A stretch of DNA of 64,000 bases from Fodinisporobacter ferrooxydans (GTDB taxonomy: Bacteria > Bacillota > Bacilli > Tumebacillales > MYW30-H2): positions 2,311,501-2,375,500 of the forward strand of contig NZ_CP089291.1 in the NCBI RefSeq assembly GCF_022818495.1. Reading direction: 5' to 3'. Of this stretch, positions 1 through 64,000 are shown in pieces. Made by a program: the position numbers and the translations under genes. The notes under the pieces were generated by a model. It did no database searches. It had not been told where the DNA came from and saw only the letters and a list, made by a program, of their open reading frames with translations. Position 1 is the stretch's first letter, and each line of letters opens with the position of its first letter.

Positions 1-1
1 T

Positions 2-391
2 GAAGTCATACAAATTCTTAAAAATTATTCCTGGCACGGAAACGTTCGTCAGTTATCCAATCTTGTTGAACGGATGATCGTAACAATACCTGATTCCTAC
101 ATTCAGCAAATGCATTTGCCTGAAGATTATATACAGGACATTTCAGCGGCAGATCATTCGGTACATTCTGAACGCCAGGCAACAAATACGGCGGCTTCCA
201 ATCCCGAGCCAACAATAAGCGAAAGGGAACCGAAGGAAAACATGAACGCATTCGGCGCAATGGAACGCGATTTGTTGATTCGGACGCTTACGCAACATGG
301 TTCCGTTCGTAAAGCAGGACAAGCATTGGGAGTTTCACATACCACGATCATAAAGAAAATGAGAAAATATGGAATTGAACGGAATCGTTAA
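2..391 (+). CDS. Sigma-54-dependent transcriptional activator, C-terminal part (partial)
   Basis: Only the last ~129 residues are inside the window; the frame is open from base 2. The motif NYSWHGNVRQLSNLVER near the edge matches the end of the AAA+ domain of sigma-54 enhancer-binding proteins (consensus Y.WPGNVREL.N..ER). After a variable linker the protein ends with a helix-turn-helix (VRKAGQALGVSHTTIIKKM) of the TyrR/Fis-like kind that reads upstream enhancer sites. Such activators hydrolyse ATP to open sigma-54 promoters and often control adjacent catabolic genes. The lar genes start 62 bases downstream on the same strand, so control of lactate racemization or a related pathway is plausible but inferred. 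The sensor domain lies outside the window, so the signal is unknown. Confidence 0.85.
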   Translation, partial: EVIQILKNYSWHGNVRQLSNLVERMIVTIPDSYIQQMHLPEDYIQDISAADHSVHSERQATNTAASNPEPTISEREPKENMNAFGAMERDLLIRTLTQHGSVRKAGQALGVSHTTIIKKMRKYGIERNR

Positions 392-453
392 CCCCGAATA
401 TTCGATTTCATTCGATACGTCAGCGAGATATTCCATCACAGGGGGAATCAATC

Positions 454-1203
454 ATGGATATAAAAGACATTTTGAACCGTTTCCAAAACGGGCAACTTTC
501 CATTGAACAAGCAGAGACGGAAATTCACGGTTTCGAAGATATTGGATTTAGTAAAATCGATTATGCAAGAGAATCGCGCACGGGGCATCCGGAAGTCATA
601 TTTGGGCTCAATAAGACACCGGAACAAGTGCAAATCATTTTTGAACGCTTATATAAAAAACATGGGAAAGTTATGGTTACAAGAGCAACAGAACAGATGG
701 CGGACCTGGTAAAAAAAATAGCGCCGGAAGCAACATATGACCACATGTCCCGCCTGCTTACGGCAGGCAGCAGTGTAGTTCGTTTTCCCGGTACTGTTGC
801 CGTTGTGTCTGCCGGAACTGCTGATATGCCTGTTGCAGAAGAGGCGGCACAAGTGGCCGAATGGATGGGCAGCGAAGTTGATCGAATCTATGATGTCGGT
901 GTTGCGGGCATTGATCGGCTTTTGGCGAACCGCGAGCGAATTCAGAACGCTACAATAATCATTGTCGTAGCAGGCATGGAAGGTGCTCTTGCCAGTGTCG
1001 TGGGTGGGCTTGTTCGTCATCCTGTAATTGCAGTGCCGACAAGTGTTGGATATGGCGCCCACTTTTTTGGCATGACACCGTTACTCTCCATGTTGTCCTC
1101 ATGTGCATCCGGCATAACGGTAGTGAACATCGATAACGGTTTTGGCGCGGCAGTTGCGGCATCGATGATTCAACAAACGATTTTGGAGGTGTTGAACCGA
1201 TGA
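454..1203 (+). CDS. larB: Nickel pincer cofactor biosynthesis protein LarB
   Basis: 249 residues, the usual LarB length. LarB is known to carboxylate the pyridinium ring of nicotinic acid adenine dinucleotide and to hydrolyse the phosphoanhydride, giving pyridinium-3,5-biscarboxylic acid mononucleotide, the first step to the nickel-pincer nucleotide of lactate racemase. The C-terminal half is PurE-like, with the glycine-rich stretch VVAGMEGALASVVGGL and the following PVIAVPTSVGYG, typical of AIR-carboxylase-related folds. The ATG is preceded by GGGGGAATC. Its stop overlaps the larC start (ATGA, 1200-1203), so the two are translationally coupled. Neither larE nor larA is in this window. Confidence 0.9.
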   Translation: MDIKDILNRFQNGQLSIEQAETEIHGFEDIGFSKIDYARESRTGHPEVIFGLNKTPEQVQIIFERLYKKHGKVMVTRATEQMADLVKKIAPEATYDHMSRLLTAGSSVVRFPGTVAVVSAGTADMPVAEEAAQVAEWMGSEVDRIYDVGVAGIDRLLANRERIQNATIIIVVAGMEGALASVVGGLVRHPVIAVPTSVGYGAHFFGMTPLLSMLSSCASGITVVNIDNGFGAAVAASMIQQTILEVLNR

Positions 1204-2608
1204 GAACATTATATTTGGATTGCATATCCGGGGTTAGCGGTGATATGCTGCTCGCTGCACTGATTGATTTGGGTGCAGATCTTGCTTATATCGATAACTA
1301 TTTAAAATCGCTCCCTATCGATCCTTTCGCGTTATCGATTGAAACAGTAAATAAACGGGGCATTTCGGCAAATCAATTAATCATTGAATTAGAGGAAAAT
1401 GACCACCATCATGACCACCATCATGATCATCACCATGATCACAACCATGATCATCACCATGACCATCACCATGACCATCACCATGACCATCACCATGACC
1501 ATCACCATGATCACAACCATGATCATCACCATGATCATCACCATGATCACCACCGGCGGGCGGCGGATATCCTGTCCATGATCGAGACAAGCGACTTGCC
1601 GCAGCGTGTAAAAGAGCGGAGTCTGAATATTTTCCGGGCAATAGCAGAAGCTGAGGGTAAAATTCACGGAATGGATCCGAAAGACGTTCATTTTCATGAG
1701 GTTGGGGCAATGGATTCCATTATTGACGTTATCGGCATTTGCCTGGCGCTGGAACATTTGGAGATCGATACAATCTACGCATCTCCTGTACCGACTGGCA
1801 AAGGAAAGGTTCGCATGGCACATGGATTGTATCCGATTCCGGCACCGGCAACGGCAGAATTATTGATTGGCATCCCCTTGGCTGATTTGGATGTAATGGG
1901 AGAATTGACGACTCCAACAGGCGCCGGCGTTTTGAAAGCACTCGTGACAGACTTTGTGCCAATCGGTTCCATGGTCATTCAAAAAATCGGATATGGAGCG
2001 GGTATGAAAGAATTTGATCATCCCAATGTTTTGCGGGCGATGTTGATAGAAAAAAAAAACTAGAGGATCAAGGTCAGACAGTATACAATCCCGATCATCA
2101 AAGTCAGACAGTACACTATCCCGATCATCAAGAACAACCACAGAATCATTTGGATTCCAGCACTGGAATGGAGTCGATTTGCATTTTAGAAGCACAGATT
2201 GACGACAGCAGCGGTGAGATGATGGGGTATGCAATGGAGCGGCTGTTTGCGGCCGGAGCCCTCGATGTATATTACACACCTGTCTATATGAAAAAAAATC
2301 GTCCAGGTGTGTTGATTTCTGTTCTTGTGCTGGAAGATCATGCGAATCGCTGTGAAGAGATCCTATTGATGGAAACAACGACAATAGGTGTCAGGCGTAG
2401 CATCTGGAAGCGCAGGAAATTGGACAGGCGCATTGTGACTGTTGCAACATCCTTTGGAGAAATTCGAATCAAGCAGGCATTATGGAATGGCCGAATTGTA
2501 AATCAGGCTCCGGAATATGAAGATGTGGCGCAGGCTTCCAGGAAACACTGTGCACCGTTTAAAGTTATCTATTGGGATGCCATGAAATATGGAGAAATTG
2601 AAGAGTAA
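1200..2608 (+). CDS. larC: Nickel insertion protein LarC, two frames joined by a -1 frameshift (larC1 1200-2063, larC2 to 2608)
   Basis: LarC inserts nickel into the pincer cofactor, using CTP. The first frame (287 codons) begins with RTLYLDCISGVSGDML, the LarC N-terminus, and ends at TAG 2061-2063 directly after a run of ten A (2050-2059). The second frame is -1 relative to the first and is open from before that run to TAA 2608. It encodes the LarC C-terminal domain (ILEAQIDDSSGEMMG, AGALDVYYTPVYMKKNRPG). No ribosome site precedes the earliest start of the second frame (TTG 2150), so slippage on the A run is the natural reading. The lar operon of Lactiplantibacillus plantarum is known to use larC1/larC2 frameshifting. 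Residues ~67-118 are a His/Asp repeat that may bind nickel. A sequencing error in the homopolymer is the main alternative. Confidence 0.85.
1399..1552 (+). repeat. Minisatellite coding for a His/Asp-rich metal-binding tract in larC
   Basis: About 150 bases built from variants of a 12-base unit (accatcaccatg, with gatcac and aac substitutions), always in frame, giving HDHH units with two Asn interruptions. Wobble differences between units (cat/cac, gac/gat) show an old, partly diverged array rather than one recent expansion. Poly-His stretches in nickel metallochaperones such as HypB are known to store nickel; here the role is inferred. Confidence 0.9.
2050..2063 (+). other. Putative -1 frameshift/slippage site (A10) and first-frame stop of larC
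   Basis: Ten consecutive A (2050-2059) read as GAA AAA AAA AAC, then TAG. A one-base backward slip gives CTA GAG in the -1 frame, which is open through the LarC C-terminal domain. Both ribosomal slippage and RNA-polymerase slippage on A10 would produce the fused protein. Confidence 0.7.
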
Positions 2609-2615
2609 AATATGG

Positions 2616-2640
2616 GGCATATCCAGAGGATATGCCTTTT
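2616..2640 (+). terminator. Rho-independent terminator after larC
   Basis: Perfect 9-bp stem GGCATATCC / GGATATGCC with loop AGA, followed by TTTT, 8 bases after the larC stop. Confidence 0.8.
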
Positions 2641-2757
2641 GAACTGAAAACAGATAATCAAAATCAGATGTCGTTTAGAAATACACAACAAGCCTCTTGT
2701 CACAGCAGATGTGAATGATGCGCTTGTTTAATTATGAAAAATTTGTGTCAACCGCTT

Positions 2758-2785
2758 AAAAACTATAGTTAAATCTATAGTTTTT
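2758..2785. repeat. AT-rich perfect inverted repeat
   Basis: AAAAACTATAG (2758-2768) and CTATAGTTTTT (2775-2785) form an 11-bp palindrome around TTAAAT. It may be a bidirectional terminator or an operator for the following DUF420 gene; the sequence alone does not decide. Confidence 0.5.
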
Positions 2786-2898
2786 GCTTGCTTATTCAAA
2801 GAATGATTTGATAGTATAAATAACAATGTGAAAATCTTTATTACATAAATGTATTTGGATTTGCATTAAATTCTATGTGGAAAAGAAGGTAGCAGACG

Positions 2899-3354
2899 GT
2901 GAATGCCATTCCTTACATAAACGAAGCATGTATCCTGTTAAGTGCAGTTTCCATGGCGATTGGCTGGAGACAAATCCGCGCCAAACGAATGCAAGCACAT
3001 AAATTTTTTATGCTGCTTGGTACAGTTTTGGCAGCGTTATTTTTTATCGGTTATGCAGTAAAGACCGTTGTAATCGGTGATACGATGTTTGGCGGACCTG
3101 CTCCCTTGCGCACGCCTTATCAAATCTTTTTGCAAATGCACTCCATTCTCGCTACGGTCGCCGCCGTTTTGGGAATCGTCACACTGCGGTTCGCGTTTAC
3201 TGCTGCATTTGGAAAACATAAAAAAATCGGCCCTTGGACCGTTGTGATCTGGTTTATAACAACAATCAGCGGGTTAGCTGTTTTCCTTATGTTGTATGTG
3301 ATATTTCCACCGGGTCCCACGACAAATGTATTTCATGCATGGTTTGGTAAATAA
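2899..3354 (+). CDS. DUF420 (CtaM/YozB-like) membrane protein
   Basis: 151 residues with about five hydrophobic segments and the DUF420 pattern: conserved HKFFM after helix 1 (AKRMQAHKFFM) and the H(S) in the helix after the PYQIFLQMHS loop. Family members sit next to heme-copper oxidase genes; CtaM of Staphylococcus aureus is needed for function of the aa3-type quinol oxidase. Here it lies about 370 bases ahead of qoxABCD on the same strand, supporting a role in assembly or maturation of that enzyme. Start GTG 2899 follows AAAGAAGGT. Confidence 0.8.
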   Translation: MNAIPYINEACILLSAVSMAIGWRQIRAKRMQAHKFFMLLGTVLAALFFIGYAVKTVVIGDTMFGGPAPLRTPYQIFLQMHSILATVAAVLGIVTLRFAFTAAFGKHKKIGPWTVVIWFITTISGLAVFLMLYVIFPPGPTTNVFHAWFGK

Positions 3355-3722
3355 GCGTCGGGATTGCAATGTTCAAAAAAAGTTCAGAAAATATCAAGTG
3401 ACACATAACGATGTATACTGTTCTATAAAACGATTTTCATCCATTTTCATCCTATTCAACTTGCAGTAGGTATTTTTGCCTGCTTTCTCCCTGAATCAAC
3501 CACCCTAGAATCCACCCAATGAAGCAATGAAATCGATGTATAAATGATGAACAGCAGGTAAAAAATACCTACTATGTGAATTATTTTTGACAAAAACGGA
3601 TAAACATGTGAAAGTTCTGTGACAAATAATTGAATATGGGACTTTAGTGTGATACATTTCACTTTGTGAACTGATTGAAACCATTATTATGATGGAAAGT
3701 TTATTGAAAGGAGAGAGCAACT
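3355..3722. other. Intergenic region: long imperfect inverted repeat and qox promoter
   Basis: 368 bases without a convincing gene. GTAGGTATTTTTGCCTGC (3466-3483) and GCAGGTAAAAAATACCTAC (3554-3572) are near-complementary arms around ~70 bases. Further on there is a Fnr-type palindrome and a likely promoter for qoxA, listed separately. Confidence 0.6.
3648..3690 (+). promoter_or_regulatory. Fnr/Crp-type box and predicted qoxA promoter
   Basis: TGTGA (3648-3652), six bases, TCACT (3659-3663): this matches the Bacillus Fnr consensus TGTGA-N6-TCACT. A TATTAT -10-like hexamer lies at 3685-3690. With a start point about seven bases later (~3697), the box centre (3655.5) falls near -41.5, the class II activator position. 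The -10 choice is an inference. Confidence 0.5.
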
Positions 3723-4658
3723 TTGAAACTGCGTACGCTACTGAGTCGTATGAAATGGTTTTTTACAGTAGCATTGGCGACAGTGATGTTGACAGGTTGC
3801 AATGGGCAATTTGTTGTTTTGGATCCAAAAGGTCCTGTCGGAAAGCAAGAATTGGATTTGATTATTCTGTCAACTGTACTCACTTTGATCGTCATCATAC
3901 CTGTATTGATCATGCTTTGGATTTTTGTTGCGAAATATCGCGACAAGCCAGGTAACAAAGCTCCTTACAAACCAGAGTGGGAGGACAACAAGACACTTGA
4001 AATCATCTGGTGGGGGATTCCGATTGTTATTATTGGCATTCTAGGCGTCTATACTGCCAAGACGACATTTGCATTGACAAAACCGCCTGTTCAAAATGTA
4101 GCGCCGATTACCATACAGGTGACTAGCCTTGACTGGAAATGGTTGTTTCAGTATCCGGGCCAGAAAATCGCTACAGTCAATTATGTTGAAATTCCTGCAG
4201 GAGTGCCGGTCAATTTTGTTTTGACTTCAGATGCGCCGGTAAACTCATTCTGGGTACCGCAATTGGGCGGACAGGAGTATACGATGCCAGGTATGGCACT
4301 TACCTTATGGCTGCAAGCAGACAAACCGGGAAGCTATCTGGGCATGGGTGCGAACTTTACGGGTGAAGGATTTGCTCATATGCGTTTCCATGTGATCGCA
4401 AAACCGCAGTCTGACTTTAATGCTTGGGTTAACCACGTGAAACAGACCGCTCCTGCGTTGACAAAAGCAGGATACCAAAACTTGACTCAGCCGAGCGTAA
4501 CGGATCAGATGTCGTTCTCATCGTATCCGGATGGTTTGTTCGAAGCGACGGTCAACAAAAACGGCGGAATCTATATGCCGATGCAACAAGGCAATATGAA
4601 GAAAGAAGATACGCCTGCTGATAACAACGCGATGAAGAATATGAAGATGGGTCAATAA
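3723..4658 (+). CDS. qoxA: Menaquinol oxidase (aa3/bo3 type) subunit II
   Basis: 311 residues. The signal peptide ends in a lipobox (LTGC, Cys ~26), so it is a lipoprotein; two membrane helices (~43-65 and ~90-110) precede a cupredoxin domain outside the membrane. The CuA-binding region of cytochrome c oxidases (two Cys, His, Met) is replaced by GANFTGEGFAHMRF, with no cysteines, which marks a quinol oxidase. VTSLDWKWLFQYP is the conserved subunit II core. The C-terminus is Met- and Asn-rich (MPMQQGNMKK...MKNMKMGQ). Start TTG 3723 follows AAAGGAGAG with 6-base spacing. First gene of a tight four-subunit operon. Confidence 0.93.
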   Translation: MKLRTLLSRMKWFFTVALATVMLTGCNGQFVVLDPKGPVGKQELDLIILSTVLTLIVIIPVLIMLWIFVAKYRDKPGNKAPYKPEWEDNKTLEIIWWGIPIVIIGILGVYTAKTTFALTKPPVQNVAPITIQVTSLDWKWLFQYPGQKIATVNYVEIPAGVPVNFVLTSDAPVNSFWVPQLGGQEYTMPGMALTLWLQADKPGSYLGMGANFTGEGFAHMRFHVIAKPQSDFNAWVNHVKQTAPALTKAGYQNLTQPSVTDQMSFSSYPDGLFEATVNKNGGIYMPMQQGNMKKEDTPADNNAMKNMKMGQ

Positions 4659-4679
4659 TAAGAGGAAGGGGGACTATCC

Positions 4680-6647
4680 ATGCTTGAAAGCATAAAAACC
4701 TTTGCGTCACACTTTTTCGTGACGGGAGATCCGATGATTTACGGCGCCGATGCCTCGATTGTTTTGGTAACGGTTGCGATTTTATTTGTACTGACTTACT
4801 TTAAAAAATGGCGCTGGTTGTGGGATGAGTGGCTGACAACGGTCGATCATAAAAAAATCGGCATCATGTATGCCCTCGCCGCAATTTTGATGTTGTTCCG
4901 AGGCGGTGTCGATGCATTATTGATGCGTACACAGTTGGCGTTTCCAAATATGCATTTTTTGCAAGCGGAGCACTATAACCAGATTTTCACGACACACGGC
5001 ACGATTATGATTCTCTTTATGGCGATGCCGTTGATGTTTGCCTTTTTTAACATTGTTGTACCATTGCAGATCGGGGCGCGCGACGTTGCGTATCCATACC
5101 TGAATGCAGTCAGTTTCTGGTTGTTCTTCTTTGGTGCGATGCTATTGAACTTGTCATTTGTCATCGGAGGTTCTCCGGATGCAGGCTGGGTCAGTTATCC
5201 GCCGCTCTCGGAACTGGCGTTTGACAAAGGGCCTGGAGAAAACTTTTATCTGTTGTCGATTTCGATTTCCGGTATCGGAAGTCTTGCGACAGGGATCAAC
5301 TTTATGGTGACGATTTTGAAAATGCGCGCACCAGGCATGAAATTGATGGATATGCCGTTGTTTACATGGTCGATCCTTGCTACATGCATCATTATCATTT
5401 TTGCGTTTCCTGTATTGACAATCGCTCTTGCGTTATTGTTCATCGACCGATTGGCCGGAGCACATTTCTTTACGATGTTGCATGGCGGGAACCCGATGAT
5501 GTTTATCAACTTGTTCTGGATGTGGGGACACCCGGAAGTATATATCGTGGTACTTCCTGCGTTCGGAATTTACTCGGAAGTTGTAAGTACATTCGCAAAG
5601 AAAAGAATCTTTGGATATAAATCGATGGTTGCTTCGATGATGTTGATTAGTATCATCAGTTATTTTACGTGGACACACCACTTCTTTACCATGGGATCGG
5701 GCGCCGATGTCAATACGTTCTTTGCCATATCGACGATGGCGATCGGAGTACCAACAGGTGTGAAAGTGTTTAACTGGTTGTTTACCATGTATCGCGGGCG
5801 AATTCGATTGACACTGCCGATGCTATGGACGATTGCGTTTGTTCCGTGTTTTGCAATCGGGGGGGCTACCGGTGTCATGTTGGCAGTTGCTCCGGCAGAC
5901 TACCAATATCACAACAGCTATTTCTTGATCGCACACTTCCACCAAGTGTTAATCGGTGGCGTCGTATTCGGATATTTTGCCGGTCTTTATTATTGGTGGC
6001 CCAAAATGTTCGGGCATGTATTGAATGAAAAATTGGGAAGATGGTCGTTCTGGTTCTGGAACATCGGTTTCTATGTATGTTTCATGCCTCAGTACGCGTT
6101 AGGTTTTATGGGAATGACACGTCGCCTTTACACATATCCGCATGGTTTAGGATGGTCATCCTTGAACCTTGTTTCGACAATCGGAGCATTCATGATGGGA
6201 ATCGGATTCCTTTTCCAAGGTGCGCAAATCTTGCATGGAATCAAATTTGGCAAACGGGATACCACAGGTGACCCGTGGGACGGACGTACTCTTGAGTGGT
6301 CATTGCCATCTCCGGCGCCGCATTACAACTTTGCGACAATTCCGCAAATTAAAGGCAGAGACGCTTGGTGGACAATGAAGGAAGAAATGAAACAGCCCGG
6401 ATACAAGAAAGAGCCTGTTCATATTGAGCCGATTCATATGCCGAAAAGTTCCGGACGTCCATTTATCATGTCGGTATTTTTCTTTATTGCAGGATTTGGC
6501 TTGACATTTGACTGGATTTGGATGGGTGTAATCGGAGCGATTGGCGTAGGAATTACATTGCTTGCCCGTTCCTTTGAGTACGATACCGATTACTATGTTC
6601 CGGTCGATGAAATCGAACGCACCGAAGCAGCACTGGGGAGGTTATAA
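4680..6647 (+). CDS. qoxB: Menaquinol oxidase subunit I (heme-copper catalytic subunit)
   Basis: 655 residues with the ~14 membrane helices of the QoxB/CyoB group. Visible ligands: THGTIM (low-spin heme His), GHPEVY (CuB His, proton-channel Glu and the crosslinked Tyr), THHFFTMG (two CuB His) and AHFHQV (heme ligands). The HPEVY Glu marks a type A proton-pumping oxidase. The enzyme reduces O2 to water with electrons from menaquinol. Starts 21 bases after qoxA, with GAGGAAGGGGG ahead of the ATG. Heme type (A or O) cannot be told from sequence; ctaB is downstream but no heme A synthase gene (ctaA) is in the window. Confidence 0.96.
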   Translation: MLESIKTFASHFFVTGDPMIYGADASIVLVTVAILFVLTYFKKWRWLWDEWLTTVDHKKIGIMYALAAILMLFRGGVDALLMRTQLAFPNMHFLQAEHYNQIFTTHGTIMILFMAMPLMFAFFNIVVPLQIGARDVAYPYLNAVSFWLFFFGAMLLNLSFVIGGSPDAGWVSYPPLSELAFDKGPGENFYLLSISISGIGSLATGINFMVTILKMRAPGMKLMDMPLFTWSILATCIIIIFAFPVLTIALALLFIDRLAGAHFFTMLHGGNPMMFINLFWMWGHPEVYIVVLPAFGIYSEVVSTFAKKRIFGYKSMVASMMLISIISYFTWTHHFFTMGSGADVNTFFAISTMAIGVPTGVKVFNWLFTMYRGRIRLTLPMLWTIAFVPCFAIGGATGVMLAVAPADYQYHNSYFLIAHFHQVLIGGVVFGYFAGLYYWWPKMFGHVLNEKLGRWSFWFWNIGFYVCFMPQYALGFMGMTRRLYTYPHGLGWSSLNLVSTIGAFMMGIGFLFQGAQILHGIKFGKRDTTGDPWDGRTLEWSLPSPAPHYNFATIPQIKGRDAWWTMKEEMKQPGYKKEPVHIEPIHMPKSSGRPFIMSVFFFIAGFGLTFDWIWMGVIGAIGVGITLLARSFEYDTDYYVPVDEIERTEAALGRL

Positions 6648-6648
6648 A

Positions 6649-7278
6649 ATGGCAGAGGTTATATCCCAGCCTGTCGGACATCAACACGGACATGATCACG
6701 CACATGGACATGTAGACCAGGAATCCCTGAAAATATTGGGATTCTGGATCTTCCTTGTGACGGACTGCTTGCTGTTTGGAACATTGTTTGCAACGTTTAT
6801 CGTCCTTCGAACACATACGGACGGCGGACCGACAGGCAAAGAAATTTTTGATATCCCAACGTTTATTGCAGAAACGTTTATCCTTTTGACAAGCAGCTTT
6901 ACAAGTGGTCTTGCTACATTGGAAATGCGCAAAAACAACGGCAGCGTACAGCGGTTGATCGGATGGCTAATCGTTACATGGATTCTCGGTGCTGCGTTCG
7001 TTGGCTTGGAAATCAAGGAATTTACCCATTTGGCGCTTGATGGCGCAACGATTTCCCGCAGTGCGTTTCTCTCCGGATTCTTTACATTGGTAGGAACTCA
7101 CGGTCTGCACGTATCCGTCGGTCTGATCTGGATGTTGGCATTGATGATTCAGGTAGGCCGTTACGGTTTTACTGCCGTTACCAAACGGAAGATTTATATC
7201 GTTGGTTTGTACTGGCACTTCCTTGATGCAGTCTGGATTTTCCTGTTCACAGTTGTTTATCTGATTGGGGTGATGTAA
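6649..7278 (+). CDS. qoxC: Menaquinol oxidase subunit III
   Basis: 209 residues from the ATG at 6649, chosen because GGGGAGG ends 7 bases before it; the frame is open further upstream inside qoxB but without a better start. Five membrane helices of the CoxC/CyoC family with GFWIFLVTDCLLFGT near the start and THGLHVSVGLIW in the fourth helix. Residues ~9-24 are a His-rich cytoplasmic head (GHQHGHDHAHGH). Subunit III stabilises the catalytic core and proton uptake. Confidence 0.93.
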   Translation: MAEVISQPVGHQHGHDHAHGHVDQESLKILGFWIFLVTDCLLFGTLFATFIVLRTHTDGGPTGKEIFDIPTFIAETFILLTSSFTSGLATLEMRKNNGSVQRLIGWLIVTWILGAAFVGLEIKEFTHLALDGATISRSAFLSGFFTLVGTHGLHVSVGLIWMLALMIQVGRYGFTAVTKRKIYIVGLYWHFLDAVWIFLFTVVYLIGVM

Positions 7279-7280
7279 GA

Positions 7281-7622
7281 ATGGCAGGCGGACAACAGCA
7301 TACTGCAAATTCGGACCATGAGAATCATGGAGATCATGGATCACCGAAACTCTATATTATTGGTTATATTTTATCGATTGTCCTGACGATTATTCCGTTG
7401 GTGCTTGTTTTAAACCATGTGATGAGCGGTGTGCCATTGGTTGCGACGATTACGATCATGGCAATTCTGCAGTTTTTGATTCAGTTGTTCTTCTTCATGC
7501 ATATTACTGAAGGAGAAAAACCGGCGTACCATGTCATGACATTGGCACTGGGCGTCATCATGGTATTTACCATAGTGGCCGGTTCCGCATGGATTATGAC
7601 ATTTAATGCTTCCGTTTCGTAG
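7281..7622 (+). CDS. qoxD: Menaquinol oxidase subunit IV
   Basis: 113 residues, three membrane helices, CyoD/QoxD family (LQFLIQLFFFMHI is the conserved second-helix motif). The start lies 2 bases after the qoxC stop, and the ribosome site is inside the end of qoxC. The N-terminus is again His/Asp/Asn-rich (HENHGDHG). Role: small stabilising subunit of the oxidase. Confidence 0.92.
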   Translation: MAGGQQHTANSDHENHGDHGSPKLYIIGYILSIVLTIIPLVLVLNHVMSGVPLVATITIMAILQFLIQLFFFMHITEGEKPAYHVMTLALGVIMVFTIVAGSAWIMTFNASVS

Positions 7623-7693
7623 TTGGACACATGTACGAAGCAGTGATACGATATATACGGGTTTTACACTTAATTAGAAAGGAGTGTCGGGCA

Positions 7694-8620
7694 ATGTCAG
7701 TTTCACAACAAGAGTTGCTGCAGCCGATTGAACGCAGTATTCCTTCTTCCAGCTCGATGCTTCAAACCATGCAAGCGTATATTGCATTGACAAAGCCAAG
7801 GATATTGGTGATGTTGGTATTTACTTCTCTCTGTGCGGCGTTTGTCGCACAGAGAGGTTTGCCCAATATCGGCAAAACTCTCGCCATGCTGATCGGCCTT
7901 TGGTTGTCATCCGGCGGTTCTGCCGCAATCAACATGTGGTATGATCGGGATATTGACGCGATGATGAAACGTACGAAAAATCGCCCGATTCCTTTGGGCC
8001 TTGTAGAACCGCTACCTGCATTTTGGTTTGGAATTTTATTGGGTGTATTGTCTTTTATTGAACTCTATGCATTTGTAAATCTTTTAACGGCTTGTTTATC
8101 GTTACTCGGTTATATCTATTACGCTGTCATCTATACGATGTGGCTCAAAAGAAGCACACCACAGAACATCGTAATCGGTGGTGGAGCAGGTGCCATGCCA
8201 GCTTTGATCGGTTGGTCAGCCGTTACGGGACAATTAAGCATTGCGCCGATCCTGATGTTCTTGATCGTCTTTTTATGGACGCCTCCGCACTTTTGGGCAC
8301 TCGCTTTATATAAAAACGAAGATTATACGCGGGCCGGCATTCCCATGATGCCTGTCGTTAAAGGACCGCGTGCAACAAAACGCCAAAGTGTCATGTACGC
8401 AGTGTTGCTGCTTCTTTGTTCGGTAGCCCTTTATTTTACTGGCGCAGTCGGGGCGATCTATCTGATTGCAGCACTTGCCTTAGGCATAGCGTTTCTCGTA
8501 TATAATGTGTTTTTATTTTTTGAAAATGACGATGAATTTGTTTGGGCAAAACGCACATTTTTTAGCTCATTGATGTATTTGCCTGTTCTTTTTACGTTTA
8601 TGGTTCTTGGTGCGTTTTAA
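7694..8620 (+). CDS. ctaB: Protoheme IX farnesyltransferase
   Basis: UbiA-family membrane prenyltransferase of 308 residues that turns heme B into heme O, the precursor of heme A used by aa3 oxidases. Asp-rich site 1 is NMWYDRDIDAMMKRTKNRP; the second conserved segment is WTPPHFWALALYKNEDY. Start ATG 7694 is chosen because AAAGGAGT (7678-7685) is well spaced; an upstream in-frame ATG at 7631 has no such site. It is the last gene of the oxidase block, followed by a terminator. Confidence 0.93.
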   Translation: MSVSQQELLQPIERSIPSSSSMLQTMQAYIALTKPRILVMLVFTSLCAAFVAQRGLPNIGKTLAMLIGLWLSSGGSAAINMWYDRDIDAMMKRTKNRPIPLGLVEPLPAFWFGILLGVLSFIELYAFVNLLTACLSLLGYIYYAVIYTMWLKRSTPQNIVIGGGAGAMPALIGWSAVTGQLSIAPILMFLIVFLWTPPHFWALALYKNEDYTRAGIPMMPVVKGPRATKRQSVMYAVLLLLCSVALYFTGAVGAIYLIAALALGIAFLVYNVFLFFENDDEFVWAKRTFFSSLMYLPVLFTFMVLGAF

Positions 8621-8651
8621 AATTTGGGCAGATCCGGAAAATAAAAGCAGG

Positions 8652-8692
8652 AACAACGCAGCCGTATTTTTTGCGGCCTGCGTTGTTTTGTT
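8652..8692 (+). terminator. Terminator after ctaB
   Basis: AACAACGCAGCCG / CGGCCTGCGTTGTT (one bulged base) around TATTTTTTG, followed by a T-rich tract. It separates the oxidase operon from the convergent regulator gene. Confidence 0.8.
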
Positions 8693-8719
8693 TTATATTT
8701 TTGTTTTATATTCAGGGGC

Positions 8720-9061
8720 TCACTCTTCATGTTGTGGCTTTTCCTTTAATTGATCCAGGATTGAGATTGTAGTGATCAATTGATTATTAAAAATCTTTCG
8801 CGCAATATCCAATAAATCGGCAATCATCGGATCGCGCAATGAGTATATGACTCGATTCCCTTCCTTTATTCCCAAGACCATATTGTACATTCGCAAAACT
8901 TTTAATTGTTGAGAGATTGCCGAGCCGTCAATGCCAATGATGGCTTGCAATTGATTCACGCTTAATTTTTGATCGGATAGGATTTCAAGAATTTGAATTC
9001 GCAATGGATGTGCCAAAGCCTTGAAAAAGTTAGCTTTAAATTGCTGCATTTCCTGATTCAT
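8720..9061 (-). CDS. ArsR-family winged-helix regulator
   Basis: 113 residues from ATG 9061, preceded by GGGTGAAATC. The core LAHPLRIQILEIL ... SVNQLQAIIGIDGSAISQQLKVLRM is the ArsR/SmtB winged helix. No Cys pair of the metal-sensing alpha3 site (CVC type) is present, so the signal is not a thiol-bound metal; the protein contains no Cys at all. Convergent with ctaB; the gene it controls cannot be told. Confidence 0.8.
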   Translation of the reverse strand: MNQEMQQFKANFFKALAHPLRIQILEILSDQKLSVNQLQAIIGIDGSAISQQLKVLRMYNMVLGIKEGNRVIYSLRDPMIADLLDIARKIFNNQLITTISILDQLKEKPQHEE

Positions 9062-9330
9062 GATTTCACCCAATCGTAGTGTTTTCGGAAGCCGAAATCC
9101 AATCACTTTTTAATCGATTATTCGGTGTTGATTTTCGATAGTGCTTCGCAACATACAATCATACACACAAATTCATCGGCAGAGGGGAATTTTATATGAG
9201 AAAAATCGTAATCTTGTTCTCATCAAAAATATTGTAACAAGTTTACAGAGGTTTGAAATCGTCCCTTTGAACTATTTTCATCGGATAATATTAAAAATGT
9301 CTCCCAATAATGCTCTTAAAAAAGCGATGA

Positions 9331-9804
9331 TTATGCATCATCGCTTCTTCGCTTAATATTCCGTTTCTCAATGGTATTTTTGAGTAGTAATCCAATAACC
9401 ACACCAAAAAATAAACCGATCATACCTAACCAAACCGGGCCAAGAAAGTCTCGGGAGAATATTATCCCGACCGTTCCTGAGAAAGCGCCGAAAGCGAAAG
9501 GGAGAACCGCATATGGTTCTATAACAACACTTGCATCTTTATAGGCGTCCCAAATCCCGAAAATATAAATACATGGATAAAACATTAGCCATTGGTAATT
9601 TGTTTGATGTATAGTTTTCTCAATTTCCCCATGGAAGCTGGAAATAATAATTTCATTTAAGTTGGATTGGTTATTAACCAACAATTCTAAGCCAATTAGT
9701 ACAATGCCTTTAAAAAATTTGCCATTTAGAAGTTGTCCAAAACCAGGCAGTGCAATACTCCAAAGAAATACTTCTATACGTTGACATTTTTCCATAATAT
9801 TCAT
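9331..9804 (-). CDS. Hypothetical membrane protein
   Basis: 157 residues. It begins with a short hydrophobic hairpin (LWSIALPGFGQLLNGKFFKGIVLIGLELL), similar in layout to small membrane proteins annotated near sporulation genes, then FYPCIYIFGIWDAYKDA and two C-terminal helices separated by GPVWLG. No catalytic motif. The gene is AT-rich and sits with the next gene in a stretch whose codon use looks poorer in G+C than the flanking core genes. Function unknown. Confidence 0.6.
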   Translation of the reverse strand: MNIMEKCQRIEVFLWSIALPGFGQLLNGKFFKGIVLIGLELLVNNQSNLNEIIISSFHGEIEKTIHQTNYQWLMFYPCIYIFGIWDAYKDASVVIEPYAVLPFAFGAFSGTVGIIFSRDFLGPVWLGMIGLFFGVVIGLLLKNTIEKRNIKRRSDDA

Positions 9805-9933
9805 TACTCTTCTTTTTATGTTTATTCAATTAACCATCAACAATGAGTTGAAAATTCAATAATTTTATTATTGCGATGAATAAATAATTTATGCTCGTAT
9901 AAAAATAAAAAAGTTTTAAAAGGGGGATTGAGT

Positions 9934-10989
9934 ATGGAAATAAAAAAACCGATTCAACCATTTTCATTCAATCATGCAAAAATAAACAAAATGGATTCCA
10001 ATGAAAAATTAAATTCGGCGGAGCAAGCAAAACTTTGGTCAACTTATATGGGGAATACTATGGCCATATGTGTTTTGAGTTACATGCTCCATCACGTTGA
10101 GGATCAAGAAATTAAGATAGTCGTGGAGAATGCTCTAAGCCTGTCGGAACAATTCGTTAAGACAATAAAAGAAATTTTCGTCCAGGAGAATTATCCCATT
10201 CCACAGGGATTTACAGAAGAAGATGTAAATGTAGGGGCACCAAGATTATTTGAAGACCCATTTTATCTCCATTATTTAAAATATGTTTCTAAAGCAGGTA
10301 TAAGTCTTTATGGAATCGCAGTTCCCCTAATGATTCGATCGGATATTCAAACATTTTTTACTAAGTGTGTTGACTCCACAATGAAATTGGTGAACCAAGT
10401 GAATGAAGTGTCGATTGCAAAAGGGCTCATCGCAAAGCCTGCCTTTACTCCTTATCCGAGTCATGTGGACTTTATAAAAAAACAAACGTATTTGAATGGC
10501 TTTTTTGGGGAGGTTCGACCGTTACAAGCTTTGGAGATTACTCATTTGTACGATAACATTGAAAATAATGCGACAAGTAGAGCTGTTTTAATTGGATTCA
10601 GTCAAGTAGCTCAATCAGAACAAGTAAGAGCCTATTTTCTCAGAGGAAAAGAAATTGTCGCCAAACATTACGATATCTGTAGCCAAGTCCTTCAAAAAGA
10701 GGATGTATCATCACCACCCATTCTAGACACCTTAGTGACGACTTCAACAGTTCCGCCATTTTCTGACAAATTGATGATGTTCCATAAACTGGATATGTTT
10801 TCAATGAGAATACGAACATACGGAAACGCCTTAGCTGTAAGTGCAAGGCATGATATAGCAGCAAAATATGGGCGGTTTCTCTTGGAGGTAGGGAATTACG
10901 TCGAAGATGGTGCAAATATCCTGATTGAGCATGGATGGTTGGAACAACCTCCGCAAGCGGCGGATCGAGAGGCTTTAGCTTCGAAATAG
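9934..10989 (+). CDS. DUF3231 protein (tandem four-helix bundle)
   Basis: 351 residues from ATG 9934, with AGGGGGAT ahead; a TTG at 9928 is also in frame but too close to the ribosome site. Two copies of the same unit are visible, each starting with a helix ending in LWSTYMGN / THLYDNIEN and later SYMLHHVEDQEIK / GFSQVAQSEQVR. This two-unit all-helical layout is DUF3231, which is spread among spore-forming Bacilli and distantly resembles coat protein F (ferritin-like fold). No iron-binding E-x-x-H motif is seen. Possible spore-associated role, inferred. Confidence 0.75.
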   Translation: MEIKKPIQPFSFNHAKINKMDSNEKLNSAEQAKLWSTYMGNTMAICVLSYMLHHVEDQEIKIVVENALSLSEQFVKTIKEIFVQENYPIPQGFTEEDVNVGAPRLFEDPFYLHYLKYVSKAGISLYGIAVPLMIRSDIQTFFTKCVDSTMKLVNQVNEVSIAKGLIAKPAFTPYPSHVDFIKKQTYLNGFFGEVRPLQALEITHLYDNIENNATSRAVLIGFSQVAQSEQVRAYFLRGKEIVAKHYDICSQVLQKEDVSSPPILDTLVTTSTVPPFSDKLMMFHKLDMFSMRIRTYGNALAVSARHDIAAKYGRFLLEVGNYVEDGANILIEHGWLEQPPQAADREALASK

Positions 10990-11014
10990 TTATAAAACGG
11001 ACGAAACGATACTT

Positions 11015-11056
11015 AACAAAGCCGATTTCTTTAGAATAAAAAGCATCGGCTTTGTT
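11015..11056 (+). terminator. Terminator-like hairpin after the DUF3231 gene
   Basis: Perfect 12-bp stem AACAAAGCCGAT / ATCGGCTTTGTT around an 18-base loop; the following tract is only weakly T-rich. Confidence 0.6.
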
Positions 11057-11204
11057 ATTCCATAAATTGCACTAACGTGGGTTTTATATAGTTTACAGTG
11101 GATGCTGAAATACAAACGCCAAGATGAAATTCGACATGGCACGCACCTGTATTGGCCCAGGTGACTAATGGATGATTTACTGTTTCCATCTCCCTGATGC
11201 AGAA

Positions 11205-12557
11205 TCAGGAAGACGGCTGAGGTCGGGCAACGGGATTCGTCTGCTGTTGCGTTGAATCTTTGATGAAAAATGTACTAACAAACGCCACGATACTGACAAT
11301 CAATCCATACAGGAACAAGTGGTGGATTCCCGTCAAAAAGTCTGGCGCTTTTGTCAAAAACGCTCCCATGATCGTTACGCCAATTGCTGTGCCGATATTG
11401 CGGGAAAACAATTGAAAAGATGTAGAGATTCCCTTTTGATTTGCTTCCACCAACTGCTGGGAACCGATGATCGATACGGTCGATGTCAGACCAAAGGAAA
11501 GCCCCTGGATCATCATGGCGAAAAAAACATACCAGAACCCGGTTTGCTGGTTTAAAAAATTGAGCAGAATACCGGAAAGAACAAGCAGCGTATTGCCGAT
11601 AATCAGCAGCGGCCGATAGCCAAAACGCAAAATCCATTTTCCGGCGGGAACGGCTACTGCCATCCACCCGACGGATGTTCCCAATAAAGCAACTCCACTT
11701 ATAAACAAAGACTCGCCAGATACTCTTTGCAAAAACAACGGAATATAACTGCCGGTACCGAATAGTGCGGCACTGGATAAGAAGCCTGTAAGATTGAGCC
11801 ATTTCACCGTTTTGTTATGAAATAATGCAAGGGGTACAAGCGGCGATTGTTGGCGGCGTTCGTAGAAATAAAAGGCCAGCAAGAACAGGATGCCCAATAG
11901 TCCGAACAGGATCTGGTTTGACTTTATAACGGTATCCAACAGGACCATGCTGATCCCTGTGCCGAACAACACTGCCCCGAAATAATCGATGGCGGATTTT
12001 TTCGGTGTATATACTTCTTTATATGGAAGCAACAGTAAAAACGAAAGGATGCAAATCGGAATATTGACATAAAAAATCCAGCGCCATGTCATATATTGCA
12101 CGAAGAAAGCACCCAACATGGGCGCCAAAACGGCAGACAACCCCCACATGCCGGTGAAAAACGCCTGGATTTTTCCTCTTTGTTCAATGGAGAACAAATC
12201 GCCTGCAATAATGGCAGGGAAGGGTATCATGCATCCGGCGCCAATCCCTTGCAGTGCCCGAAACAGAACCAATTGAATCATGGAATTTGAAATTCCGCAT
12301 AGAAAAGAACCGATCAAAAACAACACAATGCCAAATCCGAACACATGTTTCCGTCCGAATAAATCAGAAATTCGTCCGGCTACCGGCGATAAAACGGTGC
12401 TTACAATCATATAGGATGCAAAACTCCAGGCGTATAAATCGAAGCGTCCCAAATCTTTGGCGATAATCGGCATGGTCGTGTTCATAATCGTAGAATCCAT
12501 GGATGAAACGAGCATAGCCAAGACAATGCTGACCATTACAGAAATTCGGCTTTTCAT
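11205..12557 (-). CDS. MFS drug/solute exporter, DHA2 (EmrB/QacA) type
   Basis: 450 residues, with at least 13 hydrophobic segments. Motif A GRISDLFGRK lies in the 2-3 loop, the family motif DSTIMNTTMPII in helix 1, and WRWIFYVNIP after the motif C region (GLSAVLAPMLGAFF). DHA2 pumps use proton antiport to expel lipophilic drugs or export metabolites. Substrate unknown. A promoter on the minus strand lies at 12631-12660. The following Nudix gene is upstream on the same strand, 190 bases away. Confidence 0.88.
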   Translation of the reverse strand: MKSRISVMVSIVLAMLVSSMDSTIMNTTMPIIAKDLGRFDLYAWSFASYMIVSTVLSPVAGRISDLFGRKHVFGFGIVLFLIGSFLCGISNSMIQLVLFRALQGIGAGCMIPFPAIIAGDLFSIEQRGKIQAFFTGMWGLSAVLAPMLGAFFVQYMTWRWIFYVNIPICILSFLLLLPYKEVYTPKKSAIDYFGAVLFGTGISMVLLDTVIKSNQILFGLLGILFLLAFYFYERRQQSPLVPLALFHNKTVKWLNLTGFLSSAALFGTGSYIPLFLQRVSGESLFISGVALLGTSVGWMAVAVPAGKWILRFGYRPLLIIGNTLLVLSGILLNFLNQQTGFWYVFFAMMIQGLSFGLTSTVSIIGSQQLVEANQKGISTSFQLFSRNIGTAIGVTIMGAFLTKAPDFLTGIHHLFLYGLIVSIVAFVSTFFIKDSTQQQTNPVARPQPSS

Positions 12558-12630
12558 TTACCTCTCGTCCCCTCTACATGCTTTTTCACGGATTAAGTGA
12601 ATGTTTCCAATTATTGCTTAAACCTACAGT

Positions 12631-12660
12631 AGCATATCAGAGTTGTCGCAATTTCGTCAA
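12631..12660 (-). promoter_or_regulatory. Sigma-A-type promoter for the DHA2 exporter
   Basis: On the minus strand TTGACG (12660-12655), 18 bases, TATGCT (12636-12631); predicted start point about 65 bases ahead of the exporter ATG at 12557. Confidence 0.6.
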
Positions 12661-12747
12661 TTTTAGTATGCACAAAAGGAAACCAAATCAGAACCTATAT
12701 GTATGCATAAAGTTGCAGGAATGTAATCATGAAACGTATCTCAATGA

Positions 12748-13392
12748 TCACGGCTGAATGACACGCAAAAAATGATATAAAATTCGGGCTGTTAATCCCC
12801 ATATGATAAGCTCTTCATCCACTCGATAAAAAAATTGGGAAACCGTTCCCGTACGCCAGGGGTATTGTTTTCCTTGCGGGATCCAATGATAGGGGAAATT
12901 CTCGTCGGGATGCACGGAAATCGCTACATCATGGCGTTCCGGATGAATCGCAAGCAAACGTTCCAAGGGAAGGATTATCACTTTTTCCACTTCATCCGGA
13001 TTTGGCTGTATGGATGCTACGTTCGGCAAACAACCGACAAATGGATAGACAATCATTTGGGAATATGTCACCAAGATATCCAAATCTCCCATATATTGAA
13101 TGGAGTGAAGGGGCAGATTCAGTTCTTCGCTTGTCTCGCGAAGTGCTGCTGTTTGCGGATTTTTATCTTGTGGTTCCACGCGTCCGCCGGGAAAACAGAT
13201 TTCCCCCGGTTGACGGCGCAAAGTTTTGGCCCGCTGTTCGAATAAAACACATAATTGACCATTTTGTTGAAGCAACGGAACCAAAACGGCATTTTTTCGA
13301 AATTGTTCATTCCCGAGAATGGAAGCAACTCTTCCCCGGAATCGATCTGCAATCTGCGGAAGAGCAATCGTATTTTTTATCGGTTCGTTCAT
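12748..13392 (-). CDS. Nudix CoA pyrophosphatase
   Basis: 214 residues. Nudix box GGRVEPQDKN...ALRETSEEL is complete with the catalytic REtsEE. The upstream NuCoA signature is present (FEQRAKTLRRQPGEICFPGG), which marks hydrolases that cleave CoA and derivatives to 3',5'-ADP and phosphopantetheine (NudL/YeaB group). It starts 9 bases after the DUF2225 stop, so the two minus-strand genes are probably cotranscribed. Confidence 0.88.
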   Translation of the reverse strand: MNEPIKNTIALPQIADRFRGRVASILGNEQFRKNAVLVPLLQQNGQLCVLFEQRAKTLRRQPGEICFPGGRVEPQDKNPQTAALRETSEELNLPLHSIQYMGDLDILVTYSQMIVYPFVGCLPNVASIQPNPDEVEKVIILPLERLLAIHPERHDVAISVHPDENFPYHWIPQGKQYPWRTGTVSQFFYRVDEELIIWGLTARILYHFLRVIQP

Positions 13393-13401
13393 TTTCCGTG
13401 T

Positions 13402-14118
13402 TTACCCCTTCCGGCCTGTTGAAAGTTCGTTATACCCATCCGGATCATCGGTTTGAGTGGAATGTGTGCTTTTGATATCAAACCAGCGATCGCGAACCAA
13501 TGATTTCCATTTGGAATCTATGTGTTTCGCAGTGAGCACGTAACTAAACCAGGAGCGGGTTTTGTCGTAATGATCAAGCCTTCCATGAATTTCGCCAATG
13601 AGATAGAGTAGCTTGCCTTCTTCCATCGGAAGTGTGGCAAGGGACTGTGTTTGATAGATCTGCTCATAAAAGTTGACAGCATTTTGAAGAAACCTGCGCT
13701 CTTCTTCATGATTTCCTGCATATCGTTGCAGCCATGCAATACGCATGCAAAGATTTGCGATTGTCAGTGTTTTTTCATTTAAAATATTTGCACATAATAA
13801 TGTGAGCTTGTAGCCGCGAATTGCTTCTTTTAGAGTACGGGATCCGCAACAATTGGTTACTTCGATTTTGTCGATATATTCATATTTGATTCGTTCTCTC
13901 GCTTGCCCTTTGATCGGAGAGAAGCTGTCAGTAAATGCAAGGCCGCAGTGTGGACAATTATAAAATTCGTAAAACATCGGATTTTCTCCAATAAAATATG
14001 TGCAAAAATCGGTGTCCCGTTTGCTTGCTTTTATTTTGCTTATACGAACCCGCATGGATCCAAAGGATGTATGACAATATAGACATTGTACGCGTTTTTC
14101 ATAGAGTGCGTCACTCAA
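13402..14118 (-). CDS. DUF2225 protein with two zinc-ribbon-like Cys pairs
   Basis: 238 residues. Cys pairs VQCLYCHTSF and YNCPHCGLAF at ~10-15 and ~53-57 suggest a small zinc ribbon at the N-terminus; the rest is helical, TPR-like (IAWLQRYAGNHEEERRFLQNA, YLIGEIHGRLDHYDKTRSWF). This is the DUF2225 family, common in Bacilli and Clostridia, without an established function. Start TTG 14118 follows GAGGGATTCC. Two genes, this one and the Nudix hydrolase, form a short operon. Confidence 0.8.
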   Translation of the reverse strand: MSDALYEKRVQCLYCHTSFGSMRVRISKIKASKRDTDFCTYFIGENPMFYEFYNCPHCGLAFTDSFSPIKGQARERIKYEYIDKIEVTNCCGSRTLKEAIRGYKLTLLCANILNEKTLTIANLCMRIAWLQRYAGNHEEERRFLQNAVNFYEQIYQTQSLATLPMEEGKLLYLIGEIHGRLDHYDKTRSWFSYVLTAKHIDSKWKSLVRDRWFDIKSTHSTQTDDPDGYNELSTGRKG

Positions 14119-14287
14119 TAGGAATCCCTCATTTGTAACGTGTGTCAGGTTTCATTTGTAATTCTGCATTGCCGGGCAGGAAGTCTCCAGATATTAAATA
14201 TACAGCATTTGCACAAGATTTCCTGTGCGAATACTCCTATTCTCGCTTTTTTTCTTTAGAAGAGCAAGAAATATGTCAGAAATACAA

Positions 14288-14315
14288 TGGACGGACCTTT
14301 GGAATCGGATATAAT
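14288..14315 (+). promoter_or_regulatory. Probable promoter of the nicotinate phosphoribosyltransferase gene
   Basis: A perfect -10 hexamer TATAAT at 14310-14315 with a weak -35 (TGGACG, 14288-14293). The start point would be ~14322, only 11 bases ahead of the ATG at 14333, which favours a later start codon for the gene. Confidence 0.5.
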
Positions 14316-14362
14316 ATGTGTAATCCCGATTTATGAATTTGGTAGAATTGAGGCTGAATGAA

Positions 14363-15814
14363 TTGAATGAACGCAATATGGTTTTACATACGGATAAATA
14401 TGAAATCAATATGATGTATGCGCATTGGTTTCATGGCACACAAAATCGAAAAACCGTTTTTGATTGTTATTTTCGAAAAATTCCCTTTGGCAACGGGTTT
14501 GCCGTATTTGCAGGATTGGAGCGAATTGTGCATTATTTAAATCAACTGCAATTCGATGAAGAAACGCTTGACTATCTGGCGCAACAGGAAGAAAATTACG
14601 ATCCCCGTTTTTTGCAAGAATTACGGGAGTTTCGTTTTACTGGTGATATTTATGCCGTTCCTGAAGGTACGATTGTGTTTCCGAACGAACCGCTCATACG
14701 AGTGGAGGCGCGAGTGTTTGAAGCGCAGTTGATTGAAACGGCGTTGCTGAATTTCATGAACTATCAGACACTGATTGCGACAAAGGCGGCACGGATCAGA
14801 CAAGTGGCGCCGAACGATATTTTGCTGGAATTCGGCAGTCGCCGTGCACAGGAAGCGGATGCTGCGATCTGGGGGGCAAGGGCCGCTTATATTTCAGGAT
14901 TCGACGCCACGTCCAACATGAAAGCAGGCCAAATGTTCGGCATTCCGACGAAAGGCACACATGCCCACTCATGGGTCCAGGATCATGAGAACGAGGAAGA
15001 AGCATTTGAAAAATTTGCAGAAGCACTGCCGAATCAGATATCACTATTGGTGGATACGTACAATTCACTAAAAAGCGGCGTCCCGAATGCAATAAAAGTA
15101 GCCAAAAAACTGGAAAATAAAGGGGTTCGATTGCAATCCATCCGTTTGGACAGCGGGGATTTGGCGTATTTATCCATTGAAGCCCGGAAGATGCTGGATC
15201 AAGCAAATCTGGAATATGTAAAAATTGTGGCTTCCAATGATTTGGATGAAAATACGATTTTAAATTTAAAAGCACAAGGCGCCAAAATCGATATCTGGGG
15301 AGTCGGAACACAATTGATTACGGCTGCGGACAACCCTGCGCTAGGCGGCGTCTATAAACTTGTGGCAAAAGAAAAAAACGGCGAGTTGTTGCCTACTATA
15401 AAAATTTCAGGAAATCCGGAAAAAATCACAACGCCTGGCTTAAAAACAGTATATCGAATCGTTAATAAGCAAACCAATAAGGTGGAAGCGGATTATATTG
15501 CACTTGTTGAAGAAACGGATGTGAAAAACGGAGAACAAATCCGACTGTTTGACCCGATACATACATATATCCAGAAGCATGTATCCAATTATCAACCGAT
15601 CGAGTTGCTTCAGCCGATTTTTCTGAAAGGAAGGCAAGTATACCGGTTGCCGGATTTAGATTCGGTTCGCGATTACCATAAAGCACAGTTGAAGCTGTTT
15701 TGGCCGGAATATTTACGGATCTTGAATCCGGAAGTATTTCCAGTAGATCTAAGTCAAGACGTATGGAACATGAAAATGAATCTCATTAATGAATATAAAG
15801 CAAAGCAAGCGTGA
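14363..15814 (+). CDS. pncB: Nicotinate phosphoribosyltransferase
   Basis: About 483 residues. It joins nicotinate to PRPP to give nicotinate mononucleotide in NAD salvage. Family marks: LHTDKYEINMMYAHW at the start, FRKIPFGNGFAVFAGLE, the active-site region EFGSRRAQEADAAIWGARAA, GTHAHSWVQ, SIRLDSGDLAYLS and GVGTQLITA. TTG 14363 is preferred because GAGG (14350-14353) is well spaced; ATG 14333 is also in frame but lacks a ribosome site and is close to the predicted transcription start. LarB upstream uses NaAD, which this pathway feeds. Confidence 0.93.
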   Translation: MNERNMVLHTDKYEINMMYAHWFHGTQNRKTVFDCYFRKIPFGNGFAVFAGLERIVHYLNQLQFDEETLDYLAQQEENYDPRFLQELREFRFTGDIYAVPEGTIVFPNEPLIRVEARVFEAQLIETALLNFMNYQTLIATKAARIRQVAPNDILLEFGSRRAQEADAAIWGARAAYISGFDATSNMKAGQMFGIPTKGTHAHSWVQDHENEEEAFEKFAEALPNQISLLVDTYNSLKSGVPNAIKVAKKLENKGVRLQSIRLDSGDLAYLSIEARKMLDQANLEYVKIVASNDLDENTILNLKAQGAKIDIWGVGTQLITAADNPALGGVYKLVAKEKNGELLPTIKISGNPEKITTPGLKTVYRIVNKQTNKVEADYIALVEETDVKNGEQIRLFDPIHTYIQKHVSNYQPIELLQPIFLKGRQVYRLPDLDSVRDYHKAQLKLFWPEYLRILNPEVFPVDLSQDVWNMKMNLINEYKAKQA

Positions 15815-15828
15815 GGAGGTCATTTCTT

Positions 15829-16773
15829 TTGGCCCGCAAACGATATTTTAATCTTGACGACGTGCCGCATACAAAGTCCATCAAACATTTTCAGCGCTGG
15901 CGGAAGGAGCGGCGGCAAAAACAGAAAGATTTCTCCTTTTCCGTTCCCCATACAGATCGTGTGGCATTGGAATATCTGTATTCGAATAAGAAGGATACTA
16001 CGATTACTTGGATTGGCCATTCTACGTTTTTTATTCAATCCGGCGGATTGAATATCTTGACAGATCCAGTATGGGCAAGGCGAATGGGACTTGACAAGCG
16101 CTTGACAGATCCGGGGATTCCGTTAGGCCAAATGCCTGCGATTGATGTTGTGGTCATTTCCCACAGCCACTATGATCATTTGAATTTTACTACATTGCGA
16201 AAACTCAAAGGGAATCCGTTATACCTGGTTCCGGAAGGGTTAAAACAAAAAATGATCAAAAAAGGGTTTCCGTCAGTCATGGAGCTGAACTGGTGGTCTT
16301 CTCACAGGATCGGCGATGTGGAATTCACCATTGTACCTGCACAACATTGGACGAAGCGAACCATTCGCGATACCAATACATCTCATTGGGGCGGCTGGCT
16401 GATTGATAATGCCGCATTTGCAAAACAGGCAAATACGGAAAAGCAAGTGATTTATTTTGTGGGGGACACCGGCTATTTTCGCGGTTTTAAAGAAATAGGC
16501 AAGCGTTTTTCCATTGATTATGCGTTAGTGCCGATCGGTGCTTATGAGCCGGAATGGTTTATGGCACCCCAACATGTCAATCCCGAGCAGGCCGTTCAAG
16601 CATTTCTCGATACACAAGCGAAATATTTTATCCCGATGCATTACGGGACGTTTCGTTTGGCAGATGATACTCCGATTGAGGCGCTTGAGCGGCTGGATAG
16701 GGAATGGAGACGGTTAGGTCTAGGTATCGATCGTTTAAAAAAATTGAAATTGGGTGAGACAATTACTTGTTAG
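15829..16773 (+). CDS. Metallo-beta-lactamase-fold hydrolase (NAPE-PLD/UlaG-like)
   Basis: About 314 residues. The metal motif is HSHYDH (with N following), preceded by TWIGHSTFFIQ and followed by VPAQHW, FVGDTGY and MHYGTF, the pattern of the lactonase/NAPE-phospholipase D-like branch of the superfamily. TTG 15829 is chosen because GAGGAGGT (15813-15820) is 8 bases ahead; the ribosome site overlaps the pncB stop, so the two genes are cotranscribed. Substrate unknown; the pairing with pncB gives no clear hint. Confidence 0.85.
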   Translation: MARKRYFNLDDVPHTKSIKHFQRWRKERRQKQKDFSFSVPHTDRVALEYLYSNKKDTTITWIGHSTFFIQSGGLNILTDPVWARRMGLDKRLTDPGIPLGQMPAIDVVVISHSHYDHLNFTTLRKLKGNPLYLVPEGLKQKMIKKGFPSVMELNWWSSHRIGDVEFTIVPAQHWTKRTIRDTNTSHWGGWLIDNAAFAKQANTEKQVIYFVGDTGYFRGFKEIGKRFSIDYALVPIGAYEPEWFMAPQHVNPEQAVQAFLDTQAKYFIPMHYGTFRLADDTPIEALERLDREWRRLGLGIDRLKKLKLGETITC

Positions 16774-16797
16774 CTGTTTGATCTTTAAAAATTCGAA

Positions 16798-17247
16798 TTA
16801 TTCTTCCAACATGAAAATAATTTGAAGCTCCCCTTTATCGCCAAGGCTGATTGGTACGCTAATCGCTTTGTCAAATCCGTAAAGCTTTGTCTGTCCGACA
16901 AGCACCGTGGGTGGAGTAATATCGACTCGAAGGCCTTTTTGCGAGACATTTGTAGCCATATTTCCGGCAATCATGTTGCCGAGTTCACCTGCAAAAGATT
17001 CAAGCATTTCGCCTTCGAGAGCCATCCCGAACATGACTTCGCCAATACTGCCAATCGCCTTCATTTTACCTTCCAACACCATCCGACCGCGTACATCTCC
17101 GGTAATTCCGATTAACACACCCATTTCCGGCTGCAAGATAGGGGCAGATAAAACGATCGGGTTGCCGCTTGAAACAGGAATAGGAATGATTGTTGATAAG
17201 GATTCAATCGCACCATTTAGTACTGCCGTAATATGACTGCTTGACAT
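16798..17247 (-). CDS. CheX/CheC-like protein
   Basis: 149 residues with the phosphatase signature ESFAGELGNMIAGNMA (E..N pattern of CheC/CheX/FliY) and a GDVRGRMVLEG beta region. CheX dephosphorylates CheY-P in chemotaxis. No other chemotaxis genes are nearby; such orphan CheX domains also occur in other signalling settings. ATG 17247 follows AAAAAGGAGTCACG. Confidence 0.85.
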   Translation of the reverse strand: MSSSHITAVLNGAIESLSTIIPIPVSSGNPIVLSAPILQPEMGVLIGITGDVRGRMVLEGKMKAIGSIGEVMFGMALEGEMLESFAGELGNMIAGNMATNVSQKGLRVDITPPTVLVGQTKLYGFDKAISVPISLGDKGELQIIFMLEE

Positions 17248-17363
17248 AGCGTGACTCCTTTTTCTTAATAATTTTTTACTATATTCGACAGAAAACTTTG
17301 CAAACCCTTCGAAGTTGCGGAAGTTGTTTTAAAAAAATATGACGGTTGTCCCGAAAACAAAAC

Positions 17364-17409
17364 AAAAGCACCCTCATCCACCTTTTCTGTGTGGAATGGG
17401 ATGCTTTTT
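17364..17409 (-). terminator. Terminator after the DUF3243 gene
   Basis: Imperfect stem AAAAGCA-CCC-TCATCCAC against GTGGAATGGGATGCTTTT with small bulges; the minus-strand copy runs into T-rich sequence. It lies 60 bases past the DUF3243 stop. Confidence 0.6.
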
Positions 17410-17469
17410 GAATTTGGCAAACCACTTCAAAATGTTTTCTTTGAATTTCTTCTATGGAACGGGTGATTT

Positions 17470-17724
17470 TTAATGATCACGACTCACAAGATTTACCATT
17501 GTGCGGGCCAATGCATGCCGATCTTCCGGAGAGCTTACTTCCCACATTTGCTTGAGCAGGCGCTCCTGGCTATTTTTCGGATCCACTTTGTCCGATAAGA
17601 AACCGCCAATCTGGTATGCTACATCGGCGATTTTATCGGTATTCATGCCCGCACTTTGGGCAGCTTCAACACGATTTCCCAAGAATTCTTTCCATTTATC
17701 AAAATTCTCAAGTACGTGTGCCAT
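17470..17724 (-). CDS. DUF3243 protein (YmfJ-like)
   Basis: 84 residues from ATG 17724, with AAAGGAGG 8 bases before it. VLENFDKWKEFLGNRVEAAQ ... SDKVDPKNSQERLLKQMWEV is the DUF3243 signature. Small, acidic, helical, widespread in spore formers; function unknown. Confidence 0.85.
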   Translation of the reverse strand: MAHVLENFDKWKEFLGNRVEAAQSAGMNTDKIADVAYQIGGFLSDKVDPKNSQERLLKQMWEVSSPEDRHALARTMVNLVSRDH

Positions 17725-17938
17725 TGCTAATTCCTCCTTTGTATTATCGGGTTGTATCACTTGCTTATCAGTTACCCTTTTTTAATGTTCCAATCGGTGT
17801 GTAATCATATGCAAGTTTTCAGAGATTCTTCTTGCACTTGTCCTTTTTTTACGTTGTATGCATATACATGTCCTGATGACGAAGTTTAGATAATACAACA
17901 GAAACGGATGTTACCAAAAATGATGGGAGGACAGAAGT

Positions 17939-18217
17939 ATGCGCAAAATGATCGGAAACCGCAGGGCATACCCGTTAAAATCCGTCTTGTATGTAATTCT
18001 TGGCTTGGCAATGGTTCTATATGCAATTCCAAAGCTGCCTGCAATTTCTTTATCCGTAAGCGGTATATTTACAGTCGTATGGCTGCTGTTTTCATTTTTG
18101 TTTATTGGGGCAAATTTATATTACGTATATGGTGTAGACAAAGAAGCAAAACATGAGGCAGAGCCGGCACAACGTTCGCAGACGGAACATCAGAGAAAAT
18201 TGCTCATGCATGAATAG
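17939..18217 (+). CDS. Small two-helix membrane protein
   Basis: 92 residues. Two hydrophobic helices (SVLYVILGLAMVLYAI and GIFTVVWLLFSFLFIGANLYYVY) and a charged tail. Clear ribosome site (TGGGAGGA, ATG at 17939). Divergent from the DUF3243 gene, and upstream of dnaE. No family recognised. Confidence 0.65.
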   Translation: MRKMIGNRRAYPLKSVLYVILGLAMVLYAIPKLPAISLSVSGIFTVVWLLFSFLFIGANLYYVYGVDKEAKHEAEPAQRSQTEHQRKLLMHE

Positions 18218-18292
18218 ACGCTTGAGTGTCTTGATTTCACGAGCTTTCACGGATCTTGGAATTTTGAAACAAATCTTTATAATAAAAGTAGC

Positions 18293-18320
18293 AAAGGCTG
18301 TTCATGGAATGGCCTTTTTT
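18293..18320 (+). terminator. Weak terminator before dnaE
   Basis: AAAGGC / GCCTTT stem, 13-base loop, T run at the end; downstream of the small membrane gene. Confidence 0.5.
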
Positions 18321-18363
18321 ATTCACCACTTTTTGTACGAAAATAATATTTTCATGTGATGCG

Positions 18364-18412
18364 GTGGCTGAAAGGCCACGTAAGTTTTGAACACGCACTT
18401 TTGAACACGCAC
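18364..18412 (+). repeat. Hairpin and tandem 14-base repeat ahead of dnaE
   Basis: GTGGC / GCCAC hairpin (18364-18379) followed by two exact copies of ttttgaacacgcac (18385-18398, 18399-18412), just before the dnaE ribosome site. Function unknown. Confidence 0.7.
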
Positions 18413-18434
18413 TTTAAAATTGGGAGATGAATCC

Positions 18435-21400
18435 GTGTTTACGCATTTGCATGTGCATTCCGCCTATAGTTTATTGAATAGCACAATACGAATACCAGAG
18501 TTAATTGCTGAAACAAAGCGGCTGGGGATGCAGGCGGTCGCATTGACGGACACGTCCGTGATGTACGGTGCGGTTGAATTTTATATACAGGCAAAAGAGG
18601 CTGGATTGCAGCCGATTCTTGGATGTGAACTGCAAACGGCAGATGCAAGCGTATCGTCATCCAAACACTTGCATGCACTTGTAGTGCTTGCAGAGACGTA
18701 TCAAGGGTATCAGAATCTGTTGCGTCTGGTAAGCAAAAGCCAATGCTCGGCCAAATTCGGGATCCCGCAACTTTCTTTCGACGATTTTGCTGCTTGTGCA
18801 AAAGGATGCATAGTTCTTACGGGCGGAAGACGCGGACGTTTGGCACAACTGCTCGCAAGCAATCACGTACAGGAAGCAAAAGAGTGGTTGGGAAAAATCG
18901 TGCAAGCTGCAGGAACAAAAAATGTATATGTACAAATCGAAGATTTTGGGGTGCAGGGGGAAGTTGATTGGGTTTTGCAAGCGGTCGCTCTTGCAAAGGA
19001 GTTCGGTTTATCTGTAGCAGCGACAAATGACGTCCATTATTTAGCGCAAGAGGATGCATATTTGCACGATGTAGTACATGCGATTCGCACCGGCGAGACA
19101 TTGCCATCTCATGCAGCGCCACATGTGCTGGAGACGGATCAGGCGTATTTAAAAAGTGCAGAATCGATGACTGAGCGGTTTGCCTGGATACCGACTGCGA
19201 TTGCCGCGACAATGGAAATTGCCGAGCGCTGCAAAGCATTCGCGCTGCCAATCGGGCAGACGATTTTCCCTAAATTCCCGGTTCCCAAAGATTTGCCTGC
19301 GATTGATTATTTAAAGCGGCTGTGCTTGCTTGGCGCGCAAAATCGGTATGGCAACGAGCTGCAAGAACACGTGATCGAGCGTTTAAAATACGAACTTGAA
19401 ATTATTGAGAGAATGGGATTTGCCGATTATTTTCTCGTTGTGTTTGATTTCATGCGTTTTGCACATGAAAACGGGATTGTTACTGGCCCGGGCAGAGGAT
19501 CGGCCGCCGGCAGTCTGGTTGCGTATGTCCTGCAGATTACAGACGTTGACCCGCTTCGGTATGGTCTCTTGTTCCAAAGGTTTCTCAATCCGGAACGAAT
19601 TAGTTGGCCGGATATCGATATCGATTTTGAGTACGAGCGTCGACATGAAGTAATTCAATACGTAGTGGATCGTTATGGAAGTGACCGGGTTGCCCAGATT
19701 GTCACATTCGGAACTCTTGCCGCACGCGCCGCGATTCGTGATATTGGCAGAGTGCTGGGAATGCAGCCGCAGCTTGTGGATCGGGTAGCAAAATTGGTGC
19801 CGCAAGCTTTGGGGATCACCATTCAGCAGGCAATGGTGCAGGAACATAGGCTTAAGGAATTATATGAACAAGATGCCTCTGTGCGTCAATTGCTGGAAGT
19901 GGCAAAGCGGGTGGAAGGTCTTCCACGGCATACATCGACACATGCAGCAGGTGTTGTCATTTCCGATCATCCTCTGACAGATTACACTCCATTACAGCCG
20001 GGTGCAGAAGCTGGATTTCTGACTCAATACGCCATGGAGTCGATCGAAAACATCGGTTTGTTAAAAATGGATTTTCTCGGTCTCAAGACATTGTCGGTGA
20101 TTCAGCAAACATTGCGCTGGGTTGAAAAGAGAACAGGCATTCCTTTGCGAGAACAGCAAATCCCGGATGATGATCCATTGGCTTTCGATCTTTTGGGCAA
20201 AGGCGACACGGATGGTTGTTTTCAATTGGAATCATTTGGTGTAAAACACGTACTGCGTGAGCTGAAACCAAATTGTCTGGAAGATATTATCGCAGTCATT
20301 TCTCTCTATCGTCCGGGGCCGATGGAAAACATCGAAACATTCATAAAAGCCAAACACGGTCAAATCCCCATTCGATTTCCGCATCCGAGCTTGGAACCGA
20401 TCTTGAAAGATACGTATGGAATTCTGATATATCAGGAACAAATCATGCAAATCGCAGCACATATGGCAGGATTTTCCCTTGGGCAGGCGGATTTGTTGCG
20501 GCGGGCGGTCGGCAAGAAAAAACGGGAGATTCTCGATGAGCAGCGGCAAAAGTTTGTGGAAGGATGTTTGCTGCAGGGATATGATGAGGCAACATCCCAG
20601 ATGGTATATGATCTGATCGTACGTTTTGCCGATTACGGATTCAACCGTTCTCATGCAGCAGCATATGCGGTTTTGGCATATCGAACCGCATATTTAAAAG
20701 CAAATCACGCAAAGGAATTCATGGCTGCATTATTGACAAACGTATTGCAGTCGCAATCAAAGACGAGCCAGTACATCGATGATTGCAAACAGCGAGGCAT
20801 TGCCGTTTTGCCTCCTGATATCAACCGCAGTGAAGAGGGATTCACACCTGAACCGGACGGGATCCGGATCGCTTTGGCTGTCATCAAGCATATTGGTTCA
20901 CAGACGATTCAGGCAATCCTGAAAGTCAGAGAGGAACGGCCTTTCGCATCCCTATATGATTTTGTCGAGCGTATGGAAACGCGCCATTTGAACAAACGCG
21001 TTTTAGAAGTATTGATCCAGTCGGGGACGATGGACGCGATCATACCATCGCGGAAGGCGGCAATCGGCATCTTGGATGATTTGCTGGAAGCTGTTCAAAA
21101 ACGGCGGAAAGGCCGTGGACAGATGGATTTATTCGCATGGGAAGCACCGCAGCAGTCAACTTTGGAAAGGGATTTTCCCTATTTGCATAGCGAGGAATTT
21201 TCAGAAGCGGAACGTATAGCGATGGAATATGAAACGACCGGTCTGTATATCACAGGACATCCGTTAGATTCGGTGCAGGAACAATTGGCACAACATTGTA
21301 CACACCTGATTCGCGATGTATCCGGATGTTATGGACAAACTGTGGCGATTGGCGGACGAATCACTTCGGTTAAATTTGTTATGACAAAAAAGCAACAAAA

Positions 21401-21902
21401 AATGTGCTTCTTTCAGTTGGAAGATCGGACAGGACAAATCGAATGTATTTTGTTTCCAGACTCCATGCTGAAAAACCAGGATGTATTAGCCCGAGGTTCT
21501 TTTTGTGCATGCAAAGGAAGGGTACAAGGCCAAGACGGTGAATATAAAGTACATGTATCATCGATTGCGTGTATTGACGCCAATTCTTCGGGTGCAACAC
21601 ATCTTGTTTCTGACGAACGCATTCACATGGACAGACAGCATTCGGAGAATGAACGGGGCACTCATAAGCCCGAGGAATCTCTTTTTATCCGCATGGAAAA
21701 TGACTCGGTTCCGCTTGCCCAAAAGCTGCGGGAGCTTTTGCGCAAATATCCCGGAAACCATCCGGTGATTCTCGTGCATTCCAATCCGCGGCGGGTGATT
21801 CAACTGCCAGATGAATTTCAAGTTTGCAGGTCAGAGGAAATGGTGTTGCACATCGGGAAGATTGTGGGAGCAGGCAATGTTGCATATGCCAAACGGCCGT
21901 AA
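18435..21902 (+). CDS. dnaE: DNA polymerase III subunit alpha (DnaE)
   Basis: 1155 residues. Order of domains: PHP (FTHLHVHSAYSLLN at the start), polymerase core with GPGRGSAAGS and the catalytic Asp segment PDIDIDF, thumb/fingers, helix-hairpin-helix, and a C-terminal OB fold (VAIGGRITSVKFVMTKK). This is the Bacillus-type DnaE that extends RNA primers on the lagging strand before PolC takes over; PolC is not in this window. GTG 18435 is chosen because GGGAG is 8 bases ahead; TTG 18420 is in frame but lies before that site. Downstream accDA follow closely. Confidence 0.95.
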   Translation: MFTHLHVHSAYSLLNSTIRIPELIAETKRLGMQAVALTDTSVMYGAVEFYIQAKEAGLQPILGCELQTADASVSSSKHLHALVVLAETYQGYQNLLRLVSKSQCSAKFGIPQLSFDDFAACAKGCIVLTGGRRGRLAQLLASNHVQEAKEWLGKIVQAAGTKNVYVQIEDFGVQGEVDWVLQAVALAKEFGLSVAATNDVHYLAQEDAYLHDVVHAIRTGETLPSHAAPHVLETDQAYLKSAESMTERFAWIPTAIAATMEIAERCKAFALPIGQTIFPKFPVPKDLPAIDYLKRLCLLGAQNRYGNELQEHVIERLKYELEIIERMGFADYFLVVFDFMRFAHENGIVTGPGRGSAAGSLVAYVLQITDVDPLRYGLLFQRFLNPERISWPDIDIDFEYERRHEVIQYVVDRYGSDRVAQIVTFGTLAARAAIRDIGRVLGMQPQLVDRVAKLVPQALGITIQQAMVQEHRLKELYEQDASVRQLLEVAKRVEGLPRHTSTHAAGVVISDHPLTDYTPLQPGAEAGFLTQYAMESIENIGLLKMDFLGLKTLSVIQQTLRWVEKRTGIPLREQQIPDDDPLAFDLLGKGDTDGCFQLESFGVKHVLRELKPNCLEDIIAVISLYRPGPMENIETFIKAKHGQIPIRFPHPSLEPILKDTYGILIYQEQIMQIAAHMAGFSLGQADLLRRAVGKKKREILDEQRQKFVEGCLLQGYDEATSQMVYDLIVRFADYGFNRSHAAAYAVLAYRTAYLKANHAKEFMAALLTNVLQSQSKTSQYIDDCKQRGIAVLPPDINRSEEGFTPEPDGIRIALAVIKHIGSQTIQAILKVREERPFASLYDFVERMETRHLNKRVLEVLIQSGTMDAIIPSRKAAIGILDDLLEAVQKRRKGRGQMDLFAWEAPQQSTLERDFPYLHSEEFSEAERIAMEYETTGLYITGHPLDSVQEQLAQHCTHLIRDVSGCYGQTVAIGGRITSVKFVMTKKQQKMCFFQLEDRTGQIECILFPDSMLKNQDVLARGSFCACKGRVQGQDGEYKVHVSSIACIDANSSGATHLVSDERIHMDRQHSENERGTHKPEESLFIRMENDSVPLAQKLRELLRKYPGNHPVILVHSNPRRVIQLPDEFQVCRSEEMVLHIGKIVGAGNVAYAKRP

Positions 21903-21990
21903 GAGAGCTTTGTTGCGCCTGGTTTTACATCTATGGTATGATAAAGCTCGAATTTGGGTCAATCTGTTCGTAAGAAGGGGGGACCATAGC

Positions 21991-22188
21991 ATGTGGACAG
22001 TGATCTACATCGCACCGAACGCAAAATCGGCAGAACGAATTCAGGATCGACTGACATCTGAAGGTTTCTTGGTCAAAATGCGTGCCTCGAATTTAGCTAA
22101 ACAGCAATATGAGATATTAGTCCCCGAAACTGAGTTGGATGAGGTGCAAGAAGTTCTCAAAGACATTTTGCATTCCTCACACCGGTAA
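21991..22188 (+). CDS. Small DUF2007-like protein
   Basis: 65 residues (MWTVIYIAPNAKSAERIQ ... EILVPETELDEVQEVL). The beta-alpha-beta plan with a LVPE segment resembles DUF2007 putative signal-transducing domains. Good ribosome site (GGGGGGA, ATG 21991). It sits between dnaE and accD, 15 bases ahead of the latter. The function is not known. Confidence 0.65.
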   Translation: MWTVIYIAPNAKSAERIQDRLTSEGFLVKMRASNLAKQQYEILVPETELDEVQEVLKDILHSSHR

Positions 22189-22203
22189 GCGAGAGGTGAA
22201 AGT

Positions 22204-23112
22204 GTGCTTAAGGACTTGTTTCATAAAAAAACAAAGTATGCGACCATTCAATCGAATGAAATCGCCCGTTCTGCGCAAGACCGGGTAAATTCAGCCCAGC
22301 AGGCCCGTGAACAAATACCGGAAGGGCTCATGACAAAATGCAAATCTTGCGGAGAGATTTTATTTACCAAGGAATTGGAAAAAAACCTGAAGACATGTCC
22401 GAAATGCGGATATCATTTTCCTGTAACCGCATATGAGCGGATTCAATGGACGTTTGACGATGGACGTATGTTTGAATTTGATACAGGCTTGACAACTGTA
22501 AATCCCCTGGATTTTCCAGGGTATGAAGATAAAATTGCAAAAGCCCAAACACTGACGGGGTTGCATGAAGCTGTCGTGACAGGAGAAGGTACGATCGGAG
22601 GATTTCCCGTCGTGGCCGGAATTATGGATCAGCGATTTATCATGGCGAGCATGGGATCTGTCGTCGGCGAAAAATTGACGCGCGCCATTGAGAAGGCGAT
22701 TGTCAAAAAATATCCGTTGATCATATTTTCGGCGTCCGGCGGCGCCCGTATGCAGGAAGGCATTTTTTCCCTGATGCAAATGGCAAAAACAAGCAGTGCA
22801 CTGGCTCGTCTGGATGATGCCGGACTGCTGTATATTTCGGTTCTTACCAATCCGACGACTGGCGGCGTATCTGCGAGTTTTGCCAGTCTTGGCGACTTGA
22901 ATATTGCAGAACCGGGCGCTTTGATCGGGTTTGCCGGCAGACGTGTGATTGAACAAACGATTCGCCAAAAACTCCCGGATGATTTTCAGTCTGCCGAGTT
23001 TCTATTGAAGCATGGCGGACTTGATAAAGTAGTTCATAGAAAAGAAATGAAAGCAACGCTCGCGAAAATTCTCGAATTACACACGAAAGGCAGTGGAGTA
23101 TATGGCGGGTGA
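22204..23112 (+). CDS. accD: Acetyl-CoA carboxylase carboxyltransferase subunit beta
   Basis: 302 residues. N-terminal zinc ribbon CKSCG ... CPKCG (~41-66), then the crotonase-fold carboxyltransferase domain with [12 protein letters not shown] and [11 protein letters not shown]. With AccA it transfers CO2 from biotin to acetyl-CoA, making malonyl-CoA, the first committed step of fatty-acid synthesis. GTG start 22204; last 11 bases overlap accA. Confidence 0.95.
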
Positions 23113-24055
23113 GTTGCTGTTTGAAAAACCATTATTGGAATTGCGGCAAAAAATTGAAGAATTAAAGAAATTCACGTTGGAAAAAGGCATAGACTTCTCC
23201 GATGAAGTGCAAAAGCTGGAACAACGAGCGCATGAGTTGGAACAGCAAATTTATGGCAATTTAACACCGTATCAAAAGTTGCAAATTGCCAGAAGCAATG
23301 CGAGACCGACTGCTCTTAACTACATAAATGGCATGTGCAGTGATTTTATCGAATTGCATGGGGATCGTTCGTTCCGTGATGATCCGGCTCTTGTAGGCGG
23401 CGTCGGCAAACTTGACGGTATGCCCGTTACGGTGATCGGTATCCAAAAAGGACACGATACAAAAGAAAATTTGTACCGCAACTTTGGCATGGTACATCCG
23501 GAAGGATACCGAAAAGCGTTGCGTTTAATGAAACAGGCGGAAAAATTTCAGCGCCCCGTTGTTTGTCTTATTGATACTCCGGGTGCTTATCCGGGAATTT
23601 CGGCAGAGGAACGCAATCAAAGTGAAGCGATTGCGCGGAATTTGCTTGCCATGGCGAATTTGCGAGTGCCGGTCGTATCTGTTGTCACGGGAGAAGGGGC
23701 AAGCGGCGGCGCACTCGCTTTGGGAATTGCCGATCGGGTGTATATGTTGGAGCATGCCTGGTATTGTGTGATTGCTCCGGAAAGTGCAGCTGCGATTCTT
23801 TGGAAAGATGCCAGCCAAAGTCAACGGGCGGCAGATTCGATGCGAATTACCGCACAGGATTTGAAGCAGTTCGGCATAATTGATGGAATCGTACCGGAGC
23901 CTTTGGGTGGTGCGCATAAAGATCCGGAACAAACGATTCAGGCAACAAAGCAAGTGATTGTGGATTCCTTAAAAGAATTGTGCAAATTGTCTATTGAGGA
24001 ATTGCTTGCAAACCGCTACGATAAGTACAAAAGTATGGGGCAGTTTTTGGAATAA
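23102..24055 (+). CDS. accA: Acetyl-CoA carboxylase carboxyltransferase subunit alpha
   Basis: 317 residues starting at ATG 23102 inside the accD end, chosen because homologs begin with the same [10 protein letters not shown]...L pattern. Core motifs: [64 protein letters not shown]-like [10 protein letters not shown]. Heterotetramer partner of AccD. A strong hairpin (24072-24113) follows. Confidence 0.95.
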
Positions 24056-24071
24056 GCATTGTTGGAATGTC

Positions 24072-25151
<1,080 letters not shown>

Positions 25152-25194
25152 CTCCCCATACTAGCGAGGGGAAGGATTCGGAGGAGGGGTTTTC

Positions 25195-26946
25195 TTGAGA
25201 AGAACAAAGATTGTCTGTACGATCGGACCGGCAAGCGAGTCGGTGGAAACGCTGAAAAAAATCATGGAAAGCGGCATGGATGTTGCCCGTTTAAATTTTA
25301 GCCACGGTTCCTATGAGGAACACAGCGCCCGGATTCGCAATATCCGCCAGGCTGCGGCCGAAGTCGGCAAGACAGTTGCGATTATGCTGGACATCAAGGG
25401 TCCAAAAATTCGCACAGGACTTGTTGAGAATGGCGAAGTCGAGTTATTGGATGGAAATACGCTCATTTTAACGACAGATGAAGTCACAGGAACGGCAGAG
25501 CGCGTATCCATCAGCTATGAAGGATTGCCTGAAGATGTCGCGGAAGGGTCGATCATCCGCATTGATGACGGATTGATCGGACTCTTGGTCGAAAAGGTTG
25601 TCGGCAATGATATTTATTGCCGCATTACAAACGGCGGAACGTTGAAAAACCGCAAAGGAATCAATGCGCCAGGAGTAAAACTGCGCTTGCCTGGCGTCAC
25701 CGAGAAAGATATTGCAGACATCAGGTTCGGCATCGAGCAGGGTGTCGATATGATTGCTGCGTCTTTTGTCCGGAAAGCGGCTGACGTATTGGAAATTCGA
25801 AAGCTTTTTGAAGAAGCTGGCGTCGAGCTTGATATTATTTCCAAAATTGAAGCGCAAGAAGGACTTGATATGCTTGATGAAATTTTGGCTGTATCGGATG
25901 GACTGATGGTTGCAAGGGGTGATCTCGGTGTCGAGATCCCGACAGAAGAAGTGCCATTGGCGCAAAAGTTGATGATTGAAAAATGCAACCGCGTTGGCAA
26001 ACCGGTCATTACTGCAACACAAATGCTGGATTCCATGCAGCGCAATCCGCGCCCTACACGTGCGGAGGCCAGCGACGTGGCAAACGCGATTTTCGACGGT
26101 ACAGATGCGATTATGTTGTCAGGAGAAACAGCGGCAGGCAGATACCCGGTTGAAGCTGTACAGACAATGGCACAGATCGCAGAACGTGCAGAGCGCGCGA
26201 TTTTTACAAAAGAAGTACAACGTGCAGCCAGAGAAAAACAGTCGGGATCGATTACAAACGCAATCAGTCATGCAGTCGAGCGGATCGCCGATGAATTGGA
26301 TGCGAAAGCGATCATTACACCTACACACGGCGGACACACAGCGCGCATGATTTCCAAACACCGTCCGGGCAGTCCGATCGTTGCTGTCACATCAGAAGAA
26401 CGGGTGGCACGCAAGTTGTGTGTGACTTGGGGAGTCTATCCAATCGTGGTGAAACCGACAACCACAACTGACGATTTATTGGAAACGGCAGTTGATGCGG
26501 CTTTGACTTCCGGCTTGGTAAAACGTGGAGATCTTGTCGTTATTACCGCCGGTGTTCCAGTCGGACAACCAGGTACGACAAATCTGATCAAAGTTCATAC
26601 ACTGGGGGACATACTGGCAAAAGGGACGGGAATCGGTAAAAACCCGGCGAGCGGCCGTGTCCTTGTCGGTACGGATCCGACTGCATTAAAGAACTTGGTG
26701 CAACCAGGGGATATATTGGTGACGAAATCGACAGATGAAGCGTTTGTTTCCATTATGGAGAAATGCAGCGCCGTTATTACGGAAGAAGGCGGTCTTACTT
26801 CACATGCGGCTGTCGTCGCACTTTCTTTGGGCATTCCGGTCATTGTAGGTGTGGACAATGCAACTTCATTGTTAAAAGATGAGGAAACGATCACTGTTGA
26901 CCCGGCTCGCGGACTGATCTATAAAGGAATTGCACAAGTATTGTAA
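25195..26946 (+). CDS. pyk: Pyruvate kinase with C-terminal PEP-utilizing domain
   Basis: 583 residues: the usual ~475-residue pyruvate kinase plus the extra ~110-residue domain found in Bacillus-type enzymes, with the phosphohistidine-like motif [19 protein letters not shown]. Core motifs [32 protein letters not shown] and [12 protein letters not shown] are visible. It converts PEP and ADP to pyruvate and ATP. TTG start 25195 follows GGAGGAGGGG. Confidence 0.96.
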
Positions 26947-27276
26947 GGCTTTTCCGGGTTTTGCAAGGGTATGCCAAGTATTGCAAGACTATGCCCAATC
27001 CGATACATGTTCAATTCCCGTCTTGCCGAATAACGGGAATATCTTGACGGGATTGGAATCGGATTTTCTGTATGCCACAGGCACACGCATCTTGATTTTA
27101 TGGAGATGAAGTGTGTTTTTGTGGCATTTTGCACATTTTTTACGAATTGCTTGCAATGTTGTACAATTTCAGTAAATGCCTTTCAGTGCGAGTTCAAAAA
27201 GTGGTTAAGCAATCCGCCGTGGAGTTTTGACTGCTTTTTGAACATCCTCTTTCAAAACAAAGGAGGTTTGGTGAGA
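26947..27276. other. Intergenic region: competing stems and intergenic element
   Basis: 330 bases without a supported gene. ATTCCCGTC (27014-27022) can pair with CGGGAAT (27034-27040) or with GACGGGAT (27046-27053). Direct near-repeats around TTGCAAG...TATGCC lie at 26966-26996. From 27192 an inverted-repeat element (see separate entry) runs up to the thioesterase ribosome site. Confidence 0.5.
27192..27250 (+). repeat. Dispersed intergenic element, copy 1
   Basis: GTTCAAAAAG (27192-27201) and CTTTTTGAAC (27234-27243) form a perfect 10-bp inverted repeat, then ATCCTCT. The same parts with GAGTTTTG.CT.CTTTT between them recur at 35791-35839, and the right end recurs inverted at 49331-49347. 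In this copy CCTCTTT may pair with the ribosome site AAAGGAGG of the next gene. Confidence 0.6.
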
Positions 27277-27690
27277 ATGGAAGCCACAACAACGATACGT
27301 GTGCGCTATCAGGAAACCGATCAAATGGGAATTGTATACCATACCAATTACATCGTTTGGTTTGAAATCGGCAGAACGGAATGGTTGCGGCAATCGGGAG
27401 CCACTTATAAGGAGTTGGAGAATTTAGGAGTATTGCTGCCCGTCACAAATGTGGACTGCAAATATCACGCAAGTGCCCGGTATGACGATGAATGTATCAT
27501 CTCGACCACAGTCGAATCATTTACGCCGGCGAGAATGAAATTTTTTTATCAAATCCTTCGAAAAAGCGACGGTAAATTATTGGCGGAAGGGCATACTGAA
27601 CATTGTTTTCTAACGAAAGAGGGAAAAATCGTCCGTTTGCAAAAAGCTGCGCCACAGATCGCGCAAATCATTGCAGAATCGTCAATGTGA
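27277..27690 (+). CDS. Acyl-CoA thioesterase, YbgC/4HBT family
   Basis: 137 residues. Hot-dog fold with the YbgC motif ETDQMGIVYHTNYIVWFE, in which the Asp is the catalytic residue; SARYDDEC and HCFLTKEGKI follow. Hydrolyses acyl-CoA thioesters; in this family short-chain or hydroxybenzoyl substrates. ATG 27277 or GTG 27271 can be the start; both lie after AAAGGAGG (27259-27266). Confidence 0.85.
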   Translation: MEATTTIRVRYQETDQMGIVYHTNYIVWFEIGRTEWLRQSGATYKELENLGVLLPVTNVDCKYHASARYDDECIISTTVESFTPARMKFFYQILRKSDGKLLAEGHTEHCFLTKEGKIVRLQKAAPQIAQIIAESSM

Positions 27691-27910
27691 TGGAACGGCC
27701 ATCAATGTGAATGGAGGGTATTTTTGTTGCACGTATTGAAACATTGGTTCAATAGACGCAATTTCTTCTGTTGCAAACGTGTAAAATGTGGTATCATTTT
27801 TATGGCAATTACGTTTTTTTATTTACTACATAACGCTAGGGATAAGGGGACAATCGTCAGTCGCCTGTTCCAATATAAATTACAGAATTACATAACCAGG
27901 AGGCGTTCGT

Positions 27911-29206
27911 ATGGGGTTGTTTGACAAGTATGAGTTACCTGCAGCCGGGGAAAAAATTACGCTGCAAAATGGAAAATTAGCCGTTCCTGACCAGCCGATT
28001 ATTCCGTTTATCGAGGGTGACGGAACCGGTCGTGATATCTGGAAGGCTTCTGTACGCGTATTTGATGCCGCAGTTGAAAAGGCGTATGGCGGCAAACGCA
28101 AAATTGCCTGGTACGAAGTGTATGCGGGGGAGAAGGCGTATAATACGTTCGGCGAATGGCTGCCAAACGATACACTGACTGCTTTGCGCGAATATATCGT
28201 CAGCATCAAGGGTCCTTTGACAACACCTGTGGGCGGCGGGATCCGCTCGTTAAACGTTGCTCTCCGCCAGGAACTTGATTTGTATGTGTGCTTGCGTCCC
28301 GTGCGTCATTTTAGCGGCGTACCTTCTCCAGTCAAGCATCCTGAGCTCGTGGACATGGTGATTTTCCGCGAAAATTCGGAAGATATTTATGCAGGGATCG
28401 AGTGGGCGGAAGGTACCCCTGAAGTAGAAAAAGTCATCAAATTCCTGAAAGAAGAAATGGGCGTCAAGAAAATTCGTTTTCCGGAAACATCGGGGATCGG
28501 TATCAAACCGGTTTCCAAAGAAGGTTCCGATCGTTTGATTCGCGCTGCAATCGAATATGCGCTCAAGCACAATCGGAAAAGTGTAACGATTGTTCACAAA
28601 GGCAATATCATGAAGTTCACGGAAGGCGCGTTTAAAAATTGGGGCTATGAGTTGGCGGAACGAGAGTATGGCGACCGCGTATTCACATGGGCGCAATACG
28701 ACCGCATCAAGGCGGAGCAAGGGGAAGACGCAGCGAATCAGGCACAAAAAGAAGCGGTCGCTGCCGGCAAAATTATCGTAAAAGACGCAATTGCGGATAT
28801 CTTCCTGCAGCAAATTTTGACACGTCCGGCCGAATTCGATGTCATCGCAACGTTGAATCTCAACGGCGACTATGCATCCGATGCGCTTGCCGCACAAGTC
28901 GGCGGTATCGGAATTGCTCCGGGTGCAAATATTAACTACTTGACCGGACATGCCGTATTTGAAGCAACACACGGAACAGCCCCCAAATACGCAGATTTGG
29001 ACAAAGTAAATCCAGGATCTGTCATTTTGTCCGGCGTCATGATGCTTGAACATCTCGGTTGGCAAGAAGCGGCCGATATGATTACAAATGCATTGACAAA
29101 AACAATTGATCAAAAAGTCGTAACATATGACTTTGCCCGTCTGATGGAAGGCGCTCGTGAAGTGAAAACATCCGAGTTTGCTTCAGCCATGATTGAAAAT
29201 ATGTAA
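27911..29206 (+). CDS. icd: Isocitrate dehydrogenase (NADP+)
   Basis: 431 residues. [40 protein letters not shown] (the RSLNVALR segment holds the substrate-binding Ser that is phosphorylated in E. coli), [14 protein letters not shown], and HGTAPKYA near the end. Converts isocitrate to 2-oxoglutarate with CO2 and NADPH. Strong ribosome site AGGAGGCG. mdh follows in the same operon; the citrate synthase gene commonly found before icd in Bacilli is not here. Confidence 0.96.
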
Positions 29207-30196
<990 letters not shown>

Positions 30197-30281
30197 TTTC
30201 TGTCAACGAATTTCGATTGCGGGAATTTGGTTCGGATTTTCTTGCAGTTTCATAGTTGATTGTATTTTCTTGCTTTCCTTG

Positions 30282-30327
30282 CGTGCAGGTTCGTGGACTT
30301 TGTCTCGAACCTGCACGTTTTTATTTT
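30282..30327 (+). terminator. Strong terminator after mdh
   Basis: Perfect 12-bp stem CGTGCAGGTTCG / CGAACCTGCACG, 12-base loop, then TTTTTATTTT. Confidence 0.92.
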
Positions 30328-30430
30328 GCGCTTATTTTACAATTAAAACGTATGCATGTTTGTGAAGCCAAGTTTAAGCCAGTTTTCTTTATAAACGACC
30401 GGAGAGTTTTGGCGGTTCCTTGTCCAAGTA

Positions 30431-30439
30431 TGGTACAAT
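30431..30439 (+). promoter_or_regulatory. Extended -10 promoter for polA
   Basis: TGG-TACAAT at 30431-30439 (extended -10), with a poorly matching -35 about 19 bases upstream. The start point (~30446) is nearly at an upstream ATG (30448), so the later TTG is preferred as the polA start. Confidence 0.5.
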
Positions 30440-30474
30440 AGCCTGAGATGGTTTTAGGACGGGGTGAAATTCTG

Positions 30475-33201
30475 TTGAATGAAAACGATACAAGACAAAA
30501 ATTGATCATTATAGATGGGAACAGCATTGCATATCGGGCGTTCTTTGCACTGCCTTTGCTGTCTAATGGCAAAGGCCAGTTTACAAATGCCGTATATGGC
30601 TTTACGATGATGCTGATGAAACTGTTGGAAGATGAGAAGCCGACACATATCGTTGTGGCGTTTGACGCAGGGAAAGCGAATTTTCGGCATGAATTGTATA
30701 AGGAATACAAAGGAACAAGGGAAAAAACGCCGGGAGAATTATCCGGACAATTCCCGTTGGTTCGCGATATAGTAACTGCTTTTGGGATCCGTCATCTGGA
30801 ACTGTCCGGTTATGAAGCAGACGATATTATCGGTACGATCACGCGCTTTGCGGAAGAACAACACATTCCCTCCCTCGTCGTTTCCGGCGATAAAGATTTA
30901 TTGCAATTGGTATCGGAACATGTACATACCCTTTTGACGCGAAAAGGCATTACGGAAGTGGAACGATATACGATTGCGAAAGTACAAGAACGATACGGCC
31001 TGACACCGGAGCAAATCATCGATTTAAAGGGATTGATGGGGGATACTTCCGATAACATTCCGGGGATTCCGGGTGTCGGAGAAAAAACGGCTTTAAAATT
31101 GCTGCATGAGTTTGGGTCTGTAGAACAAGTGCTGGAGCGGGCAGATCAAGTATCAGGCAAAAAACTGCAAGAAAAACTGCGGGAGTTTGCAGATCAGGCT
31201 CGATTATCCAAAGAACTCGCGACGATTCATCGCAGCATCCCGTTGACTGTGGATTTTGCCGATTTCGAATATCAGGCATTTGACGTGAAAAAAGTTCGGG
31301 ATGTATTCCGTACGTTAGAATTTAAATCATTGCTTGATAAATTGCCGGTGCCGCAAGCGGCTTCCGCCAATGAAGCGGGATCCGAAAACGGATGTGGATT
31401 TGACGGGGATGCGGATCCTTCTGCAAATTCTGCAGGGCAAACGGCCGGTTTGCACGTCGATATTCGAATTGCTCGCGATGATCAGGAGATTCGGCAATTT
31501 TTACAAACTATTCAAGCAGACGCAGCCATCATTGCGGATGTTCAAATACCGGAATACGCGGGGAATTTTGCAGGAATTGCAGTTGCCAGGGAGCATTCCG
31601 TGCTGTATATACCCATCGCCGATTTTCAAATTCCGGAACCATTGATCCGGTTGCTGCAAGATGAGCAAAAAATAAAGATATCCTATGATGTGAAAACTTT
31701 GATGGTGCGAATGTTGCAGCATGGACAAGGGATCGATACACATTGGTTTGACGTCTTGTTAAGTTCCTATTTGCTAAACCCTTCGGAAGGACAACCGGAC
31801 ATTTACGAGATTTTGAATCGGGATTTGGGCTGGCAGCTGTCTGCGCCTGATTGGTTTGGCAAAAAGGCAAAACAGGAAGGTCCTGCCGATGAGGATCGTG
31901 CACAATGGTTGGGGCAAATTGCCTGCGGGCTGTATTTGAATCGTTCCAAGCTTGCAGAAGCACTAGAGGCACAGTCTTTGCAGGAACTGTATCAAGAACT
32001 GGAACTCCCCTTGACATTTGTCTTGGGTCAAATGGAAGCGCTAGGTGTTGCTGTTGATCGGGCACGTCTGCAGGAAATCGGAGAACATCTGCAGGAACGA
32101 ATCGCCCAATTGACGAAGGACATTTACCAGATGGCAGGAACGGAGTTTAATATTAACTCGCCCAAGCAAATGGGAGAGATTTTATTTGATAAGCTGGGGC
32201 TGCCGACGATGAAAAAAACAAAGACGGGTTATTCCACAAGTGCGGATGTGTTGGAAAAATTGGCGCCTTATCATGAAATCGTCCAGAAAATTCTCGATTT
32301 CCGCCAATTGGGCAAATTGCTGTCCACATATGTGGAAGGGCTGTTAAAGGTCGTTGAGACAGAGACTGGAAAAGTGCATACACGTTTTAATCAGGCATTG
32401 ACGGCAACGGGACGTCTTTCCAGCCAAGACCCCAATCTGCAGAATATTCCGATTCGGATGGAAGAAGGACGGAAACTGCGGCAGGCATTTATCCCGTCGG
32501 AAAGCGGCTGGTTGATTCTCTCAGCCGACTATTCGCAAGTGGAACTGCGAATTATGGCACATTTGTCACAAGATGCATCGATGATCGAAGCATTTCAGCA
32601 GGATATGGACATTCATACACGGACGGCCAGTGATGTGTTTGAAGTGCCGATCGAAGCAGTGACTTCGCTGATGCGGAGGACGGCAAAAGCGGTCAACTTC
32701 GGAATTATATACGGAATCAGCGATTATGGCTTGTCGCAAAATCTGAATATTACCCGTGCACAAGCGGGTGAATTCATCGAAAATTATTTTGCAAAATTCA
32801 AAGGCGTGAAACGGTTCATGGATGAGATTGTGGCAAAAGCAAGAGAAGATGGCTATGTTACGACAATGTTGAACAGACGCCGCTATTTGCCGGATATTCA
32901 CAGCAAGAATTTCAACTTGCGCAGTTTTGCCGAACGGACGGCCATGAACACGCCGATTCAGGGCACTGCTGCGGATATCATCAAGAAAGCGATGGTCAAT
33001 ATTGATAAAGTATTGAAAGAGCAGTCCTTTCATGCGCGCATGCTTCTGCAGGTGCATGATGAACTGATATTTGAGTGTCCGCCGGAAGAACTGGAATCTT
33101 TGCAAGAGGTCGTGCGGGAACAGATGGAACATGCGCTGACGTTGCGCGTTCCCCTGAAAGTCGATATTCATTATGGCCCTACATGGTATGAAGCGAAGTA
33201 A
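30475..33201 (+). CDS. polA: DNA polymerase I
   Basis: 908 residues from TTG 30475 (GGACGGGGTG ahead; ATG 30448 is in frame but within a few bases of the predicted transcript start). N-terminal 5' nuclease (~1-290) with FDAGKANFRHE, SGYEADDIIG and GVGEKTALKLL. The middle domain shows DVQIPEY where the 3'-5' exonuclease of E. coli has DTET, so proofreading is probably lost, as in Bacillus/Geobacillus PolA. Polymerase motifs: A DYSQVELRIMAHLSQD, B RRTAKAVNFGIIYG, C QVHDELIFE. Repair and Okazaki-fragment processing. Confidence 0.95.
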   Translation: MNENDTRQKLIIIDGNSIAYRAFFALPLLSNGKGQFTNAVYGFTMMLMKLLEDEKPTHIVVAFDAGKANFRHELYKEYKGTREKTPGELSGQFPLVRDIVTAFGIRHLELSGYEADDIIGTITRFAEEQHIPSLVVSGDKDLLQLVSEHVHTLLTRKGITEVERYTIAKVQERYGLTPEQIIDLKGLMGDTSDNIPGIPGVGEKTALKLLHEFGSVEQVLERADQVSGKKLQEKLREFADQARLSKELATIHRSIPLTVDFADFEYQAFDVKKVRDVFRTLEFKSLLDKLPVPQAASANEAGSENGCGFDGDADPSANSAGQTAGLHVDIRIARDDQEIRQFLQTIQADAAIIADVQIPEYAGNFAGIAVAREHSVLYIPIADFQIPEPLIRLLQDEQKIKISYDVKTLMVRMLQHGQGIDTHWFDVLLSSYLLNPSEGQPDIYEILNRDLGWQLSAPDWFGKKAKQEGPADEDRAQWLGQIACGLYLNRSKLAEALEAQSLQELYQELELPLTFVLGQMEALGVAVDRARLQEIGEHLQERIAQLTKDIYQMAGTEFNINSPKQMGEILFDKLGLPTMKKTKTGYSTSADVLEKLAPYHEIVQKILDFRQLGKLLSTYVEGLLKVVETETGKVHTRFNQALTATGRLSSQDPNLQNIPIRMEEGRKLRQAFIPSESGWLILSADYSQVELRIMAHLSQDASMIEAFQQDMDIHTRTASDVFEVPIEAVTSLMRRTAKAVNFGIIYGISDYGLSQNLNITRAQAGEFIENYFAKFKGVKRFMDEIVAKAREDGYVTTMLNRRRYLPDIHSKNFNLRSFAERTAMNTPIQGTAADIIKKAMVNIDKVLKEQSFHARMLLQVHDELIFECPPEELESLQEVVREQMEHALTLRVPLKVDIHYGPTWYEAK

Positions 33202-33263
33202 ACAAGCGCTGTCGCGGCATAGCCGGAATCGATGCTGCGACAGTTTGGATGGAGGTGGGACAG

Positions 33264-34157
33264 ATGCCGGAATTGCCGGAAGTGGAGACCGTTCGCAGAA
33301 GTTTACATGCACTGATTGTCGGTAAAACGATACAAGATGTATCCGTACTGCTTCCGCGTATCATCCGAACACCTGATGATATACAACAATTTATCCAGTT
33401 GTTAAAGGGGCGTACCGTTCAAAAGGTCGATCGTCGCGGCAAGTATCTGCTGATTCATTTCGACGAAGGCCAGACATTGGTTTCTCATCTGCGAATGGAA
33501 GGCAAATATGGATTGTACCAGAGCAGTGAACCGGTGGAGTTGCACACACATGTGCGATTTTTCTTTACAGACGGCATGGAATTGCGCTATCGGGATGTAC
33601 GTCAATTTGGTACAATGGACTTCGTATCCACAGGTGATTATCGAGCCATCCCCGGATTGCACGGGATAGGGGTGGAACCTTTAGACGATGCTTTGACCGT
33701 GCGTCAATTCCGAAATGCTCTCATACGCAAACATACGACGATTAAAGCAGCTTTGCTGGATCAGTCATGCATTGCTGGGCTTGGCAATATATATGTAGAT
33801 GAATCGCTGTTTCTGTCCGGAATTCATCCGGAGCGGCAAGTCTCCACATTGAAGGCGAAGCAGTTTGCAGATTTGTACACAAGTGTCCGCACCATTTTGG
33901 CAAATGCGGTTGCTGCGGGTGGTTCCTCGGTAAAATCCTATGTGAATGGATATGGGACGAGCGGCCAATTTCAACATCAATTGCTGGTATATGGAAAACA
34001 AGGAACGGCATGTCCGCACTGTGGACACGTGATTGAAAAGTTGCGTGTTGCCGGGCGCGGAACCCATATATGTCCGAACTGTCAGCCAAAGCCGCGAAAC
34101 TATGGATCGAATGTCAGAAAAAAGTCCAGACAAAAGCAGACGCCCATGGAAGGATAG
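33264..34157 (+). CDS. mutM: Formamidopyrimidine-DNA glycosylase
   Basis: 297 residues from ATG 33264 (GGAGGTGGGA ahead). Catalytic N-terminal Pro and Glu are present after Met removal (PELPEVETVRR), with DRRGKYLLIHF around the conserved Lys, and a C-terminal zinc finger (CPHCGH ... CPNCQ). Removes 8-oxoguanine. Part of polA-mutM-coaE, a conserved order in Bacilli. Confidence 0.95.
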   Translation: MPELPEVETVRRSLHALIVGKTIQDVSVLLPRIIRTPDDIQQFIQLLKGRTVQKVDRRGKYLLIHFDEGQTLVSHLRMEGKYGLYQSSEPVELHTHVRFFFTDGMELRYRDVRQFGTMDFVSTGDYRAIPGLHGIGVEPLDDALTVRQFRNALIRKHTTIKAALLDQSCIAGLGNIYVDESLFLSGIHPERQVSTLKAKQFADLYTSVRTILANAVAAGGSSVKSYVNGYGTSGQFQHQLLVYGKQGTACPHCGHVIEKLRVAGRGTHICPNCQPKPRNYGSNVRKKSRQKQTPMEG

Positions 34158-34228
34158 GAAATGGTGAAACAAATTTCTGATCATGTTCGTATGATCGATG
34201 ATATGGCAGCAAGCGGGGAGGGGAGCAG

Positions 34229-34837
34229 ATGATCGTTGGTCTTACCGGCGGCATTGCGTCAGGCAAAAGCACAGTTTCCCATATGTTTCGCAAGCTTGGC
34301 GCGCATATTGTGGACGCAGATGTGATGGCGCGCCGCGTCGTAGAAAAAGGCAGGCCAGCTCTACAGGAAATTGTACATGCATTTGGGCCGGGAATCCTCT
34401 TGGAAGACGGTACCCTAAACCGGACGAAGTTGGGGGAAATCGTATTTCGCGAGGAACAGTCCCGCAAACGCTTGAATGAAATTGTGCATCCCAGGGTCCG
34501 TGAAGAGGTGCAGGCAGATACCACAACATTTTTGCAGTCCCATCCCGACGGAATTGTCATACACGATATCCCGTTGTTGTTTGAAAGCAAGTTGGAACAT
34601 ACGGTACAAGCCGTTATTGTCGTATATGTGTCGGAAGAAGTTCAACGCAAGCGGCTGATGGAACGAAACAATCTGACAGCCGAGGAAGCGAATCGGCGAA
34701 TCGCTGCGCAAATGCCTTTGCGAGAAAAAGTTCAGCGGGCGGATTATAAGATTGACAATGAAGGCACATTGGAACAGACAGAACGGCAAGCCAACCAAAT
34801 ATGGAATCTTTTACAAAAGCAAGGAAGGCGTTCATGA
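34229..34837 (+). CDS. coaE: Dephospho-CoA kinase
   Basis: 202 residues; P-loop GGIASGKST, HIVDADVMARRVVE, HDIPLLFESKLE, and a lid VQRKRLMERN. Last step of CoA synthesis. Start ATG 34229 follows GGGGAGGGGAG. Its stop overlaps the next gene's ATG (ATGA). Confidence 0.94.
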   Translation: MIVGLTGGIASGKSTVSHMFRKLGAHIVDADVMARRVVEKGRPALQEIVHAFGPGILLEDGTLNRTKLGEIVFREEQSRKRLNEIVHPRVREEVQADTTTFLQSHPDGIVIHDIPLLFESKLEHTVQAVIVVYVSEEVQRKRLMERNNLTAEEANRRIAAQMPLREKVQRADYKIDNEGTLEQTERQANQIWNLLQKQGRRS

Positions 34838-35430
34838 ACCAGACAGTACAGACAAATCACAGCAGGGTCGGATGGTTAAAGCGAATTCCAGGCAAATCGT
34901 GGATTTCCATTCTTTTACTGATTCTATTATTGATTGTCACCAGTTCCCAGACATTTTGGAAATGGATGTATCCCATTGAATACTACAATGAAATCACGAC
35001 AGTAGCAAAAGAAATGCATGCAGACCCTTTATTGGTTGCTGCGATCATCCGCACGGAAAGTAAATTTGATGAACATGACGTTTCACATGCAGGTGCTGTA
35101 GGGCTTATGCAGTTGATGCCGAAAACTGCAGATTGGATCGCCAAACAAGCGGGTTTTTCCGATTACCATGTACAATCACTGGCGCAGCGGGAAGTCAATA
35201 TCCGGCTTGGAAGCTGGTATATAAACTATCTGGTCAAAATGTTTAAAGGCAACGAATATGCGGCGATTGCGGCATACAACAGTGGGCCGAACCGGGTAAA
35301 GGAATGGCTGCAATCCGGCCGCTGGGATGGAACACTCGCCGGACTTGACCACGTACCTGTTGGAGAGACCCGACATTTTGTCCAGCGAGTCACGTATAAT
35401 TACAATATCTACAAAAAAATTTACAAATAA
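34834..35430 (+). CDS. Membrane-anchored lytic transglycosylase (SLT family)
   Basis: 198 residues starting at ATG 34834, which overlaps the coaE stop in ATGA and has AAGGAAGG ahead. A single N-terminal helix (SWISILLLILLLIVTSSQ) anchors a lysozyme-like domain: AAIIRTESKF with the catalytic Glu, AVGLMQLMPKTADWIA, and AIAAYNSGPNRV. It cleaves murein to 1,6-anhydro-muropeptides. The coupling to coaE is typical of this group of spore formers. Confidence 0.9.
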   Translation: MNQTVQTNHSRVGWLKRIPGKSWISILLLILLLIVTSSQTFWKWMYPIEYYNEITTVAKEMHADPLLVAAIIRTESKFDEHDVSHAGAVGLMQLMPKTADWIAKQAGFSDYHVQSLAQREVNIRLGSWYINYLVKMFKGNEYAAIAAYNSGPNRVKEWLQSGRWDGTLAGLDHVPVGETRHFVQRVTYNYNIYKKIYK

Positions 35431-35530
35431 CATAGATTGCCGGGACGTTTTGTCGGGGCTGCCAAAGTCTACAAAGTGATCAATGGCAGAATGGCGATTG
35501 GCACAAGATTTTAAAACAGACATGTGTACA

Positions 35531-35570
35531 AAAGACAGGGAGATTTGCCAGACATCCCTGTCTTTGCTAT
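35531..35570 (+). terminator. Terminator after the lytic transglycosylase gene
   Basis: Perfect 11-bp stem AAAGACAGGGA / TCCCTGTCTTT, loop of 13 bases, T-rich tail. Confidence 0.75.
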
Positions 35571-35790
35571 TTCTATAACGGAAAATCTTAAAATTCTTGC
35601 CTCTTCCATTCCATTCGCCTGTTATGCAAGTTTCCGGAGATAAATGAAGGTTGCAGAATCGAACTTTAATGACTAATATGAATTTTATTGTGCTGTCAGG
35701 ACCTATAAATGTTAAATGTCGATCGCAGAAGCCCTGCAAGGGGCTGCGTCTCATTAGGCGCAAAACGTCAAGTTTTCTTTAATAGTATGT

Positions 35791-35839
35791 GTTCAAAAGC
35801 GGTGAAGTAAGAGTTTTGGCTACTTTTCAAACATCCTTT
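35791..35839 (+). repeat. Dispersed intergenic element, copy 2
   Basis: GTTCAAAAGCGG (35791-35802) ... GAGTTTTGGCTACTTTTCAA then ACATCCTTT; diverged copy of the element at 27192-27250, again just before a gene. Confidence 0.55.
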
Positions 35840-35869
35840 AAAAAATAGAGTATAGGGAGAAAGAAAACA

Positions 35870-37186
35870 TTGGAATATACACAGCGTGGCCGGTATCGTT
35901 GGGTTGTTTTTTTCACGATTGCCATTTCGTATTTTATGGTGTTCAGCCAACGGACAGCACCTGGTTTGATCACAGATACGTTGATGCGGCAATTTCATAT
36001 AACTGCATCTGCATTAGGTATTCTTACAGGAATTCAATATCTGGCGTATATGAGTTTGCAGATTCCATTGGGGATGTGGGCGGATCGTTTCGGGCCCGCC
36101 CGGTTTTTAATATTGGGAACAGCACTTGACGGCATCGGGACGATTTTTTACAGCATGGCGCCAAATGCGGTCGTGTTGCTGGCATCCCGCTTATTTGTCG
36201 GAATAGGGGATGCCATGATATGGATTAATATCGTATTGGTGCTAAGCCAATGGTTTCGCCCTGCGGAGTTTGCAAGTTTATTGGGGTGGACAGGGATGTC
36301 GGGAAGTTTGGGCGCAGTTCTTACAACGGTGCCATTGTCGTTGTGGATTGCTTCAGCCGGTTGGAGACTGCCGTTTCTATCGTTAGGAATCCTGCTCATG
36401 TGTTGTTCGATCCTCCTATATTTTGTGTTGGTCAAAGGACCGAAACAATCGCCGGCAGGGACGGCGAAATCATCCAACGAACTGATTCTTAAGGCACATC
36501 CCTCCGAAAAAGGACGTTCTGTTTTAAGTCGAATTGTGAAAAGACGGCAAGCGTGGGCAACATTTTTGTGTCATTTTGGGCTGGTGGGCACATATATTGG
36601 TTTTATCGGATCCTGGGCAGTTCCTTTCAGTATGGATGTTTATGGAATGTCCCGCATGAATGCCAGTGAACTTGTATCTCTGGGATTGCTTGGTGCAATT
36701 ATCGGCGGCCCGCTGACGGGCTTCGTATCAGATCGAATGCAGTCGCGCAAACGGCCGTATTTTATCCTTCACGCCATCACATTTTTGAGTTGGCTGCTAT
36801 TCATTATTCTTGGCGGAAAACCTCCATTAGCCGTTTTAATCCCGTTGTTTATATTGATTGGAGTCGGCAATGGAGGCAGCATGTTGACGTTTGCGTATGT
36901 TCGGGAAACATTTTCGATTACGGAAGTCGGCGTTGCTTCCGGCTTTGCAAATACCGGCGGATTTTTAAGTGCTGTGACATTGCCTTTTGTATTAGGGGCG
37001 ATTCTCGATCATATGCACGCACTGCATGCGCTGCAATCGACAGCGTATCAATTTGCATTTACGGTGCCTGCATGTTTTGCTTTAGTTGGATGGATTGGCA
37101 GCATGATGATGTCAGAAAATAAAGAGGATGAAAGTTCTTTTCCAACTTCATCGCCGCTTCCTTTACAAACTCCTATAAGCAAGTAA
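35870..37186 (+). CDS. MFS transporter
   Basis: 438 residues, 12 membrane helices. Motif A-like GMWADRFGPARF between helices 2 and 3; WRLPFLSLG and the second half GFVSDRMQSRKRP repeat the pattern. Start TTG 35870 after AGGGAGAAAG. Substrate unknown; the family includes organic-anion and sugar-phosphate type carriers. Confidence 0.8.
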   Translation: MEYTQRGRYRWVVFFTIAISYFMVFSQRTAPGLITDTLMRQFHITASALGILTGIQYLAYMSLQIPLGMWADRFGPARFLILGTALDGIGTIFYSMAPNAVVLLASRLFVGIGDAMIWINIVLVLSQWFRPAEFASLLGWTGMSGSLGAVLTTVPLSLWIASAGWRLPFLSLGILLMCCSILLYFVLVKGPKQSPAGTAKSSNELILKAHPSEKGRSVLSRIVKRRQAWATFLCHFGLVGTYIGFIGSWAVPFSMDVYGMSRMNASELVSLGLLGAIIGGPLTGFVSDRMQSRKRPYFILHAITFLSWLLFIILGGKPPLAVLIPLFILIGVGNGGSMLTFAYVRETFSITEVGVASGFANTGGFLSAVTLPFVLGAILDHMHALHALQSTAYQFAFTVPACFALVGWIGSMMMSENKEDESSFPTSSPLPLQTPISK

Positions 37187-38317
37187 GCGATACAGGTTTG
37201 CAAAGGAATCGGCAGTTTTTTTCCATGAAAATGCAGTTTCCGCCCGTATTCTCGAAGATTCCGACATACTGGTTCGCCAATGGCTTTGATTTCGAATCGC
37301 TTTCAGCATCGCATTGCGAAACGCTTTTTCGGAGTGAAAGGATGTGACAAGTATACCGCAGCCAGGCGCCACGATCTCTTTGATTCCCCCTTGCTTGCTG
37401 GCAATGACGGGCAGACCGGTAGCCAATGCTTCTATATTTACCAAACCGAACGCCTCAAATTGTTGCGATGGACACAGGAATGCGTCAGCTCCCAAATAGT
37501 AGTTTACAAGTGTATGGTGTGGGAGATGGCGAATGATGCGAATGGATCGATTCCTCGCTTTTTTCTCCAGGAATTTTCGATACGCTTTTTCCCATGGGTG
37601 TGTATTGCCTACGATAAACAGACAAGTGGACGGATAGGTTTTATGGATCGATTGAAATGCCTGAATAATCGTATGGATGCCTTTGCTGCGAATGACTCGG
37701 CCTGCATACAGAAAGACGAAAGATGTTTCACAATTGTTTGCTTTGCGAAACGCTTTGCGCCGATCCATACCATGATTCGACCACCTGGATGGAAATGCGG
37801 ATAGATCCACACCTGGTTGAATGACGTAAATTTTTCTGCTTGGGACACCATACCGATGCTTTAAAACACCTGCCAAAGCCTGGCTATTGACGACGACAGC
37901 GGAAATTTCCCGCCACACTTGCCTAAGATGCGCGGATGAGATGTGAGAGTCCCCCAAGAATGTAACAGAGTGTAAATTTAAAACGACGGGAATCTTGGGG
38001 AACTTGCGCTTGATAGCCGTTACCCAGGCCGGCCGATTGTCAATCTGGATCAGATCGAGTTTGCATGCTGCAAGTTTTTGCAGAACTTCCCGCAAATAAA
38101 GGCCCTTTTTCCTATGGTGAATCTTTATTAAGGGGAAAGATACATGTTTTCCATTCTGGGCGGTTGGACTGAATAACGTTGGCAGTACAGTGGAAAGATG
38201 ATAATTTGTTAAATTTTTCAATAAATGAAACAAATAAATTTGCACAGATCCCCCATAAGCGGGCGGAATGACCATACCTTCCGGAGCTACAATCCCGACG
38301 CGCACCGGTTCTCCCAT
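37163..38317 (-). CDS. GT4 glycosyltransferase, CotSA-like
   Basis: 384 residues; N-terminal Rossmann domain (IVAPEGMVIPPAYGGSVQ) and donor domain with GRVIRSKGIHTII and the GT4 signature EAFGLVNIEALATGLPVI. In Bacillus subtilis the CotSA protein of this type is a spore coat component next to cotS; here it is divergent from an ATP-grasp coat gene and close to two CotS-family genes. It probably uses a nucleotide sugar to decorate the coat; acceptor unknown. ATG 38317 follows GGGAGGAG. Its 3' end overlaps the end of the convergent MFS gene by 24 bases. Confidence 0.85.
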   Translation of the reverse strand: MGEPVRVGIVAPEGMVIPPAYGGSVQIYLFHLLKNLTNYHLSTVLPTLFSPTAQNGKHVSFPLIKIHHRKKGLYLREVLQKLAACKLDLIQIDNRPAWVTAIKRKFPKIPVVLNLHSVTFLGDSHISSAHLRQVWREISAVVVNSQALAGVLKHRYGVPSRKIYVIQPGVDLSAFPSRWSNHGMDRRKAFRKANNCETSFVFLYAGRVIRSKGIHTIIQAFQSIHKTYPSTCLFIVGNTHPWEKAYRKFLEKKARNRSIRIIRHLPHHTLVNYYLGADAFLCPSQQFEAFGLVNIEALATGLPVIASKQGGIKEIVAPGCGILVTSFHSEKAFRNAMLKAIRNQSHWRTSMSESSRIRAETAFSWKKTADSFANLYRLLAYRSL

Positions 38318-38423
38318 GCAGACTCCTCCCTTTTCCTCCCTTTACGTATAAACTATGACATGACTGCTGCAGCGGACACCATTTTAAGCGATTTCCCATA
38401 TGCTACGTATTGAGGTTTTAGAA

Positions 38424-39536
38424 GTGGGGGCAATGGCAGTGGCGAGACGTTTGATGGGTGTTATGACCGCGCGCCTGGCAGCAAAAAAGGATCGGCGAAA
38501 ATCCTTGGGATTGACTTGGGATCGCTTGGCCAGACACGCAATGGCAGAAGGATTGCGAATTGTCGTTTTTCATCCACATTACATCGATTGGAATCACAAG
38601 AAAATTTCCGGTTGGGAGTTTGTAAAAATTGCCGATGATGCGCTTGTGTGGCAATGGAAAAGGCATAAATTTCCGCGTGTCATTTATGATGGCGCGTTTC
38701 TCTACGACATCCGCAAGCAACCGGAATATCTGCAAGCCCGCAGAAAACTTCGCACATTGCATGTTCCATTATTCAATCCGGCGCTCCCCAATAAATATCG
38801 CTTGCATGAGCTTCTTGTGCAGACAGATGCAGGACCATACATTCCCACAACCACCAAAATTTATTCTGTAAAAAGTTGTATCAATTTTATCCAAAAGCAT
38901 CATTGGGTTTTTTTAAAACCTGTTCGCGGAAGCGGCGGACGGGGGATTATCGAGGTACGCAAACAAGCGGATGAATCCTTTCAAATCTGTTTTGAAACGA
39001 AATCGCAAAAAAGGATACACCGTGTCGTACATGCAGACGAATTAAGGCATTCTTTGCGCAATCTGCTGCGCAAATCCGGGTTTCTCGCACAAATAGGGGT
39101 TCCTTTGATTTCCTATCAGGAACAAAAAATCGATTTTCGCGTTCCATTATATCGCGACAATCATGGAGATTGGCAAAGTATAGGAATTATCTGCAAACTA
39201 GGGAAGAAAGGAATGCCTGTAACCAATTTTCATTCTGGCGGCACCATCATTCCGTTCTCACAAGTCGTGGCATTCCACAAAGAGTCCGGATTTGTATTTC
39301 CGGCGCCGGAGCGAATGATCGAGTGTGCAAAAAAAGGAGCCAAGGCAATTAGCGATGCTATACCGAATCTCGGATTAATAGGAATTGATGTTGGTGTGGA
39401 CATTTACGGAAATCCATGGATGTTAGACTTTAATCCCCGCCCCGGGCGAGATATTATGAAACGCAAACAAATTGATCAGGCGATGAAGTATACGGCACAA
39501 TTCAGCAAATTTTTGATCGGCTCCGAAAAGAGGTGA
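38424..39536 (+). CDS. YheC/YheD-type spore coat ATP-grasp protein
   Basis: About 370 residues. The C-terminal ATP-grasp is clear: HHWVFLKPVRGSGGRGIIEV, then VGVDIYGNPWMLDFNPRPGRD with the metal-binding Asp/Asn. YheC/YheD proteins are coat-associated in Bacillus. The start is uncertain: GTG 38424 has TGAGG eight bases before it; ATG 38400 and ATG 38433 are also in frame. Followed 4 bases later by a CotS-family gene in the same operon. Bond formed unknown. Confidence 0.8.
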   Translation: MGAMAVARRLMGVMTARLAAKKDRRKSLGLTWDRLARHAMAEGLRIVVFHPHYIDWNHKKISGWEFVKIADDALVWQWKRHKFPRVIYDGAFLYDIRKQPEYLQARRKLRTLHVPLFNPALPNKYRLHELLVQTDAGPYIPTTTKIYSVKSCINFIQKHHWVFLKPVRGSGGRGIIEVRKQADESFQICFETKSQKRIHRVVHADELRHSLRNLLRKSGFLAQIGVPLISYQEQKIDFRVPLYRDNHGDWQSIGIICKLGKKGMPVTNFHSGGTIIPFSQVVAFHKESGFVFPAPERMIECAKKGAKAISDAIPNLGLIGIDVGVDIYGNPWMLDFNPRPGRDIMKRKQIDQAMKYTAQFSKFLIGSEKR

Positions 39537-39540
39537 GTGG

Positions 39541-40491
39541 ATGGAAAAGCGAATAGATTCATCCATGCAGGCAGCGATCGCAGCGTTTCCCATACATGTG
39601 AAAAAAGTAAAACGCATAAAATCCAATTTGTATCAATTGCAGGAAAAAGACCGGATCTTCTGTTTGAAGTATTATCCTTCCACAACCCAGTTGGATCAGA
39701 TGACAACTGTCGTCAAACATGTCCAGAACAAAGGATTCAAAGGGTGTTATCAGATCATCAAAACAAGAAGTGACATTCCGTATTTTCATCAAAATGGGGA
39801 TCCTGGCGGCTGGCAGTTGACACGATGGGTGCAAGGAGACCATCCCGACTTTCAAAAACCTGCACAGTTGCGACAAGCTGTTCTGCTGTTGGCAGAATTT
39901 CATCGGCATGCAGTTGATGTTCCGCTGCAGGAAAGCAAGAAACATCAACGGTATGGGAATCTTTTGGAACAGTGGGAGCAACGGCTGACGGATTTGCAAC
40001 AATGGAGCGATGAATATAATCACGCTGCGTTAAAAAAAGCGGCAGATATCGGGGAGGCAAGTATTGAGCGCTTGCGGAAAAGTCCTGTGCGAGATGTAAG
40101 CGGGCGAGAAAAAGATGGGAACGCTTGCGTACATGGGGATTACAACTATCCCAATTTAATTCGCCGACCGAACGGGCAATTGACCGTAATCGATTTTGAA
40201 AATGCCGCACATGACATTCGTATTCGCGATTTGGCTCATATTATTCAAAGAAATGTACACAAAGATCCGGAAGCTGCGAAACAATTGGTGCGCATGTATG
40301 AAAAAAAACGCCCGCTTTCCAAGGAGGAGCGGGCAGTGTTGGCAGCATTATTGGCATTTCCCTATCAATTTTGGCGTATGATTCATTTGCAGCGCTATCA
40401 TAGGAAACAAGTTACCGATCTTGTCTTGACACAGTGGGGAAAAAAATATCTTTCGCGTAAGTATTCGAATAGCTGGCGCCGGATGTCATAG
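39541..40491 (+). CDS. CotS-family spore coat protein (kinase-like fold)
   Basis: 316 residues of the aminoglycoside-phosphotransferase-like fold, with ACVHGDYNYPNLIRR (catalytic loop Asp and Asn) and VIDFENAAHDIRIRDLAH (metal Asp). CotS/YutH/YsxE-type proteins belong to the spore coat. ATG 39541 follows AAGAGGTGAG. The stop meets the stop of the convergent glycosyltransferase gene, sharing bases 40486-40491. Confidence 0.85.
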   Translation: MEKRIDSSMQAAIAAFPIHVKKVKRIKSNLYQLQEKDRIFCLKYYPSTTQLDQMTTVVKHVQNKGFKGCYQIIKTRSDIPYFHQNGDPGGWQLTRWVQGDHPDFQKPAQLRQAVLLLAEFHRHAVDVPLQESKKHQRYGNLLEQWEQRLTDLQQWSDEYNHAALKKAADIGEASIERLRKSPVRDVSGREKDGNACVHGDYNYPNLIRRPNGQLTVIDFENAAHDIRIRDLAHIIQRNVHKDPEAAKQLVRMYEKKRPLSKEERAVLAALLAFPYQFWRMIHLQRYHRKQVTDLVLTQWGKKYLSRKYSNSWRRMS

Positions 40492-42153
40492 CAGCATCCG
40501 GCATGTGGCTGTGTATTTGTTTTTATGCCGTTTGCGATTGGCGAGAAAGCACTCAAGCCATTCGCGCTTGCGGATGTCATCAGGAAAATCTCCTCTAACC
40601 CCCAATTCCGATTGCAGATAGGAAATGGCCTCTACATGATCACCCAAGATTAATTTTTCCAGTGGTCTGTTTCGTGAACGGTGCAAGTCGGGGCGCAACT
40701 TATTCCGTTTCACCACATCGACTCCGGAAACCGGCCGGATCTTCAGATGTTTCTGTGCCGCAATGGCGTAGGCAAGCGGCGGAATGGCCAGATTCTCTGC
40801 GCCGATTGTCTGGATGGCATTCCAGCTCAAGCCATTAGGTACTGCCGTTAAGGAGCAGATTCCGAGTTCCGGCCGTTTGATGACGATATTTAAAAAACGC
40901 TTCATTACACACACACTGTCGAACTGTTTATTTTTGGGGATGATTCGATTCAGGTTATTTAATGCCACATCTGTGCCGCTTTGTATGGATTTTACATATG
41001 GACTAAGATCTGCGGCCGATACTTTGATATCAGCGTCTGTAAAAATGGCATGGGCGTATTGCAGTGCCTGTGCACCTACGGCACGCCCGACATCATGTCC
41101 GAGGGGAGTGGGAAAAAACAAGACATCTGCACCGAAGTGTTGGGCAATCCTCTTCGTTTTATCCGTAGATCCGTTATCAACGACAAGAATCGAATCACAT
41201 CCTGCTTTTTTGACATATTTGAGCGCTTTTGCGATCGATTTGCTTTCATTATAAGCGGGTATGATCGTAACGGTTTGATATTCATTTTCCTCTTGCAGTT
41301 CCGGATCGACCGGTTCTTGATCGATTGCTTCAAACATTTGTTCAACAGCACTTGGCCAATCGGGCGGGAAGGGGCGTATGAGTTGTTCCCGATCTCGTTT
41401 GAAATCATGGAATCCGCCCCGTTCTCCTCTCTGCCGAATCAGGTAACTGATGGCTTCCAGATGATCGCCTACGATTAAGTCGCGGATCGGATGCGTCTCT
41501 CCCCGTTTCTTTTTTCGCCAACGCACGGGATTTTTGAACCCTACATTTACAAAACCGCCGATTCCTACACGCAATCCGCTGTCGATTGCAATGGCATGTG
41601 CAAGCGGTGGTATGGCCAGATGAAAATACCCGATGGATCGAGCCGCTTTTTTGGTTATTGCAAAAGGAACCGTGGTCATGGATGCAGCTTTTAAGTCATT
41701 TCTTCCCAATAGCAGATTCAATGCATGTTTTGCTGTGACCGTTGCATGCGGTGGATAGCGGGTGTGTTTGCGTGGATAAGAATTTAAGGCAATATCAAAA
41801 CCATTTCGTATTTTTTGGATAAATGGCAATAGGAGATTCGGGTCAATCACCATATCCGCATCGAGAAACAACAAAATTTTTCCTTTTGCGTATGCTGCAC
41901 CGACGGCCCGGCCGACATCGTGACCAAGGGGTTCTGGAAATTCGATGACTTTAGCTCCTGTATGTTTTGCAATCGCAACAGTTGCATCTTTACATCCGTT
42001 TGCAATGACTAAAATTTCCACTCGTTTGCCGATTTGCTTGCTTGCCTGAATGACTTGACGGATTGTGGATGCTTCATTTCTGGCCGGTATGATTACGCTG
42101 ATCGCAGGACGGATTCTTTTTTTCCATTGTCGATTTTTTGCTTTGCCAGTCAT
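40486..42153 (-). CDS. Tandem-duplicated GT2 glycosyltransferase
   Basis: 555 residues made of two homologous GT-A domains, about residues 18-265 and 290-540. Each has a family start (ISVIIPARNEAS; VTIIPAYNES), the shared block PLGHDVGRAVGA, a DxD-type metal site (LDADM; TDADI), AIPPLAHAIA/AIPPLAYAIA, and GDHLEAISYL/GDHVEAISYL. GT2 enzymes add a sugar from a nucleotide donor; both copies keep the DxD, so both may be active. It lies in the spore coat block. Start ATG 42153 follows AAGGAGAC. Confidence 0.85.
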   Translation of the reverse strand: MTGKAKNRQWKKRIRPAISVIIPARNEASTIRQVIQASKQIGKRVEILVIANGCKDATVAIAKHTGAKVIEFPEPLGHDVGRAVGAAYAKGKILLFLDADMVIDPNLLLPFIQKIRNGFDIALNSYPRKHTRYPPHATVTAKHALNLLLGRNDLKAASMTTVPFAITKKAARSIGYFHLAIPPLAHAIAIDSGLRVGIGGFVNVGFKNPVRWRKKKRGETHPIRDLIVGDHLEAISYLIRQRGERGGFHDFKRDREQLIRPFPPDWPSAVEQMFEAIDQEPVDPELQEENEYQTVTIIPAYNESKSIAKALKYVKKAGCDSILVVDNGSTDKTKRIAQHFGADVLFFPTPLGHDVGRAVGAQALQYAHAIFTDADIKVSAADLSPYVKSIQSGTDVALNNLNRIIPKNKQFDSVCVMKRFLNIVIKRPELGICSLTAVPNGLSWNAIQTIGAENLAIPPLAYAIAAQKHLKIRPVSGVDVVKRNKLRPDLHRSRNRPLEKLILGDHVEAISYLQSELGVRGDFPDDIRKREWLECFLANRKRHKNKYTATCRMLL

Positions 42154-42269
42154 AAGAAGTCTCCTTATTGATTCCCATCCTTTTTTATTTCAACATTCCA
42201 TTTGAATTAGAATATTCGTGGAGTCATTTCAGCGTATAGACGATAGAAGGAGAAAAAACATCTATTTCT

Positions 42270-43295
42270 TCACGTTTGATATGTTTGTTTTTGATACGCA
42301 AGCAATCGGGTTAGGCAGCGCTGTTTGCGCGGCAGATTTGCGATTGCCAAATCCAACGATTGCTGCAGAGAGTCATCGGGTTCCTGCTGATGTTTCTTGA
42401 GCAGACGTACATACGCAGATGCCACATACCACACTTCTCTTGGCAATAGCAAGCAAGCGTATAATGTGTGCAGGGATTCCCCCGACCAGGCAAGCTTTCT
42501 TCCATATACCTCGATTCCATAACGCATTTTATGCCATGACCAATCGAGTGTATTTGCCAGCAGCAAGGAAAGATCGTGAAGGGAGTTGCCGATGATGCAA
42601 TTATCAAAATCAATCAATCGCACAATTCCTTTATCATCAAGCAAGCAATTGAATCGCGTCAAATCATTGTGGCAGAGGCATTCATGTTTTTGATACAAGC
42701 GGGAGGAAAGGTATGTTGCGAGAATGCCTGTCGCTGTTTCGCCGTCTTTCACAAATGCGTCGCGGTGTGCAAGCAATTGTTTTGTCAGTGAAGCGGTTGG
42801 ATGTGTTTGTTTGAGAAAGGACAAGTCTTTTAGAAACTGGTGATGGCGCTTGATGACTGTTTGCAAATACTCCTTGGACTGTCCGCGATAGACAGGATAT
42901 CTGGCGGGAAACTGGCGCGTTATGGCATGAAGTTTGGCAATGGCGGATACGACTTTATGAATGTGCCGATATGTTTGAAAATTGCACGCTGCGCCAGTAT
43001 ACCAATCGCTTACATAATAAATCGTTTGATTCATTCGAAAATAATACGCACCCGATCTTGTCAGATATAATACAGGCGCATGCCGATATCGTTTCGCATG
43101 CAAAAAACGGAGACCTCGTATCAGCAATCGAAGCTTTTTCCCTGTATTGGCAAAAGGCTTGACACAGTAGGTTTTTTTGCCTGCACTGACTCGATACACG
43201 GCGACCGGCTTATAGATCGTGCCAATCCCTTCGATGGAGCCAGGTCGAATGGAATAGTTGCGAATCAGATGTTTCCGTAATAAAAAGGTAGACAT
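42270..43295 (-). CDS. Second CotS-family spore coat protein
   Basis: 341 residues with CHNDLTRFNCLLDD and VRLIDFDNC, the catalytic and metal motifs of the CotS/choline-kinase fold. Preceded by GAAGGAGC. Divergent in sequence from the gene at 39541, so not a recent copy. Likely an inner coat or crust component; whether it has kinase activity is unknown. Confidence 0.82.
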   Translation of the reverse strand: MSTFLLRKHLIRNYSIRPGSIEGIGTIYKPVAVYRVSAGKKTYCVKPFANTGKKLRLLIRGLRFLHAKRYRHAPVLYLTRSGAYYFRMNQTIYYVSDWYTGAACNFQTYRHIHKVVSAIAKLHAITRQFPARYPVYRGQSKEYLQTVIKRHHQFLKDLSFLKQTHPTASLTKQLLAHRDAFVKDGETATGILATYLSSRLYQKHECLCHNDLTRFNCLLDDKGIVRLIDFDNCIIGNSLHDLSLLLANTLDWSWHKMRYGIEVYGRKLAWSGESLHTLYACLLLPREVWYVASAYVRLLKKHQQEPDDSLQQSLDLAIANLPRKQRCLTRLLAYQKQTYQT

Positions 43296-43452
43296 CGCAA
43301 GCTCCTTCTTTCATGTTATTTAATCAGTATACGCCGGTTTATGGGGGATGCTATTTCTTGAAGGAAAAAGGGCAGTATAACAAAAGCAAATCATGCAAAT
43401 CCTGTAAAAAGATTTTCAGGACAAGTTGAAAAAGGAGGTCGATGCTTCTGCC

Positions 43453-43845
43453 ATGGGTGGAGCGGCATGGACATTATCGCGTGTTTTGGTTTTATTTACG
43501 GCGTTCGCTTTTTTCATGATAGCAATCCAAGTGACAATGTATCATTATCGGGAAAACTTTCGGCATTGGAGCATGTATATTCCGGTTATTACATTGCCCG
43601 TATTAGGTGTTGCAGGTTTGCTGGCTTCCTTTCTGAATACACCTTTCCTGCATGCGGTGGATACCGTCCTGTTGTGGCTTGAAGCGTTTGGCGGCTTATT
43701 CGGCGTATATATGCATGCAAGAGGTGTGGGTGTGCGGGTAGGAGGATATGAAATGCGCAATTTTTTGACAGGTCCGCCTGTCGTATTGCCGTTCATGATT
43801 TTTGCAATCAGCATTCTCGGACTGCTTGCCGAATACTGGGGGTGA
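43453..43845 (+). CDS. Four-helix membrane protein of a GMC dehydrogenase module
   Basis: 130 residues with four predicted helices (VLVLFTAFAFFMIAIQV, IPVITLPVLGVAGLLASFL, AVDTVLLWLEAFGGLFGVY, VVLPFMIFAISILGLLAEY). The frame is open from 43426, but ATG 43453 is the first start after the ribosome site AAAGGAGG (43431-43438). No heme-binding pair is evident. Its stop overlaps the start of the next gene. Probably the membrane anchor of the enzyme formed by the next two genes. Confidence 0.7.
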   Translation: MGGAAWTLSRVLVLFTAFAFFMIAIQVTMYHYRENFRHWSMYIPVITLPVLGVAGLLASFLNTPFLHAVDTVLLWLEAFGGLFGVYMHARGVGVRVGGYEMRNFLTGPPVVLPFMIFAISILGLLAEYWG

Positions 43846-44456
43846 GAGAATTGCCTGTAAAAGAAGGATATTATACAAAATTTGATGTGATGCAATCTTT
43901 GCCCGAGTGGGATTCCCATACAAGGGAAATCGTTCAGCAGCGTTTGCATGGATCGGATACGTACGCCAATCTCACAATCATCGAAGCCGAAATCCTTAAA
44001 TCCCTTTGTCAGCATATGACCGGTGAAGAAAGACCGGATGTCATACAGTATGCGGTGACTCATCTCGATCAGCAGTCGGCTGCGGCAAAAGGGGAAAGTC
44101 AACGAAAAGCAGGTACACCTCCTCTTGGCAAATTGATTGCAAACGGATTGCAGGCCTTCGAGCTGTCTGTTCGCGGGGAATGTATCGTATCGTTTTTAGA
44201 GTTGGAAGCAGGCAAACAACTGGAGATCGTGCAAAAAATACGGCAGGGTCATTATGATCGTCATTCCTGTTGGTTGGAACGCAATATTTCCCCAAACGTG
44301 TGGTTTCAAAAGCTTTTAGGAATTTTTACGGAAGCTGTGTATTCACATCCGGTCGTATGGTCGGAGATCGGATACGCCGGACCTGCGTATCCACGGGGCT
44401 ATGTTCGGGTTGGTCTGCATGATATCGATCCATGGGAGGCGATAATGGATGTTTGA
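43842..44456 (+). CDS. Gluconate 2-dehydrogenase subunit 3-like protein
   Basis: 204 residues; the first ~30 residues and the pattern LTIIEAEILKSLCQHMTGE...LDQQSAAAKGE...PVVWSEIGYAGPAYPRGY match the subunit 3 (gamma-type) family that partners flavin dehydrogenases. The start GTG 43842 overlaps the stop of the anchor gene; TTG 43851 is the alternative. No Tat signal is visible, unlike many relatives. Forms a unit with the oxidoreductase downstream, with 8 bases of overlap. Confidence 0.75.
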   Translation: MRELPVKEGYYTKFDVMQSLPEWDSHTREIVQQRLHGSDTYANLTIIEAEILKSLCQHMTGEERPDVIQYAVTHLDQQSAAAKGESQRKAGTPPLGKLIANGLQAFELSVRGECIVSFLELEAGKQLEIVQKIRQGHYDRHSCWLERNISPNVWFQKLLGIFTEAVYSHPVVWSEIGYAGPAYPRGYVRVGLHDIDPWEAIMDV

Positions 44457-46020
44457 TACCCGGTATCTGCAGGAAGAAGCGGATATTTGCATTGTCGGAG
44501 CAGGCGCGGCAGGTGGTGTATTGGCAAAAGAGCTGGCAGAAGCAGGGATGCGGGTAGTCGTGATAGAAGCAGGTCCTTTCCGCGATCCGCAAAAACATTT
44601 CGCCAGTGATGAACTGGCCATGGAGACTTTATCATGGGAAGAAACCCGGATTGTCGATGGAGGAGATCCTTTGCGCCTGGGTTCCAACAACTGCGGAAAA
44701 GGCGTCGGGGGCGGCACGCAACACTGGACAGCCGTCTGCTTGCGGTTTCATCCAAGTGATTTTCGCACATACAGTGAAGATGGAGTGGGTGTGGATTGGC
44801 CGCTTGCGTATGAAGATTTGGAACCCTACTACGCTCGGCATGAGCGGGAATTGGCCGTGTCCGGGCCGAAGCATTTTCCCTGGGGAGCGTTTCACGGCCC
44901 CTATCCATGGCCGGAGCGCAACCCGTTATCAAGCAATGCGGAAATTTTCCAAATGGGCTGCCAAAAGCTAGGAATTGATTGGTGTGTGACACCGTTGGTA
45001 ATTTTGACCGGCCCCTTTGAAGGACGGGCGCCTTGTACAAATCGCGGTTTTTGCAACCAGGGCTGTATGCCCAACGCAAAATTCTCCACGTTGATTGTAC
45101 ACATACCGAAAGCGATCCAAGCGGGTGCGGTTGTATATGCGGATGCGACTGTCGTGGAAATCGAGATGGGCAAAGACGGAAAGGCAAAAGGCGTGGTGTT
45201 CGTTCATGATGGCATGACATATCGGCAAAAGGCGAAAATTGTAATTTTGTCCGCTTTTGTCGTAGAAAACCCCCGGTTGCTCCTGCATTCCGCCAATGCG
45301 CAATTTCCGAATGGCCTGGCAAATTCCAGCGGGTGGGTTGGAAAAGGCATTATGGTGCATTCTTCGGATGATGTGTATGCCAAATTTCCGGAGGAAATTC
45401 GATTTTACAAAGGTTCTCCCGTAATGGCAAGCACACAGGCCTTTTATGAAACAAATCCCAATCGGGGGTTTGTACGGGGCTATACGCTGCATGCGCATGG
45501 CAGCCGCCCGATGTCGATGGCAAAAGGCATTGCGACAACAGCCGGCATCTGGGGCAGGCAATTGCGGGAATTGATGTTGAACTACAATTTTTACGGGAGG
45601 GTTACTGTTGTCGGGGAAGTTTTGCCTGCTCCCTGGAATCGGGTGGCTTTGCATGCGGAAGAAACGGATGCGCATGGCGTTCCGAAAGCACACGTAACAT
45701 TTACATATGGAGACAATGATAAACGTTTATTGGAACATGCGGTAAAAAAAGCGGAAGAAATTTTAGCGGCAGCCGGCGGCAAACCGGTTGTACGCACACA
45801 TGATACGGCACATTTGATGGGCGGTTGCCGCATGGGAAAGGATCCTGCAACATCTGTGGTCAACAGGGATTGTCAGACACATGATATACCGAATCTGTTC
45901 ATCTGTGATGCCAGTGTATTCCCGACATCCGGCGGCGGCAATCCGACGCATACCGTTATGGCCATCGCCGCAAGAACAGCAGATGCAATTAAAACCAAGA
46001 CCGTCCGCCGGGAAATATAG
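44449..46020 (+). CDS. GMC-family FAD oxidoreductase
   Basis: 523 residues. Rossmann FAD motif ICIVGAGAAGGVLAKELAEAG, GSNNCGKGVGGGTQHW, and the C-terminal block HLMGGCRMGKDPATSVV then TSGGGNPTHTVMAIAARTADA with the catalytic His/Asn region. Cys cluster CTNRGFCNQGC (three Cys) in the middle, as in the gluconate/sorbitol dehydrogenase group, is suited to an Fe-S or disulfide site. Sugar or alcohol oxidation at the membrane, electrons going to the quinone pool, is the likely role. No cytochrome c gene follows. Confidence 0.85.
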   Translation: MFDTRYLQEEADICIVGAGAAGGVLAKELAEAGMRVVVIEAGPFRDPQKHFASDELAMETLSWEETRIVDGGDPLRLGSNNCGKGVGGGTQHWTAVCLRFHPSDFRTYSEDGVGVDWPLAYEDLEPYYARHERELAVSGPKHFPWGAFHGPYPWPERNPLSSNAEIFQMGCQKLGIDWCVTPLVILTGPFEGRAPCTNRGFCNQGCMPNAKFSTLIVHIPKAIQAGAVVYADATVVEIEMGKDGKAKGVVFVHDGMTYRQKAKIVILSAFVVENPRLLLHSANAQFPNGLANSSGWVGKGIMVHSSDDVYAKFPEEIRFYKGSPVMASTQAFYETNPNRGFVRGYTLHAHGSRPMSMAKGIATTAGIWGRQLRELMLNYNFYGRVTVVGEVLPAPWNRVALHAEETDAHGVPKAHVTFTYGDNDKRLLEHAVKKAEEILAAAGGKPVVRTHDTAHLMGGCRMGKDPATSVVNRDCQTHDIPNLFICDASVFPTSGGGNPTHTVMAIAARTADAIKTKTVRREI

Positions 46021-46383
46021 AGAAGTAGTGTTCCATCTGCGTTCCATCCGCGAACAATAATCGACGTATCCGTTTTCAAACATGGCAAATCTGCTATTTG
46101 TCCTGTTTTTTAAACCATGGCCATTCCCACCAAGCCCATATGGCAACAATACATGCGATGATAAAATAACTCAGCATCGTGTGTCTCCTTCTTTTTTTCA
46201 ATATGACTATAAAGACTATAAAGGATGAAATGTTTATAATGTTTTAAATGTTTGCAATGCATGAAATATTTATAATATCCGCTATGTTTATACTGTTGGA
46301 AGAACCATCTGTCCTAATGAAAATCTATCATATTTTGGCTCCCTTGATAATATAAGATTTTGTAAAGAAAGGGAGGGGAGCCT
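46021..46383. other. Intergenic region with small peptide gene and AT-rich divergent promoter zone
   Basis: 363 bases: the 27-codon gene, then a zone (46191-46370) rich in repeats of tataat/tttataa, which would carry the promoters of the peptide and of the downstream phosphodiesterase. GGGAGGGGAG precedes the next ATG. Confidence 0.5.
46094..46177 (-). CDS. 27-residue membrane peptide
   Basis: On the minus strand ATG 46177 opens a 27-codon frame ending at TAG: one hydrophobic helix (LSYFIIACIVAIWAWWEW) then PWFKKQDK. AAGGAG (46190-46185) is 7 bases ahead. The helix, the tryptophan cluster and the positive tail are typical of short membrane proteins; it is below the usual ORF cutoff. It could instead be noise in an AT-rich intergenic stretch. 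Confidence 0.5.
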   Translation of the reverse strand: MLSYFIIACIVAIWAWWEWPWFKKQDK

Positions 46384-47121
46384 ATGCCGACACATCGACC
46401 GCTGATATTGGCACATCGGGGATTTAGCGCAAAAGCACCGGAAAATACGCTGGCTGCGTTTGAAGCGGCCCGTCTGGCCGGTGCCGATGGCATCGAGTTG
46501 GATGTTCAATGTACGAAAGACGGGGAAGTTGTTGTGATACACGATGAACGGGTAGACCGCACGACAAACGGCCGGGGATGGGTGAAAGATTTTACCTATC
46601 AGGAGTTGCAGGGTTTGGATGCCGGGAGTTGGTTCCATAACACATATCGAGGGCAAACCGTTCCCCGCTTCATTGCTGTTTTGCAGTGGGCAAAACAGCA
46701 CCGGCTGCTGTTAAACATTGAGTTGAAAACCGGAGTTGTGCAATATCCCCGGCTTGAACAAAAAGTCGTAGAATTGATTCGGTCACAGCAAATGACGGAA
46801 CGGGTCTTGCTTTCCTCTTTTAACCATTATAGTTTGCGAACGGTAAAACGCATTGATCCCCGCTTTCGAATCGGTCTCTTGTATATGTGCGGAATGGTGG
46901 AGCCCTGGCTGTACGCGAACCGAATGGGGGCAAGCGCCATACAACCGTATTATCCGAACGTCATTCCGGAGCTTATGGCGGGGTGTCATGCCAATCGGGT
47001 GATGGTAAGCCCGTACCTGATTGATGATATAAAAGTGATGAAAGCAATGGCCGCCATGGGAGTCGATGCAGTCATTACGAATCATCCGGACCGCATGCGG
47101 CTTGTGCTGGCGGAACTATGA
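46384..47121 (+). CDS. Glycerophosphodiester phosphodiesterase
   Basis: 245 residues. LAHRGFSAKAPENTLAAF and GADGIELDVQCTKDGEVVVIHDERVDRTTNG are the GDPD core with the catalytic His pair and Ca/Mg Glu, and ITNHPDRMRLVL ends the barrel. It releases glycerol 3-phosphate from deacylated phospholipids. No signal peptide, so cytoplasmic, UgpQ-like. ATG 46384 with GGGAGGGGA. Confidence 0.93.
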   Translation: MPTHRPLILAHRGFSAKAPENTLAAFEAARLAGADGIELDVQCTKDGEVVVIHDERVDRTTNGRGWVKDFTYQELQGLDAGSWFHNTYRGQTVPRFIAVLQWAKQHRLLLNIELKTGVVQYPRLEQKVVELIRSQQMTERVLLSSFNHYSLRTVKRIDPRFRIGLLYMCGMVEPWLYANRMGASAIQPYYPNVIPELMAGCHANRVMVSPYLIDDIKVMKAMAAMGVDAVITNHPDRMRLVLAEL

Positions 47122-47142
47122 AGCGGGATGCCGCCGGCACTC

Positions 47143-47694
47143 TCATCGCTTGCGGCTGCGCAGACGGAAAGCAGATTTTCTTTTTGCTGATTTTCTAAGT
47201 CCTGTAATCAAGGCAAATGGAAGGATAAGGAGCAGGGAAAAAAATGTGCCGGCTTCTGTCAGCAACTGAATGATATACTGTGTCCGTGTTTCGAATTCCA
47301 GACTGACCGGAGAATGATTGAGCAAGACCACATACGTTCCTTCTGCCGCAAATTTTCCGGACTGAGGCGGCAGCACAACGGTTTGAAACCCGTTTTTTGC
47401 ATGATAAAATCGCAAATTGCCGACGGGGTCTGTGCCGCCGTAATTCCAGGGCCCAATCACCGCTTCTCCGATGGTAATATCTGTTGCAAATGGACTGATC
47501 GTATAATAAGGATTGAAAATTTTAAAAAGCGAAAGAAATCCAATACAGAGAATGATAGCGATACAAACAATCACGAATGTTGGAATAAGTGAACCGGGGA
47601 ATCCTTTTGGATTTCCCGGTCTTGTGTATCTGGTTTTTGGCATCCGGTTCGTATGTGTTTGTTGACGCGTAGGCTTCATGCGCATCCGTTTCAT
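47143..47694 (-). CDS. Hypothetical bitopic membrane protein
   Basis: 183 residues. Arg/Thr-rich start, a helix (IPTFVIVCIAIILCIGFLSL), a ~90-residue outside segment with beta character (GPWNYGGTDPVGNLRFYH), a second helix (FFSLLLILPFALI), and a basic tail (KSAKRKSAFRLRSRKR). No family recognised. Convergent with the phosphodiesterase gene; ribosome site AGAGGTGAC. Confidence 0.65.
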   Translation of the reverse strand: MKRMRMKPTRQQTHTNRMPKTRYTRPGNPKGFPGSLIPTFVIVCIAIILCIGFLSLFKIFNPYYTISPFATDITIGEAVIGPWNYGGTDPVGNLRFYHAKNGFQTVVLPPQSGKFAAEGTYVVLLNHSPVSLEFETRTQYIIQLLTEAGTFFSLLLILPFALITGLRKSAKRKSAFRLRSRKR

Positions 47695-47810
47695 GGGAAT
47701 TTGTCACCTCTGTACATCCTATGGGGGTAACAATCCATTCATGTCACTATGCTGTATGTGTGTAAATTGTTTCCTGAATTCGCGACGATAGTCACCGATT
47801 GCAGGGGGAT

Positions 47811-47823
47811 GGCACCTGGTGCC
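47811..47823. repeat. GGCACC-T-GGTGCC palindrome
   Basis: A perfect 6-bp palindrome with a one-base centre, preceded by GGGGGAT, in the 290-base gap between the hypothetical gene and the enolase-superfamily gene. It resembles repetitive extragenic palindromes; a single copy is seen here. Confidence 0.4.
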
Positions 47824-47986
47824 CACTGTCACGAATTTAGTCTTTTTTATATAATGTTGTTTTGTTATGTGGTATTTTTTCAATTCGTTAGTTTACCATT
47901 TAATCATACGAGAAGGCTTACTAAGTGGTTTTTAAACGGGAAAAATAGCTCTTTCATCAGTCCTTTTTACATTACGTTCTTCAGTA

Positions 47987-49174
47987 TCAATTGCACCGAT
48001 CAAAATCCCCGGATCCCCTCGATCCGTCAGCACCTGACGGAACCTTTTGAATCGGCGGGATAGGGCTGGTTTTGTCCCAAATGTATTCCCGAAGCGCCTC
48101 TTTGCGAATGGATACGCCAAGCCCAGGTGCTTGTGGCAATGCCACATATCCTTGCTCAACTTTCATAGTGTGTTCAAAAAGGTTGGTAAAAGGGTTTTCC
48201 ATTTCATCCCATTCGATCGGATCGATGTCCCAGGGAATGTTTGCTTTTGTGTAGGATTTGGCGGTGCTTGCAACATGCAATGTTGCAAGACGTGCCAATC
48301 CGCTGTCAAACGTATGCGGCGAACATCGAATCGAAAAACGTGCCGCGTATTGATAGAGCAAATGCAATTCGGAAATTCCTCCGATGTGCAGGATATCCGG
48401 CTGAATCAGATCGGCTGCGTCGTTCTGCATCCATTCGATACAACTGCGGACATCGGCCAAATTCTCACCGCCCGCAATTGCAAAAGGCGCCATCTGTTTG
48501 AGACGTGTATAGGATTGAGTCAATGATAACGGCATCGGTTCTTCCAACCATTGGATCGTTGGATACGAGCGCAATGCAAACAGCAATCGTCTGGTTGACG
48601 TTTCATCATAGGATTGATTTCCATCCACTGCGATCCCAAAACCTTTGGGAAGCATGTCGATCGCTTTTTGAATCAATTGCATGTCTTCTGCGAAAGGCAA
48701 AGCGCCAATTTTGATTTTTACCATGGAATGATTCGAATAGATACGGTTGAGCAATTGCTGCAGCCATTGATCGTGCGGTTGTCCCCCGCTATAGGATTGA
48801 AGTGATGCATAGACGGGCACCCGTTCCCGCACCGCTCCGCCCAATAATGTAGAAATGGGAAGACCAGCATGTTTTCCAAGAATGTCCCATAGAGCAATAT
48901 CTACAGCAGCCCGAATTCTTGGCGTTGCTTCCTGCAACATCCGTAAAATCTGTTGTCTTTGCAGTTCATCTTGACCGCATAATTTCGTGTGCAATACTTC
49001 CGCTTCATGGACGATCATCGGCAGGGGGCCCGTACATTCCCCCCATCCGTCGATTCCGCTATTTGTCAGGATCTGTATCAGAACGGTAGAGCGATATGGC
49101 TTTATGCCATTGGCATCCCCGTACAATTTTTCCGGCTGATAATATAGCGGATATACGTTTACTTCCCGGATCAT
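47987..49174 (-). CDS. Enolase-superfamily protein (mandelate racemase/muconate lactonizing type)
   Basis: 395 residues. N-terminal cap domain, then barrel with KIKIG (KxK general base), the metal ligands VDGNQS (Asp), WLEEPM (Glu) and GGENL (Glu), and SPHTFDSGLA near the other end. The KxK plus His pattern fits mandelate racemase/MLE-group enzymes acting on carboxylate substrates such as sugar acids; the exact substrate cannot be read. Ribosome site GGAAGGTGA. No adjacent sugar-acid transporter. Confidence 0.88.
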   Translation of the reverse strand: MIREVNVYPLYYQPEKLYGDANGIKPYRSTVLIQILTNSGIDGWGECTGPLPMIVHEAEVLHTKLCGQDELQRQQILRMLQEATPRIRAAVDIALWDILGKHAGLPISTLLGGAVRERVPVYASLQSYSGGQPHDQWLQQLLNRIYSNHSMVKIKIGALPFAEDMQLIQKAIDMLPKGFGIAVDGNQSYDETSTRRLLFALRSYPTIQWLEEPMPLSLTQSYTRLKQMAPFAIAGGENLADVRSCIEWMQNDAADLIQPDILHIGGISELHLLYQYAARFSIRCSPHTFDSGLARLATLHVASTAKSYTKANIPWDIDPIEWDEMENPFTNLFEHTMKVEQGYVALPQAPGLGVSIRKEALREYIWDKTSPIPPIQKVPSGADGSRGSGDFDRCN

Positions 49175-49546
49175 GTTTCTTCACCTTCCTGTCATAAGGC
49201 CGTAAATGTAATGCTGCCGCAGCTTTTCATTTTAAATTGGATTTTCACTGTACGATTTTCACTGTACTGTGTTTATTACATTCTTTGAGTGATTGGGTTT
49301 GTTGGGCATTCTTCTGGGTTCTCCTCCTATAGAGGATGTTCAAAAAGTTTTCGAAACATAACCGCAACAATTCCTGAAAACCGCATTACACGATTTCCCA
49401 TCAAATTGTATTTCATCAAACTGCACTCCATCGAACTGCCGCAGCTGGAAGAATAGTAAAATTATTTCTTCGATTGCAAAATATGCTGGTTGCCCAATCT
49501 AGCAACTTCGTCCATAGTGAATGTAGAAGAATCATAGGAGGAATTT
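49175..49546. other. Intergenic region with inverted partial copy of the dispersed element
   Basis: 372 bases between divergent genes. AGAGGATGTTCAAAAAG at 49331-49347 is the reverse complement of the right end of the element at 27234-27250; the rest is diverged. No gene seen. Confidence 0.5.
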
Positions 49547-51238
49547 TTGATAGTGTTGAAAGTGAATCGAACCTTCCGTACACTAGGCATGATGGCTATG
49601 AGCTTGGTTATCGGAGTATCTGTTTCGAGTTGCATCTCTCGGGATACACATGCAAATGCGGATACAACCCAGGCAATACTGGCTCCTTTTCAAGACATTG
49701 GGCAAAGTTACGCCAAATCGCAAATTAGCGATTTATACAATAAACAAATTCTATCAGGCGTTGGCAATGGTTTGTTCGAACCGGCACGTCCTGTAACACG
49801 AGCGGAATTTTTGACCATGCTCGACCGTTTATTACATATCCAGCCTGTGCAGGCGTCAATTCCGGCGTTTTCAGATGTTTCGCCAGATTCCTGGGAGTAT
49901 CCGTGGGTACAAGCGGGCATCAATTTGCAGTTGGCGTATGGAGTGGACAGCCATACATTTGCTCCCAACAGTCCGGTTACACGGGAAGAAGCGGCTGCCA
50001 TGCTGGCAAGAGCGATCCAACCGCTGGCAGGGAATTTGCAATCTGCCACAGGCGCAGGTCCGGCACCTTTTGCTGATATGAATCTGGTGCATTCCTTCGC
50101 ATCAACGTACGTTCAGCAAATGCAGGCATGGGGCATCATACACGGCGATGAACAAAACGATTTTCGGCCGATGGACCCGTTGACGCGGGAAGAAGTTGCA
50201 GTTATGTTCGAAAATGTGCTGCAAAAGCTGCCTGCGTTGCAAAGCAACACTTCCGCTGCTGCTGCGACCGCAACAAACGGCAACGGAACGAGCGCTTCTC
50301 TCATACAGTTGGGATGGCAATACAATCAATCCACTGCCGATTTTGAAGCGAGTGTGCAAGCGTCAAACACAATCAATACACTTGCGCCAAGATGGTTTTA
50401 TCTCGGGAAAAATGGACAAATACAGGTATCCGGCACGTTGGATTCCTCCCTTGTCACATGGGCTCATCAAAATGGAAAGCATGTCTGGGCGCTGGTGGGA
50501 AACCGATTCGATATGGATACGACAAGGCAAGTGCTTTCTCAGGAGAATCAAAGGCAGCAATTGATTCAGCAATTGGCCGGTTATGCGAAACAATACAACC
50601 TGGACGGAATCAATATCGATTTTGAAAATCTGGACCCCAATCATGCGTCTGATTTTTCCACATTCATACAGGAGCTGGCAAGTGTATTGCACCGACAGAA
50701 TGTACTGCTTTCTGTGGATATTCCTCCTGATTCGGGAACGGACTGGAGTCAGCCGTTTAACGATCAGGCACTTGGCCAAAGCGCCGACTATCTGGTCATG
50801 ATGGGATATGATGAGCATTGGGCCAACGATCCGACGGCCGGTTCCGTATCGTCTTTGCCGTGGCTTGATAAAGGACTGACTACTTTATTGGTGCACGTTC
50901 CTGCACAGAAAGTGATAGTGGGATTGCCGTTTTATACAAGAGGCTGGTATCAAACAAACGGGCAGTCGAGTTCTACAGAATATTCGATCGCTCAAGAAGA
51001 AAATGTTGTCAAACAAGCGAATGCAAGTTTGATCTGGAACGATTCTCTCGGTCAATATGTGACTCAATTTGCAACCGGCGGAACCTCGCAAACGGTATGG
51101 GTAGAAGACAGCCGTTCCCTGTCTTTGAAAGCACATTTGGCCTTGACAAAGGGAATCGCCGGATTCGCCTATTGGTATATGGGCGGCGAAACTGCAGATG
51201 TGTGGACAAGTCTGTCCAATGTGTTCCGCCTAAAATAA
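49547..51238 (+). CDS. S-layer-homology lipoprotein with GH18 domain
   Basis: 563 residues. A signal sequence ending in VSVSSC suggests a lipoprotein. Three SLH repeats (~48-230; e.g. PVTRAEFLTMLDRLL, PVTREEAAAMLARA, PLTREEVAVMFENVL) give cell-wall polymer binding. The C-terminal half (~250-560) is glycosyl hydrolase 18 with the catalytic DGINIDFEN. SLH-GH18 proteins are wall-bound or germination/spore-cortex associated glucosaminidases. TTG 49547 or GTG 49553 is the start; ATAGGAGGA precedes. A bidirectional terminator follows. Confidence 0.88.
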   Translation: MIVLKVNRTFRTLGMMAMSLVIGVSVSSCISRDTHANADTTQAILAPFQDIGQSYAKSQISDLYNKQILSGVGNGLFEPARPVTRAEFLTMLDRLLHIQPVQASIPAFSDVSPDSWEYPWVQAGINLQLAYGVDSHTFAPNSPVTREEAAAMLARAIQPLAGNLQSATGAGPAPFADMNLVHSFASTYVQQMQAWGIIHGDEQNDFRPMDPLTREEVAVMFENVLQKLPALQSNTSAAAATATNGNGTSASLIQLGWQYNQSTADFEASVQASNTINTLAPRWFYLGKNGQIQVSGTLDSSLVTWAHQNGKHVWALVGNRFDMDTTRQVLSQENQRQQLIQQLAGYAKQYNLDGINIDFENLDPNHASDFSTFIQELASVLHRQNVLLSVDIPPDSGTDWSQPFNDQALGQSADYLVMMGYDEHWANDPTAGSVSSLPWLDKGLTTLLVHVPAQKVIVGLPFYTRGWYQTNGQSSSTEYSIAQEENVVKQANASLIWNDSLGQYVTQFATGGTSQTVWVEDSRSLSLKAHLALTKGIAGFAYWYMGGETADVWTSLSNVFRLK

Positions 51239-51302
51239 TGATACGCCAACAAATTGCCGATGGAAAAGTCAGGCACATGTAACCGAAGATGATAAAATAA
51301 AA

Positions 51303-51340
51303 GGGCCACGGAACAGCCGTGGCCCAAGTTTTCTTTACAA
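51303..51340. terminator. Bidirectional terminator
   Basis: Perfect GGGCCACGG / CCGTGGCCC stem with a 5-base loop, then AAGTTTTCTTT; the reverse strand continues into TTTTATTTTATC. It serves the SLH-GH18 gene and the convergent CBS gene. Confidence 0.88.
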
Positions 51341-51347
51341 AGAGAAA

Positions 51348-51779
51348 TTAATGCGTACGGTAGGAAGACTCGGAAATGTCGCTTAAAGCTTCGCCGGCTT
51401 CATTTACGTGGATGCTGACAGTTGCCAAGTCGCCGATCGCTACGATTCCCACAAGTTTTCCCTGGTTATCACAAACAGGCAAACGGCGTATCTGATGTTC
51501 CGCCATCAGATTGGCTGCCTCGTGCGCATCCATTTCAGGTGTGCCTGTTACGATTTGTTTGCTCATGCAATGGCTGACCGGGCAGCTTTTCGGGTCCATT
51601 TCCTTTGCAATACATTGAATGACAATATCCCGGTCTGTAATCATCCCGACAATCCGATCCCCATTGACCACTGGCATGGAACCTGCATTGATCTGTTGCA
51701 TTTTCTTTGCAGCTGCTACACATGTATCATTTTCTGTAACAGTAGTCACTTGACTTGTCATGAGTTCACGTAACTTCAT
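51348..51779 (-). CDS. CBS-domain protein
   Basis: 143 residues from ATG 51779 (GGAGGCGATC ahead). Two CBS repeats (LMTSQVTTVTENDTC...PVVNGDRIVGMITDRDI; CMSKQIVTGTPEMDAHE...PVCDNQGKLVGIVAIGDLA). CBS pairs bind adenine nucleotides and regulate partners; no partner domain is fused. Similar to general stress YhcV-like proteins. Confidence 0.87.
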   Translation of the reverse strand: MKLRELMTSQVTTVTENDTCVAAAKKMQQINAGSMPVVNGDRIVGMITDRDIVIQCIAKEMDPKSCPVSHCMSKQIVTGTPEMDAHEAANLMAEHQIRRLPVCDNQGKLVGIVAIGDLATVSIHVNEAGEALSDISESSYRTH

Positions 51780-51917
51780 TTGATCGCCTCCATAGTTTTC
51801 CGCATTTGTCTGTTTTCTTGCAGAATCAAGTGAACAGATTGATGAACGGATCAAAGTCAACGCAAGTTATGATCCGTACACGGATAGTATGAGCCGAACA
51901 AAAAGGAATTATGAAGA

Positions 51918-52298
51918 TTATGATGAAGATTCACGTGTGCCCCAATTTGTTTTCTCTTTGATATAGTTCCAAATCAGGTAAAGACCATAGATGCCAAACA
52001 GTACATGCAATAAATTCTCGGCTGCTTCGAAGTGCATCGATCCCCATTGCGGGAAGATGAATGAGGCAATGCCCATTATGAGAAATGTCGGCGCCGTTAC
52101 GATGCAAAACGTTTTTGCATAGATCAAGTCAACGGTTGGCCGGGATACTGCAAGAGCAAAAAGCCCAATGGCAAATCGAAACAAGTTTTGGATCAAATCA
52201 AATTGAATGATGCCAAAAATTTGATTGGTAAATGCACTTAGAATGCCTAGAAGCAGGAAAATCCAGCCAATGATTCGGGCATACTGTTTCATGTACAT
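51918..52298 (-). CDS. Four-helix membrane protein (DUF4383-like)
   Basis: 126 residues with four helices and short loops (GWIFLLLGILSAF, LFRFAIGLFALAV, VTAPTFLIMGIASFIF, VLFGIYGLYLIWNYI), an NLLH motif before the last helix, and a hydrophilic tail. This resembles DUF4383 proteins; function not known. GAAGAGGGA precedes ATG 52298. Confidence 0.65.
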   Translation of the reverse strand: MYMKQYARIIGWIFLLLGILSAFTNQIFGIIQFDLIQNLFRFAIGLFALAVSRPTVDLIYAKTFCIVTAPTFLIMGIASFIFPQWGSMHFEAAENLLHVLFGIYGLYLIWNYIKEKTNWGTRESSS

Positions 52299-52452
52299 CG
52301 ATCCCTCTTCTCTTATATTTTTGATTCGTTCTCATGGTTTCGTTTGGTACATGCCTATGAAGATTTGCAGACAACTATGCTTGTTTTGTCATATCTAATG
52401 TCCAAATTTCATAATAAAAGCCATCAGAGTTTGTTTGGAGGTGGCGCTTGTT

Positions 52453-53394
52453 ATGGAATCGAAACAATTATATGGAATGATGCGGAAAATAGCGAAAGAC
52501 TGCAGGTCACATGGTTGCAAATCTGCAGTGATTGGTCATAACAGTCAAACCATTGCAGGGATTTTTGCCCGATTGTGGATGGAACATTTATATGAATCCA
52601 TACATTCTCTTTATTATATTGACTTGGCGACGCCTGCCATTTGTCAATATGGGATGTATGAATTGGCAACAGATTGTGGATTCCGGATACATGTTGCTCC
52701 TGTTATCGGAGGATTCAATGGTTCCATGGAGATCTATTTCAATGATGGAAGCAGACATACAATGGATGTATTTGAGAATGTTGAACAAGGGGAGTGGATG
52801 ATGCAGCCAACGATTCGATCGCGAATATTCCGTGATATGGAAAATGGCGAATGCATGCTTGCACAGTACAAACATGAACCAACTGTGATGAAACAGTATT
52901 TCCTGTCTCTGATATCGGACCAGATTCCTCCATATCAGATCCGGCGCTCACGCTATCGGATTGTGGCAGGGTTTGACGATCCTTGTTATTCCCGTTTTGT
53001 CATTCAGCACTTTAATTCGTTGGGATGCAAAGTGATTCCATATTTGTATCATACATCTTCCGGGCAAGAATTATCCAGAATGGTTTTGGCACATCAAGCG
53101 GTTTGCGGAATTGTCTTTGATGATTGTTTGAATGTAAAATGTTTCAGTTCGGAACAAGGGGATTTTTTGGAAGGGCACAAAGAGATTCACGATGTATTGT
53201 TAAAACATTTTTTCAAACAACATTCGAAACATATGGAAACTGTATTGCCGCATTCATTGGAAATGGACGGAATTTGGATTATGACCCGTATGCTGGAATG
53301 GATGGCGTCAACGAATACATATCCGTCCGAAATTTTCCGCTTGGATTTGCCAAGTTCTCCATCGGCTGTCTGGGGAGCGCCGGCAGAAGGATAA
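52453..53394 (+). CDS. Degenerate phosphohexomutase-like protein (pseudoenzyme candidate)
   Basis: 313 residues from ATG 52453 (GGAGGTGG ahead). The layout follows the alpha-D-phosphohexomutase superfamily: AVIGHNSQTIAGIFARLW aligns with the VVGYDTR...F segment of domain I, LATPAICQYGMYELATDCG with TP...AVR...A.G, FNGSMEIYFNDG with YNG.K.Y..DG, CGIVFDDCLNVK with the DLGIAFDGDADR metal loop, and DGIWIMTRMLEWMA with the DG...AL.LLE.LA helix of domain III. The catalytic Ser loop (TASHNP) reads HVAPVIGG and the DGDADR reads DDCLNV; domain IV is missing. A regulatory role, or a shed C-terminal domain of a ManC-type fusion, is possible. A GH15 gene follows 105 bases later. Confidence 0.5.
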   Translation: MESKQLYGMMRKIAKDCRSHGCKSAVIGHNSQTIAGIFARLWMEHLYESIHSLYYIDLATPAICQYGMYELATDCGFRIHVAPVIGGFNGSMEIYFNDGSRHTMDVFENVEQGEWMMQPTIRSRIFRDMENGECMLAQYKHEPTVMKQYFLSLISDQIPPYQIRRSRYRIVAGFDDPCYSRFVIQHFNSLGCKVIPYLYHTSSGQELSRMVLAHQAVCGIVFDDCLNVKCFSSEQGDFLEGHKEIHDVLLKHFFKQHSKHMETVLPHSLEMDGIWIMTRMLEWMASTNTYPSEIFRLDLPSSPSAVWGAPAEG

Positions 53395-53499
53395 ATACGT
53401 GATCGATACGCACAATGTCCGAGTAATGAATTTGGCACAAAGAGCGCAAGAAATTTGGAAAAGAGGGTTTAAGAGTAAGAATGGGAGCTGATTCAATAT

Positions 53500-55470
53500 A
53501 TGCCAAGATCTCTCGTTTTAGGGAATCACAGAATTTTCGTAGGACTCGATCAAGGATTAAATATTCGCGACTTATATTATCCACATGTCGGACAGTTGAA
53601 TCATATCGGCGGCAACCGAAACAGTATGGGAGTTTGGGTAGATGGGCAATTTACTTGGCTGGATGAACAAGATTGGTCGATTTCTTTGCGCTACAAAGAA
53701 GATAGTTTGGTTACAGATGTGATTGCGAACAATGAGGCGCTCGGTCTGACATGTTTTATTTCCGATGCGGTTCATTACCGGGAAAATATTTTTCTGCGCA
53801 ACATCGACTGTATCGATCATGTAGGAAATCGAGATGTCCGCTTTTTCTTTACACATGACTTCTCCATCGATGAAACGGAAGTAGGTGATACGGCAGCATA
53901 TGAACCGGAATTGGATGCGGTTTTTCACTATAAGCGCCATCGGTATATTTTGACAAGCGGACAGACCGATCAAAACGGCATTTTTGAATATACAGTCGGT
54001 TTAAAACGATTTCACAATCTTCAAGGAACCTGGAAAGATGCGGAAGACGGACATTTGGAAGGTCATACGATTGCGCAGGGATCTGTCGATAGCACGATTA
54101 GTTTCCGGTTGCAAACAGAACCGAATGTGCCGCACTCGGTATCCTATTGGTTTGCTGTTGGCCATAGCTTCCCGGAAGTGAAACGCTTGCATGAGCTTGT
54201 CAAGAAACATACGGCTGGCCGGATGTTGGAAGAAATCAACGGCTATTGGCGGCAATGGGTGCGCAAAGGGAAAGAAGATTTCTGTGATCTGCCATCGGAA
54301 CTTGTCCAATTGTATCGGCGAAGCATGTTGATCATTCAAACACATTGTGATTATAAAGGAGCGATTTTGGCCGCCAATGATTCTGACATCATGCAGTACA
54401 ATCGGGACCATTACAGCTATATGTGGCCGCGGGACGGTGCATTGGTGGCTCTTTCCTTAAGCAAATCAGGGTGTTATCAACAAGCGGTCAAATTCTTTGA
54501 ATTCTGTGCAGACGCATTGACAAAAGGCGGGTATCTTCTGCATAAATACAATCCGGACGGATCGGTAGGCTCCAGTTGGCATCCGTTTGTGCATGACGGA
54601 GCACCTCAATTGCCGATTCAGGAAGATGAAACGGCATTGGTTCTGTATGCGCTCTGGGAGCATTACCAAATCTATCGGGATATTGAGTTTATAAAAGAGC
54701 TCTATCCGACGTTGATCCGTCGAGCTACCGATTTTTTGACCACCTACGTGCTGCCCGATTTGCAATTGCCGGAGTCTTCCTATGATCTTTGGGAAGAACG
54801 AAGAGGGATTTTCGGGTTTACTGTCGCTACTGTCATTGCCGGCCTTAGGGCGGCTTCAAAATTCTCTGCCGTCTTTGGAGAATATGAGCGCGCCATGGCG
54901 TTGGAGCAATTTGCGGATGAAATGCGTATGGGCATGTTAAGGCATTTGTATGATCCGAATACAGGAAGATTTGCCAGAGGCATTTACGTCAACGGGAAAG
55001 GCGTCGTACAAAAAGATATGACATTGGAAAGCAGCCTGTATGGCATATTCGCATTCCAGATCGTACCGACGGATGATTCCCGCCTCGCGCGTACGATGCA
55101 AGCGGTTTGGGACGGATTGCGAATTCGCACGCCGATCGGTGGAATTGCCCGCTATACGAATGATCAATATTTTGGCCGCGCGGCAGGCAATCCAGACATA
55201 CCCGGGAATCCATGGTTTATTTGCACATTATGGGCGATCGACTGGGACATCGAAAAAGCAGAGTCGCTGCAGGATTTACAAAATGTAAAAGACAAACTTC
55301 TTTGGGTCAAACAGCATGCATTGCCGAGCGGCGTTTTTCCGGAGCAGATCGATCCGCTCACCGGCGAGCCGTTATCCGTAGCGCCTTTGACTTGGTCCCA
55401 TTCGACGTACGTGCTTACCATTTTGCGCTATTGTGAAAAATATCGGGAATTAAAAGGTACGGGAAGATAG
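53500..55470 (+). CDS. GH15 glucoamylase-type glycoside hydrolase
   Basis: 656 residues. N-terminal beta-sandwich (LVLGNHRIFVGLDQGLNIRDL) and an alpha/alpha-barrel with YMWPRDGALVA, PIQEDETALVLYALWEH, YDLWEERRGIFGF (catalytic acid region), and VFPEQIDPLTGE near the general base. GH15 enzymes release glucose from starch/glycogen or trehalose-type glucans. No signal peptide, so cytoplasmic. Probably cotranscribed with the phosphohexomutase-like gene. ATG 53500 follows GGGAGC. Confidence 0.88.
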   Translation: MPRSLVLGNHRIFVGLDQGLNIRDLYYPHVGQLNHIGGNRNSMGVWVDGQFTWLDEQDWSISLRYKEDSLVTDVIANNEALGLTCFISDAVHYRENIFLRNIDCIDHVGNRDVRFFFTHDFSIDETEVGDTAAYEPELDAVFHYKRHRYILTSGQTDQNGIFEYTVGLKRFHNLQGTWKDAEDGHLEGHTIAQGSVDSTISFRLQTEPNVPHSVSYWFAVGHSFPEVKRLHELVKKHTAGRMLEEINGYWRQWVRKGKEDFCDLPSELVQLYRRSMLIIQTHCDYKGAILAANDSDIMQYNRDHYSYMWPRDGALVALSLSKSGCYQQAVKFFEFCADALTKGGYLLHKYNPDGSVGSSWHPFVHDGAPQLPIQEDETALVLYALWEHYQIYRDIEFIKELYPTLIRRATDFLTTYVLPDLQLPESSYDLWEERRGIFGFTVATVIAGLRAASKFSAVFGEYERAMALEQFADEMRMGMLRHLYDPNTGRFARGIYVNGKGVVQKDMTLESSLYGIFAFQIVPTDDSRLARTMQAVWDGLRIRTPIGGIARYTNDQYFGRAAGNPDIPGNPWFICTLWAIDWDIEKAESLQDLQNVKDKLLWVKQHALPSGVFPEQIDPLTGEPLSVAPLTWSHSTYVLTILRYCEKYRELKGTGR

Positions 55471-55488
55471 TCAGATCGTTAAAAATAG

Positions 55489-55545
55489 GGTGGCCGTTTC
55501 TGCCGGAATACGGTACTGTTCCGGCGGCACGGCCACCTTCTTTTT
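55489..55545. terminator. Nested bidirectional terminator after the GH15 gene
   Basis: Outer stem GGTGGCCGT (55489-55497) / ACGGCCACC (55529-55537); inner stem GCCGGAA (55502-55508) / TTCCGGC (55519-55525). T-rich on the plus side, TATTTTT on the minus side, where the SLH/YcdB gene ends. Confidence 0.85.
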
Positions 55546-55572
55546 GAAAGGTTCAACCAGCTATCTTTTCAT

Positions 55573-57993
55573 TTATCGTTTCATTTTTTCTATTTTCTTT
55601 TGTAAATTTTTTATGTAGTAGATGGGTCCGCTGGCACTTTTATGATTCATGATTTCTACTGTTTTCACGATGGCTACAACTGCTTGCGCAACTGTTGTTT
55701 CTTGTTTCGGATGAAAAGCGTTATCTGAACCTTTCATAATGCCGAGACCGTCAACAATTGCTACATCTCCGATGAAATCATTTGCAATCTGATTTTTATC
55801 GGCAAAAGGCACTTGAAAAATCGATGAATATTTTGCCAAATCCTCATAGCCAAGAGCACGAGTCAACAACTCTGCAAGTTCTTCCCGCGTGACGTTGTCA
55901 TTCGGATTGAATTGCGCCCCTTTGCTAATCCAATGATTGTTAACTGCCGCTTCTACATATGGGAAATATTTGCTTCCTGATTGCACATCGCTAAATGTTG
56001 CAGCCTGATTGGGATTCATCTGCAGCGGCACTCCAATGGCTAATATCAGCATGCGAATCAGATCTCCTTTTGTTATAGCGGAATCCGGATGAACTTTCCC
56101 GTTCACAACCTGCAGAATTCCACGATCGATCATCATTTGCAGCTGTTTTTCCGCCCAGTGTCCCTGAATGTCAGTGGCTTGCTGTGTTTGATCACTGACA
56201 GATTGACCATACGGAGATACCCATGCGCCGCTCACAGCGTCTAATACCTCGCCTGGCTTCGTTGCATGCGGGGCATACACGAGCATAAAGTGGTCAGACG
56301 GGCCTGTGCCATCCGCATTCATCGGCTGCACATACTCCAGTTCCAATGGATTGCTCTTGGCAAACTCGGCTTTTGCCTGATCCGCCGGGATGACATGGGA
56401 TGGATCCGGATAGCTGACTTTGCCGCCTGCCGCATTTGCAAACGTATTGTGAAAGTAATTTTCGATTTCGCCGGTCGCTGCGTTGACCGCGATATTGACA
56501 GTATTCATATCGCTTGGAATGCCGTTTACCAATTCTCCGAATGAGAAATTGTACTGAACCGGATGTTGGCTGTTGGAGCCTTTCCCTATAAATTTCCCGA
56601 TGAATTTGGGAGCAGGCATAAAGTATAAGGCACGTGTTTTATTTGGCAGCACTTGCTTGATAAAGTCGACCGCTTTCTGTCTTGCAGCATCTTCCGAAAT
56701 GACGGTGGCGGGAGGCTTTTGACCAGGTCCGAATGCCGGATTCCAGCGATTGAAATTGAGCAGTTGTCCGGTCTGTGCATCGATCGTGACGTTTACATTC
56801 ATGCTTGGACCCTGTGGCGGCTGCGAATTTTTGTACCAGTTGAAGGAATAGGTTTTCGTACCGTTGTAGTCGTTCATCGATTGGTTCATGCTGTAGCTGT
56901 CGTCAACTCCTGCATATTTCTTGGCGATTTGCAATGCCTGATCGGCAGTCAGAGGTTGCTGCAGCGTCGGCGGATTGGAATCCTGGCCGCTTGGATCAAT
57001 CACCTGAATCGTTTGGCTGCCGGCAGCAGGATTGACCGGCTTGCCGGTATTGTCGATCCAATCGTCCGTTTTCGCATCGATCCAAAGCGGATATGAAGCG
57101 GCGCTGCCGGCATATGGACCAGGCTGCAGCAATTGATTGTACGACATGCCGGGTTGATAGACCAAGTGGATATCCGGCCCGTTTTGCTTGAACGGCTCAT
57201 AAAAGGGCTGGTATGCCAAGCGCATGTTTAGGTCGTGGTTATATGTGTTTTGGGCTTTGGAAACATCAATCACTTGTTTGGCATCCGGAAATGCGGACGA
57301 AGGAATATTTGACCAGTGAAAATTATAACTGGTGATTGTGCCGTTGCCGTCTACGCCGATCTGAAACGTATCGGAAGGTACGGGTATTCCGTTGACGACC
57401 CTTTGGAATGTCAAGTTATAGAGGAATGGCCCGCGCAAGGATCCTTGGTTTGTCACAACGGGATAGGCGATTTTGCGGACGGATTGGGATGTTTCCGGCT
57501 GCAGTTTTCGAATCAGGGACAATCCGATGGCAGCCGCTTGATCCTGCGATATTTTGGGTGGAAACGTGCTTTGTTGTTCGGCCTGGCTCCATTGGTTAAA
57601 GTTCAACAATGTTCCCGTGACGGCGTCGACGGTAGCATTGATATTGCCGACCGTTTTTTCGCCAGGCTGCCCCAGTTGCCAACCGAGATTCCAGACCGGA
57701 TGATGATTTTCCGACATCGGGCCAAAGTCGGACTGCAAAGATGCATAACTTGGAGCGTTGTTGGGAACAGGCAAAACAGCCTTGACGATGGCAGCAGCTT
57801 CGTCCTGGCTGATTTTTGCATTTGCAGTTGATGGTGCGGTTGCCGATCCTTGGGCGCTGCTTGCTGATGAAGAAGCAATGCCTGCAGAGGATACTGCTGC
57901 TGTGTCAGCAAATGCAGGGGCGGATGACAGCATGGCAGAGATGGTGAGTGTTCCCGTCATAACGATTGATACAATAGCATTGCGATAGTTCAA
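55573..57993 (-). CDS. Secreted YcdB/YcdC-repeat protein with SLH domains
   Basis: 806 residues from TTG 57993, chosen because GGGGGAGA is just ahead; an in-frame ATG at 58008 is upstream of that site. Signal peptide (NAIVSIVMTGTLTISAMLSSAPAFA), Ser/Ala-rich linker, two YcdB/YcdC-PepSY-like repeats (~40-330, ~340-560; e.g. ISQDEAAAIVKAVLP, LTADQALQIAKKY, ISEDAARQKAVDF) and three C-terminal SLH motifs (SAITKGDLIRMLI, NVTREELAELLTRAL, ETTVAQAVVAIV). Wall-anchored; PepSY-like repeats may inhibit peptidases. Upstream are a PIG-L deacetylase and an M23 peptidase. Confidence 0.85.
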   Translation of the reverse strand: MNYRNAIVSIVMTGTLTISAMLSSAPAFADTAAVSSAGIASSSASSAQGSATAPSTANAKISQDEAAAIVKAVLPVPNNAPSYASLQSDFGPMSENHHPVWNLGWQLGQPGEKTVGNINATVDAVTGTLLNFNQWSQAEQQSTFPPKISQDQAAAIGLSLIRKLQPETSQSVRKIAYPVVTNQGSLRGPFLYNLTFQRVVNGIPVPSDTFQIGVDGNGTITSYNFHWSNIPSSAFPDAKQVIDVSKAQNTYNHDLNMRLAYQPFYEPFKQNGPDIHLVYQPGMSYNQLLQPGPYAGSAASYPLWIDAKTDDWIDNTGKPVNPAAGSQTIQVIDPSGQDSNPPTLQQPLTADQALQIAKKYAGVDDSYSMNQSMNDYNGTKTYSFNWYKNSQPPQGPSMNVNVTIDAQTGQLLNFNRWNPAFGPGQKPPATVISEDAARQKAVDFIKQVLPNKTRALYFMPAPKFIGKFIGKGSNSQHPVQYNFSFGELVNGIPSDMNTVNIAVNAATGEIENYFHNTFANAAGGKVSYPDPSHVIPADQAKAEFAKSNPLELEYVQPMNADGTGPSDHFMLVYAPHATKPGEVLDAVSGAWVSPYGQSVSDQTQQATDIQGHWAEKQLQMMIDRGILQVVNGKVHPDSAITKGDLIRMLILAIGVPLQMNPNQAATFSDVQSGSKYFPYVEAAVNNHWISKGAQFNPNDNVTREELAELLTRALGYEDLAKYSSIFQVPFADKNQIANDFIGDVAIVDGLGIMKGSDNAFHPKQETTVAQAVVAIVKTVEIMNHKSASGPIYYIKNLQKKIEKMKR

Positions 57994-58163
57994 ACTATTC
58001 TCCCCCATTCCAATACATAAACTTGTCAAGCCTCCATTTTCGCAATAAACATGCGTTCCATACATGGAGGCAACTGCTAGAAAAATTTTCTTACACATGT
58101 ATTGACGAAATAAGGAAGAGATTTGTTTCAATATTTCGCGAATGAAAATTGGTATTTCGAAAA

Positions 58164-59582
58164 TTAAAAACGGCCATTTTCCCAAGCAGATTTATCGATG
58201 AGAGTATGTCCTTGATATGTATCTGCACTGATCATAAGATTTGAGACATCACCCCAATCTTTCGTCAAGGGCAGACCAATCATCAGCCGGTTGTCATCGA
58301 TTGTCATGCTGGCGTTTTCCAGTCGGGCGTAGAGGCGGCTGTTATCCGCCAGTGAGTATTCAATCAGATGATTGGATAAAAACTTCATATCATCTCTGGT
58401 TGTCGATTGATTGGAATGAAATGCACGAAATCGGATGAAATACGAGAGATCTGCAGAAATTTCTTGCCGCATCTGCAAAACGATCCATAATTTTTGCTGC
58501 CATTTAAATACATACAAAGATCTTATATCACCTGCTCCATGCAGCTTGCGGGTAAACGTATCGCCAATCGGATCGATAATCAACGGACGCGGTACATGTT
58601 CCTGTTTCTGAAAATCAGGAAACGTATCGACACCAGGGATCTGCTGGGGAGGATATGTGCCAAGCAGATCGTTCTTTCTGATAAATGCTTCGAGGAAAGG
58701 TTCCATGACTCGTTCCTGTGAGCGGTATTGTTGTATCGCAGTCCGTTTTCGCCCTTCTTCTTCTTGTGTCAATGGCAGGTCAAACCAGCGGGTTCCTACC
58801 TGCAGCAGCGATATGGGCGGCTGCAATCCGAGATTCGGTTCATACGCCCAAGGAACCGGCCAATCATATCTGTGGACCAAATACGTCCATTCTTTCGCAT
58901 GGTATTGCATTTGTGTAATTGTATATTTTGTAAACGCTTGTGTAGCCCAGTGATCATGGTGAACATCATTCGGGTCGGGATACAAGATATCGGTGGGTTG
59001 ATACTCTCTGATAATAGCCGTCAGATTTTTTACCACATTCGTTCCGCAATATGGGGCTTGCTTTTCGTATGCAAAAGGGTAAGGAGCATGTGTGCAGCCG
59101 TTTAACGCTTTATGCAGATGAGAATACTCCCAATTGTTTTGCCACAGGCCATTTACGCCGCCATCCGGATAGCCCAGGAAGATCATGTCGGCAGGCGCAA
59201 CCCCGAGCGCTTCCAAACCATGAACGGATTCATCATGGCGAACATAACCAAGTTTGCGGAAGTCGCTTGGTTTTGGGGCAGCGATATGAAATTGTTCCCG
59301 CACAGCTTTTCGATATCCGTCTCCGGTTGTCATGATTACCACTTTTACCTGCTTGTGATGTTCCAATTGTTTGAGGATGGCCCCCGCGCCTCCTAATGTT
59401 TCATCATCCGGATGTGGCGCGATTACCAGCAAACGGTCGCCAAACGTTTGATTGGATACGGGTGGTTCACGGCTCGGTTGAGCGTGAAACCAGTCGGGAA
59501 AGCGAAGATAAAATGCCAATAAGAAACAAAAGGCAAGTATGGCAACAATCAGGACCGCACGTTTCCAGCTACGCTTCAACAT
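58164..59582 (-). CDS. Membrane-anchored PIG-L/LmbE deacetylase
   Basis: 472 residues. N-terminal helix (AVLIVAILAFCFLLAFYL) places the catalytic domain outside the membrane. LmbE motifs APHPDDETLGGAG and VHHDHWATQAF give the zinc ligands. A C-terminal ~200 residues form an extra beta-rich domain. PIG-L enzymes deacetylate N-acetyl sugars such as GlcNAc conjugates. Same strand and 14 bases after the M23 gene, so one operon of envelope functions. GTGAGAC is ahead of ATG 59582. Confidence 0.87.
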   Translation of the reverse strand: MLKRSWKRAVLIVAILAFCFLLAFYLRFPDWFHAQPSREPPVSNQTFGDRLLVIAPHPDDETLGGAGAILKQLEHHKQVKVVIMTTGDGYRKAVREQFHIAAPKPSDFRKLGYVRHDESVHGLEALGVAPADMIFLGYPDGGVNGLWQNNWEYSHLHKALNGCTHAPYPFAYEKQAPYCGTNVVKNLTAIIREYQPTDILYPDPNDVHHDHWATQAFTKYTITQMQYHAKEWTYLVHRYDWPVPWAYEPNLGLQPPISLLQVGTRWFDLPLTQEEEGRKRTAIQQYRSQERVMEPFLEAFIRKNDLLGTYPPQQIPGVDTFPDFQKQEHVPRPLIIDPIGDTFTRKLHGAGDIRSLYVFKWQQKLWIVLQMRQEISADLSYFIRFRAFHSNQSTTRDDMKFLSNHLIEYSLADNSRLYARLENASMTIDDNRLMIGLPLTKDWGDVSNLMISADTYQGHTLIDKSAWENGRF

Positions 59583-59596
59583 GTCTCACCAAGATC

Positions 59597-60604
59597 TCAG
59601 CGCCTTTTTCGCACGGCTTGTTCCCAACGGCGCAAGTTTGGATACGGGTCAAATGCCCACTCATGCTTGCCGGTATCTTTATACATGCCAAAATGAAGAT
59701 GTGGCGGGAATTTGCCGGACGTGCCAATTTTTCCGTATCCGGAACTGCCTACATAGCCGATAACTTCTCCAGGTTTAACCACCGTTCCTTGTTTGATCCC
59801 TTTCGCATACCCCGATAAATGCGCATAATAAAAGTACAAATTGTCGACTGTACGTATGCCCACACGCCAGCCGCCGTATTTGTTCCATCCTAAGGATTCG
59901 ATATATCCATACGTAACAGATAGTACAGGTGTGCCATAAGGGGCGAAAATATCGGTTCCTTCGTGAATTCTGCGTCCCCCCCAAGAACGTCCGTCCCCCC
60001 AGGTATCCTTATATGAATAATCCCGTTTTACCGGAATCGGAAATACGAAAGATTGTAAAGATGTCGAGTTGCTATGTTTGAATATTTCCCGATATTCTTC
60101 GATGCGCGTGACTATGTTCGGATCCTCATAAAATTGCAATAACGTATGCTCAAGCTTTTTTTCAGAAGTGCCGTTTTTAGCCAAATAGGAAAAAAAGGAC
60201 TGGGTGACATCGTTGCGAGACGTACGGAGAGCTTGTCCGTCACCGTCGGCATCTTGGCCGATACCGCCAAATACCCGTATGATGCCGGGATTTGTCTCAT
60301 CCGAATGTGGATTTAACAAACCGCTCCACCAACGATCCGGAATATAAATATGTGTTTGTTGGTCAGAATTGTTTTTTTTGTGAATATTAAATTCATACTG
60401 ATGGATCGCTGCGATATCATACCAGTTCAGCCCCGTTTGCTTCGACAATTGTTCAATCCACGCTGGAATGGGGGCTGTTGGACCAGGAACTGCGACATTC
60501 GCTGAAACAGATGTTGCACAGAATCCGGTTGACTGTAAATTGATCATTGCGGGAAGTGTTAAAAACAGCAAACGTAGCGTCTTTGTTGTTTTCCAGTTCC
60601 GCAT
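59597..60604 (-). CDS. Secreted M23 metallopeptidase
   Basis: 335 residues from ATG 60604 (AAGGGGGA six bases ahead). Signal peptide, then a ~140-residue N-terminal domain (PAWIEQLSKQTGLNWYDIAA) and the LytM/M23 fold with HEGTDIFAPYGTPVL, YYAHLSGYAKGIKQG, GYVGSSGYG and HLHFGMY. It cleaves peptide bridges in murein and cell-wall material. First gene of the operon with the deacetylase. Confidence 0.9.
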   Translation of the reverse strand: MRNWKTTKTLRLLFLTLPAMINLQSTGFCATSVSANVAVPGPTAPIPAWIEQLSKQTGLNWYDIAAIHQYEFNIHKKNNSDQQTHIYIPDRWWSGLLNPHSDETNPGIIRVFGGIGQDADGDGQALRTSRNDVTQSFFSYLAKNGTSEKKLEHTLLQFYEDPNIVTRIEEYREIFKHSNSTSLQSFVFPIPVKRDYSYKDTWGDGRSWGGRRIHEGTDIFAPYGTPVLSVTYGYIESLGWNKYGGWRVGIRTVDNLYFYYAHLSGYAKGIKQGTVVKPGEVIGYVGSSGYGKIGTSGKFPPHLHFGMYKDTGKHEWAFDPYPNLRRWEQAVRKRR

Positions 60605-60762
60605 GTCCATTCCCCCTTGAACACGTTTAAAATTGATTCGGAACTTGGCGAAGCCAAGTTTTCTTTATTGCGTATCAGGATGTATACTAGTAATAATGAT
60701 TTTGAGTGACTGTATTCAATTTTCAAACAATTGTGATGGTTGCCGAAAAGGAGGTCTGATCG

Positions 60763-61062
60763 ATGAACCAGCCACAACAAGTCAGCGGCACAATCATCGG
60801 CAATCCTGTCCCTTTTAAGGATGTAGAGAATGATAAATCTTCCTACGTGGTTCGGATGATGCTAGATGAACCGTTCGTTTTTGATAAACACCCAATTTTA
60901 GATGTTTTCGTCCATATTCCCGGAAAGGAGACAGATTTGCATGTAGGCACCCGGATTCGGGTCAGCGGCGAATTGACAACACAGCATGTGATCACACGTT
61001 CAGGCAAATCTGGCAGACGAGGAATTGTGCATATTCGTCCACTTCTTTTGGAGCGATTATAA
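60763..61062 (+). CDS. Small beta-rich hypothetical protein
   Basis: 99 residues with alternating beta pattern (VSGTIIGNPVPFKDVEN, LDVFVHIPG, GTRIRVSGELTT, GIVHIRPLLLERL) that may be an OB fold. Strong ribosome site (AAAAGGAGGTCTGATCG). No family recognised. Confidence 0.65.
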   Translation: MNQPQQVSGTIIGNPVPFKDVENDKSSYVVRMMLDEPFVFDKHPILDVFVHIPGKETDLHVGTRIRVSGELTTQHVITRSGKSGRRGIVHIRPLLLERL

Positions 61063-61323
61063 AATCGGGCAAACAAGTTGTTCGTGTAGCTGCATTTGAA
61101 CAAATGGCTCATGCGTTTAGGGATTAGTATGGCATTCGTTGCAAATCATATGCACGGATCGTATTTGGAAAGACGTAAATAAAGTGTCACCAAATGTGCA
61201 AAAACCGCATATGTTTGATATCAGTGTCTACTCTGTATATGCGGATATGTACAGCAAGGGATTGAATTGGATGGATTGCGTATTTGCTATCACCTGGAAA
61301 TCAACATACCTGGAAATCAACTA

Positions 61324-61352
61324 TTGAAAAATAAACACGAAGGAATTATACT
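61324..61352 (+). promoter_or_regulatory. Sigma-A-type promoter of speD
   Basis: TTGAAA (61324-61329), 17 bases, TATACT (61347-61352). Start ~61359. Confidence 0.75.
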
Positions 61353-61410
61353 AACTTTTGGAATTGTATGGAGCAGTACACATGCAAAGGAACCAGCATT
61401 CACTTAAAGG

Positions 61411-61499
61411 GTTAGGACCTCATAGGACTAACTTTCCCCCGTGGTGGATGGCGCAGGTCCCGCATGCTTGAAAGAGCATGAATATTTTTCAAAGGGGGA
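61411..61499 (+). promoter_or_regulatory. Structured speD leader with alternative pairings and sequestrable ribosome site
   Basis: GTTAG (61411-61415) can pair with CTAAC (61428-61432), or GGACCT (61415-61420) with AGGTCC (61455-61460); TCCCCC (61435-61440) is complementary to the ribosome site GGGGGA (61494-61499). CATGCT (61463-61468) / AGCATG (61475-61480) hairpin precedes ATATTTTTC. These pairs are seen directly; a ligand or control role is inferred. Confidence 0.5.
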
Positions 61500-61506
61500 T
61501 CTTTAC

Positions 61507-61890
61507 ATGAATACCATGGGGCGTCATGTCATTGCTGAATTATGGGAATGCGATATTGAAATACTGGATGATTTGCAAAAAATCGAAAGAATTATGGTGA
61601 ATGCGGCTCTCGAAGCGGGCGCGGAAGTAAGGGAAGTCGCTTTCCACAAATTTGCCCCCCATGGAGTGAGCGGTGTTGTTATTATTTCCGAATCCCATTT
61701 GACAATCCACAGTTTTCCGGAACATGGGTATGCAAGTATCGATGTTTACACTTGCGGCCAACGAATTGATCCAAAGGTTGCATGTGATTATATAACGATG
61801 CAATTAGGCTCAAAACGGCGCGAATCGATTGAAGTGCCGAGAGGTCTGGGGAAAATCGATGTATCTGAGCAAAAACTGGAAATATTATAA
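61507..61890 (+). CDS. speD: S-adenosylmethionine decarboxylase proenzyme
   Basis: 127 residues. The prokaryotic class 1B enzyme: the cleavage site is in [21 protein letters not shown], where Ser becomes the pyruvoyl group after chain cleavage; HSFPE and YTCG are the conserved acid/base residues. Makes decarboxylated SAM for spermidine. ATG 61507 follows AAAGGGGGA; in-frame starts further upstream lie within the structured leader. Confidence 0.93.
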
Positions 61891-61988
61891 AGCCAAATAT
61901 CAAGGAAATGAGTTGCAATTATTTAGAAACGCCGATATAATTAAGCATTGTTGAAGCTTTTGCAGACTATATGGAGCAATGGATTCCG

Positions 61989-62064
<76 letters not shown>

Positions 62065-62071
62065 TTTAAGC

Positions 62072-62146
<75 letters not shown>

Positions 62147-62158
62147 GTTTTTTGTCTA

Positions 62159-62188
62159 TTGACAATTCAGTTGGAAATTTGTTATAGT
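62159..62188 (+). promoter_or_regulatory. Promoter of the infC-rpmI-rplT operon
   Basis: TTGACA (62159-62164), 18 bases, TATAGT (62183-62188), close to the sigma-A consensus. Confidence 0.85.
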
Positions 62189-62195
62189 ATTCTTT

Positions 62196-62340
62196 GAATT
62201 TAATGCAAGAAGAAGCTTGGGCTTCTCACCCGCGCGACGTCGAATGACTGTTTTCGGGTTATCTGAATTGACTAGTTATAGTTGCTAGTAGTGAGATAAC
62301 GTTTGATATGCGGGTACATATGTGCCCGTTTTTTATTTTC
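62196..62340 (+). ncRNA. L20-type leader RNA with terminator
   Basis: Structured leader upstream of infC with GCTTGGGCTTCTCACCC and several complementary segments, ending in the terminator CGGGTAC / GTGCCCG followed by six T (62311-62334). In Bacillus, ribosomal protein L20 binds this leader and causes premature termination, giving feedback control of infC-rpmI-rplT. Placement by context and the terminator; the exact stems were not folded. Confidence 0.75.
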
Positions 62341-62370
62341 CATTTTTTATTTATCTGGAGGTGACAGGCT

Positions 62371-62886
62371 ATTAGCAAAGACGATGTTCAGATTAATGAA
62401 GCGATTCGTGCTCGTGAAGTTCGATTGATTGACGTGAACGGGGATCAGTTGGGAATTGTTGCGTTTCGTGAAGCTTTGCGCATTGCCAGTGAAAAAAATC
62501 TGGATCTGGTGAATGTCGCTCCGACCGCAAAACCACCCGTGTGCCGGATTATGGATTACGGGAAGTTTAAGTATGAGCAAAGCAAGCGTGAAAAAGAGTC
62601 ACGGAAAAATCAAAAAGTGATATCCATTAAAGAAATACGGATGACGCCGAATATCGAAGAACACGATTTTGAAACGAAACTGCGGAATGTCATGAAGTTT
62701 TTAGAAGCGGGTGACAAAGTGAAGATCGCTGTCCGTTTCCGTGGCCGGGAGATTACCCATACGGCAATCGGGCAAAGCGTATTGGAGCGTATGGCGAAAG
62801 CTGTTGAAGAGATCAGTATGGTGGAACGTTCGCCAAAGCTGGAAGGCCGCCAAATGATTATGATTTTGTCACCGAAACAAAGCTAG
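62371..62886 (+). CDS. infC: Translation initiation factor IF-3
   Basis: 171 residues with start ATT 62371, preceded by TGGAGGTGAC. IF-3 is known for using AUU or AUC start codons for self-repression; the N-terminus [19 protein letters not shown] would otherwise be lost. [22 protein letters not shown] and [14 protein letters not shown], linker then [13 protein letters not shown] are all diagnostic. It binds 30S and checks the initiator tRNA. Confidence 0.96.
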
Positions 62887-62912
62887 TTAGACTTGAAACG
62901 GAGGATACTTCG

Positions 62913-63110
62913 ATGCCAAAAATGAAAACACATCGCGGAGCTGCTAAACGGTTTAAGAAAACGGGTTCCGGTAAAATCAAACGCAGTCATGCGTTCACAA
63001 GTCACTTGTTCGCCAACAAATCCCAAAAGCGCAAGCGCAAATTGCGCCATGCAGGTCTTGTTTCCAAAGGCGACCAAAAACGTATTGCACAAATCATTAC
63101 GTATCTATAG
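62913..63110 (+). CDS. rpmI: Ribosomal protein bL35
   Basis: 65 residues, [20 protein letters not shown] start and [15 protein letters not shown]. 26 bases after infC. Confidence 0.97.
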
Positions 63111-63154
63111 GCAGCCAGACATACTTTAGTTATTGATTTTGAGGAGGTTTTCAT

Positions 63155-63514
63155 ATGCCAAGAGTGAAAGGTGGCACGGTTACCCGTCGCCGTCATAAGA
63201 AAATTTTAAAATTAGCCCGCGGGTATCGCGGTTCCAAACATCGTTTATTCCGTACTGCCAACCAGCAGGTCATGAAGTCCTTAATGTATGCATACCGTGA
63301 CCGTCGAACCAAAAAACGTGAATTCCGCAAATTGTGGATCGCACGGATCAATGCGGCTGCTCGCAACAACGGTTTGTCATACAGCAAATTAATGCATGGA
63401 TTAAAAGTTGCGGGTATTGAAGTAAACCGCAAGATGCTTGCCGATCTCGCTGTGAATGACGGCAAAGCATTCTCCGAATTGGCTTCTTTAGCGAAAACAA
63501 AGCTAAACGCGTAA
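63155..63514 (+). CDS. rplT: Ribosomal protein bL20
   Basis: 119 residues; [23 protein letters not shown] and [22 protein letters not shown] are conserved. Structural protein of the 50S subunit, and in this operon the likely repressor that binds the leader at 62196-62340. GAGGAGG precedes ATG 63155. Confidence 0.97.
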
Positions 63515-63529
63515 AGAGTATCTGAAATG

Positions 63530-63560
63530 GACCTACAGAACTTGCTGTAGGTCTTTCTTC
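63530..63560 (+). terminator. Terminator after rplT
   Basis: Perfect GACCTACAG / CTGTAGGTC stem, AACTTG loop, TTTCTT tail. Confidence 0.88.
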
Positions 63561-63670
63561 ATATAACACATGGGAACAGGTATTCATTTGAAACAAGGGA
63601 GACAATTACACAGGTAAAGAAAGTACAATCTCAGGGAAAAGAAGTCCAATCGATGATGGAGGAAAGACGT

Positions 63671-64000
63671 GTGCAATTAGAACCCATCTATTCTTTAAAA
63701 AACCCTCGAATAAGGGAATGGGCGGCATTAAAGCAAAAAAAATACCGTGATCAGACCGGGCAGTATTTGATTGAAGGCGTACGTTTGGTTGAAGAAGCCT
63801 TGCAATCGGATTGTGACCTGGAATACATACTATATAATAATGACCGGATGAACGAACGGTTACATGATCTCGTAGCAGAAATCGAAACACGCGGGCTGAA
63901 TCTGGTGGAATGCACGGAACAAGTATTGGCGCAAGTTGCCGATACCAAAACACCGCAGGGAATCGTTGCGATTGCGAAAAAATCACAAACATCCATCGAT
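63671..64000 (+). CDS. TrmH/SpoU-family RNA methyltransferase, N-terminal part (partial)
   Basis: The frame is open from GTG 63671 to the window end (110 codons). SLKNPRIREWAALKQKKYRD...GQYLIEGVRLVEEAL is the N-terminal substrate-binding region of 2'-O-methyltransferases of the SpoU family (RlmB/TsnR-like), ending at TPQGIVAIAKK before the knotted domain. GGAGG (63658-63662) gives the start. Position after rplT is common in Bacilli. Confidence 0.85.
   Translation, partial: MQLEPIYSLKNPRIREWAALKQKKYRDQTGQYLIEGVRLVEEALQSDCDLEYILYNNDRMNERLHDLVAEIETRGLNLVECTEQVLAQVADTKTPQGIVAIAKKSQTSID

Follow-up and report, generated by a model that had tools for sequence, protein, structure and literature searches.

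Background

Short leaders of S-adenosylmethionine (SAM)-pathway genes in Gram-positive bacteria harbor the SMK box (SAM-III) and SAM-VI riboswitches, which work by occluding a G-rich ribosome site with an anti-Shine-Dalgarno segment. The SAM-II, SAM-V and preQ1-I/II riboswitches have compact cores, and their pseudoknots incorporate the ribosome site; in enterobacteria the SpeFL leader peptide acts on speF by stalling ribosomes. The search for riboswitches that sense polyamines has been a long one, and the class that is now accepted comprises rare SAM-I variants: this spermidine riboswitch is represented by 13 examples at polyamine genes of Gram-positive bacteria, including speD (PMC10853860). 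Other genes related to polyamines are likewise preceded by conserved RNA or uORF elements, the odc1 and potE motifs (PMC8632094). As for speD itself, its transcript level changes with amino acids (PMC2743287), the Escherichia coli speD-speE region appears in a computed list (PMC4448311), and a 79-nt Hfq-associated RNA lying between speD and gapB in Bacillus subtilis is listed as 'unknown or speD leader region', an uncharacterised leader for which the passage concerned gives no structure, conservation or mechanism (PMC3574147).

Here we analyze the leader of speD in a window of 64,000 nucleotides from Fodinisporobacter ferrooxydans. The leader is probably an undescribed cis-acting translational switch, and probably a riboswitch. 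It resembles the SMK box and SAM-VI in being a short leader of a SAM-pathway gene with a putative anti-Shine-Dalgarno segment set against a G-rich site; however, those elements serve metK rather than speD, and the speD leader has a different core, a nested second module and no match in Rfam. It likewise differs from SAM-II, SAM-V and preQ1-I/II in that its proposed pseudoknot would be long-range and its core lies inside an outer stem, again with no match in Rfam. With the spermidine riboswitch it shares the link to a polyamine gene and the occurrence in Gram-positive bacteria, but it gives no SAM-I match, is far more widespread and is found only at speD. The odc1 and potE motifs, in contrast, belong to ornithine decarboxylase and potE genes, and the odc1 element involves a uORF (PMC8632094). 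Searches of the open literature, with PMC11109978, PMC7266159 and PMC4342826 among the papers covered, turned up no description of the element; supplements and most subscription papers lie outside this scope, and a prior description there is possible.

Results and discussion

Organization of the speD leader and absence of catalogued families

A preliminary description of this leader, made from the letters of the window, had recognised no catalogued riboswitch family in it, and this holds for Rfam, which matches neither the leader nor those in the loci of 16 relatives. At the gathering threshold a search of the whole window returned two tRNAs only, and at a relaxed threshold nothing sensible appeared in the speD leader. 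The SAM-I model matched nothing in 61300-61530 at E-values up to 5, nor in the loci of these relatives at values up to 1, and the SAM-I aptamer fold that marks the spermidine riboswitch was accordingly not found; the covariance models of the SMK box/SAM-III and of SAM-VI also had no match in the window leader or in the relatives' loci. Two tRNA genes occupy 61989-62143, about 100 bases past speD.

Table 1. Parts of the speD leader in the window, in order of position
Feature	Position	Strand	Basis
Sigma-70 type promoter, TTGAAA-17-TATACT	61324-61352	+	sequence scan
Whole element	61387-61501	+	covariance model R1 match, 94.3 bits, E 3e-23 (a score given by construction, since the window is among the model's 39 sequences)
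P1a 5' strand GGAaCC; partner GGUCC, 61456-61460; A61392 bulged	61389-61394	+	mostly invariant, little covariation
Module A internal loop, 5' side AG	61395-61396	+	alignment A2
P1b 5' strand CAUUCAC; partner 61444-61450	61397-61403	+	covariation
Module B, near-invariant apical core AAAGGGUUAGGACCUCNNNGGACUAACUUUCCCCCGUG	61406-61443	+	conservation
P2 hairpin GUUAG/CUAAC; inner CC/GG, 61418-61419/61425-61426	61411-61432	+	almost invariant in 51 aligned sequences
Anti-Shine-Dalgarno UCCCCC	61435-61440	+	sequence; conservation in relatives
P1b 3' strand GUGGAUG	61444-61450	+	covariation
Module A internal loop, 3' side GCGCA	61451-61455	+	alignment A2
P1a 3' strand GGUCCC; alternative predicted partner GGGAUC, 61496-61501	61456-61461	+	folding of the 3' half
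Linker hairpin CAUGCUU/GAGCAUG (terminator reading rejected)	61463-61480	+	scan, folding
Shine-Dalgarno AAAGGGGGA	61491-61499	+	sequence; GGGGG in relatives
speD, S-adenosylmethionine decarboxylase	61507-61890	+	PF02675, E 8.7e-40

The leader spans about 150 nt up to the start codon at 61507, and its transcript would begin near 61358-61360. An outer stem, formed by P1a and P1b and interrupted by the internal loop that we term module A (GGAACCAG/GCGCAGGUCC), encloses an apical core, module B, which ends in CCCCC and stands opposite a GGGGG ribosome site. By eye, P1a has counterparts in relatives such as GGAaCCCU/AGGGcUCC (L006) and GGUAAC/GUUACC (L022). Folded alone, the window leader is modestly more stable than its shuffles (z -1.71, 7/200 as good), and in its minimum free energy fold CCCGUGGUG (61438-61446) pairs with UACCAUGGG in the start of the speD coding region, where AUGGG is dictated by the Met-Gly codons. 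The evidence from the single sequence is weak; the strong evidence for the element is comparative.

The same holds for the promoter proposed about 150 bases ahead of speD. It is present, yet a scan of the region in the window finds three such sites where 2.9 are expected, which is the chance level, whereas 37 of 110 leaders (window included) have a sigma-70 type promoter ahead of the element as against 109 of 2200 mononucleotide shuffles. In these 37 leaders the promoter precedes the element by a median of 38 nt (range 20-78). About 5 nt past the -10 box many speD leaders (for example L022, L023, L026, L247-L249, L251, L252) carry TCGTG(AACTTC), so that the first transcribed bases are perhaps conserved too; the stretch 61353-61370 of the window lacks this motif.

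Two separable modules upstream of speD genes

A search with the SpeD protein in 61 genomes yielded 30 loci, and 18 of the 30 leaders share the core ACUUAAAGGGUUAGGACCUCNNNGGACUAACUUUCCCCCGUGGU. Scanning the genome collection with a pattern of this core retrieved at least 118 contigs; among the matches listed, 118 of 119 have speD within 900 nt downstream and the remaining one is cut by the end of its locus. These listed matches come from Bacillus, Planococcus, Halobacillus, Exiguobacterium, Alicyclobacillus and other genera, with B. tequilensis, B. halotolerans and B. paralicheniformis among the Bacillus species. To quantify the conservation we used speD1 leaders selected through the protein, given that the larger set of 51 leaders had been picked in part by the exact core pattern. 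In the 39 of 56 such leaders that have the core, 33 of its 36 positions are invariant, while the mean majority-base frequency in its 20-nt flanks is 46%. The length of the core is off by one base in two leaders (L011 and L095).

The window genome possesses a second speD (G000:C1:3438253), whose product is 40% identical to that of the window gene, and its leader has module A with UCUCCUC opposite GAGGAGA. The outer stem with the conserved internal loop UAGGAACCAGGAUUCAC...GUGAAUGACGUAGGUCCUA recurs in 19 of 20 leaders of this speD2 type, including the window genome's own, and also in the window; the sole exception is L167. Some speD2-type leaders have GGAUCC/GAUCC in place of the usual module A strands, and in leaders of this type at large the apical part is often replaced by GGGUGG...CCGCCCCC, by GGGG...CCCC or by short UCUCCUC loops. 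We defined module A as the internal loop plus its flanks and module B as the apical core, and sorted 132 leaders accordingly: 47, all of speD2, have A alone, 30 (29 of speD1) have B alone, 34 (10 of speD1 and 24 of speD2), including the window, have both, and 21 have neither. The existence of A-only and B-only leaders indicates that the modules are separable. For 16 of the 21 leaders with neither module the other speD of the same genome carries the element, and in the other five genomes (G027, G037, G069, G089, G131) it was found at no speD. In two families of the window's order, the leader of speD1 is without the element and that of the second speD has it (L008-L010, L012-L015, L019-L021), and in these same loci speD1 seems to lie close behind another gene.

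The preliminary description had envisaged a switch between GTTAG/CTAAC (61411-61415/61428-61432) and a competing helix GGACCT/AGGTCC (61415-61420/61455-61460). The former pairing is present and nearly invariant in relatives. The letters of the latter are present too, but the GGUCC segment pairs with GGAACC (61389-61394) instead, and a conserved switch of this kind is not supported, given that in 30 of 132 leaders the core occurs without the module to which the AGGTCC segment belongs, module A.

Covariation of the stems

That description would have been undermined by a lack of conservation and covariation upstream of speD in relatives, and the opposite was observed, as both are found. In the module A set (39 leaders, alignment A2) the outer stem is paired in 95.8% of cells, and 13 cells are changed on both sides, compared with 2.0 in shuffled alignments and at most 8 when the strands are slid. 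The module B set (51 leaders) contains 87 cells changed on both sides, all of them in P1b, against 30.9+-5.2 after shuffling (0/500) and at most 38 after sliding; one of the five measures applied to this set was null, with 6 pairs showing a change on both sides versus 6.0 in the shuffles. Judged by these alignments, the outer stem covaries. P2, by contrast, is almost invariant, with three changes from A-U to G-U and one broken pair in the 51 leaders, and hence covariation says nothing about its pairing.

Specificity for speD

We searched further genomes with model R1, built from the window element and 38 relatives, and with R2, a model of the core. Some matches, the window included, helped to build the models, their E-values are rough, and the large searches were run with stricter filters that lose weak matches. 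With this reservation, all 123 matches of R1 in 161 genomes of the window's class lie directly upstream of speD. They account for 123 of the 143 speD places (71/75 of speD2 and 52/68 of speD1) and are spread over 114 of the 161 genomes. R2 gave 86 matches in the same genomes, 85 of them at the speD places of R1, the other being a 23-bit stray. In the window's own genome R1 detects both speD leaders plus one match at E 7. Across 299 genomes of the phylum, its 10 matches comprise six from the window's class, one of 50 bits upstream of speD in a genome of another class (G249, L264) and three weak ones (L269-L271), which according to the translations are not beside speD; the six matches of R2 comprise five from the window's class and a weak one (G217). 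As far as these samples go, this appears to be an element of Bacilli that is dedicated to speD.

The anti-Shine-Dalgarno segment and the ribosome site

UCCCCC (61435-61440) and GGGGGA (61494-61499), which it was proposed to cover, are both present, and all 134 canonical leaders have GGGGG 34-94 nt (median 52) past CCCCC. At 41 nt or more past CCCCC, GGGGG is found in 117 of the 127 leaders with enough sequence and GGAGG in one; for comparison, of 42 long ORFs in the window 12 have GGAGG before the best start and two have GGGGG. The loops of the 39 leaders in alignment A2 contain CCCC in 29 cases, CUCC in eight and neither in two (L158, L212), the loop of L158 pairing weakly with its ribosome site (-6.4 kcal/mol). 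A GGAG-type site lies opposite 8/8 CUCC loops as against 1/29 CCCC loops. For CUCC loops the pairing energy is -13.6 kcal/mol against a site of matching type and -9.1 against the other type, whereas CCCC loops pair equally with both. The latter accounts for the outcome of a pooled shuffle test of loop against own ribosome site in the 39 leaders (810/5000 as good, not significant), since any G-rich site will do as the partner of a CCCC loop. One family includes eight genomes that have speD2 in two copies and the element at both (G024, G062, G076, G102, G112, G122, G132, G162); in 8/8, the copy with CCCCC carries GGAAGGGGG and the one with CUCC carries GGAGGGGG. The contrast between the two loop types comes from related genomes and may reflect few events, and the pattern in this family perhaps a single one. 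On these comparisons, we consider pairing of the anti-Shine-Dalgarno segment with the ribosome site likely rather than proven.

Folding the 3' half predicts a second route to the ribosome site. The window has GGUCCC (61456-61461), which could mask that site by pairing with GGGAUC (61496-61501), and in many speD2 leaders UCCUAGC is predicted to pair with GCUAGGA just ahead of the ribosome site. In alignment A2 this alternative 3' helix can form in 86.9% of cells, with six cells changed on both sides. P1a and the alternative helix are thus predicted to be mutually exclusive, which would be the usual layout of a riboswitch platform.

A proposed switch and competing explanations

Taken as a whole, the preliminary description of a structured speD leader with an anti-Shine-Dalgarno segment is confirmed, and the phenomenon proves larger than that description had it. 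Its interpretation as a polyamine- or SAM-responsive switch gains from the conserved, covarying leader and the anti-Shine-Dalgarno segment, but neither the GGACCT/AGGTCC helix nor the terminator-like hairpin contributes to it.

We suggest the following scheme, in which the outer stem (P1a and P1b) would enclose the near-invariant core. In the closed state CCCCC would be released from the core to pair with GGGGG at the ribosome site, so that a long-range pseudoknot shuts off speD translation. In the open state it would be kept in the core, beside the GUUAG/CUAAC hairpin and the preceding GGG, leaving the ribosome site free. Module A would act as a second conserved unit, whose 3' strand GGUCC either closes P1a or pairs at or beside the ribosome site; with two alternative partners for this strand, module A could feed the same decision between open and closed. 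The two states would interconvert, and a small pathway molecule (SAM, decarboxylated SAM or spermidine, the last of these closing the switch) may shift them through A, B or both. The restriction of the element to speD makes these three the likeliest signals without favoring one among them, and as such gives little hint of the ligand. As in known riboswitches, the gene is a metabolic one and the leader before it is both conserved and structured, and for the invariant core an aptamer would fit best, with a protein site next.

More tentatively, modules A and B could be two distinct undescribed aptamers, occurring singly in some Bacilli and nested here into a two-input switch, although we are inclined to doubt it. 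For example, SAM supply weighed against spermidine (or decarboxylated SAM) might set how much SAM is spent on polyamines. If this were true, Bacilli, the B. subtilis group included, would have in this element their main riboswitch for the polyamine pathway. Should each module prove to bind a ligand, the element would also represent a two-input switch found in nature, for which the single-module relatives provide built-in controls. The element precedes speD in many Bacilli, including the genetically easy B. subtilis group, for which speD and speE knockouts exist (strain table of PMC10853860), and hence the matching of SAM use to polyamine need should be directly testable.

Alternatively, the core could bind a protein, such as SpeD, an RNA chaperone or another regulator, or a small RNA, which would hold or free the segment complementary to the ribosome site. 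The core is invariant even within its stem, which suits a protein as well as an aptamer, and B. subtilis Hfq co-precipitates the 79-nt RNA of the speD-gapB gap with a ratio of 14.1 (PMC3574147); this RNA may be the same element. However, module B is common to the leaders of two SpeD paralogues that are about 40% identical, and 47/132 leaders have module A only, so that a single protein site would not explain all versions, and we consider this explanation unlikely. Considerably less probable still is a leader with no specific sensor, in which polyamines merely stabilise the helix between Shine-Dalgarno and anti-Shine-Dalgarno segments and high spermidine lowers speD translation with no aptamer involved. 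The retention of a pyrimidine tract opposite the ribosome site where the apical core is replaced (37/39 loops) agrees with such an effect, but it would not depend on the invariant core or on the module A loop, each of which is conserved more strongly than pairing demands.

A riboswitch acting on translation is also favored over two mechanisms to which we give almost no credence. Transcription attenuation would use the linker hairpin (61463-61480) and its T-rich tail, which are present as the preliminary description noted, but we rejected the terminator reading given that this one site compares with 1.1 expected by chance, the T run is by eye not kept in relatives, and the hairpin itself is replaced or missing in many. 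A SpeFL-like leader peptide that stalls ribosomes is suggested by a frame open through the core (LKGLGPxxTNFPPW), with an ATG at 61382 in the window that has GGAG ahead; it too was rejected, for 94/132 leaders have no start codon in frame, just 2/132 combine a start (38/132) with a ribosome site, the third codon positions of the core are invariant, its length shifts by one base in the two leaders mentioned above, and the conserved translated leader ORF typical of the speF leader and arrest peptides was not found.

Individual leaders

In two related genomes (L002, L003) a long extra stem extends the apical loop of module B, in a manner that fits the CC/GG closing pairs. The leader of L078, on a contig labelled Pseudomonas sp. 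ISL-84, is Bacillus-like, which suggests that the label is perhaps wrong. In L016, speD is closely followed by a lysine riboswitch (2000-2176), and in L099 two tandem copies of the core (329-363 and 894-928), 565 bases apart, precede one speD.
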